DNA of 39,723 bases, from positions 1-39,723 of the forward strand of contig JAHHHH010000073.1 in NCBI GenBank assembly GCA_019359415.1, read 5' to 3'. The DNA comes from Iphinoe sp. HA4291-MV1 (GTDB lineage: Bacteria > Cyanobacteriota > Cyanobacteriia > Cyanobacteriales > Nostocaceae). Within the stretch, counting starts at the first letter, position 1; each line of letters begins with the position of its first letter. The notes under the pieces were generated by a model that had not been told where the DNA came from, made no database searches, and was given only the letters and a program-made list of their open reading frames with translations. Both the position numbers and the translations under genes were made by a program. Below, piece by piece: positions 1 through 39,723 of this stretch.

Positions 1-112
1 TTATTTCACTTCTTAAAACTGTTTGTACAACTATAAGTTTTTTCAATAAATAGGTATCATATAGTACCTATTCATACTGACTAATTTCTTGGCGATCGCC
101 CTCTGGGAAAAA

Positions 113-423
113 GTTTGTGATCTACTGGCTCTATTGGAATCAATCCATACCAATACAATATCCAAGTCATCGAAAAGACGAATGAAACTGCAGCACGGGC
201 ATTTCCTGTGATACTGAATACAAATCACCCAGAGTTTTTCCGTCGATTGGAAGAGTGTTCAGATATTAATCTCAAGCTGACAGAGATTAACAACAGCAAT
301 AATCCAAAGATTGTCAAGTTCTTCCGAAAATTACCCTTGATACTTTCAATTATCGGGCATCTGTTACGGCTTTATTTTATCAAGCCGATTGATGCTGAAT
401 TATCTCGCCAAGCAGTTTGGTGA
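113..423 (+). pseudogene. acsF: acsF/chlE C-terminal remnant (Mg-protoporphyrin IX monomethyl ester cyclase)
   Basis: The reading frame ending in TGA at 421-423 encodes a stretch typical of the C-terminal third of the aerobic cyclase AcsF: KTNETAARAFPVILNTNHPE, then FFRRLEECSDINLKLTEI, then a hydrophobic segment and LYFIKPIDAE. AcsF is a di-iron enzyme that forms ring E of chlorophyll and is normally about 350 residues; only about 95 remain. Upstream codons at 113-136 (VCDLLALL) fit the family in another frame and join the main frame only if one base is added near 137, so a frameshift is likely as well as loss of the 5' end. No AcsF-like coding is readable in 1-112. This is a dead fragment, and a functional copy presumably exists elsewhere. 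It could be a real short ORF, but no start with a ribosome site is visible. Confidence 0.7.
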
Positions 424-448
424 ACTGATATTGTAGTATCTTGCACTC

Positions 449-877
449 TTACGCCTGAGTGCAAGCAACGATATCGCGTGCTACATCCGCGATCGTCACA
501 CACATAAGCTCTCTTTCTAGAGCAAGTTGCGCTCTGGTCGTTATTTTCGCTAGCACCGCTTGAATGTTGCGACCTACAAAACAGTCTTCGTCGGGGGGTT
601 GGCGATGCATAACGAATAACTCTGGTTCTTCGACTGCATAAAAGACGTCAAGCAAAGTAATTTTGTTGGCTGGCTTTGTCAATATTGCGCCACCGCCATG
701 ACCTAATTGCGATGTTGTCAATCCGACATCCGCCAACATTGAAAGAATTCGCCGAATGACTGCTGGGTTCGTGTTTGCACTGCTAGCGAGTTGCTCTGAG
801 GGAACAGCATGACCCTCATTAACTGCCAAAGCAGCGAGGATGTGGACAGCAACAGCAAACCGAGTACTAGTTGGCAA
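449..877 (-). CDS. Rrf2 family transcriptional regulator (YwnA-like)
   Basis: 142 residues, the usual length for Rrf2 proteins. The N-terminal winged helix opens with MPTSTRFAVAVHILAALAVN, followed by the recognition region (PAVIRRILSMLADVGL) and the wing with its Gly-rich GHGGGA turn near residues 59-64. Rrf2 proteins are dimeric repressors that sense iron-sulfur clusters, redox state or thiols. The three-Cys cluster signature of IscR/NsrR is absent; cysteines are at 99, 126 and 139. Cys99, in a DCFVGRNIQ context, sits where I recall the redox-sensing Cys of YwnA/HypR-type regulators. The gene lies downstream of, and in the same direction as, a GST gene, with 225 bp between them. A palindrome 30 bp upstream of its start suggests autoregulation. 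The ligand is unknown. Confidence 0.85.
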   Translation of the reverse strand: MPTSTRFAVAVHILAALAVNEGHAVPSEQLASSANTNPAVIRRILSMLADVGLTTSQLGHGGGAILTKPANKITLLDVFYAVEEPELFVMHRQPPDEDCFVGRNIQAVLAKITTRAQLALERELMCVTIADVARDIVACTQA

Positions 878-906
878 AACCCAGTCTCCAAGACTTCCTA
901 GAGTGG

Positions 907-920
907 TGGTTATTTAACCA
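907..920. promoter_or_regulatory. Palindrome upstream of the Rrf2 gene, candidate operator
   Basis: TGGTTA-TT-TAACCA is a perfect 6+6 bp inverted repeat, 30 bp before the Rrf2 start codon. Its position and symmetry fit the binding site of a dimeric autoregulator. That it is bound by the adjacent Rrf2 protein is inference. Confidence 0.4.
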
Positions 921-1102
921 TAACATTGCCCGTACATTATCTGCAAAGTCCAATCATGTTGTCATAGTTAGGATTGCTGTCATGTCTGCTGCCAACAAAT
1001 TGCTTAGTTTGGTCAAGCCTAACATCTACAGACAATGAACCTTACTAGAAAATAGAGACAGGAATTTGCTTGTACTTCTGTCAGGCTTTCTAAATTCCTA
1101 TA

Positions 1103-1747
1103 TCACGCCGCAGCAGTGCGGAACGGGGTGAAATCGGGCAACGGCAAAGGTGTGTTAACACCCTTTTGCACAGCAGGTCGAGCAGCAACCTGATCAAACC
1201 ACGCTTTTAGGTTTGGATAGTTATTGATTGAAAAACCTTGATGCACAGAACACCAGAGCCAACCAAAGTGAGCAATATCAATTATGGAATAGGTATCTAA
1301 GAAGTATTCTCTACCTGAGAGAAGAGATTCGAGAACAGCAGTAAGACGTTCTCCTTCTTTCAGATAACGCTCCACAGCATAAGTAGGCTTTTCGGACGCA
1401 AAGAGACTGAAGTGTGCTCTCTGTCCAAACAGCGGACCAATTGACGCGGCTTGAAAGAACAAAAGCTGAAGTCCTTTCCATCGCTGGTCAGGATTGGTAG
1501 GAAACAGCTTACCTGTCTTCTCAGCAAGATACAGGAGGATTGCATTCGATTCGTAGATTGTTCGTCCATTTTCGTGATCAACGATCACAGGAACTTTTGA
1601 GTTGGGATTGAGAGTTACAAATTCTGGTCTAAACTGCTCACCTTCCCAAATATTCACAACTTTCGTCTCGTAAGGAAGATTTAGTTCTTCGAGTGCAATG
1701 CTGATCTTATGGGGATTAGGTGAACCATGTGCATAGAGTGTGATCAT
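1103..1747 (-). CDS. Glutathione S-transferase family protein (YfcG/Ure2p-like)
   Basis: A cytosolic GST of 214 residues from the preferred start. The thioredoxin-fold N-terminus reads ITLYAHGSPNPHKISIALEE and carries the SPNPHK motif of the Nu-class/Ure2p-like group. The glutathione-binding turn SKVPVIVD and the ESNAILLYLAEK helix follow, then an all-helical C-terminal domain. I chose the ATG at 1747: it begins the conserved domain and has GAGG 6 bp upstream. An in-frame extension to 1801 adds 18 residues not seen in the family. The likely role is glutathione conjugation or disulfide reduction; the substrate is not evident. It points the same way as the Rrf2 gene downstream, and an inverted repeat lies in its promoter region. 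Confidence 0.85.
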   Translation of the reverse strand: MITLYAHGSPNPHKISIALEELNLPYETKVVNIWEGEQFRPEFVTLNPNSKVPVIVDHENGRTIYESNAILLYLAEKTGKLFPTNPDQRWKGLQLLFFQAASIGPLFGQRAHFSLFASEKPTYAVERYLKEGERLTAVLESLLSGREYFLDTYSIIDIAHFGWLWCSVHQGFSINNYPNLKAWFDQVAARPAVQKGVNTPLPLPDFTPFRTAAA

Positions 1748-1774
1748 TTCAAGCCTCATGTCGCTTTTTATTGC

Positions 1775-1803
1775 TAGTGTGTAACTAACACAAGTACACA
1801 CTA
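1775..1803. promoter_or_regulatory. Inverted repeat in the GST promoter region
   Basis: TAGTGTGT (1775-1782) and ACACACTA (1796-1803) form a perfect 8-bp inverted repeat with a 13-bp spacer. It lies 28-56 bp upstream of the GST ATG, where a regulator would control initiation. A smaller nested repeat (GTGT-N5-ACAC) lies inside it. The binding protein is unknown. Confidence 0.4.
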
Positions 1804-2167
1804 TCGATTTTTCATATTTAAGTCAAGGCTTTGTCTAAAAGTTTTGAAGAAAAACTCTTGGTTAGCAGTGGGTAAAAAGGACGCTACATCAGAGCTGGAA
1901 ACACTTTCAGTCTCAGCCGTTTTCTTTCACCTGTAACAACTGAGGTGCGAAAAGCGATCGCGTAATCTTTGTGCTTATCATTCACTTTTCTGTTGAAAAC
2001 TCAGTACAAAGCTTAGTTTAATACCTTTTTTTACTCGATTTTCAGCATAATTTCTAATTGACAAAAATAATTTTATCTCGATATGTCACAAATGGTTTAG
2101 ATCACAATCGTTATCTGTGGAAGTCTTGGAATACATACGAATAATGCCCTACCCCAAATAAGTCTTG
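1804..2167. other. Intergenic region, no gene seen
   Basis: About 360 bp, AT-rich, between the divergent GST upstream region and the 3' end of the next gene. It holds one HIP1-like GCGATCGC site near 1955 and no credible ORF or long hairpin. Confidence 0.6.
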
Positions 2168-2923
2168 TCATGTTTTCTTATCTTCTAGCCACTGACCACG
2201 AACGACTAAGCGATCGCCTATAACTTCAACATCTTTCACCTCCACTGGAAGTTTCTTCAATTCTTTGGAAACTTGTTGGTTCAGGCGTTTTTCGGAAAGC
2301 CCAAAACGTTGATACATATCGGAGAGAGTCAAGCTGAGATTACCAAGCTTAATGCGGGTTGTATCATCCAAGCTGATTTGTTGATTGCGTACGCTAGGTT
2401 TTCCTTCAACCTCTATATATACGGGACGATATCTTAAGATGGGCACAGTTGATAGCAGTTTGGAAATCGCGACTTGTTCCCCTGCTTGCAAATCGTTTAA
2501 GGGAATTGTTCTTAAATCTATTACAGCACCTGCGGAGATTTTGCCATCTTGAATTTGAGTATTTGTCCTGACAACTGCTTGAGCCAGCCGACTTTTATCT
2601 GTCGTTTTAGCAATTTCTGAAACAATGAGCGTATTAACTTCATCAGCATCTAATTGCACTTCACCTTTAGCATTTGACTCTTTAAGATGGTCAAAAATTT
2701 TACTCAATACTTGCTGTTGTGATGGTTGAATCTGGGTTTGGTTTTGGTCTGTTTTGGGAGGTGAACTTGACATTGTCGGTGGATTTGAGTGCCAAGCAGG
2801 TAGCTGAGTTGCTTGTTGCCAAAAGAAGAATAAAATAGCACTAGTGCCACCGATAGCACAGCATAATAACAATAACAGTCGCTTGAACATGACCAAATTC
2901 CAAGCTGGGGTTTTAGGTTTCAT
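2168..2923 (-). CDS. Membrane-anchored hypothetical protein
   Basis: 251 residues from the first ATG; a start at the internal Met (2887, residue 13) is equally possible and would put the hydrophobic helix right at the N-terminus. One transmembrane segment (RLLLLLCCAIGGTSAILFFF, about residues 15-34) is followed by a Ser/Pro/Gln-rich linker, about residues 40-70. A soluble domain of about 180 residues comes next, rich in beta-strand-like stretches (TIPLNDLQAGEQVAISKLL; YRPVYIEVEGKPSV). This suggests a protein anchored in the membrane with an outward-facing domain. I do not recognise the family and no catalytic motif is visible. It is transcribed away from the DUF3891 gene. Confidence 0.75.
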   Translation of the reverse strand: MKPKTPAWNLVMFKRLLLLLCCAIGGTSAILFFFWQQATQLPAWHSNPPTMSSSPPKTDQNQTQIQPSQQQVLSKIFDHLKESNAKGEVQLDADEVNTLIVSEIAKTTDKSRLAQAVVRTNTQIQDGKISAGAVIDLRTIPLNDLQAGEQVAISKLLSTVPILRYRPVYIEVEGKPSVRNQQISLDDTTRIKLGNLSLTLSDMYQRFGLSEKRLNQQVSKELKKLPVEVKDVEVIGDRLVVRGQWLEDKKT

Positions 2924-3101
2924 ATATTTTTATATACATCTCCCACACCTTTGGGTCTAGGTTCAAAAAGCTGTCTGAGCAAGCGTAAGGAGTATCTAGT
3001 GGAAGATTTGAATAGCCCTGGCTGCATTCATCTCGCATAGGTTTTTTGTTTGGCGATTAGTTCAGAATAAAGAGTAGAACTATGTTTTCTGCTTTTTATT
3101 T

Positions 3102-3896
3102 ATGCTGCATCGTTTGACAAAACAGGGACTTATTTGCATTACTCAACTAAATCACGCTTGGCTTTCAGGTCAATTAGCACAAGTTTGGGGAAATGAACAC
3201 TTTGCTCAGTTTGCTCCAAAAAAAGAAGTTTGTTTAGGTGCGGAACTACATGATATTGGTTGGCTTTTTTGGGAACAAGCTCCCACGCTAAATCCGCAAA
3301 CTGGCTATCCCTATAAATTCGCGGAACTTTCAATGCGGGAGCATATAGATATCTGGTCTAGCGCTAAACAACTCGCACTTCCTCTAAGTCGGTATGTAGC
3401 ACTCCTTGTCTCACTTCACGGAACAGGTTTATATGAACGATTTACAAGCTGGAAGAACTCACCAACTTCCTCTGAAATTGTGCAGGACTTCTTCAAGCAT
3501 GAGTATGCCTTCCAAGAACAATTGATTGCTTTTTTCACAAATGACCCATATTATGCACCATACACAACACCGGAAGTTATTGAGCGCAATCGAAAGCTGA
3601 TAACGATATGGGATGCACTATCTATCATTTTATGTCAGGAATTGACTTCTGAAGCACATCTTTCTCAGGTACCAACGATTGATAGTGAAACTACAGTCAA
3701 ACTGACTTTGAAAGAGGCTAAAGATAACCATCATCAAGTAACAGTATCTCCTTGGCCTTTTCAACACAGTCAGGTAGAACTTGTTTACGAGGGACGTCTT
3801 TTACGACAGACTTTTAGCGATGAAAAAGCGATGCAGGAAGCTTTGATGAGCAGTGATTGTGCGGTGACTCTCAGCACGACTTTGCAGCCAGAGTAG
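3102..3896 (+). CDS. DUF3891 family protein
   Basis: 264 residues. The N-terminal half has the DUF3891 pattern: LNHAWLSGQLAQVWGN (residues 17-32), GAELHDIGWLFWEQAP (about 46-61), and a later REHIDIW and LVSLHG. The ordered His/Asp residues resemble an HD-domain-like metal site, so a phosphohydrolase activity is possible but unproven. The C-terminal 80 residues are beta-rich. The ATG is preceded by a T-rich stretch without a clear ribosome site. The gene converges on the GST gene at 3905 with only 8 bp between the stop codons and no visible terminator between them. Function is unknown; the family is common in cyanobacteria. Confidence 0.8.
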   Translation: MLHRLTKQGLICITQLNHAWLSGQLAQVWGNEHFAQFAPKKEVCLGAELHDIGWLFWEQAPTLNPQTGYPYKFAELSMREHIDIWSSAKQLALPLSRYVALLVSLHGTGLYERFTSWKNSPTSSEIVQDFFKHEYAFQEQLIAFFTNDPYYAPYTTPEVIERNRKLITIWDALSIILCQELTSEAHLSQVPTIDSETTVKLTLKEAKDNHHQVTVSPWPFQHSQVELVYEGRLLRQTFSDEKAMQEALMSSDCAVTLSTTLQPE

Positions 3897-3904
3897 GAAG
3901 TTTT

Positions 3905-4966
3905 TTATACAGGATTTGCTTCCTTGCCTATACTATCGCGACTATGTGGTTCTTGAAGAAACATCGGATCAGGACCAGAGGGGATAATACCGCCTGGGTT
4001 GAGTGGGAACAAATTTCCATAGTAGTCCTGCTTTACACTCTCCAAGTCGCAGGTGTCAGCAACACCTTTAAGCTGATACAGATCACGTAGGTAAGGTCCC
4101 AAGTTCCGATAGTCCTGAATTCTTTTATGGTTGCACTTAAAGAGGACGTAGTATACAGTATCAAAGCGAAATAACGTTGTGAACAAACGGACATCCGCCA
4201 GTGTGACACTGTTTCCACATAAGAATCGACTGGTTGTCAACGCTGTGTCAATTTCATCTAGAGTGGTGAATAGTTCATGAAAAACTTTGTTATGAGCTTC
4301 CTGTGTCTGGGCAAAGCCGCAACGATACACACCGTTGTTTACACTGGTGTAAATCCTTTCATTCCATTGGTCAATCTTTTCTTTGAGTTCTTGTGGGTAG
4401 AGGTCTAGCGTAGGATTTTTGGCGAACTCGTTGAATTCTGAGTTCAGCATGACAATAATCTCTGAACTTTCGTTGTTAACAATGGTCTTTGTCTGGGTGT
4501 CCCACAATACTGGAACTGTAAAGCGTCCACCGTAGCCAGGTTCTGCTAATTCATACAGTTCAGCAAGCGTACGACAACCTTCATATTCCTGATTAAACAC
4601 CCAACCTCCTTCAATTGGAGAAGGTGACACAATTGTAACTGATATTGCTTCTTCAAGTCCTTTGAGCGATCGCACAACAAGAGTACGATGTGCCCAAGGA
4701 CAACCCAGCCCAACTATGAGGTTGTAGCGCCCTGTTGCTGGTTGATACAGATTACCTTCTTGTGTTTCAACAGAGTTTCTAAATTGGCTGCTAGGTCGAA
4801 TGTACTCACCCGACTGATTACGGGGAGCTAGTTTCGACATCATCATATGCCAAAGAGTTGTCCAGACAAACTTTCCTAGCTTAATAACGAGCTTTGGAGG
4901 AAGTGACTTGCCCTTCTTAGTTCTGATTTTTTTGTCTGCTGCTGGTGAAAGGGTATGTTGTGTCAT
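3905..4966 (-). CDS. Xi-class GST, glutathionyl-hydroquinone reductase (YqjG/ECM4-like)
   Basis: 353 residues, in the family range of about 320-370. The signature is LIVGLGCPWAHRTLVVRSLK (about residues 82-101), where Cys of CPWAHR is the catalytic residue of xi-class enzymes. The sequence continues with a thioredoxin-like fold (VPVLWDTQTKTIVNNESSEI) and a C-terminal helical domain containing SVTLADVRLFTTLFRFD. These enzymes reduce glutathionyl-hydroquinones to free hydroquinones using glutathione in the cytosol. The N-terminal 35 residues are basic and extra. The ATG at 4966 follows shortly after a region without genes. It converges on DUF3891. A quinone link with HPPD elsewhere in the window is only suggestive. 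Confidence 0.88.
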   Translation of the reverse strand: MTQHTLSPAADKKIRTKKGKSLPPKLVIKLGKFVWTTLWHMMMSKLAPRNQSGEYIRPSSQFRNSVETQEGNLYQPATGRYNLIVGLGCPWAHRTLVVRSLKGLEEAISVTIVSPSPIEGGWVFNQEYEGCRTLAELYELAEPGYGGRFTVPVLWDTQTKTIVNNESSEIIVMLNSEFNEFAKNPTLDLYPQELKEKIDQWNERIYTSVNNGVYRCGFAQTQEAHNKVFHELFTTLDEIDTALTTSRFLCGNSVTLADVRLFTTLFRFDTVYYVLFKCNHKRIQDYRNLGPYLRDLYQLKGVADTCDLESVKQDYYGNLFPLNPGGIIPSGPDPMFLQEPHSRDSIGKEANPV

Positions 4967-5099
4967 AACATTAAACCGTGCATTTTACAATTGACGCATT
5001 TAATATTTACATTACAAACAATCTCTTAGTCCTTTGTCGTTTTTCAAAAAGTCTCCTCTCGGAGTGCCGAAGGCGCTATTCTGACTTGGTGGATTCTTC

Positions 5100-5372
5100 T
5101 CAATATTTCTCCACTAGCAGTGTGGGTAGATTGTCTTCTTGGTGTTCTGAGGTCGGCAATTCATTACCCTGAATTACCTTTTGATGTACTGAGGGCTGCA
5201 ACTTACCTCGAACTACCTCTCCCACTATCATAGGTTGATTAGCATGGCACCACCACACTTGTGCTTCGTGTGTTTGTATCAAATCGTACTGCAAGATAAG
5301 ATAGCTTTGGTCTCTACCATCCTTTCCTAAAACGATATAATTGAATATTTCCTGGTTATTATCCTGTTTCAC
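5100..5372 (-). CDS. Small hypothetical protein
   Basis: 90 residues from a GTG; no convincing ribosome site is visible, so the start is uncertain. The first 65 residues (for example NYIVLGKDGRDQSYLILQYD and QVWWCHANQPMIVGEVVRGK) have a mixed beta pattern that looks protein-like rather than random. The C-terminal tail is polar. No family is recognised. It stands alone between the GST gene and a repeat-rich region, so it may be a fragment of a longer gene. Confidence 0.35.
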   Translation of the reverse strand: MKQDNNQEIFNYIVLGKDGRDQSYLILQYDLIQTHEAQVWWCHANQPMIVGEVVRGKLQPSVHQKVIQGNELPTSEHQEDNLPTLLVEKY

Positions 5373-6894
5373 TGACTTTTATAAAAATATCAAAATCTTG
5401 AATTAATAGAATTAAACTGACGATTACAGTGACAATCCGGTAATTGTTAATAATTGTTGACAAACTTAATGTAGGGTGTAGAGATTCAGTTATGGGCACC
5501 TTGCAATATTTATAGTGACCCGACTTCGTCGGAAGGCAGAGGAGCCTGTGCGTTGGGCGGGCAATGTCCGCTCTTGTTACATTTGGCGTCACCTGGCGTG
5601 GCAGAGGGTAGGAAGCAGGTTCCCGCCGCCAAACCGCCACAGGCGGCTTGACACCAATGATAAGATGCCTCTCCACAAGAAAATACAAGCACCTCACAGT
5701 TTACCCACGCCTTATTACTCTTTTTTTTTACGTATTATTGTGCTAAAAATAGTTATATAAATAACTTGACAATACGGAGGTCGATTCCAGTTTCTGGTGT
5801 CGCTTTCTTACATCATCTATTCATGCATTAGTGATTTATCCTGTTAGGTGCAAAATATGAGTCTACAAATGCTCTTCTTTCTCACTTCTTGAGGCTTTGG
5901 TGCAAGATGTGAGCGCCCAAGGGGCGCGATTACACGCCCGCAACGAATGAAAGAAACACCTCTTTTCCTTCTTCCCTGTTCCCTGTTCCCTGTGTTTCTT
6001 GAGAGCATTGGAACCGGAGGATGAGGCGACTGACACGACCAAAACTGATTTAGTGGCAATTGAGCGTATTCCTGTGGCACGCTTTGCGCTAAGCCAGGTG
6101 CCAAAGGCAGTCGCTAATACCGAAGATAAAGGAATAACCCAACAAACTATCACTCCAGGAATCATACCAAATCCGGTTGTTAAACCCCTTTTTTATATAG
6201 CCTGCACAGGCACAGAGAAGTCCTGTTGCAAGAGCGTTGCCGCAGGCATTAGGCGAGCCAGTCGGAGTAGGAGAGGAGCCACCTCGCGCTCGTCCTTGTC
6301 CTTAGGACTCCGCAGGACTTACGCTCAAATTCAAAATTATAAATTCAAAATTCAAAATTAAGAATTCTTTTTTTTGAACGAGTGAATTTTGAACTTTGAA
6401 TTCCCCGCAGGGGGTTGGGGTTTCCCGCGCTCTGATGACTGGCTCTCCTGTTGGGGGGTGGTCTCCCCGCTGCCCCTCATCCCTAGAGCAAGCCGTTGTA
6501 GCAAGTGGTGTTTTCCCGACCTAAGGAACTAGCGTTAGGTTTCCCATGCCCAGAGAACTTCGGAGCTTTGTTTGTGTAGCTGAAGCTTCTAGCCTTTGTC
6601 AATACCCACATTTCTTCAAAAAGTACGCTCACCCGAAAATCGGATTCTAGCATTGGTGATTCTGTCGTGGTTATTCTCAATGAAAATTAACAAATGAGAA
6701 TTAAAATGAGAGGTTGAAACCAAGTTCTAGTAAAGCTCTCAGGAGATGTGGGTAATGGTTAGGGTTTCGGTGCCTGTGGAGTAAAAGGGAGTATGAGATG
6801 CGGATTTAGTATCAAATACACCAACCAGGTACACAACTATCTAGAAGGAGAATCTACAAAGATAATGACCTAATTTACATTCGAAAACTAGCAC
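5373..6894. other. Repeat-rich gene-poor region
   Basis: About 1.5 kb with no gene I can defend. It contains GC-rich interspersed repeats (about 5510-5660 and 6200-6320), stretches of the AAATTCAAAATT type (6325-6365), a near-palindromic spacer block, and a G/C-rich stretch at 6400-6480. At 6000-6180 a minus-strand frame reads IPGVIVCWVIPLSSVLATAF-like hydrophobic sequence, perhaps a decayed membrane-protein fragment, but both strands are open there and I cannot assign it. The stretch 6483-6690 is discussed as a possible structured RNA. Confidence 0.5.
6483..6690 (-). other. Possible structured RNA or repeat element of unknown type
   Basis: On the minus strand this block carries several short complementary stretches: ACCTAA/TTAGGT (a 6-bp stem around a 10-nt loop, near 6530), the palindrome GAAGCTTC (near 6585) and GGGAAA twice. 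A 65-codon open frame covers it, but it has no ribosome site and runs into repeat DNA. The density of small stems looks more like RNA than protein. I considered HEARO/IscB-type guide RNA but cannot confirm it. Confidence 0.25.
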
Positions 6895-7089
6895 TTGAAG
6901 CCAATAGAAGCACCGAAGAAACTCTTTAGAATAACCTTGAACGGGAAAGAGGTAAAAATCTCCCAAAAGCTTGTACAGCAGTTCTTTTGGGAAGAGATCC
7001 AATCAATTAACTTGGAAAACCTTAAAGCATTCAAGGACTTAAAAAAGAGAAGCAACGCCAGACCGCCAATCCGAACGTTGCCTCTCTGA
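6895..7089 (+). CDS. Doubtful small ORF
   Basis: 64 codons that would have to start at TTG, directly after an in-frame stop, with no ATG and no ribosome site. The peptide is basic (PKKLFRITLNGKEVKISQKL). The N-terminal part looks protein-like. It precedes the 99-residue hypothetical gene by 37 bp and could be the 3' remnant of a longer gene. Low confidence. Confidence 0.2.
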   Translation: MKPIEAPKKLFRITLNGKEVKISQKLVQQFFWEEIQSINLENLKAFKDLKKRSNARPPIRTLPL

Positions 7090-7126
7090 TTTCCGTAAAA
7101 CCCATTAGAAATGGACTTACACACCC

Positions 7127-7426
7127 ATGGTAAACCAAATTGCAGACATTGTAGATACTCTCAGTTACCCAGAGTTAGCCGGACTTCTCACGGCTTGTGG
7201 ATACGCTATTCGACAGCAAATGATACTTTCTAGAGCTTTGCTTGAACTCAGTTTCAAAATTTCCGAACTATGTGATGAAAACGGCTTTTTCAATACCGAA
7301 TATCAGGATGTAAAGAACGATATAGACCTATCACTTTTAGCCGGCTTATGCGCTGTTAAGTTGGCTCAGATGGCTACAGCAATTGAGGAAATCAATCGAA
7401 AATTGAATGAAATTTTGGAAGAGTAA
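7127..7426 (+). CDS. Hypothetical all-helical protein
   Basis: 99 residues, ATG start, acidic and predicted helical throughout (LSYPELAGLLTACGYAIRQQ; a C-terminal LAQMATAIEEINRKLNEILE that could form a coiled coil). No family is recognised. The only ribosome-site candidate is weak (GGA about 11 bp upstream). It sits between repeat-rich DNA and the tandem RNA hairpins, whose predicted minus-strand transcripts would converge on its 3' end. Helical content and an isolated position fit a small regulatory or mobile-element cargo protein, but nothing in the sequence proves a function. Confidence 0.5.
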   Translation: MVNQIADIVDTLSYPELAGLLTACGYAIRQQMILSRALLELSFKISELCDENGFFNTEYQDVKNDIDLSLLAGLCAVKLAQMATAIEEINRKLNEILEE

Positions 7427-7490
7427 TAAGGATGGAAATTTGCATCGAATGTTTTTATAACCGAAACAAATTGAATCCAGTATAAACAAC

Positions 7491-7561
7491 AAAAAGCGCT
7501 TAGGAGTGTTACCGTGTTTCCACCCTAAGCACTTCTTGTTTTACACTTACTCCTCACACAC
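7491..7561 (-). ncRNA. Yfr1/Yfr2-group small RNA candidate, copy A
   Basis: Read on the minus strand, a start near 7561 follows a TATTCT box (7573-7568) with TTGCTC 17 bp before it. The transcript would carry GTGTGAGGAGTAAG (7559-7546), then a hairpin CUUAGG-GUG-loop-CAC-U-CCUAAG and CGC-TTTTT ending at 7491, about 70 nt in all. The loop is GAAACACGGUAA and the bulge is one nucleotide. The complement of the 5' motif is ACTCCTCACAC, which I recall as the conserved element of Yfr1; Yfr2's conserved motif is nearly complementary to it. The strand is not certain: a plus-strand transcript from a TATAAA box at 7481-7486 would be Yfr1-like. I prefer minus because both copies then end in a terminator. 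Confidence 0.5.
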
Positions 7562-7644
7562 AATTAGAGAATAACATTGACCTCATTAAAGAGCAAGTAA
7601 GCTAAGTGACGGTTTGACAACTGAACCTTGTCTATTTACAAAGC

Positions 7645-7714
7645 AAAAAGCGCTTGGACGTCTTGCCGTGTTTCGACTCCAAGCGTTTTTTGTCTTCAAC
7701 TTACTCCTCACACC
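7645..7714 (-). ncRNA. Yfr1/Yfr2-group small RNA candidate, copy B
   Basis: Second copy, exactly 154 bp from copy A. On the minus strand a TATTGT box (7726-7721) precedes the same GTGTGAGGAGTAAG motif (7713-7700). The hairpin is CUUGGA-GUC-loop-GAC-G-UCCAAG followed by CGC-TTTTT ending at 7645. The loop is GAAACACGGCAA. Against copy A the inner stem changes from GUG/CAC to GUC/GAC and the outer pair also covaries, so the structure is maintained. In the other orientation TTGACA (7614-7619), 17 bp, TACAAA (7637-7642) would start a plus-strand RNA with the exact ACTCCTCACAC motif at 7703-7713. Orientation needs transcript data. Confidence 0.5.
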
Positions 7715-7864
7715 ATCTAAACAATATCACGGGTTGAATCAGATGACGAATTAAATGAGTGACACTTTAACAACTGCTCTACTGTCTTAAGACATAGAGC
7801 ATTAGTTTTTTTCTATGTCTTCTGATTTATACTTTGCTTTACATCCCTCTTAGGAGGGAGATTT

Positions 7865-9415
7865 TTAATGTAAAAAGTGACGGATACCAGTCAATACCAT
7901 GACTAAACCCAGTTCATTAGCAGCTTGAATGGAATCTTGATCCCGCAAACTTCCTCCTGGTTGGACGATAGCCTTAATTCCAGCTGCGGCTGCTGTTCTT
8001 ACTGAATCATCAAAAGGAAAGAATCCATCACTAGCGAGAATTGCATCTTTGGCTTTTTCTCCAGCTTGTTCTAAAGCAATTTTAACAGAGCCAACACGGT
8101 TCATTTGACCTGCACCTACACCCAAAGTTGTGCGCTCGCCACTCACAACAATGGCATTAGACTTAACGTGCTTGCAAACTTTCCAAGCAAACAATAATTC
8201 TTCTAACTCATCATCAGTAGGTTTCTTTTCGCTGACGATTTGCCATGTACTGGTATTAGCTACCGCATCATCTGAAGCTTGCACGAGAAAACTACCTGCA
8301 ATGACTTTTACAGTTTCTTTTGCTCCACGACTCAAGTCTGGTAAAGTTAATACTCGCACTTTTGATTTAGCAGCCAAAATTTCCTGTGCTTGCGCCTCAC
8401 AATCTGGTGCAACCACACATTCTAAAAAAGTCTTTGTTAACTCAGTCGCAGTTCCAGCGTCAATTGGACGATTCAGCGCAACAATTCCACCAAAAGCAGA
8501 AACAGAGTCAGTGTTGAATGCTTTTTGGTAAGCTTCTTGGATAGTATTTCCCAAAGCAACACCACAGGGATTGTTGTGTTTGATAATCGCTCCTGCTGGT
8601 GTATCGGTGAATTCAGAAATGATACGCCTTGCTGCTTCTAAATCAACCAAGTTATTGTAACTGAGTTCTTTGCCTTGAAGTTTAGTAGCAGCTGCCCATC
8701 CCGTTGGAGTTGCACCAGTTTGATACCAAGCTGCAGTTTGATGAGGATTTTCACCGTAACGGAGAGATTGTAGTTGTTTGCCTCGAAGGGTGTACTGTTG
8801 AGGTAATTCTCCTTCTTTGTTGGAGGAGAGGTTATTACTTAAGTATGCTGCTATGGCTTGGTCATAGCTAGAGGTATGCAAAAATCCTTTTAAGGCAGAC
8901 TTTTGCCGAAACTCCAGGGATGGTTCGCCATTTGAGCGACGCATTTCCCGTAAATATTCTTCATACTGCGCCGGTTCGCATAAAATTGTGAGATGAGCGA
9001 AGTTTTTTGAGGCAGCTCTGAGCATAGCAGGACCACCAATGTCAATTTGCTCGATCGCCTCAGGTAAAGTTATCTCTTCTTTGGCGATCGTTTCTTCAAA
9101 AGGATAAAGATTCACCACCACCAAATCAATCGGGCGAATTTGGTTATTTTCCAAATCCGCTATATCTTCGGGTACATCTCGCCGTGCTAAGATACCACCA
9201 TGTATCCGGGGATGCAGCGTTTTGACTCGACCACCTAAAATTTCTGGTGAACCTGTGTAATCAGCAACTTTCATCACTGGTAGTCCTGCATCTTTCAGTG
9301 CTTTGGCTGTTCCTCCACTGCTGATTAATTCAAAGTCAAATTCTTCTACTAAGCTGCGGGCAAGATCGATTAATCCTGTTTTATTAGATACACTCAGCAG
9401 TGCTAGACGCGCCAT
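7865..9415 (-). CDS. purH: Bifunctional AICAR transformylase / IMP cyclohydrolase
   Basis: 516 residues from the ATG at 9415, the normal PurH size. That ATG has AGGA five bases upstream and begins the conserved MARLALLSVSNKTGL; the open frame extends 77 codons further up through repeat DNA, which is not part of the protein. The N-terminal IMP cyclohydrolase (MGS-like) domain includes ELISSGGTAKAL and VKTLHPRIHGGILARRD. The transformylase domain follows, with SLRYGENPHQTAAWY, the catalytic-site motif IIKHNNPCGVA and C-terminal QPGGSLRDQDSI. It catalyses the last two steps of de novo purine synthesis in the cytosol. No operon partner is visible on either side. Its upstream region faces the broken Uma2 gene. 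Confidence 0.97.
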   Translation of the reverse strand: MARLALLSVSNKTGLIDLARSLVEEFDFELISSGGTAKALKDAGLPVMKVADYTGSPEILGGRVKTLHPRIHGGILARRDVPEDIADLENNQIRPIDLVVVNLYPFEETIAKEEITLPEAIEQIDIGGPAMLRAASKNFAHLTILCEPAQYEEYLREMRRSNGEPSLEFRQKSALKGFLHTSSYDQAIAAYLSNNLSSNKEGELPQQYTLRGKQLQSLRYGENPHQTAAWYQTGATPTGWAAATKLQGKELSYNNLVDLEAARRIISEFTDTPAGAIIKHNNPCGVALGNTIQEAYQKAFNTDSVSAFGGIVALNRPIDAGTATELTKTFLECVVAPDCEAQAQEILAAKSKVRVLTLPDLSRGAKETVKVIAGSFLVQASDDAVANTSTWQIVSEKKPTDDELEELLFAWKVCKHVKSNAIVVSGERTTLGVGAGQMNRVGSVKIALEQAGEKAKDAILASDGFFPFDDSVRTAAAAGIKAIVQPGGSLRDQDSIQAANELGLVMVLTGIRHFLH

Positions 9416-9572
9416 ATTTCCTGAGTTTCCTTTAGTGTATTTACAATTAGTGCAGATAAATATTGTATAAACCGCAAAGGCACGTAGACGCAAAGTGGTG
9501 CTTGGCGCAAAGACGAAGCATCGTCTGGAATACAATAGCTGTATTGAGTCATTGATGAAGAGCGCGATCGCT

Positions 9573-9973
9573 ATGACCGCAGCAACCAAAAAACTGACTT
9601 TTGCAGAGCAGAGTACCTCAAGTATAACGATGGCACGGATACCCAATATGAATTGGTTGATGGAGAATTAATCCCCATGAGTCTTGGTACTGGTAAGCAT
9701 GGCGGAATCTCCAAGTTTTTAGAACGAACCTTCGATGACGAAAGTGCCAAAATGGGAAGGAATTGGACAGCACAAAAGTTTTCCGTCGGTATTCGTTCGC
9801 CACGCGGGGGACGCTGGGACACTTCGCGGGTTCCAGACGTGGTAGTTTTACCAATAGAGCAGTGGGAAGCAGCTATGGAAACGAAACCCATTACCGTTCG
9901 TGTCAACGTGGAAGCCGCCCGTATCTTTGAAAAGGCACTTCCCAGCAAAGCTATAATTTCTTCAAGGACATAG
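9573..9973 (+). pseudogene. Uma2 family gene, frameshifted and fused to an unrelated 3' end
   Basis: From ATG 9573 the start reads MTAATKKLTFAE, a typical Uma2 (DUF820) N-terminus. A 5-bp tandem duplication (GCAGA at 9603-9607 and 9608-9612) throws it out of frame. Removing it restores AEYLKYNDGTDTQYELVDGE, followed by the family motifs KMGRNWTAQKFSVGIRSPRG and WDTSRVPDVVVLPIEQW. After about residue 105 the Uma2 core ends abruptly. The sequence becomes METKPITVRVNVEAARIFEK, which resembles the start of a different small cyanobacterial protein and itself stops after about 11 unrelated residues. The C-terminal half of the nuclease-like fold, with its catalytic residues, is missing. Non-functional. 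Confidence 0.75.
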
Positions 9974-9988
9974 AGGTAGAAACTGGCC

Positions 9989-10189
9989 ATGTCAAACCTT
10001 GAGCAAATTGAATCTGCAATTCTCTCACTTCCATCCAATGACTTTGAGAAACTGAGACAATGGTTTTTCGACCTGGATTATCAGCGTTGGGATGAACAAC
10101 TAGAGCGAGACATTGCAGACGGTAGGTTGGAATCGTTGGCTCAAGAGGCGATCGCTGAGTTCCAAGCAGGGCACTGTCGCGAAATTTAA
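9989..10189 (+). CDS. Antitoxin of a type II toxin-antitoxin pair
   Basis: 66 residues, acidic. MSNLEQIESAILSLPSNDFE and KLRQWFFDLDYQRWDEQLER, then IADGRLESLAQEAIAEFQAG, match the small cyanobacterial antitoxins paired with RelE/ParE-like toxins. Such proteins bind and neutralise the toxin and repress their own operon. GAGGTAG lies about 10 bp before the ATG. The stop TAA overlaps the toxin start (TAATG), so the pair is translationally coupled. The fold of the N-terminus is not a recognised HTH by eye. The pair follows the Uma2 pseudogene within 16 bp. Confidence 0.75.
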   Translation: MSNLEQIESAILSLPSNDFEKLRQWFFDLDYQRWDEQLERDIADGRLESLAQEAIAEFQAGHCREI

Positions 10190-10449
10190 TGCACTACGCA
10201 ACACAGCGATTCTGGCAATACTACGATGCTCTACCTGAAAGTGTGCAGCAAACTGCTGATCAATGCTACGAGTTGCTCAAAACTGATCCGTCTCATCCAT
10301 CATTGCATTTTAAAAAGCTGGGTAACACTTATTGGTCGGTTCGAGCAGGGTTAAATTACCGTGCTTTAGGTGTTGAGGTGGAAAACGGTATTTCATGGTT
10401 TTGGATCGGTACACACGCAGAGTACGACAAGCTGATCAGTAAGCTGTAG
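10189..10449 (+). CDS. RelE/ParE-superfamily toxin
   Basis: 86 residues, the usual length. The central pattern HPSLHFKKLGNTYWSVRAGL, followed by NYRALGVEVENGISWFWIGT and HAEYDKLISKL at the C-terminus, is the HigB/RelE-like toxin core. The RAGLNYRALG strand holds the basic residues that in RelE-type toxins contact RNA, and HAEYDKL is the terminal His/Tyr motif. RelE-type members cleave mRNA on the ribosome and ParE-type members poison gyrase; the sequence alone does not decide. Its ATG overlaps the antitoxin stop by one base. Confidence 0.8.
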   Translation: MHYATQRFWQYYDALPESVQQTADQCYELLKTDPSHPSLHFKKLGNTYWSVRAGLNYRALGVEVENGISWFWIGTHAEYDKLISKL

Positions 10450-10565
10450 CACGGCATAACAACAAGTCGCTACATGAGAATTGCTGATGCAAAATTTTTT
10501 ATCTTGTCACTGCATACCTTTTATGATTGACTGTCCTTGGTCCCTACTCATCTGTCTTGCAATGA

Positions 10566-10621
10566 ATGACTAATGACTAATGACTAATGACTAATGACTA
10601 ATGACTAATGACTAATGACTA
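10566..10621 (+). repeat. Heptanucleotide tandem repeat (ATGACTA)x8 containing a start codon
   Basis: Eight consecutive perfect ATGACTA units. The last supplies the ATG of the esterase gene at 10615. Such heptamer arrays (STRR sequences) are known in heterocystous cyanobacteria. Each unit also contains ATG and TAA, so upstream copies encode only the mini-ORF M-T-N-D-stop. Confidence 0.95.
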
Positions 10622-11247
10622 ATACTCTAAAATTTATTAGCGTACCTGCAAAAACCGGGCAACCACCAAAGGGTTTAATTGTCATTTTACACGGTTGGGG
10701 TGCAAATGCTGAAGATGTGGCGTCTTTATCGCCATTATTTAATCTGCCAGATTATCAGTTTCTGTTTCCGGATGCACCTTTTCCTTTTCCTGATTCCTCT
10801 TTTGGAAGAGCATGGTACGACCTTCGGATAGAAAATATGTATCAGGGATTAACAGAAAGTCGGCAGATGCTAACAGATTGGTTGCAATCTTTAGAGAGTA
10901 GCACTGGTGTGCCTTTGTTGCGGACAATTTTGAGCGGATTTTCTCAAGGCGGGGCTATGACTTTGGATATAGGATTAAAGTTACCCTTAGCTGGCTTAGT
11001 TTCTTTAAGTGGTTATTTACATCCAGATGTAGGAAATGTCGAAATACAAAATTTGGTATCTCTACCACCCGTTCTAATTATGCATGGGAGACAAGATACA
11101 GTTGTGCCGCTACAAGCTGCTCTTTTAGCACGGAAAACTCTTGAATCTCTTGGGGCTACGGTACAATACTATGAATTTGACATGGGTCATGAAATCCGAC
11201 CAGAAATGCTAGAGTTGTTACGAAATTTTGTTGTTGCCAATGCATAA
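10615..11247 (+). CDS. Alpha/beta hydrolase, carboxylesterase/phospholipase family
   Basis: 210 residues, the length of the Abhydrolase_2 (YtpA/PF02230-like) group. Features in order: oxyanion-hole motif VILHGWGANAEDVASLSPLF (residues 23-42), nucleophile elbow GFSQGGAM (Ser at about 110), acid in MHGRQDTVVP, and catalytic His in DMGHEI. It is probably a cytosolic serine esterase acting on acyl esters or thioesters; the substrate is not evident. The start codon is the last unit of a heptamer repeat, and no normal ribosome site precedes it because the repeat fills that position. Copy-number changes by one unit keep the ATG but alter the leader. It follows the toxin-antitoxin pair by 165 bp. Confidence 0.88.
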   Translation: MTNTLKFISVPAKTGQPPKGLIVILHGWGANAEDVASLSPLFNLPDYQFLFPDAPFPFPDSSFGRAWYDLRIENMYQGLTESRQMLTDWLQSLESSTGVPLLRTILSGFSQGGAMTLDIGLKLPLAGLVSLSGYLHPDVGNVEIQNLVSLPPVLIMHGRQDTVVPLQAALLARKTLESLGATVQYYEFDMGHEIRPEMLELLRNFVVANA

Positions 11248-11439
11248 ATACTGGGAATTCGTCTTTTACTTAAACATCACTTAGTCTGGGTTACAAAATT
11301 TTTACAAATTCCTTTATAAATCCGGAAAAATTTTCACGAAATAGTTGCTCGTAAGTGAGTAATATATATTGGGTAGCTGCGTCAAGCGCAACTCAACCCA
11401 TGCTGGATGCGAGTGCTGCTAAAGGGAGGGGCGAGCATA

Positions 11440-11652
11440 ATGAAAACTCTAAGCATTTCTAAGACAGAAATTGCTGTCATGACTCCACAAGAGGTGGAAA
11501 TATTAGCTATACGTCTGGAGCAGGATAATTACAGTAATGCTTTTGAGGGTTTGAATGATTGGCATTTACTCAGAGCGATCGCGTTTCAGCGTCCAGAGTT
11601 AGTTGAACCATATATTCACCTCCTGGATTTAGAACCCTACGATGAGGCGTAG
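11440..11652 (+). CDS. DUF2555 family protein
   Basis: 70 residues from ATG 11440, which has a strong GGGAGGGG ribosome site 8 bp upstream; the frame is open another 11 codons but lacks a better start. The body, from TPQEVEILAIRLEQDNYSNA through the following FEGLNDWHLLRAIAFQRPEL to VEPYIHLLDLEPYDEA, is the complete DUF2555 domain, a small acidic cyanobacterial protein of unknown function. Its stop codon TAG directly abuts the ATG of coaBC, so the two are almost certainly co-transcribed. An inverted TGCG-TCAAG-CGCA element and GGGT/ACCC arms lie upstream at about 11370-11402. Confidence 0.85.
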   Translation: MKTLSISKTEIAVMTPQEVEILAIRLEQDNYSNAFEGLNDWHLLRAIAFQRPELVEPYIHLLDLEPYDEA

Positions 11653-12870
11653 ATGATTCATAGTAGACGGGTTCTTATTGTAGTAGGCGGCGGTATCGCC
11701 GCCTATAAAATCTGTGAGGTTGTTTCTACTTTGTTTAAAATAGGAGTGGAAGTCAAAGTCATTCTCACTGATTCGGCACAAGAATTTATTACGCCTCTTA
11801 CTTTCGCGACGCTTTCCCGTCATCGGGCTTATACAGATGAAAATTTTTGGCAACCAACTCACTCACGTCCATTACATATTGATTTAGGTGAGTGGGCAGA
11901 TTTGATTGTCATTGCACCTCTGACAGCCAATACATTAGCAAAGTTGGCACATGGCATGGCTGACAATTTGCTCACAAATACGGTTTTGGCTTCCACTTGT
12001 CCCGTATTGCTAGCGCCTGCAATGAACACTGATATGTGGGAACAGCAGGTGGTGCAGCGCAATTGGCAACAATTATTGACAGATATTCGATTTCATGGTA
12101 TGAGTACAGCATCGGGGTTATTGGCGTGCGATCGCGTCGGTGCTGGTAGGATGGCAGAACCTCAAGAGATTGTTGCTTATGTCCAATCGTTGTTACACAC
12201 TGTAGGAAAGCGAGATTTGGTAAGTAAGCGGGTTTTGATTAGTGCTGGAGGCACACGAGAGCATCTTGATCCAGTCAGATTTATCGGCAATCCTTCCACA
12301 GGGAAAATGGGGTTAGCCTTAGCACAAGCAGCACTGCATCGAGGAGCAAGCGTAACATTGGTACATGGTCCAGCGAGTTGGGATGTACCGTTAGGAGTGC
12401 AAGCAATCCCTGTTGTGAGTGCAGACCAAATGCGATCAAGCATGATGCAGTATTTACCGAACGTAGATATAATTATCATGTCGGCAGCAGTGGCAGATGT
12501 GAAGCCACGGGAGTACAGTAAAGAAAAATTGGCAAAAAAGTCACTTCCGCAAGCTTTACCTTTAGAACCCGTACCAGATATTATTGCAGAATTGGCACAA
12601 TTCAAACAGCCGTATCAACGTTTAATTGGGTTTGCAGCACAGACAGGAGATATTGTCACACCAGCATTAGAGAAATTGCACACTAAAAATCTGGATGTGA
12701 TTATTGCTAACCCTATAGATGGACCAGATAGCGGTTTTGGAAGTGATCATAATCAAGCCATATTTTTGGATAAGCAAGGACAAAAGATAGAAATTCCCTC
12801 TTGTTCCAAATTACAAATGGCTCATCATATTTTTGATTTCTTGGGAAATAGGCACTGGACAGGTGAATGA
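11653..12870 (+). CDS. coaBC: Phosphopantothenoylcysteine decarboxylase / phosphopantothenate-cysteine ligase
   Basis: 405 residues, the normal Dfp size. The flavoprotein decarboxylase half comes first: [38 protein letters not shown] with the catalytic His, the [11 protein letters not shown] loop and the substrate clamp [13 protein letters not shown] with its Cys. The ligase half follows: [31 protein letters not shown], and SAAVADVKP with [10 protein letters not shown]-type residues later. It makes 4'-phosphopantetheine in two successive reactions of coenzyme A synthesis in the cytosol. It starts immediately after the DUF2555 stop and ends where an IS fragment begins. No 3' terminator is visible. 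Confidence 0.97.
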
Positions 12871-12881
12871 ACTGCCAATGA

Positions 12882-13021
12882 ACTGCCTCACTGCCGAGTG
12901 AGTGTTTGGTCAAAAACGGTAGTAAAATTCTCAAAGATGGAACTCGCTTGCAAACATATCGGTGTCGCGCCTGCAACCGACGCAGCAATGAGCGATCTGG
13001 CACTAAATTTAGAGAAAAGCC
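12882..13021 (+). pseudogene. Zinc-ribbon transposase fragment (IS1 InsA-like)
   Basis: The frame just after coaBC reads SECLVKNGSKILKDGTRLQT then YRCRACNRRSNERSGT. This is the N-terminal zinc-ribbon/HTH start seen in IS1-type and related cyanobacterial transposases, with the second Cys pair intact (C-x-x-C in CRAC) and one Cys of the first pair kept. No transposase catalytic domain follows, and the frame degenerates after about residue 45. A dead remnant. Confidence 0.6.
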
Positions 13022-13036
13022 ACATTATTGCAATAT

Positions 13037-13372
13037 CTACTTCCTCTGTTCAATTAAGCTAGCAATGACCTCAATGAGTGTGTCTGGTTCTACTGGCTTT
13101 GAAATGTGTTTTTGAAAGCCTGCTGCGATCGCTGCTCTTTGATCCTCACCTCTGGCGTGGACAGTCAACGCTATGGCAGGAATTTGTCCTCCGGCTTCGG
13201 CACTGAGCGCTCTCACCTGGCGGATCAAGGCATAGCCATCTTCCTCTGACATACTGATGTCAGACAAAAGCAGATCATATTGTTCAGGATTAGCCCTCAA
13301 CGTTGCAAGGGCTTTACTGGCAGATGCCACCTCCGTTACAGTAGCTCCATACTGTTCGAGTATCGCGATAAC
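13037..13372 (-). pseudogene. Truncated response-regulator receiver domain (hybrid kinase tail)
   Basis: About 110 residues of a CheY-like receiver: VIAILEQYGATVTEVASASK, phosphoacceptor Asp in DLLLSDISMSEEDGYAL, the Thr of AIALTVHA, and Lys in HISKPVEP, ending naturally at EQRK-stop. The first beta strand and acidic pair (DD) of the receiver are missing because the reading frame enters inverted-repeat DNA of an IS at 13373; the open frame upstream of that is transposon sequence. This style of receiver (MSEEDGYALIRQVRAL, PAIALTVHARGEDQRAAIAA) is typical of the C-terminus of hybrid histidine kinases. The kinase part is not found on the other side of the IS. Confidence 0.8.
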
Positions 13373-13924
13373 GGGACTTAAACAAAAATTAAGCCCAAAT
13401 GAAGCCCAAACTGGCTTTATAGGCGGCAAACACGTCACGATTATGGGTTAGCCAGTCAAAAAATCGAAAAGACATAGCCGTTCTAAAAGCATCTATTGCT
13501 TCAGTAAAAGTATTCAAAGGAATAGATGCCCACCTACGTCTGATGCCCCCAGTCATCTGATGCCAAAGAATAAAAGTGTAGGCACAGAAAACAAGGATAA
13601 AATGTCGAAGTAAACTTCTTTTCTCTCGAACTTGATATTCTTTTAGCCCTAACCATCCCTTGGCTTCTCTATAAAAAACTTCAACCCAATTTCTCTCTGA
13701 AATAGGTTTTTTCTCTCGCTTTCTCCCAATAATCCCCCTAGATAATGTCTAAATTCTCTTTTTTGAGCTTTATGAGTAAACAGATCATCAAACCGTTTAC
13801 ACCATTTTTCAAAGCATGGAGGCATGGCTGTCGGAGTTGTCTCTTTCATCGGTTCATTTTGACGTGAAAGCTATGCTGATTAAGCATTATACCCTTTTTT
13901 CTTCTTTTGTTTTGTCTAAGTCCC
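13373..13924 (-). mobile_element. Internally deleted IS701-like element
   Basis: 552 bp bounded by inverted ends GGGACTTAAACAAAA (from 13373) and the complement of GGGACTTAGACAAAA (to 13924). No target-site duplication is visible, so a flanking deletion is likely. The inside keeps only the two ends of a transposase gene. It disrupts the receiver gene on its left. Confidence 0.75.
13389..13849 (-). pseudogene. IS701-family transposase with internal deletion
   Basis: The N-terminus (ATG 13849) reads PTAMPPCFEKWCKRFDDLFT then HKAQKREFRHYLGGLLGESE, typical of IS701-family transposases. After ERKN the frame jumps. A second frame, about 13705 down to TAA at 13389-13391, encodes the natural C-terminus: NWVEVFYREAKGWLGLKEYQ, HFILVFCAYTFILWHQMTGG and MSFRFFDWLTHNRDVFAAYK. 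The central catalytic DDE portion, some 250 residues, is gone. Both ends remain, so the element could be moved only by a transposase acting in trans. Confidence 0.8.
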
Positions 13925-13931
13925 ATTAATA

Positions 13932-15000
13932 ACCCAAGTTGCGAGTTATTGAATTGTGAGTGAAAAATACCTGTCTACTCATGCGATCGCTCATGACCAG
14001 TTGACGGTTGGGCGTAGCCCAACCGTTACTTAAACCCAACTCAAAGTATAAGTGTTAAATCAGCTTAGAGTATTAAAATAAACTCATCCAAGAAAGGCTT
14101 GTTGAAGAGTAAATGCAAAAATAAATGCTTGTAGTTTCAGTAGAAACCCTTCATATGTGACTGCATGAATCGATTTGGGGAAAACACGAGTGATACTACT
14201 AAACACAGTTTCAATATAATGTCGGGTATGTTGTTTAATGTATTGATTCCACGGTGGGTCTTGACGCTTGGAATTCTTTTTACGCATGACTTTCAACTCG
14301 ATTTTACTCGTCTCTAACAGGTTCTCTTCCACAGTATAATCAGTGTACGCAGAATCAGCATACACTTCACTCCCAGGCGGCAAATTTAATGGTAAACCAT
14401 TCAACGCACGTACATCAGAAGCACTACCAGGCATGAATACAAACTCAACTGGAATACCATTTTTAGTCGTTAATAACTGAACTCGAACCCCATAGAAATA
14501 GCGTTTCTTTGATGCTATGTAACCTCTGTAATCCTCTGATTTGACTAATTTCACATTGAAGATACGGATATTATCGCAGATTGGTACAGGAAATGAGTCT
14601 AAAAGATATTCCGTACAATCATTAATTTCTTTTAGTATCATTCCTATTTGATGAAATAAATCGTTCACCAACATCGAGATACCGTGCAATCGACGATTAA
14701 ATCGAGATTTTTCTAACATACCTGGTATCAAGTTATGGTCTTTCATATAGCCACAAGCCTTATGATGATTACCATTAAAGAACATTGCAGCGCACACAGC
14801 CGTTGTAATAATTTCTGCATCACTCATATCTCTCCGGCTATCTTCATCATGCCCGATCGCCTTCAACAGGTCGTCAATGATAGCATAGACGGTAATTATT
14901 TCACTTAGCATACATCCCTCCTAATTTTCGTGCCTGGAGGGAATTTTATTGTTTAAGTGACCATCAGCGATCGCCCACAAGAATAACTAGCAACTTGGGT
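13932..15000 (-). mobile_element. IS982-family insertion sequence, apparently complete
   Basis: 1,069 bp with terminal inverted repeats ACCCAAGTTGCGAGTTATT (left) and ACCCAAGTTGCTAGTTATT (complement of the right end), one mismatch in 19. A 5-bp direct repeat TAATA flanks it (13927-13931 and 15001-15005), a target duplication that marks a recent insertion. It lies 2 bp plus the duplication away from the end of the IS701-like relic. Confidence 0.9.
14084..14911 (-). CDS. IS982-family transposase
   Basis: 275 residues, near full length for the family. The N-terminal helical region (DMSDAEIITTAVCAAMFFNG) leads to the DDE catalytic core: first Asp in EYLLDSFPVPICDN, second in VYADSAYTDYTVEENL, and Glu in YIETVFSSITRVFP. 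It cuts and rejoins the IS ends by a DDE mechanism. The frame is intact, the ends match and there is a target duplication, so the element may still be active. A weak ribosome site (GGAGG) precedes the ATG. Confidence 0.92.
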   Translation of the reverse strand: MLSEIITVYAIIDDLLKAIGHDEDSRRDMSDAEIITTAVCAAMFFNGNHHKACGYMKDHNLIPGMLEKSRFNRRLHGISMLVNDLFHQIGMILKEINDCTEYLLDSFPVPICDNIRIFNVKLVKSEDYRGYIASKKRYFYGVRVQLLTTKNGIPVEFVFMPGSASDVRALNGLPLNLPPGSEVYADSAYTDYTVEENLLETSKIELKVMRKKNSKRQDPPWNQYIKQHTRHYIETVFSSITRVFPKSIHAVTYEGFLLKLQAFIFAFTLQQAFLG

Positions 15001-15064
15001 TAATAGGAACGGTGTAGGCTTGCAAAACTCCTAAGAGATTATGGTGGTTTTACTAATTCTGGTA

Positions 15065-15194
15065 ATATCATGTCCGGATAAACACTTATAAAAAAAACGA
15101 AGAACCTCACCCGCCTCCGGCACCCTCTCCTTATTAAGGAGAGGGTTGGCGTGAGATCAAGCAGGAATTATAAGTAATTAAGCGGACATGATAT
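15065..15194. mobile_element. MITE-like palindromic element
   Basis: 130 bp with perfect 12-bp inverted ends ATATCATGTCCG (15065-15076) and CGGACATGATAT (15183-15194), plus inner matches (ACTTATAA). The centre holds a strong 11-bp hairpin (CCCTCTCCTTA/TAAGGAGAGGG). No ORF is present. It has the features of a non-autonomous miniature element. The rest of 15001-15364 carries nothing but the groEL terminator. Confidence 0.7.
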
Positions 15195-15304
15195 AAGAGC
15201 AAAAATGTTTCAATCTATGACCACAATTGGTCACGAATTGGACAGTTTTCTCCATCATCTTTGAATTGGAGCAAGGCAAATGGGGACAAGGGAACGAGAA
15301 CCAG

Positions 15305-15338
15305 ATAAATAAAAAAGTAAGGTGGGTAGTGCCCACCC
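15305..15338 (-). terminator. Terminator after groEL
   Basis: Stem GGTGGG/CCCACC with loop TAGTG (15321-15337). On the minus strand it is followed by TTACTTTTTTATT, a T-rich tail. It lies 28 bp past the groEL stop. The same stem type recurs as an interspersed repeat at 30628-30651. Confidence 0.65.
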
Positions 15339-15364
15339 TACCGGACTATACATGGTTAATAGGA

Positions 15365-17041
<1,677 letters not shown>

Positions 17042-17062
17042 CTAGCGCTTCCAATAGACAAT

Positions 17063-17089
17063 TTAGCACTCAGCGGCCAAGACTGCTAA
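17063..17089 (-). promoter_or_regulatory. CIRCE operator (HrcA binding site) of groEL
   Basis: TTAGCACTC-N9-GACTGCTAA matches the CIRCE consensus (TTAGCACTC-N9-GAGTGCTAA) with one mismatch in the right arm. It sits between the groEL start and its promoter region. Confidence 0.92.
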
Positions 17090-17801
17090 TCACTTCTCAC
17101 TCACCCTCCCTTGTATCTACCCTTCAGCATCGGTGCCTCCAGCATAACTGACTTGAAAGTAGGGAACTCTTAACAGGGAACTCTTAACAGAAAATGTACT
17201 GAGTTTTTTTCAAAAATCAAATAGGAATCCTATATATAGAAGAATGGCAAATTAGCCCCATTCAGTGCTTGAGCATTAACATCAGCACCCCGAGTGAGAA
17301 TTCAAAGGGTGTGGGGTGTAGGGACCAGCCCTTTCAACGCGTTCATTTGTACTATATTTTTCGCTCCTCTATTAATCCTTGTGTTATCATCCTTACGGGA
17401 TTTTCTTCAATAAAATACTCAACTAAAGGGTCAATATTTTGACCGTCTTTGATATTGCGATCGCTTCAGGTTTTATGGATGAGTTAGAGCTATGATTTTT
17501 GGCTCTAGTCTGGGAGCGGGTTTCAGCCTTTGATTTAGTAGTTAAGAGTTCCCACATGAGCTGTTCCCTACCCCGAACGCGAGTGCGTCTCGTAGAGAAG
17601 GGGTCTTGTCAATAAGCTTTCTACCCTAAATCCTATCCCAGTACAGGTGTAAAGTGTTACGCCCTTACCTCCTACACTTTAGTCCTCTTGAATGACTCTA
17701 TATTAAAAGCAACTTCTTATGAGATTACAGATAGTTAGGAAAAATTTGACTAATATACAGTTGATGCTTATCAAGACTAGTAGTGATGGTTAAATCGGGA
17801 G
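17090..17801. other. Intergenic region with gene remnants
   Basis: About 710 bp without an intact gene. A minus-strand frame near 17235-17300 reads LTRGADVNAQALNGANLPFF, an ankyrin-repeat remnant. Another at about 17365-17470 reads DGQNIDPLVEYFIEENPV and ends at a stop, origin unknown. GGGAACTCTTAACA occurs twice in tandem at about 17162-17190 and again inverted near 17540-17555. A short GC-rich interspersed repeat lies at 17570-17605. Confidence 0.5.
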
Positions 17802-18890
17802 ATGAACATAAACAACTTTCTTAAATCTCTCGGTATTGCTGACCCTAACGGTTCCGGCTGGTTAGCAGTAGTATTGACGTTTCTTTTGGCTTGTGGCGTA
17901 ACTTGGTATTTGATTCCAGCAGTCCGCAAGTTTGCCTTGCGGGTAGGTTGGGCTGATCAACCGAACGCACGGCGTCTTAACCGAGAACCTTTGCCTAATG
18001 CAGGAGGTTTGGCTATCTACGCAGGAGTCATTGCTGCTGTGGTATTAGCCAGTCTCTTACGACCTATTGAACTTGAAAGGGTACTGGCTGAGGTACAGAC
18101 GATTCTTTTGGGGGGTTCGATACTAGTTCTTGTGGGCTTTATCGACGATCAGTTTGGCTTACCCCCTCTTGTTCGATTGTTAATTCAGATACTCACGGCT
18201 CTGTTGTTAGTTGCTAATCGTATTAGCATTGAAGTCTCTTTTGGAACTCCTATTGACTCTACACTAACAGTAGTACTCACAGTACTGTGGGTAGTAGCAA
18301 TCACCAATGCTGTCAACTTAATGGATGGTATGGACGGTTTGGCGGGAGGAGTAAGCTTTATCACCGCTATGAGTTTGTTAGCGGTTTCAGCTCAGGTTCC
18401 CAATCGTGCGGCAGCGACGTTAGTTCTAGCAGCATTGGGGGGTGCAGCATTGGGCTTCTTGCGCCACAACTTCCATCCCTCACGCATCATTATGGGTGAT
18501 GCAGGAGCTTACTTTTTTGGTTATGTGCTAGCTGCTACTAGTATTTTAGGTAATATCCAAGCACCTACAGCGGTCTCTCTGGTCGCGCCAGTTCTGTTTT
18601 TACTGTTACCAGTACTCGATACCACTCAAGTGTTTGTCCGACGCCTCATGGCGGGGAAAAATCCTCTCAGTACCCCTGGTAAAGACCACTTGCACCACCG
18701 CTTATTAGCTTGGGGGTTGTCTCAACGCCACGCCGCGCTCACTCTTTGGTCAATTACCTTAATTTGCAACTTGTTGGCGATGACACTACAAAAGATGACC
18801 TTGGTGCAGATGCTTGTCACTACCATTGGCATCATTATCTTTTTAAGCTTCATTGTCTTGCAAAGGATACGAGCAACCTCAGGCAGATAA
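17802..18890 (+). CDS. WecA/TagO-type undecaprenyl-phosphate N-acetylhexosamine-1-phosphate transferase
   Basis: 362 residues, an integral membrane protein with about ten or eleven hydrophobic helices. Family motifs: WADQPNARRLNREPLPNAGG (residues 47-66), VLVGFIDDQFGLPPL, the catalytic NAVNLMDGMDGLAGGVSF, MGDAGAYFFGY and the HHRLLAWGLSQRHA loop near the C-terminus. These enzymes transfer a sugar phosphate from a UDP-sugar to a lipid carrier, starting polysaccharide, O-antigen or cell-wall polymer synthesis. The Asp-rich DD and D-G-M-D loops bind Mg2+. It is more WecA-like than MraY-like. The ATG at 17802 has GGGAG directly against it, closer than usual, but a stop lies just upstream. Neighbours do not clarify the polymer. 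Confidence 0.9.
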   Translation: MNINNFLKSLGIADPNGSGWLAVVLTFLLACGVTWYLIPAVRKFALRVGWADQPNARRLNREPLPNAGGLAIYAGVIAAVVLASLLRPIELERVLAEVQTILLGGSILVLVGFIDDQFGLPPLVRLLIQILTALLLVANRISIEVSFGTPIDSTLTVVLTVLWVVAITNAVNLMDGMDGLAGGVSFITAMSLLAVSAQVPNRAAATLVLAALGGAALGFLRHNFHPSRIIMGDAGAYFFGYVLAATSILGNIQAPTAVSLVAPVLFLLLPVLDTTQVFVRRLMAGKNPLSTPGKDHLHHRLLAWGLSQRHAALTLWSITLICNLLAMTLQKMTLVQMLVTTIGIIIFLSFIVLQRIRATSGR

Positions 18891-18986
18891 AGAAGTATCT
18901 CAACGCCTATGATTGAAGTGCGAGCATTACTAGATAAAGCATAATATTATGCTAAGTTTGAAGCATCCAGTGTTACGGGCTTGGTT

Positions 18987-19688
18987 ATGGTTTCTCAACC
19001 CCTAGCAGCAACTTTATCACAAGTTGTTTACCCTGAAAGCGACGGCAAGCCAATGGCAGATAATACCAAGCAATTCCGCTGGATTGTGCAGATTCAGCAA
19101 AATCTCGATTGGCTGTACGCTGATGACTCAAATGTATTTGTGGCTGGGGACTTGTTATGGTATCCGGTAAAGGGTCGCAATACCATTGTTACAGCACCAG
19201 ATGTGATAGTAGTGTTTGGTAGACCAAAGGGAGACCGTGGTTCGTATAAACAATGGGAGGAAGACAATATCCCACCCCAAGTCGTCTTTGAAATTCTCTC
19301 TCCCAGTAACAGTTCCACTGAGATGGATAAAAAGCTTCTGTTTTATGATCGCTACGGTGTTCAGGAGTATTACATCTACGATCCAGACAAGAATACTTTG
19401 AAAGGTTGGTTGAGAACAGAGGATGGACTAGATGCGATTGGAGAAATGGCAAACTGGGTTAGTCCTCAGTTAGGTATCCGGTTTGACTTGTCTAATGAGG
19501 AGTTGCAAATTTATCGTCCCGATGGTAGCAAATTTTTCTCTTACGCTGAGGTTAACGAGCAGCTAGAACAAGAAAAGCAACGCGCCGAAGAAGCACAACG
19601 AGAATTAGAGACAGAACGCCAGCGATCGCAAAATCTAGAGGATGTGTTACAAAAGTACCGCGATCGCTTTGGCGATTTGCTTGAGTGA
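18987..19688 (+). CDS. Uma2 family endonuclease-like protein with coiled-coil tail
   Basis: 233 residues from the ATG at 18987; a TTG six bases earlier is possible but less likely. The Uma2 (DUF820) core includes VFVAGDLLWYPVKG with TIVTAPDVIVVFGRPKGDRG, and the PD-(D/E)xK-like strand PQVVFEILSPSNSSTEMDKK, then YDRYGVQEYYIYDPDKNTLK. After residue 190 comes a Glu/Gln/Arg-rich coiled coil (NEQLEQEKQRAEEAQRELET). Function in cyanobacteria is unknown; a restriction-like nuclease fold is assigned from the family. It converges on dacB with 1 bp between the stop codons. Confidence 0.85.
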   Translation: MVSQPLAATLSQVVYPESDGKPMADNTKQFRWIVQIQQNLDWLYADDSNVFVAGDLLWYPVKGRNTIVTAPDVIVVFGRPKGDRGSYKQWEEDNIPPQVVFEILSPSNSSTEMDKKLLFYDRYGVQEYYIYDPDKNTLKGWLRTEDGLDAIGEMANWVSPQLGIRFDLSNEELQIYRPDGSKFFSYAEVNEQLEQEKQRAEEAQRELETERQRSQNLEDVLQKYRDRFGDLLE

Positions 19689-19689
19689 T

Positions 19690-21156
19690 TTAACAATTTT
19701 GCAGTTGAGCTAACAATACCACAATTTCATCAATACCCTGTCGCACAACCGTTGCTCGCTGTTCGCTTTGATTCACCATAATACTGAAAACGATTGGACC
19801 GTACTTGGGCGCATTGACATATCCTGCCAAGGAAACAACACCATCCATTGTGCCAGTTTTCGCTTGTACAATGCCTTGCGCAGGTGTCTTTTGAAAGCGA
19901 TTTTTCAGAGTACCAGTTCTGCCTGCTACAGGTAAAGATGCTCGATACACCAGTGCTGCTGGTGATTTTGCCATTGCTTGCAAAGTTTGTACTAAAGCTT
20001 CTGGATTTATGAGGTTTTTACGAGATAACCCGGAACCATCTACCAAAGAGTAACCAGCTGGATTGACTCCCATCTGGGTTAGCGTCGCCTTCATCACTTC
20101 CAAACCCGCATCAGCAGAAGTTTGATTCTCAACTGGTGGTTTTTTAAGAGCTAATGCCCTTAACAAGGACTCCGCAAAAACATTATTACTATTGATATTT
20201 GTTTGTGCTATAAGTTCTGAGAGTGGAGGAGATTCCACATTAGCTAATTCTTCTTCATTCTTGGCACCAGTTGATGATACAAACATTTGTACAACAGGAA
20301 TTTTCTCTGCTATTAAAGTACTACGAAAACGACGCAAGAAATATTCGGCAGGGGCAAGAACAGGTAAACTGACTAACGTAGGTTCGGAATTGAGCGCCAA
20401 CTGCCCTTGAATTCGCAAAATTGGTCCTTTCAAGTCGCGGGTAACATTGATGGACGTTGATTGGTTTTCTGTTGTTGCAGACTGATTAATAACTTGCCAC
20501 TGTGCAGCCTCATTGATATCAGTCCAGATAACTTTGAGCGGTTGACCGACACTTTGCGGCAGAAGTCTTATATTAAAAACATTTTGATTTAAAATTAGGC
20601 TATTGATAGGTGCCCCGTAGTCTGACTGTATGTCCTCCCATTGCCAAGAGGGGTGAACAATATCTCCTCGAATGTAAGTATCATCAGCAATCAACTGATT
20701 GATTTTCCGAATACCCTTCTGTTTCAACTGCTTTGCCAAAGCTGCCAATTGTGCATCACCTAAACTAGGATCTCCCCGACCCACAACACGCAAAATACCA
20801 TCACCACCGCGATAGACAGAGGTGCGAATGCGAAAATTTGCTCCTAGTTGCTGTAGTGCAGCTGCTGTTGTCAGCAGTTTAGTCGTGGAAGCTGGGATAA
20901 AGTATTTTTGGGCATCCCGACTGTAAAGAGTTTGGGTAGAAGACAAAGATTGTACCACAATACCCCAATGTGCCCGACTGAATGGAGAACGATTAATCAC
21001 AGCATCTACAGATGCTCCCAATTGGCTAGGGCAAATTGATTTTGTGGTAGTTTCTGTTGGTACAACTTGTGTTTGTGCTTGAACTGGTTTTAGAGTAATA
21101 CCTACTTGGGTACCCAAAAAGAGCAGCAGGAACCCAAGAGAAATTCTTTTAGACAC
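19690..21156 (-). CDS. dacB: D-alanyl-D-alanine carboxypeptidase/endopeptidase (PBP4, family S13)
   Basis: 488 residues. GTG start with GAGG/GAGGG ribosome sites. The signal peptide SLGFLLLFLGTQVGI... ends about residue 28 (VQAQ). Active-site motifs: SxxK in PASTTKLLTTAAAL (Ser90, Lys93), SxN in NINSNNVFAE (about 320-330), and KTG in VQAKTGTMDGVVSLAGYV (about 437). The region between SxxK and SxN carries the inserted domains typical of S13 enzymes. It trims peptidoglycan cross-links in the periplasm. It is monocistronic as far as can be seen; the upstream 470 bp hold no gene. Confidence 0.95.
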   Translation of the reverse strand: MSKRISLGFLLLFLGTQVGITLKPVQAQTQVVPTETTTKSICPSQLGASVDAVINRSPFSRAHWGIVVQSLSSTQTLYSRDAQKYFIPASTTKLLTTAAALQQLGANFRIRTSVYRGGDGILRVVGRGDPSLGDAQLAALAKQLKQKGIRKINQLIADDTYIRGDIVHPSWQWEDIQSDYGAPINSLILNQNVFNIRLLPQSVGQPLKVIWTDINEAAQWQVINQSATTENQSTSINVTRDLKGPILRIQGQLALNSEPTLVSLPVLAPAEYFLRRFRSTLIAEKIPVVQMFVSSTGAKNEEELANVESPPLSELIAQTNINSNNVFAESLLRALALKKPPVENQTSADAGLEVMKATLTQMGVNPAGYSLVDGSGLSRKNLINPEALVQTLQAMAKSPAALVYRASLPVAGRTGTLKNRFQKTPAQGIVQAKTGTMDGVVSLAGYVNAPKYGPIVFSIMVNQSEQRATVVRQGIDEIVVLLAQLQNC

Positions 21157-21633
21157 TGTTCCCTCTGCCTCCTCTACTAGACCTAAGATTAAGATTTTTT
21201 GTAATTCTTATCATTTACTGAAATTTTCCTCACTGATTCCACAAAGTTTCCACAAGCACTTCCCTATTTTCCACAGCTGCTTCACGATGTTACAAGCTTT
21301 TGCTGCGTTATTGGGGATTTCTTTTTCTTGTCAACAGGGATCTTAAAGAACTGAGTTTATATTAATAAATATTACAAAAATAGCCGGTAACCCTGATTAT
21401 TTCGTAAATATTTATTTTCTCTCAATTGATTCTTAATATTTCGCAGCATTGACAAACCCACCCCCTTTTAGCGCAAAATGATGCGGCTTGCTTTTTTAGT
21501 CCGTTGAACTGCTGTGTAAATTTACTTAAGCTGTTGCCGCAGATTGTCGGACAGTTCTTAAGCTGTGTGTTCCTACTATGGCTTATGAGAAGCGAGGTTT
21601 CCCGATTGGAGAACTTTAAAGGAGATGAATCTT
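21157..21633. other. Intergenic region with DnaA-box-like motifs
   Basis: No gene. Three same-strand boxes resembling TTTTCCACA lie at 21235-21243 (7/9), 21246-21254 (8/9) and 21267-21275 (9/9). An AT-rich stretch (21355-21430) follows. See findings. The region also contains the promoter of the DUF2811 gene. Confidence 0.5.
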
Positions 21634-21831
21634 ATGCATGCAACAGTTAGCATCTTTACAGAAATTCCCGAAACACTTCATGAATCGCTGAAAAACTACT
21701 TGGAAACACATCCAGACTGGGATCAAAACCGTGTACTGACAGCAGCATTGTCTTTGTTTTTACTTCAAAATGGAGAGAGCGATCGCCGTGCTGCTCGGGT
21801 GTATCTGGAAACTTTGTTTCATCACTGCTAA
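21634..21831 (+). CDS. DUF2811 family small protein
   Basis: 65 residues from ATG 21634, chosen because AAAGGAG lies 9 bp upstream; the ATG at 21625 touches that site. HATVSIFTEIPETLHESLKN, then YLETHPDWDQNRVLTAALSL and FLLQNGESDRRAARVYLETL make the complete DUF2811 domain. It looks like a small helical protein with a possible ribbon-helix-helix-like start; function is unknown. It stands alone with a long 3' untranslated stretch to a strong hairpin at 22027. Confidence 0.88.
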   Translation: MHATVSIFTEIPETLHESLKNYLETHPDWDQNRVLTAALSLFLLQNGESDRRAARVYLETLFHHC

Positions 21832-22026
21832 GTAGAAATGCATTGTCTCGCTCAAGACTTTCAGCAAGACTCGGAGTTAACGAACCATCGGTTATCAACC
21901 ACAAAAAATCTTGAGTGACAAAAGTTACTGCTCAAAGTTATTGCTTGCAGCATCACGAATTGACTCAAGACTTGTCTTAACAAAAAATCAAGCAAGTTAA
22001 ATTAAATATGGAATAGCCCACTCAAG

Positions 22027-22081
22027 AATGAAGTACAAAAGATGAAGTGTTTCTTCCTTTATCTTTTGTACTTCATTTTTT
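22027..22081 (+). terminator. Strong intrinsic terminator 195 bp after DUF2811
   Basis: Perfect 17-bp stem (AATGAAGTACAAAAGAT, 22027-22043, with its complement at 22061-22077), 17-nt loop and a T-rich tail (TTTTTTC). No second gene lies between it and DUF2811, so it probably ends a transcript with a long 3' UTR. The rest of 21832-22280 is featureless. Confidence 0.7.
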
Positions 22082-22280
22082 CTTTCATCTTTCTTCCTTA
22101 AGACCCCATTTGGTCACGCCCTAGTTTTTGAAGTCACCAACTCAGACATTAAAGCAATGCCTAGTTGCTGCTTGTGCGGTAAATGCGATTAAGGGCTTGT
22201 ATCAAGGTTAATTTTTTAACCTGGCTTTCTAGTTAAGTCTTCGTCATTCACATATTTTGGCAATATTCTTAACTATTGAA

Positions 22281-23006
22281 TTATTGAGATTTTTCAGACT
22301 GCTGACTACCAGAAGGACATTCAAACTTATACCCGACGCCACGCACAGTTTGAATTAATGCTGGTTGGCTGGCGTCAATCTCAATCTTCTTGCGAATTTG
22401 ACCGATATGTACATCTACGACCCTTTGATCGCCGACGTACTCGTAGTCCCACACCTCCTGAATGAGTTCAGCACGTCGCCAAACTCGACCAGGATGGCTA
22501 GCTAAAAAATGCAACAGGTCAAATTCCAAAGCAGTTAAAGGCACAGGCTGGCTGTTAAGTGTGACCTCCCGCCGTACAGGATCAATCATTAGCTTTTCAA
22601 AAATTAACCTCTTCTGTTCTGCCGTAGTGACAATACGTTGACGCCTTAAAATTGCTGCTACTCTCACTTCTAGTTCTCCCAAACCAAAGGGCTTGGTGAG
22701 ATAGTCATCAGCACCTTTAGAAAAGCCGCGAATTTTGTCAGCTTCGTCTGCACGGCTAGTTAGCATGAGTACAAAAACTCCGTTACGGCTTTGCATCTCT
22801 TGACAGAGGTTAAATCCAATGACGTCTGGTAAATTTATGTCTAAAATTACCAGGTCTGGATTAAATTGCTCAAACAGCGCTAGGGCAGTTTTACCATCTT
22901 CGGCAGCTTCTACCTGATAGTTTTGCTTAATTAAGAAGCGTTGGATTAAATTCCGAACCGCAGGGTCGTCATCAACTACAAGAATCTTGGCAGGAGCCAT
23001 GACCAT
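22281..23006 (-). CDS. OmpR-family response regulator
   Basis: About 241 residues from the ATG at 23006; the ATG at 23000 (MAPAKILVVDDDPAV) may be the true start. Neither has a clear ribosome site. The receiver domain has acidic residues at the first strand, Asp54 (VILDINLP) as phosphoacceptor and Lys in YLTKPFG. The winged-helix output domain carries LTALEFDLLHFLASHPGRVW, LIQEVWDYEYVGDQRVVDVH and TVRGVGYKFE. It would be phosphorylated by a sensor kinase and bind promoter DNA. No kinase is adjacent. It is not RpaA or RpaB by the sequences I know. An 8-bp inverted repeat CCTGATTA/TAATCAGG lies about 100 bp upstream (23108-23140). Confidence 0.9.
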   Translation of the reverse strand: MVMAPAKILVVDDDPAVRNLIQRFLIKQNYQVEAAEDGKTALALFEQFNPDLVILDINLPDVIGFNLCQEMQSRNGVFVLMLTSRADEADKIRGFSKGADDYLTKPFGLGELEVRVAAILRRQRIVTTAEQKRLIFEKLMIDPVRREVTLNSQPVPLTALEFDLLHFLASHPGRVWRRAELIQEVWDYEYVGDQRVVDVHIGQIRKKIEIDASQPALIQTVRGVGYKFECPSGSQQSEKSQ

Positions 23007-23018
23007 CACTTTACACAA

Positions 23019-23687
23019 AAATTTATAGGATTAATGAACGAATTCCGTAAAGAAAGTGGTTTTCGCATTGGAGACAATATGTATCTACAAGGCTAAAGCA
23101 TGATTTCCCTGATTATTCAAATACTACTAGTGTAATCAGGATTCTCAATAATTAGGGCGTAAATATTTTGGTAATGCTACCCCTTGCTCCACTATCTGGC
23201 TTTTTTGTTAACCTTTTGTCCACAAGGCAGATACTCTGACCTTAACCACAATAATTAGGTAAACTTGAACACAAGGTTGTCCCAGATGCACGATAATTTA
23301 AAACGCTTCAATTTTAAATCGATATGCAGCTTCGTGGCATGAGGAATTATCAGGCTAATTATTCATAACTCAGTTAAGTGCAGTAAATTGCTGATTATGA
23401 AACAATCATAGATTTTTTTCATCATAAAAATGGCTTCTAGGTATTTTTAGCTCAAATTCTAGAGTAAAGCCCTAGTTAGTGAACGACATGAGGGGATACA
23501 CGGAGTTATGGCTATATGTTAAAGTGACTATAGTTAAAATTACCAAGTTAATATAGCCTACCTATGCTAATATCCGGGTAAGGCATACGAATTGACCAAA
23601 ACATTGGTTTCGACCAAGATAAAATTATAGTCGTTTTTTGTTTAGCAAGATATTGCCGCCGACTGAGGCTGATAGTGATAAACTCCC
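23019..23687. other. Intergenic region
   Basis: About 670 bp between divergent genes, AT-rich. It holds the inverted repeat at 23108-23140 and a lone TTGTCCACA box near 23217. Presumably it carries the promoters of both genes. No ORF is supported. Confidence 0.5.
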
Positions 23688-24314
23688 ATGAGCGAGCAGA
23701 ATCCCTACGAAAAACTTGGGGTATCAGAGGATGCTAGCTTCGACGAAATTCAAGATGTTCGCAATCGTCTATTGGAGCAATACAGTGGCGATGCCAAACA
23801 TCTAGAAGTTATAGAAGCTGCTTATGACGCGATTTTAATGGAGCGCTTAAGGATGCGCCAAGAAGGCAAAATTAAAGTGCCCGAACGTATCCGGTTTCCA
23901 GAGAACTTGGTAAAATCGCCTCCAAAAGAAAATCTCACCCCTCGCGAGCAGTCGCCTGCGTGGCTGCAACGAATCCTAGACAAGCCTACTCCAGTAGATG
24001 TTTTGTTGCCTGGAGCTTGGTATGTTGGATTGAGTGCCATTAGCACATTTTACCAAGCTGGAAGCGACCAGATTTTGCAGTTGACACTAGTACTTGGGGT
24101 GTGTGTAAGTATTTATTTTCTCAATCGTAAGGAAGGAAAGTTTGGAAGAGCAGTTTTATTAACGCTAATTGGTCTAACGACGGGCTTAATTGTAGGAGGG
24201 CTAGTCGCCAACTTGCTCCTCCCTCAAATACAGTTTCTGACTTTGAATCAGAATCAGTTTTCTACTGTGGTCACTTTCGTATTGTTATGGCTTATCAGTA
24301 GCTTTTTAAGGTAG
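23688..24314 (+). CDS. CPP1-like family protein (J-like domain plus membrane helices)
   Basis: 208 residues. The N-terminal J-like domain (NPYEKLGVSEDASFDEIQDV, about residues 5-60) lacks the HPD motif. A linker and three hydrophobic segments follow (from about residue 100: LLPGAWYVGLSAIST; LVLGVCVSIYFLN; LLTLIGLTTGLIVGGLVANL; a last one at the C-terminus). The family (DUF3353) is related to plant CPP1, a chaperone-like protein that stabilises light-dependent protochlorophyllide reductase. A role in chlorophyll synthesis or thylakoid biogenesis is plausible but not shown here. Its last 20 bp overlap the HAD gene on the other strand. Confidence 0.88.
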   Translation: MSEQNPYEKLGVSEDASFDEIQDVRNRLLEQYSGDAKHLEVIEAAYDAILMERLRMRQEGKIKVPERIRFPENLVKSPPKENLTPREQSPAWLQRILDKPTPVDVLLPGAWYVGLSAISTFYQAGSDQILQLTLVLGVCVSIYFLNRKEGKFGRAVLLTLIGLTTGLIVGGLVANLLLPQIQFLTLNQNQFSTVVTFVLLWLISSFLR

Positions 24315-25068
24315 ATAGGTTCTTGCGGCGTGGGGAATAGGGAATAGATAGGTTCATCCCATTCCCAACTTTGGCTGTCTGTGGTAGCGTTCTCTCTAGA
24401 ACTAAATCCACCGCACAACTAAGATCCCTGACAATTAAGTTCGGCTGGTATAGCTTTAGTTGATCGCGATCGCGGATACCACACTCTACAGCCATGACCT
24501 TAACATCGTGTTTTGTGGCAGAAATGATGTCAGCTTCTGTATCTCCCACCATCCAGGTATCGGTGGCAGGGGGCAATTCTTGTATTGCCCGTGCCATCAA
24601 CAAAGGTTTATCATCGGTGTCACGGGTTTTGACATAATCGTTGCTCAAGCAGTAACAGCGATTTTCTGGGAAAAATCTCCCTAAATCATATTTCTTAAAG
24701 GCATAATCTAATTCCCAAATCCGACGCATGGTCATAACGACTAGATCAATTCCTGCTTGTTGGATTTTTAATAGTGCTTCTACAGCGCCAGGAGCTAAGC
24801 TGTCGTACTGTAAGTATGGTTCTGTATGCACAGTTTGTCGCCGCAAGTGAGAAAACTCCTGTGCCTGTGCTTCATCTAGACCAGAAATTATACCGATGTG
24901 TATTTCAGGAATATGCGATCGCTTCAACTGCCAAAATTCTGCTTTAGCAAGTTGTCGTATCTGTTGGTTTGGGCGTCGAATCTTCTGCAAGCAGAATTGG
25001 TACACACGGTAATACCGCTCAGAAACATCAATAATGGGACCGTCAAAATCTGTAATAAGTCTTAACAT
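24295..25068 (-). CDS. HAD-superfamily hydrolase
   Basis: 257 residues. Motif I is LITDFDGPIIDVSE (nucleophile Asp7, acid Asp9). The cap region runs to about 90. Motif II is VVMTMRR, motif III the Lys of DKPLLMARA, and motif IV GDTEADIISA. It is a phosphatase-like enzyme of the phosphoglycolate phosphatase type; substrate unknown. The last 25 residues (after LERTLPQTAKVG) are encoded partly by an interspersed repeat (GGGAATAG type). The stop lies inside the CPP1-like gene on the opposite strand, so the tail is probably an extension acquired when the original stop was lost. Confidence 0.88.
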   Translation of the reverse strand: MLRLITDFDGPIIDVSERYYRVYQFCLQKIRRPNQQIRQLAKAEFWQLKRSHIPEIHIGIISGLDEAQAQEFSHLRRQTVHTEPYLQYDSLAPGAVEALLKIQQAGIDLVVMTMRRIWELDYAFKKYDLGRFFPENRCYCLSNDYVKTRDTDDKPLLMARAIQELPPATDTWMVGDTEADIISATKHDVKVMAVECGIRDRDQLKLYQPNLIVRDLSCAVDLVLERTLPQTAKVGNGMNLSIPYSPRRKNLSTLKSY

Positions 25069-25170
25069 TTTTATTTAAAACGCAAACTTTACCTTTATTT
25101 ACAGAGTATCCCAGATATGATGTTTTGTACTTTTGAAAAATTGATAAGTCAATTTTGGATTCCTAATACA

Positions 25171-26337
25171 TCATCCAAAATCTTCAAGACTACCGCGTTT
25201 GATTTGTTCATTTTCAATCGCTGCAAATAAAGCGCGAAAGTTCCCTTCACCAAAACCTTGAGCTTGGTACCGACGCTCAATAAACTCAAAGAAAAAGGTT
25301 GGCTGTCCAAAGATGGGCTGAGTGAAAATTTGTAGTAGTAGAGGAGTTATATTCTTCCTCAACTCAAAACAAGTCTCTTCTTTCCAATCCACCAAAATTT
25401 CCTGTTCAGCAATAGCATCCAGTTCGTCTATGGATAGGGGAAGCCTTTTTCGCTGTCGAATTTGTGAGTAGTAGTCTTTAGGAACTGGGAGTAACGATAG
25501 ACCATTAGCACGGAATTGGGCTATTGCACGAACAATATTGCGTGTCCCTAAGGCGATATGTTGAATTCCTGGTCCTCGGTTCACGTTCAAAAATTCTTGA
25601 ATTTGAGAATTGGCTGAAGCTGGTTCATTAATTGGCAATTTTACGCCGCCGTTATGCGAAACCATAACTTGGCTATACAAAGCAGAGCGAGAAGTTTGAA
25701 TATTAAACGTCTGCTGTCCCTGAAAATTAAGGATATTTTCGTACCAAGCCACTGCGTGTTCTAAATCACCTGTATCCACGTTTAGCACAATGTGGTCTAT
25801 AGCGGCAAACCAGGAAGATGGGCATTGGGAATTGGGCATTGGGAATTGGGCATTGTCCCCTTGTCCCCTTGTCTCCTTGTCCCCTCCCCCTCTCCTTTCT
25901 ACCAACGTATGTGTTAAGGAACCCCAAGCAGCAATTTTGCTCCACTTAATGTGTTCCTGACCATATTGGTATTGCTGTATGGGTTGCAGGACTTTTGCCC
26001 CGTGCGCTTGAGCAAGGGAAATGACCTGTTCTACATTTTCAACACAAAAAGCAACATCTGCTACACCAGGCGGGTGGTAGCGCAAAAACTCAGCAACTGG
26101 ACTGGTGGGTAGTAGCGGGGAAGATAGTAAAAAGTAGACTGGACCACTTTTGACCACTTGTGTGCAGGTGTGAAAGGCGTCATCCCCTATAGTCTCCCAA
26201 GGAATATAGTCTCCCTTTTTTAGAAAGGTTGGAAAAATGGCAGAATCAGCGACTACTTGAAAACCCAAATGGCGTACAAACCAATTACGCCAAGCTTTGG
26301 CGTCTTCCACATAGAAGTGAACGTGATCAATTTTCAT
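25171..26337 (-). CDS. hppD: 4-hydroxyphenylpyruvate dioxygenase
   Basis: 388 residues, two glyoxalase-fold domains. The Fe(II) ligands of the C-terminal domain are visible: His182 (AAIDHIVLNV), His260 (GPGIQHIALGT) and Glu351 (TFFFEFIER). The enzyme converts 4-hydroxyphenylpyruvate to homogentisate, the head-group precursor of tocopherols (and plastoquinone in plants). Between the domains, residues about 149-175 (GGGDKETRGQGDNAQF..., Gly/Asp/Gln/Pro-rich) match no HPPD I know. They are encoded by an interspersed intergenic-type repeat inserted in frame. No operon partner is seen. An unrelated dioxygenase of the same fold cannot be excluded, but the ligand triad fits HPPD. Confidence 0.9.
   Translation of the reverse strand: MKIDHVHFYVEDAKAWRNWFVRHLGFQVVADSAIFPTFLKKGDYIPWETIGDDAFHTCTQVVKSGPVYFLLSSPLLPTSPVAEFLRYHPPGVADVAFCVENVEQVISLAQAHGAKVLQPIQQYQYGQEHIKWSKIAAWGSLTHTLVERRGGGDKETRGQGDNAQFPMPNSQCPSSWFAAIDHIVLNVDTGDLEHAVAWYENILNFQGQQTFNIQTSRSALYSQVMVSHNGGVKLPINEPASANSQIQEFLNVNRGPGIQHIALGTRNIVRAIAQFRANGLSLLPVPKDYYSQIRQRKRLPLSIDELDAIAEQEILVDWKEETCFELRKNITPLLLQIFTQPIFGQPTFFFEFIERRYQAQGFGEGNFRALFAAIENEQIKRGSLEDFG
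25813..25893. repeat. Interspersed repeat inserted in frame in the HPPD gene
   Basis: Plus strand: GGGCATTGGGAATT units followed by CCCCTTGTCCCCTTGTCTCC-type units. The same GGGAATTGGG-like and CCCCATTTCCC-like sequence occurs in intergenic DNA of this window (about 24335 and 32110-32170). Here it encodes the interdomain linker and keeps the reading frame. Confidence 0.8.
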
Positions 26338-26458
26338 GCTCTTTGAAAATCCAGCGCCAATGTTTATCTGTTTGTCATTTTTGCCTTTTTTACTGGATTT
26401 TCAAGTCATTCCTAAGCAAGAATCTGGATTCTTAAACTTGATATTGTGGAGATTGAGC

Positions 26459-27181
26459 TTATACCTTGTGTAAATTCTCTTTTAACTGAGTTTGTAGCCA
26501 GTGTTCAAATAGTTCGTTGAGCAGTCGCTCTTGCATTTGTTCATCTAACTGAGCTGGTAGTAGCTTTTCTAGCCGTACAATCACAATCCAATCTCCTAAA
26601 GGTGTTGGTGGTAAAAGTTGACCAGGCTGAATTGATGCCAGCATATTTGCCAGGATTGGATGGGGAATTGCCAACTCCACCGGACCTATTAAGCCACCTG
26701 TTTGAGCCTCAGAACCTAGAGAATACTCGCGAGCCAGTTCGCTAAAAGACTGTTCCCCTTCCTGAATTCGGAAGTAAAGCTCTTGGGCAATACAAATATC
26801 TTTAACCCGAATGAGAGAATAGACAACCCTATCTAACTTTGCCTTACGTTGAAGAAAGTAGGACTGTAACTTATCTCCCCAAGTACTTCGCTTGAAGTTT
26901 TCCAGTTTTATGTCACGTGTGGCTAGAGAGTCTAGTTGTTCACGGCTTACACCACGAGCTTGCAACCATGCTTGCAGCTCACCTTCAGAATTCAACTGAT
27001 GCTGTTGGTAGAACTGCTTATAAGCCTGAGTGTTTTCTTCTGCTGTCAAAGTATGGTTGGCGATCGCACTGTCGATAATAATCTCTCGCATCAACTGCGG
27101 CAGCATTCCGTACTGCTTCAGTAGAGGAATGAGTTCGTCATTACTAATGGCGCGATCGCCGACTTGTAAAACTGGAATCAT
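26459..27181 (-). CDS. PpiC/parvulin-type peptidylprolyl isomerase
   Basis: 240 residues. The N-terminal SurA-like helical region (DDELIPLL-like NDELIPLLKQYGMLPQLM; QLDSLATRDIKLENFKRSTW) is followed by the parvulin domain around residues 120-215: VVYSLIRVKDICIAQELYFR, FSELAREYSLGSEAQTGGLI, and the LGDWIVIVRLEKLLP strand. No signal peptide is visible, so it acts in the cytosol or is exported without a classical signal. In cyanobacteria similar proteins are often linked to bacteriocin/peptide ABC exporters, but none is nearby. It begins 400 bp from the divergent CHAT gene. Confidence 0.88.
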   Translation of the reverse strand: MIPVLQVGDRAISNDELIPLLKQYGMLPQLMREIIIDSAIANHTLTAEENTQAYKQFYQQHQLNSEGELQAWLQARGVSREQLDSLATRDIKLENFKRSTWGDKLQSYFLQRKAKLDRVVYSLIRVKDICIAQELYFRIQEGEQSFSELAREYSLGSEAQTGGLIGPVELAIPHPILANMLASIQPGQLLPPTPLGDWIVIVRLEKLLPAQLDEQMQERLLNELFEHWLQTQLKENLHKV

Positions 27182-27584
27182 AACCTCCTAGATGTGATAA
27201 TTGTCACTTCGGGATAGAGAAAGTGAATGAACTTTTCAGATTTTATCAACATATCTTAATAATAGTATTTCTAGTCTGACCGTACTAACTATTCAAGTAT
27301 CAAGCGATCGCCTGATTATATAGTCTTTGTGAAAAATTATTCATATTCTCTATAACAAACGCTTGAGTATGAAAAAATTTAAGCGATAGCCTTTGGCGGG
27401 CGCTCTGCGCCATCGCTCTTTTTCTTCCAACACCTTTCTTTTAAGAGGATTTAACCCAATCTACGCATTTTGTCAAAAAATCTTTATAAAAAAACGCATT
27501 TCGTATGAAAAAGATAATGAAATAACCCTGGTCTAAAAACAAGTAACAAATATAAAATCTTGACATCATAAGGAGTAAAATATA
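27182..27584. repeat. Intergenic region with interspersed hairpin
   Basis: About 400 bp between divergent genes. The hairpin AGCGAT...ATCGCT (27382-27417), with inner GC-rich arms, resembles repeats found elsewhere in cyanobacteria. Otherwise AT-rich with the CHAT promoter; AAGGAG precedes that gene's ATG by 9 bp. Confidence 0.5.
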
Positions 27585-30413
27585 ATGAAACGAAAACTTC
27601 TACTCAAGAAAATACAGAATTTCTTCAAAAGAATATATAAGAGGCGTTCCCTTTTTCTGGCTGCCTTATTATTTATCCTCTCAGGAATCTCGCCTGTTGT
27701 TGCTGCTAAAGTTTCTTCACCAACCTCCATTGTCCAATCTCCATATGATGCGGAACAGTTAGCGAACAAGGCTGTCAAACTCTATCAGAGTGGAAAGTTT
27801 GCGGAAGCAGCGACGGCTTGGAAACAAACAGCAACTGTTTTTGCTGCTAAAGGAGATAAATTAAACCAAGCAATGGCATTGAGCAATCTCTCTTTGACTT
27901 ATCAACAATTGGGACAGTGGGATCAAGCGACAAAAGCGATTGAAGACAGCTTGGCACTTTTGAAAACACCATCACAAGGAAAGGAAGAATTAAAAATCCT
28001 GGCTCAAAGTTTGGATATTCAGGGGTCTTTGCAAAGAGAATTGGGTCAAACAGCAGATGCTCTCAACACTTGGCAACAAGCGACTAAAATCTACAGCCAA
28101 ACGAATGAGCCGGAAAAATTAGCACAGAGCAAGATTAATCAGGCTCAAGCAATGCAAGATTTGGGTCTTTATCCCCGTGCTTGTAGTACTTTATTAGAAG
28201 TCTTAAATAAAGACATAGGAGTGAAAAATTGTCAAGAATTAAATCAATTAAAGCAAGAGGAATTAACGCAAAGGCTCCAAGTCATTGCAGATAAACCTCC
28301 TTCTCTATACAGAGTTGTGGGATTGCGAAGCCTAGGGGAACTGCTGCGATTTGGGGGTCAGTTAGAGCAGTCTCGACTTATTTTGGAAACCAGTTTAAAC
28401 CAGGCTCAAAAATTGAACTCTCCCCAAGAGCTAGCTGCTGTCTATCTTAGTTTAGGCAACACCGCAAGTGACTTAACTGACCCCGAAGTAGAAAGGGTTC
28501 GCCGCAAACGAGAGGAGTATGAACAAAAAGCATTAGACTCTTATAGCCAAGTCGTAAAGTTGTCCCCATCGCTAACTACGCGACAACAAGCACAACTGAA
28601 TCAACTTAGCCTGTTGCTGAAACTTCTAAAATTGTCACAAGAAGAGAAACTCCAAAAATTGTCAGAAGCAGAAGAATTATGGAAAACGCTCAATCCTCAA
28701 CTGAGTAGCTTGTCTGCTAGTCGCACAGGAGTGTATCTCCAAATCAACTTTGCTCAGAGTTTAATCAAATTAGCTCAACAAGAAAAGTTCGCACTCAACA
28801 AAGCTAATTCCAAACTCCCAACTTTTAACGAAATTGATAGGATATTGACTAGAGCAGCAGAACAAGCCAGAAGTTTAGGAGACAAAAGAGCCGAGGCTCA
28901 TGCTTTGGGTTATCGTGGCGGACTGTATGAACTGACTGGACCTACGCAAAATTTGTCCCAAGCAGAAGGATTGACAAAACAGTCTCTGAGTATAGCTTCA
29001 AATTTTTCAACACCGGACATATCCTACCAGTTTTTCTGGCAGTTGGGACGGATACATAGAGATCAAGGAGATACCCCAGATGCGATCGCTGCTTACACCA
29101 AATCATATCATGCTCTTCAATCGTTACGTAGCGAATTAGTAGCAATTAACCCAGAAGTACAGTTTTCTTTTCGGGATAGTGTCGAACCAGTCTATCGACA
29201 GTTAGTTGAGTTAGACTTAAAAGATGCGGATTCCTTAGAAAAAGCTGGAAAAAGTAAAGAAAGCAAAGAACGGCTAGTTCAAGCTCGTGACGTGATAGAA
29301 TCTTTGCAATTAGCTGAACTAAATAACTTTTTCCGAGAAGCCTGTGTAGAGGCAAATCCCAAACAAATTGATGCAATTGATCAGACAGCAGCAGTTATTT
29401 ATACAATTGTTTTGCCAGATCGGTTACAGGTTCTTCTTAGCCTACCAAAGCAACCTCCCAGCCTTTATACAACTCTTATTCGTCAGGAAGAACTTGAGAA
29501 AACTGTAAGAGACGTGCGAGGTTCTCTCGTAGCTCCTGTCAGTGAAGTCCCGGACTTTTTACCCAAATACAAACAATTATATGACTGGCTGATTCAACCA
29601 CTAGAAACAGAATTGGCAAACAGTAAAGTCAAGACTCTGGCTTTTATACTGGATGGAGAGTTGCGGAATATCCCTATGGGTATCCTTTTCGATGGCAAGC
29701 AGTATCTACTAGAAAAGTATGCCATTGCTTTAACACCTGGTTTGCAGTTAGTCAACCCAAAACCAATTGCGCAAGTTGGTTTAAAAGCCATAACAGCAGG
29801 ATTAAGCCAAGTCCGCAAGAACTTTCCCCCACATCAGGGTTTTGGACCATTACGTAACGTAGAAGATGAACTGAAACAAATCAAGAATTTGGGAGTTTCA
29901 GACCGGCAATTCCTCAACGATAAATTCACTAGCATTGAGATCAAAAAACAGACTACTGCTTCTCGTATTCCTCCAATAGTCCATTTAGCAACTCATGGTC
30001 AGTTTAGCTCCAAAGCTGAGGATACCTTTATCCTCGCTTGGGATAGCCGCATCACTGTTAAACAGTTGGGTAACTTACTGCGAGACAACACCCAGTACCG
30101 AGGTAGACCAATCGAATTATTGGTTCTTAGCGCTTGTGAGACAGCAAGTGGAGACAGTCGAGCTGCTTTAGGACTGGCTGGAGTGGCGGTGCGGGCTGGC
30201 GCGCGCAGTACACTGGCAACACTTTGGGTAGTAGAAGATAAAAGTACTGCTCAAGTCATGGGTGATTTTTATCGTCAGTTAGAGCAAGCCAGAAAGACAA
30301 ACATAAATAAAGCAGAAGCACTGCGTCAAGCACAACTGGCTCTGAAGAAAAATCAGCAGTACGAACATCCCCATTATTGGGCACCGTTTGTTATGGTGGG
30401 AAATTGGCAATAA
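27585..30413 (+). CDS. Exported TPR-CHAT domain protein (caspase-like)
   Basis: 942 residues. A positively charged N-terminus with hydrophobic segment LFLAALLFILSGISPVVAA (about residues 24-42) forms a signal peptide or anchor. A TPR region with repeats such as LANKAVKLYQSGKFAEAATA and LSNLSLTYQQLGQWDQATKA runs to about residue 550. The C-terminal CHAT domain follows, with the catalytic dyad His804 (VHLATHGQF) and Cys851 (LVLSACETASGDS) and AGARSTLATLWVVEDKSTA. CHAT proteases are caspase-like peptidases that in some bacterial systems execute cell death or cleave partners recognised by TPRs. The AAGGAG site and ATG are clear. No gasdermin or other effector lies beside it, so its substrate is unknown; an export signal would put it in the periplasm. 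Confidence 0.9.
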   Translation: MKRKLLLKKIQNFFKRIYKRRSLFLAALLFILSGISPVVAAKVSSPTSIVQSPYDAEQLANKAVKLYQSGKFAEAATAWKQTATVFAAKGDKLNQAMALSNLSLTYQQLGQWDQATKAIEDSLALLKTPSQGKEELKILAQSLDIQGSLQRELGQTADALNTWQQATKIYSQTNEPEKLAQSKINQAQAMQDLGLYPRACSTLLEVLNKDIGVKNCQELNQLKQEELTQRLQVIADKPPSLYRVVGLRSLGELLRFGGQLEQSRLILETSLNQAQKLNSPQELAAVYLSLGNTASDLTDPEVERVRRKREEYEQKALDSYSQVVKLSPSLTTRQQAQLNQLSLLLKLLKLSQEEKLQKLSEAEELWKTLNPQLSSLSASRTGVYLQINFAQSLIKLAQQEKFALNKANSKLPTFNEIDRILTRAAEQARSLGDKRAEAHALGYRGGLYELTGPTQNLSQAEGLTKQSLSIASNFSTPDISYQFFWQLGRIHRDQGDTPDAIAAYTKSYHALQSLRSELVAINPEVQFSFRDSVEPVYRQLVELDLKDADSLEKAGKSKESKERLVQARDVIESLQLAELNNFFREACVEANPKQIDAIDQTAAVIYTIVLPDRLQVLLSLPKQPPSLYTTLIRQEELEKTVRDVRGSLVAPVSEVPDFLPKYKQLYDWLIQPLETELANSKVKTLAFILDGELRNIPMGILFDGKQYLLEKYAIALTPGLQLVNPKPIAQVGLKAITAGLSQVRKNFPPHQGFGPLRNVEDELKQIKNLGVSDRQFLNDKFTSIEIKKQTTASRIPPIVHLATHGQFSSKAEDTFILAWDSRITVKQLGNLLRDNTQYRGRPIELLVLSACETASGDSRAALGLAGVAVRAGARSTLATLWVVEDKSTAQVMGDFYRQLEQARKTNINKAEALRQAQLALKKNQQYEHPHYWAPFVMVGNWQ

Positions 30414-30440
30414 TAGAACTTACGCACTATCTCTGCTGTG

Positions 30441-30651
30441 AAACCCGGTTTCTTCGTTCGTATTTGGTTGCGAAACAGACGATTTTTGGTAGAAACCGGG
30501 TTTCTTTGCGTAAGTCCTGAATAAGCTACATACACCTGGTTGTAGGGGTACGCATGCTGTACTCCTACAACCAGGTGTAGTCAAAATCTGTTGGTGAAGG
30601 AATGTGGGAGTTAGTCAGTTAGTCAGTAGGGTGGGCAGCATTGCCCACCCT
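30441..30651. repeat. Three consecutive long inverted repeats
   Basis: Hairpin 1: AAACCCGGTTTCT (30441-30453) with its complement at 30491-30503. Hairpin 2: TACACCTGGTTGTAG (30531-30545) with its complement at 30565-30579 plus 6 more inner pairs, a stem of about 21 bp. Hairpin 3: AGGGTGGGCA (30628-30637) with its complement at 30642-30651. They lie between the CHAT gene and the fasciclin gene, which converge here, and may act as terminators or be mobile repeats. Confidence 0.75.
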
Positions 30652-30715
30652 TACATAAGGAGTGCCGCGGTGAAGTACCCCATCGCATAGCAGATGGGAA
30701 ATTTCGCGGAATTAG

Positions 30716-31318
30716 TTAAAATCCGGGGGGTAGAAGTACCTTGTCAACTTCAATAATCACACCATTCTTCGTTCTGATAGAGGGATGCTTACCGATCGCA
30801 TTATTCAGCTTGACTGTGCCTTCTGGGTCAACAGTTATTTTAACTTGGTCACCTTCAACAGTTGTGATTGCCTTACCATTTAGGTCTTTAGCGTCAGCCT
30901 CTTTAGAATCAATTGGACCAGAAACTAAATGATACTTCAGCACTCGGAGCCGATTTTGTGGCTGACTATATCGCTCAAAGACGTCTTTAGGTAAAGTATT
31001 AAAGGCTTCATTGGTTGGAGCAAAAATTGTGAAATAACCCGGTTGCTTCAGAGTTTTCAGAAGACCTGCTTGTTTCAATTCATCAAAAAGATTGGCAAAT
31101 TTACTATTTTGGGCAAGGTTATCAGCAATGTCTTTCTCTGAGTTACGATAAGGATAGGCGAGATGAGCAGAGGGCTGAAAAAGAGCTCTTGGAGGATAGA
31201 ATCTGGCTAAAACAGGAACACTGATGAGGGTACTGACACCAGCAATTCCTACAGCGTAAGCCAACTTTCTGAACGATCTCTTGGTGATTAGGGCATTTAA
31301 ACGATTTTGATTAAGCAT
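30716..31318 (-). CDS. Secreted fasciclin (FAS1) domain protein
   Basis: About 200 residues from the ATG at 31318 (MLNQNRLNALITKRSFRKLA), which heads the signal-like region; an earlier ATG at 31345 adds nine residues. The hydrophobic stretch AVGIAGVSTLISVPVLA (about residues 22-38) is a signal peptide. The FAS1 domain then runs from about 65 with FANLFDELKQAGLLKTLKQP, YFTIFAPTNEAFNTLPKDVF, YHLVSG and VIIEVDKVLLPP. FAS1 proteins mediate adhesion or extracellular binding. It converges on the CHAT gene across the hairpins. Confidence 0.9.
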   Translation of the reverse strand: MLNQNRLNALITKRSFRKLAYAVGIAGVSTLISVPVLARFYPPRALFQPSAHLAYPYRNSEKDIADNLAQNSKFANLFDELKQAGLLKTLKQPGYFTIFAPTNEAFNTLPKDVFERYSQPQNRLRVLKYHLVSGPIDSKEADAKDLNGKAITTVEGDQVKITVDPEGTVKLNNAIGKHPSIRTKNGVIIEVDKVLLPPGF

Positions 31319-32332
31319 AAAAGTAGATGATTGATACGTAAACACTTGAAAACTTTCCCGATTTCTAGTCGGAGATTCTTAAGGTCAAAACCACCCTTTT
31401 AGGTTGTGTGGATAGGAGGCTATAGGAGGAAAGCCCAACGCCCTTACGGGTATCTCTTAGAGGAGACGCTTGACGCGATTCGTAAGCTTCTCTTTTAGGA
31501 GGCACGCCAGTCACCACAACGGAGGCTCCCTCCCTTCTCCTGTCGGAGACGCTGCGCATTGGCGGAGCCTGCGCTTTGCACTTACGGGTTTGCAGTCGCC
31601 TCTGTCGGGAAACGTCGGTGCAGCGCTGTCTCACCGCAACGTGTACTGGCTCCCTAAGGTGCTGTTCTCCTTGACTCATGGTTTTACAGTTCATGCTCAG
31701 CCAAGTTTTAAGTCTCAATGCTAACTACAACTCATTCAAGGGTGATTCCTTAAACGTTTTCTGCATTGCAGCAATTTTTGTATTTTCGATATTAAAGCAA
31801 ATAAGCTGCTTATTTGCACAAAACTTTTTTCTATGGTTTAAAGTAGTTAAATCTAATTTTTTCTATGTTTTGGCTTATTTTCTCTATCTTTGGTTTATTG
31901 TCCTTATTCTTTCTTTATGATCTATGATTATAACTTTAAATTTTTGTTTCTCGTTTTTTAGAACATAAAAATTTACACATTTCCGGCGATTTCCAGCAAA
32001 TTGCTTGAGACATTCCAAATACTGCACTTTTTCGTTAAGGTACTCAAGAGGCAAGAGTTCTCTAATTGAGAGTAAGCTCATCTCCCGGAGTCGCGCATGG
32101 AGGCTTTCTTGGGAATTGGGAATTGGGAGTAGGAATCTCTTTTTTTCTTCCCCCATTTCCCATTCGCTATTCCCCAAATCAGCGGGCGGCGATTCCTAAG
32201 CGACAGTCACGGTACGGGGTAGCTATCGCCGATTTCCGGTAATTATTGATTTTGAACTCTTGACTCTTGACAAATTTCACAAGTTACGTAATCTTAATGC
32301 GTAGTCATCCGTCCTCAACACAAGTGCTTGAG
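31319..32332. other. Repeat-rich region without a firm gene
   Basis: About 1 kb. GC-rich interspersed repeats with inverted arms fill 31430-31670. An AT-rich stretch follows (31740-31930). On the minus strand 32090-31887 an open frame reads HARLREMSLLSIRELLPLEY then NEKVQYLECLKQFAGNRRKC, which looks protein-like but starts inside repeat DNA (32110-32170) and has no usable start. It may be a decayed gene. Confidence 0.4.
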
Positions 32333-33973
32333 TTAACTTCTTCCTTTGAAAGAATCAAGCCATTCTTGAACTTGTGTTCTGGCAATATCGCGAGCGCCTA
32401 AACCAAACGCCAACGCAATAGCAACGGCGAGCGCCCCCAGTAAAAGTCCAAAAGCCAAATTTACAATATCACTGGCAACACCAATCTGTTGCAGTGCCAT
32501 TGCAGATACAAGGGCAATGATAGCAATCCGGGTGATCTGTCCCAAAATTCGTGCTTGGCGATTGCCAGAACTGGTAATAATGTTAAATGCAAGATTTGCC
32601 AGAAACAAACCAATAGCGAATACCACCAATCCAGCTAAAATCCGCCCCAACACTATCACAATATTAGTCACCAATACTGTTAGCGCCGGAATATTCAGGA
32701 TATCAATCGCTGCCAAAGTTGCAAACAGCATAATGCCAACTAGGACGATTATGCCGACAATTTCTGATGGAGTGCGGGTTGTAACTGGAGAAACTGTTGG
32801 TTCTTGTGGAATGACAACTCGTCTAGTAGGTGACGGCAGACCTAAGACAGAGAAAATATTATTAAACCCTATACTTGTGAGGATACTGGTCACCAGTTCT
32901 GCCACAAACCGCCCAACGAAATAGGCAATAATCAAGATAGCGATCGCTGTAAAGATAGCCGGTAGTGTATTCAGAATCTGTTGCAGCATCGCGATCGCTG
33001 GTACAGAAATTGCCTGGATTTGCAGTTGATTGAGTGCCGCAATTGCGACAGGAATCAAAATCAAGACATAGACAATCGTGCCAATAATTGTCGATAGAGA
33101 TTGCGTTCCTGAAACTGCACTCAATCCAAACCGACTTCCTAAATTGTCAATTCCCGTTGTCGCCAGTAAGTTTGTGACAATCCGACGTACTATGTTAGCT
33201 ACAAACCAGCCAATCAAAGCAATTAACGTTGCACCCAAAATATTGGGCAGCATTGAGATAATCTGTGTGACAAGAACTTGTACTGGTTGTAATGCTTGGT
33301 TTAACCCTAGGCTATCAAGCACCGGGATGAGAAAGACTAAAAAGATAAACCAATACAGAGCATTACTAATAGTCTCACTTAGGGATAACTGATTGAGACC
33401 TGATGCATCATCTTGTGGTGGATTTAATCGTTCATCTATTCGCAACGCTTGCAGTCCGCGTACTGTTATCAGCTTGACTACAGTAGCCACTAACCAAGCG
33501 ATTCCTAAGAAAATAGCTGCACCCGCAAATCTGGGTAAGTAGTCACCAATTTGCTTGAGAAAACTGCTCAGCGGCTGAGAAGCGACTCTGAGTTGTAGTT
33601 GATCTAAAACAGCAACTATTGTTAAAAGTAGGATGCCCCAAAAGACTAAGCCGGAGATAATTTTCTCCACTTGGGGAGCATCCCCACCACTCGTTACTCC
33701 TGCAGCAATGCGGTTGTCTATATTGGTGCGATTGAGGAGGGAGCGAACTATAGCGGATACAACAGCAGCAATTAACCAGCCAATTAACAAAATTAGCACT
33801 GCTCCCAACAATTGGGGCAGAAAATCAATCACTCGTTGTAAAGTTCTTTGTAGGTAAGTCATGGCATCGGATTGTTCCGATGGCAATGTCGACGATTGTG
33901 CGAAAAAATTAAACATTTTCATTGATAAACCAACTTCCATCACCTGGGTTATCTCTTGCCAAGTTGTGTTCAT
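32333..33973 (-). CDS. Multi-helix MscS-like channel (TM-helix-repeat protein)
   Basis: 546 residues with about ten hydrophobic segments. Repeats of a two-helix unit recur (LPQLLGAVLILLIGWLIAAV; LPRFAGAAIFLGIAWLVATV; LPNILGATLIALIGWFVANI; LPAIFTAIAILIIAYFVGRF), each followed by an (R/N)-rich IDNR/IDNLGSRF-type turn. This is the mechanosensitive-channel TM repeat (CmpX/YkoM-like) family rather than a single-domain MscS. The C-terminus ends in a Gly/Ala-rich helix (LLLGALAVAIALAFGLGARD). It likely forms an osmotic-stress pore or a membrane scaffold. The ATG at 33973 has no strong ribosome site. Monocistronic by position. Confidence 0.85.
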   Translation of the reverse strand: MNTTWQEITQVMEVGLSMKMFNFFAQSSTLPSEQSDAMTYLQRTLQRVIDFLPQLLGAVLILLIGWLIAAVVSAIVRSLLNRTNIDNRIAAGVTSGGDAPQVEKIISGLVFWGILLLTIVAVLDQLQLRVASQPLSSFLKQIGDYLPRFAGAAIFLGIAWLVATVVKLITVRGLQALRIDERLNPPQDDASGLNQLSLSETISNALYWFIFLVFLIPVLDSLGLNQALQPVQVLVTQIISMLPNILGATLIALIGWFVANIVRRIVTNLLATTGIDNLGSRFGLSAVSGTQSLSTIIGTIVYVLILIPVAIAALNQLQIQAISVPAIAMLQQILNTLPAIFTAIAILIIAYFVGRFVAELVTSILTSIGFNNIFSVLGLPSPTRRVVIPQEPTVSPVTTRTPSEIVGIIVLVGIMLFATLAAIDILNIPALTVLVTNIVIVLGRILAGLVVFAIGLFLANLAFNIITSSGNRQARILGQITRIAIIALVSAMALQQIGVASDIVNLAFGLLLGALAVAIALAFGLGARDIARTQVQEWLDSFKGRS

Positions 33974-34356
33974 GGTTGTTCAGAATTAAAGTTGAGTGTT
34001 ATTGCAGAAAACACCTTAGATGCTTCTGATGTGGATTGCCCTGATAATCCTACACTCCCGTAAGTTTACCAGCGTTTTGTTTACAAATTTACCAGTAAAG
34101 TCATACAGAAAAATGGATATTAAGAGCAATTTTTGTAGTTTGTTATTGATTATTTAGTTTTATAAAAAAATAGCTATATAGAAATTCTAAATCATTTCTA
34201 AACAATTTCTGTTCCCTATTCCCTGTTAAGCGTTCCCTGCCCTCATGAGACGATTTACAACTCAAGTAGGACTGCTATAAAACAAATTACTGTCTCTTAA
34301 TCAAATTTTTCCCAATCTATAACGTCTACAGTGCTAGAGAGCAATTATTATCTTAG
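33974..34356. other. Intergenic region
   Basis: About 380 bp, AT-rich, with short CCCTATTCCCTGTT-type interspersed repeat near 34210. No gene seen. Confidence 0.5.
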
Positions 34357-34788
34357 TCAATTGGAAAAACAGGATTCTTCCTACAAGTTGAAGGAGCCTC
34401 GATTGATAAGCGCGATCATGCTGGCAATGCATGTGAGCAAATTGGTGAAACAGTCGCATTTGATAAAGCAATCAAGGTGGCGCTTGACTATGCTAAGAGC
34501 CATCCAGATACACTGGTCGTTGTGACTGCTGACCACGGACACACTGGTCAGATCATTCCTAACCCGACCGCAACTGATCATAGCCCAGGCAAATATAGCA
34601 CGCTCATCACTGCTGATGAGGCGTTGATGACAGTTAATTACGCGACCAATCTACCCGAACAATCACAAGAACACACTGGCACCCAAGTGCGTATTGCCGC
34701 TCAGGGACCGCAGGCGACGGGCGTCGTTGGCGTCATTGACCAGACTAATCTGTTTCACATTCTCAGTCGTGCAATTGGCGCAGAATAA
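34357..34788 (+). pseudogene. 5'-truncated alkaline phosphatase (PhoA family)
   Basis: The frame open from 34357 reads [20 protein letters not shown] then [20 protein letters not shown] and [19 protein letters not shown], the C-terminal third of PhoA-type alkaline phosphatases with the metal-ligand motifs ADHGHTG and [10 protein letters not shown]. The natural end [15 protein letters not shown] follows. The N-terminal half with the catalytic Ser is absent; a stop lies at 34354-34356. Some 140 of about 450 residues remain. No start codon with a ribosome site exists, so this is a remnant and not a working enzyme. Confidence 0.8.
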
Positions 34789-34839
34789 CTGTGCATTATG
34801 TGGCAGTGTAGCGAAGAATCTCTACTTCTGCCCCCCTAC

Positions 34840-34937
34840 AGCAATCCGGAATCATTTGTCAGAAAATACTAAGCTTCACCAAACCTGGTATCTGGGAGAT
34901 AGCGGTTTGGCAATCTCACGAATGATTCCGGATTGCT
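34840..34937. mobile_element. MITE-like element with 17-bp inverted ends
   Basis: AGCAATCCGGAATCATT (34840-34856) and its exact complement (34921-34937) bound a 98-bp block without an ORF; inner arms are also partly complementary (TTTGTCAGA/...CTCACG region). Followed by TATATTAAAAAA. Confidence 0.7.
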
Positions 34938-35033
34938 ATATATTAAAAAAGCATTTCATTTTGTGCAACAATAGCTTCGTGTATCCTAAGGATTTTTTCT
35001 AGTTACAGCGTTTTTCAAATAAATGCACCACGG

Positions 35034-35064
35034 GGTAGGGGCACGGGTAGCCTTTGCCCCTACC
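35034..35064. repeat. GC-rich hairpin repeat
   Basis: GGTAGGGGC (35034-35042) pairs with GCCCCTACC (35056-35064), with one further A-T pair. A common interspersed hairpin type in cyanobacterial intergenic DNA. Otherwise 34938-35193 shows nothing. Confidence 0.6.
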
Positions 35065-35193
35065 TACCAAAATCTGTGGTTTAATTAACTGAAAATAGCT
35101 GTAAACTACAATCAATAGCTGCTTGTCAATTTCTGTATTCTTTGAGCCGTGAGATTTTAGAAAAATAAAATGCAGCCATAGCAAATATGTAGA

Positions 35194-35646
35194 ATGTCTC
35201 AAGTTTTTGAACAATCAATTCAAATTAATGCTACAGCCACAATAGTGGAGCGTTGCATTACCGAACATGCTCTCATGCATCGCTGGCTTAACCCTGCCTT
35301 GCGTTGTGAACCGGTCGGTACGTGGAGTACCAATGTCGGTAGCAAAAGTCGATTTGTGATTCAAATACCAGTCATAAAACCGACATTAAATAGTACAGTT
35401 GTGGAAAGACAGCCCGGTTTAGTCGTATGGGAGTTCCAGGGTTTTTTTCAAGGGCGCGATCGCTGGGAATGCCAACCAGTAGACAAAGGAACATGCCTGG
35501 TTAACCGCTTTGAATTCCAGATTCCCAACCCTCTTGTGAATTGGGGTTTCAAAACCTTTGCTCAAAATTGGACAAAAGAAGATATGCAAACTCAACTGCG
35601 TCGGCTCAAGCGCGTCGCAGAGGAAATGCAACAAGGGTTTGGCTAA
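35194..35646 (+). CDS. SRPBCC family protein
   Basis: 150 residues. The START/polyketide-cyclase-like pattern is VFEQSIQINATATIVERCIT, HRWLNPALRCEPVGTWSTNV, FVIQIPVIKPTLNSTVVERQ, WEFQGFFQGRDRWECQP and a final amphipathic helix (LRRLKRVAEEMQQGF). Such proteins bind hydrophobic ligands or act as cyclase-like enzymes in a helix-grip cavity. The ligand is unknown. The ATG is preceded by an AT-rich region without a strong ribosome site. Confidence 0.85.
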   Translation: MSQVFEQSIQINATATIVERCITEHALMHRWLNPALRCEPVGTWSTNVGSKSRFVIQIPVIKPTLNSTVVERQPGLVVWEFQGFFQGRDRWECQPVDKGTCLVNRFEFQIPNPLVNWGFKTFAQNWTKEDMQTQLRRLKRVAEEMQQGFG

Positions 35647-35804
35647 ATCAGTATATCCCTTGCACAAATAGTGTGAAGATGGAAACAACCAACTCTTGGA
35701 CAGGAGGATTCTGCCTCACGGCTATGTAGACATGAGGACAGTAGGCGCGATCGCTCTTTCTCTTTTCTTTCTCTGTGCGTCTCTCTTGCCTCGTGCGGTT
35801 CCAT

Positions 35805-35842
35805 AAAAAAAGAAAGTGCGTCACGACAAACGCTAACGCACT
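35805..35842 (-). terminator. Terminator of the chl operon (after chlN)
   Basis: On the minus strand the stem AGTGCGT/ACGCACT (35815-35821 and 35836-35842) is followed by TTCTTTTTTTA. It is 31 bp past the chlN stop and in the correct orientation. Confidence 0.8.
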
Positions 35843-35872
35843 CAATGAAATTTATTACGGAAAGGGGTGAAG

Positions 35873-37303
<1,431 letters not shown>

Positions 37304-37325
37304 CTAAAAGCGCACCTTAAAGCAG

Positions 37326-37357
37326 GGCTGGCAGATGTACAGGACATGGTACCAGCC
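37326..37357 (-). promoter_or_regulatory. Hairpin between DUF5331 and chlN
   Basis: GGCTGG (37326-37331) and CCAGCC (37352-37357), with inner GTAC/GTAC, form a short stem 50 bp before chlN. It lacks a T tail, so it may be an attenuation or processing element rather than a terminator. Confidence 0.4.
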
Positions 37358-37385
37358 AGTCACCCTTAGATTCAACAGAATTAAG

Positions 37386-38111
37386 TTAAGTATTGGGGAA
37401 GAGACGGGCAATCTCTGATTCATAAACAGAACCAGAGGATTTTTCTTTCCCTAAAGGCATTTCGTTATCTGCTTCTCTGTTTTGGGTTGTCGTTTCGGCA
37501 CCCCAAGCATCTGACAATGCATTAGCAAATCCACTCTCATCTGATGCGGTTGTTGCAGAAGTTTTGCTGTCTACTTCCTTCAATTCATCAACTAACTCAT
37601 TATTTGAATTTTTCTCGTTGGATGAGGCATTGCTAACACTGTTTTGACTTGCTTTGAATTCCTTTGCTTTAGTAACATTATCCATCGTTGGAGTGAGTGC
37701 CCTCAGGGCTTGCTTTCCCTCTTGCCCAAAGCGATTTATCTGAGGATTTGTCAGTGTTTCATCATTTGAGTTTTCATATATTACATCTGACTCTTCCCCG
37801 TGTTTTTCTATACGTAATTTAGGAAGGGCATGGTTACCAAGAGCTATATCTGGATCAAAATTCAACTCAAGCACCTCAACCAAAGTGTCGGCGTCAGGAT
37901 TCAATTTGGAAAAAGGCAGCATTAACTGCGCCAGCTTAGGTTCCAACGCGTTAATAACCCCCAGGATGAGGTACGAAGATGGTCGCCTGCCACCATCCGG
38001 AGTGTAAACAGACTCCACCTCCATGTGCAGAGAAATCCAGTCACGATTCACCTGGAAAAATTGCAACCACTTTTGCTTTAAAGACTCTGTAAAACTATCA
38101 AAAAAAGCCAT
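37386..38111 (-). CDS. DUF5331 domain protein encoded between chlL and chlN
   Basis: 241 residues. The first 60 residues are the conserved part: SFTESLKQKWLQFFQVNRDW then SYLILGVINALEPKLAQLML, with a Trp/Phe-rich helix pair. The second half is a Ser/Asn/Glu-rich low-complexity linker, and a short C-terminal motif (SGSVYESEIARLFPNT) ends it. No catalytic motif is visible. It is placed between two DPOR genes in the same orientation (28 bp after chlL, 112 bp before chlN), so it is probably co-transcribed with them. An assembly or regulatory role in dark chlorophyll synthesis is inference. Confidence 0.85.
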   Translation of the reverse strand: MAFFDSFTESLKQKWLQFFQVNRDWISLHMEVESVYTPDGGRRPSSYLILGVINALEPKLAQLMLPFSKLNPDADTLVEVLELNFDPDIALGNHALPKLRIEKHGEESDVIYENSNDETLTNPQINRFGQEGKQALRALTPTMDNVTKAKEFKASQNSVSNASSNEKNSNNELVDELKEVDSKTSATTASDESGFANALSDAWGAETTTQNREADNEMPLGKEKSSGSVYESEIARLFPNT

Positions 38112-38139
38112 ATTGTCCTCATCCTGGAACTAAGATGAT

Positions 38140-39006
38140 TTATACAATCATCAAGTCTAATTCCTCTTCTGAATTAGTAACCCGTGGTTTATCCGGATTT
38201 AGATAGAAATCGGATAACAAAGCGAACAAATCGCGGTCTTGGGCATCATTTGGTACAACACCTTCCGGACAAGCCAAAATCTGGTCAGCGATGTTGAGAT
38301 AGTAATCGCAAACGTAGTTTAAAGAGGGGTCATATTCTGCCATTTCAAACAAAGTTTTACCCTTTACGCGAGAAACACGGATATCTTCAATCAAAGGCAA
38401 AACTTCCAAAACTGGCATAGGAACTGCTTCTATGTACTTCTCAATCAAGTCGCGCTTCGAGGTGCGGTTACCAATTAACCCAGCAAGACGCAGTGGGTGA
38501 GTCCGGGCTTTTTCTCTAACCGAAGCAGCAATACGATTAGCAGCGAACAAGGCATCAAAGCCATTGTCAGTCACAATCAGACAGTAATCTGCATAGTTGA
38601 GGGGTGCTGCAAAACCACCGCAAACAACGTCACCAAGAACGTCAAACAAAATGACATCGTACTCATCAAAGGCGTTGAGTTCTTTTAAAAGTTTCACGGT
38701 TTCGCCTACCACGTAACCGCCGCATCCCGCACCTGCAGGGGGACCACCTGCTTCGACACAATCGACACCGCCATAACCCTTATAGATGACATCTTCGGGC
38801 CAGACATCTTCGTAGTGGTAGTCCTTTTCTTGCAGGGTGTCGATAATCGTTGGAATCAAGAACCCGGTAAGGGTGAAGGTGCTATCGTGTTTGGGATCGC
38901 AACCAATTTGCAGAACTTTCTTGCCGCGCTTAGCTAAAGCGACGGATATATTACAGCTTGTTGTGGATTTTCCAATCCCACCTTTTCCGTAAACTGCTAG
39001 TTTCAC
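38140..39006 (-). CDS. chlL: Light-independent protochlorophyllide reductase iron-sulfur ATP-binding protein
   Basis: 288 residues from the GTG at 39006, which has AGAGG about 8 bp upstream and begins the conserved [20 protein letters not shown]; the open frame goes ten codons further to a TTG, which is not conserved. NifH-like: P-loop GKGGIGKST, switch regions, and cluster ligands Cys95 ([13 protein letters not shown]) and Cys129 ([12 protein letters not shown]), which bridge the dimer. It hydrolyses ATP to transfer electrons to ChlN-ChlB. First gene of the chlL-DUF5331-chlN unit. The upstream 700 bp are AT-rich and presumably contain the promoter. Confidence 0.98.
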
Positions 39007-39600
39007 TGTTGTTTGCCTCTTATAGCTTCTTGTCAAACTCGTGGATCAAACACTTTCCTTCACCTAGCCTGAGATGGCGATGCGTGAGGTCTGTGAGTGC
39101 CATTATTGTGCAAATTACACAGAAAATAAAGGGGGTTGTCAAGTCTCTTAGGGTTATATAAGTTGAAAGAAAGCTTATTAAAGTCTATTTTGCTCTAAAT
39201 CGTCTAAAAATTATTTTTATTCTCTAAAAAGCAAAAATTTAGTTTTTTAAAAATATTTTTTTATAAAATTAGTTACAAAAAAAAAAACCTAAAAATCCTT
39301 CTATATCTATGGTTCTCATTTCTGAAAGATGACGAAGCAACTACACATCTTTCCAAAGAAATGACTATGAGAGGTATAAAGGGGTTGTGGAAAGTAAATT
39401 TGCAAATAAATTGACAGTTGATTGTCCACTGCCAAGACAACTCATCATTGTGTGAGAGGGAATGTCTCAAAAATGTAAATAATTATCACAAATGAAAATA
39501 TTGGTTAAAATTTTTCTCAAATATCAAATCGATAGAGCTTGAGGCTGGTAAAACGAGTTCATTCAAGAAACCTCTTCTCGCGGTGAATTCATTTCCTTTG
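39007..39600. other. AT-rich upstream region of chlL
   Basis: About 590 bp with A/T runs at 39200-39290. It presumably carries the promoter of the chl genes. No convincing ORF or known operator is seen. Confidence 0.5.
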
Positions 39601-39723
39601 ACATACTCCCCCGAATTGAATTCGGGGGATTCTAGGCTCAAACAGCAATTGCAGGCGTAGCCCGACTTACATCACCCTACGGGTTCAAAATCGCTCTTTG
39701 AGGGAAACCCTCAAGACCGCGTT
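39600..39723 (-). mobile_element. 3' end of an IS200/IS605 (TnpB) element with omega-RNA-like hairpin
   Basis: On the minus strand, entering from the right edge, a hairpin TTGAGGG-TTTC-CCTCAA is followed by a GC-rich block. Near the left end, GAATCCCCC and GGGGGAGTATGTCAA form a stem (CCCCCGAATT/AATTCGGGGG, 39609-39630). This is the layout of a tnpB 3' end and its right-end RNA: scaffold, terminal hairpin GAGTATGTCAA, then guide sequence from the flank (about 39600 leftward). The transposase/TnpB coding part lies outside the window, so completeness cannot be judged. Confidence 0.65.

Follow-up and report, generated by a model that had tools for sequence, protein, structure and literature searches.

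A purH-linked tandem of yfr2 small RNA genes in Iphinoe sp. and an upstream inverted repeat in common with a second, predicted structured RNA

RESULTS

The yfr2 pair and its structure

The window comprises 39,723 nucleotides of Iphinoe sp. HA4291-MV1 (contig JAHHHH010000073.1, positions 1 to 39,723). On its minus strand, downstream of purH, lie two units of the Yfr2 (Cyano-1) RNA. In the order in which they are read the features are:

7865..9646, minus: purH (AICARFT/IMPCHase; PF01808, PF02142), the next gene upstream of the Yfr2 pair
7759..7776, minus: inverted repeat CAGTTGTTAAAGTGTCAC, candidate operator of the upstream copy (14/14 informative positions)
7721..7726, minus: predicted -10-like box TATTGT after TG, upstream copy; similar boxes at the same place in relatives
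7642..7717, minus: Yfr2 (Cyano-1) RNA, upstream copy (RF01701, 44.8 bits, and fold); 5′ GUGUGAGGAGU at 7713-7703, hairpin ending in a U-run
7663..7674, minus: 12-nt loop GAAACACGGCAA of the upstream copy
7606..7623, minus: inverted repeat CAGTTGTCAAACCGTCAC, candidate operator of the downstream copy (13/14), with a plus-strand TTGACA inside
7568..7573, minus: predicted -10-like box TATTCT after TG, downstream copy; similar boxes at the same place in relatives
7490..7563, minus: Yfr2 (Cyano-1) RNA, downstream copy (RF01701, 51.0 bits, and fold); 5′ GUGUGAGGAGU at 7559-7549
7509..7520, minus: 12-nt loop GAAACACGGTAA of the downstream copy
4641-4624 and 28621 (plus): further repeat-like sites, each scoring 12/14

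Both units exceed the RF01701 gathering score of 41 in the Rfam search (E 4e-6 and 1.1e-4), while a third copy of the host genome, on contig C11, falls below it with 38.3 bits. Voss and others have described Yfr2 as having an unpaired 5′ end and a stem, broken at position -4, that carries a 12-nt loop (passages of PMC2662882), and the family has been tied to the Cyano-1 motif (an excerpt of PMC8400943). The window copies share all of this, together with the occurrence of several copies per genome. Their free folds (-21.1 and -25.0 kcal/mol) each contain the 12-nt central loop and a single unpaired base three pairs below it, which breaks the stem at -4. In the predicted folds and pairings the conserved 5′ motif is unpaired in both copies and complementary to Yfr1, with an exact complement of 13 and 11 nt.

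An earlier, sequence-only reading had described two units 154 bp apart, with a conserved loop, a bulge and compensatory changes in the stem, and had suggested Yfr2-like minus-strand transcripts of about 70 nt. These observations were sound. The window contains the motif ACTCCTCACAC at two places and no more, 7549 and 7703 on the plus strand; the loops GAAACACGGCAA and GAAACACGGTAA start at 7674 and 7520 on the minus strand; bulge and stem changes are present in the folds of both copies; and the Cyano-1 model matches 7717-7642 and 7563-7490. As to the -10 boxes and terminators suggested for both copies, the letters TGATATTGT and TGTTATTCT are found on the minus strand (hexamers 7726-7721 and 7573-7568), and the hairpin is followed by a U-run. 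A strict scan of 7430-7860 for a sigma-70 promoter and a terminator returned neither on either strand; loops in its terminator rule are limited to 3-8, so that the 12-nt loop escapes it.

The hairpin is general. It was surveyed in 102 fetched copies (99 from relatives and three from the host genome), anchoring on the loop, keeping the best match and assuming the stem break, and is present in all of them, with 14/14 pairs in 77 and 9 to 13 pairs in 25. At least two standard pair types occur at each of the 14 stem positions. Of these hairpins 74 are distinct. In them pair 1 is read as G-C 52 times and as C-G 22 times, pair 2 as U-A 62 times and as A-U 12 times, while pair 11 takes the forms C-G, G-C, U-A and A-U. 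These pair changes and the two gathering-level matches argue that the units are more than a chance likeness.

The plus strand and the location of Yfr1

A Yfr1 gene on the plus strand, forming an overlapping sense/antisense pair with Yfr2, had also been proposed. The Yfr1 model (RF01116) has no match between 7000 and 8000 at E up to 5, and the single Yfr1 match found in the host genome lies on another contig (C57:984-1047, 60.5 bits), flanked by trxA-like and guaB-like ORFs (thioredoxin and IMP dehydrogenase, as read from the translations). This interval is named as the usual place of Yfr1 in part of PMC6778093. The window locus carries the 11-nt motif of Yfr1 on its plus strand, as the reverse complement of that of Yfr2, but has purH as neighbour in place of guaB and trxA. 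On the missing match and the location on C57, a plus-strand Yfr1 was rejected.

More broadly, the plus strand might encode Yfr1-like or Yfr10-like RNAs (ACUCCUCACAC) that overlap Yfr2 in antisense. The 11-mer stands twice on that strand with a TTGACA-like box nearby, and RNAs that have only this motif in common are reported from other strains, two of them from Nostoc sp. PCC 7120 (in the section of PMC6778093 concerned). We regard this as extremely improbable, because reverse-complementing the motif of Yfr2 itself gives exactly the 11-mer, the Yfr1 model finds nothing, and the Cyano-1 match and the U-run both suit the minus strand. The letters of the suggested plus-strand promoter TTGACA-17-TACAAA are present, but they fall opposite the conserved repeat of the minus strand, and the TTGACA is kept in 3/8 genomes of the genus. 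The strict scan gave no promoter on this strand, nor on the other.

Yfr1 adjoins a guaB-like gene (C57:1-2547), and its partner Yfr2 adjoins purH (7865-9646), which is possibly a coincidence. The genes guaB and purH respectively use and make IMP.

Tandem arrangement and linkage to purH

Rfam model searches matched yfr2 in 60/60 genomes; copy and linkage counts are based on the 59 that have listed yfr2 rows, the sample including 36 genomes of the host family. Two or more copies within 1 kb occur in 27/36 family genomes and 30/59 overall, among the matches listed, where no opposite-strand pairs within 1 kb were seen. The pair is present in 8/8 genomes of the host genus. A strict tandem pattern was found in 126/218 family genomes and 32/56 genera, and its reversed form in none. 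The pattern missed 92/218 family genomes, and overlooks for example four copies at 171-bp spacing in G027. Two adjacent genes, earlier thought unusual, are therefore a widespread arrangement of a known small RNA. The earlier interpretation, taken as a whole, was half right. The G027 array (C41:260615-261203), with an exact 171-bp period and identical bodies, has either been amplified recently or been homogenised.

Across the genus, upstream copies are on average 94% and downstream copies 90% identical, compared with 74% for the two copies within one genome. Since same-position copies are more alike than the two copies of one genome, the duplication is older than the genus. The copies of 14 two-copy arrays from other genera are 73 to 97% identical.

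The window pair lies 147 bp downstream of purH. A same-strand copy is found 75-365 bp downstream of purH in 30/35 other family genomes, so that the linkage extends to 31/36 among the matches listed. The exceptions are G016, G019 and G030, with purH elsewhere, G028, with purH about 6 kb away, and G014, where a search for purH found none. Outside the family the linkage was seen in 1/23 genomes with listed copies (G046, 68 bp). Anchoring of a tandem to purH differs from what has been written of yfr2, whose loci are called unconserved in a passage of PMC6778093; in the host family one yfr2 locus is conserved. A literature search found no paper naming both yfr2 and purH; Gierga 2009 and Lambrecht 2018 lay outside that search.

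So regular a position behind purH, on the same strand, is what would be expected if the hairpins were terminators of purH or an element of its 3′-UTR. We consider this very unlikely, because every copy has retained a -10-like box, and most copies a repeat of their own, at a fixed distance, the loop and the 5′ motif are conserved beyond the needs of a terminator, and the linkage is rare outside the family. Transcription starts have been mapped for Yfr2a, b and c of Synechocystis, although two of these starts are common with a downstream gene (passages of PMC2662882). A pure purH 3′-UTR element was rejected on the boxes and repeats, the conservation and the rarity of the linkage outside the family.

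A 99-aa ORF (7127-7426, plus) without a Pfam match faces the Yfr2 pair. It is 79-84% identical in 6/7 fetched loci of the genus; the seventh locus (L039) is cut short. A transposase with a DDE domain lies at 14084-14911 (minus).

An inverted repeat upstream of yfr2

An inverted repeat, CASTT-N4-AASTGTCAC, is located ~63 bp upstream of each window copy. Its distribution follows the class of the copy. Copies whose body reads GAGGAGCGAAC are denoted solitary type, and include the third copy of the host genome; those with other bodies are array type. At least 7/10 letters of AAAGTGTCAC, which is half of the inverted repeat, were found in 68/83 array-type copies, most often 56 bp before GTGTGAGGAG, under a class rule that differs by one letter from that of the later scoring. 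The repeat was then scored over 14 positions at a fixed distance, with a threshold of at least 11. It is present in 61/84 array-type and 0/17 solitary-type copies of the first fetched set (the third host copy left out), and in 25/50 and 0/10 respectively of a wider set of 60 copies, chosen among the matches listed, that overlaps the first in one copy (G030). Shuffles reached the threshold in 0/2020 and 5/6000 cases respectively. The repeat is found at none of the 27 GAGGAGCGAAC-bodied copies scored.

Searching for the exact repeat gave 80 sites, spread over 25 genomes, and its reversed pattern gave 5; three palindromes are counted twice, because the repeat is nearly its own complement. Of these sites 38 are at yfr2, 21 at a second stretch that we denote R1, and 21 at neither. 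Six of the last are the three full palindromes, read on both strands, in one homologous ~271-aa gene (G011, G017, G031), and two lie about 0.6 kb before a cytochrome f-like ORF (G009, G017). Comparison of nearby ORFs gave no shared neighbour for the other 13. As sites recur in the ~271-aa gene and before the cytochrome f-like ORF, yfr2 and R1 are not the sole places at which the repeat is found repeatedly.

An NtcA box, as opposed to a site for a GntR-type protein (PlmA; see 'Discussion' section), is an unlikely reading of the conserved upstream element. Several copies do show GTC-N8-TAC across the right half of the repeat, and Yfr2 of Nostoc responds to nitrogen, being upregulated under nitrogen deprivation (according to part of PMC6974561). 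The conserved part, however, is CASTT-N4-AASTGTCAC, and the aligned R1 promoters keep it without the TAC half.

A predicted structured RNA behind the same repeat

The host genome contains one R1 locus:

C96:30932-30767 (= L125:1768-1933), minus: R1, predicted structured RNA of ~165 nt, between genes

R1 begins TGCAAGGAGTGATACCA and ends about 165 nt later in a hairpin with a U-run. The distance from repeat to R1 is the same as that from repeat to yfr2, at 21 of the 42 exact sites that are not at yfr2. The consensus fold has 38 pairs, six of which have changes on both sides, a modest covariation. Searches of 12 loci against Rfam 15 at E up to 5 gave seven matches, all below the gathering score. 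No conserved reading frame was found in 20 loci. A small protein gene was rejected, since frames that open at a common position (28) vary in length between 5 and >46 codons and 3/20 loci have no ATG there.

A model of R1 matched 33/36 family genomes (48.5 to 180.9 bits), with no find in G003 (89% complete), G030 and G032. Outside the family it gave one match of 38.6 bits, without the repeat, and in a class sample of 68 genomes (host included) two others match at 44.7 and 34.6 bits. Eleven matches are weak (33-41 bits); four of these (G049, G013, G002 and G000:C137) score 7 to 10/14 for the repeat and are taken as chance.

The alignment had come from repeat-bearing sites, and the association was therefore tested independently by the letters of the RNA alone. 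A scan with the 5′ letters of R1 gave at least 116 stretches in named genomes (Nostoc, Anabaena, Fischerella, Calothrix, Scytonema, Brasilonema and others), of which four at record edges were dropped. Among the matches listed the exact repeat stands at -65 to -62 in 104 of the 112 loci tested, compared with 0/2240 shuffles, and AASTGTCAC lies within 110 bp upstream in all 112; the genomes are related, so that these are not independent events. Eleven of 12 further loci found by the model score at least 13/14 for the repeat, and one (G022) scores 10.

NsrR1 of Nostoc sp. PCC 7120 resembles R1 as a small RNA of heterocystous cyanobacteria and their close relatives with an intrinsic terminator. 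It differs in being ~110 nt long, with an NtcA motif over its -10 box (in the portion of PMC6166021 that describes it), whereas R1 measures ~165 nt and has its repeat at -63. Identity with NsrR1 was rejected on the reported size and promoter. None of the papers searched has the first 16 letters of R1, and R1 may be in the supplementary table of 327 predicted sRNAs of Nostoc that belongs to PMC4734099.

Predicted pairing with Yfr1

Yfr2 of Nostoc, where there are four yfr2 repeats, binds Yfr1 in gel shifts (as given in part of PMC6974561), and Yfr2 interferes with the action of Yfr1 in a reporter test in work on Prochlorococcus (in an extract of PMC6778093). By analogy with these strains, the window RNAs may do likewise. 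With the folds of the RNAs themselves allowed for, the calculated gain on pairing with Yfr1 is 24.8 and 22.1 kcal/mol for the window copies and 21.2 for the third copy, reached by 0/100 tail shuffles in each case. A cruder whole-duplex energy that ignores those folds (-38.4 and -35.8 kcal/mol for the window copies) fails to single out the Yfr2-Yfr1 pairs well, since the means for whole-RNA shuffles are -30.7 (sd 4.7) and -29.7 (sd 4.9), with individual shuffles below the real pairs.

The unpaired 5′ end of R1 includes 8 nt, AGGAGUGA, that are complementary to Yfr1. The gain is 12.4 kcal/mol, reached by 0/30 and 0/150 shuffles. Pairing of R1 with Yfr1, weaker than that of Yfr2, is a prediction from the pair of one genome.

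DISCUSSION

The tandem itself is a widespread arrangement of a known small RNA. It extends the Yfr2 family and corrects the sense in which the plus-strand motif is read. The lead to be followed is the unexpected repeat that yfr2 and R1 have in common, together with the candidate new RNA.

With high confidence we read the locus as tandem yfr2 genes behind purH, separate units with their own repeat, promoter and terminator, making ~72-nt RNAs that sequester Yfr1, the tandem being an old duplication that provides dosage. Each copy would be transcribed from the promoter below its upstream repeat and end at the hairpin terminator. The free 5′ tail GUGUGAGGAGU would pair with the invariant unpaired motif of Yfr1, holding bound Yfr1 off its mRNA targets, and other targets may be reached through the loop motif of Yfr2. 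The tandem would give two slightly different stems as well as dosage. An effect of dosage is plausible; this effect and transcription of the pair in this strain are inferred.

The candidate site is sharply defined. It precedes yfr2 across much of the class and, within the family, recurs in the promoters of two small RNAs, which opens the question of its regulator to direct tests. R1 for its part would be a conserved small RNA, with matches in 33/36 family genomes. In Prochlorococcus the GntR protein PMM1637 binds to CGRE1-containing yfr2 promoters (same extract of PMC6778093), and reviews credit control of yfr2 to PlmA, a partner of PII-PipX whose regulon they call undefined (passages of PMC6243067 and PMC7344720). 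CGRE1 resembles the repeat as an element of yfr2 promoters, and five copies from marine-type genomes show the half-site of the repeat, TGTGACAGTT; the two may be the same element.

The host genome has five GntR matches. One of the proteins, of 330 aa, has Pfam matches only in an N-terminal helix-turn-helix (GntR, and HTH_36 just over the cut-off) and no NCBIfam match over the cut-off, and is found once each in 59/60 genomes. We infer that it is PlmA. It is missing from G051 alone, and the yfr2 copies of that genome are, among the matches listed, all of the GAGGAGCGAAC type, which agrees, as a single case, with action at the repeat. A simple regulator story has three facts against it: G003, G030 and G032 have the 330-aa protein and gave no R1, 23/84 array-type copies are without the repeat, and three genomes have it again within a replication-like gene. 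On the reading adopted here one regulator, with PlmA as the leading candidate, would act at the candidate repeat of yfr2 and control R1 as well.

A wider proposal is tentative, and we hold it to be rather doubtful. In heterocyst-forming cyanobacteria PlmA, tied to nitrogen status via PII-PipX, might use one operator, in one register, to drive both the purH-linked yfr2 array and the unrelated R1, the two forming the core of its regulon. The exposed 5′ tails of Yfr2 and R1 would be complementary to overlapping parts of the Yfr1 core, and R1 could for this reason be a second, independently evolved sponge of Yfr1.

The three full palindromes are located at L340:4345-4366 (G017), L341:4067-4088 (G011) and L344:5236-5257 (G031), beside short direct repeats. 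The ~271-aa gene that bears them has weak PHROGs matches to replication initiation and helicase loader proteins, and nearby lie an integrase (L344) and a DNA methylase (L341). PlmA is named for plasmid maintenance. The palindromes in this replication-like gene may be linked to PlmA, or may be due to chance.
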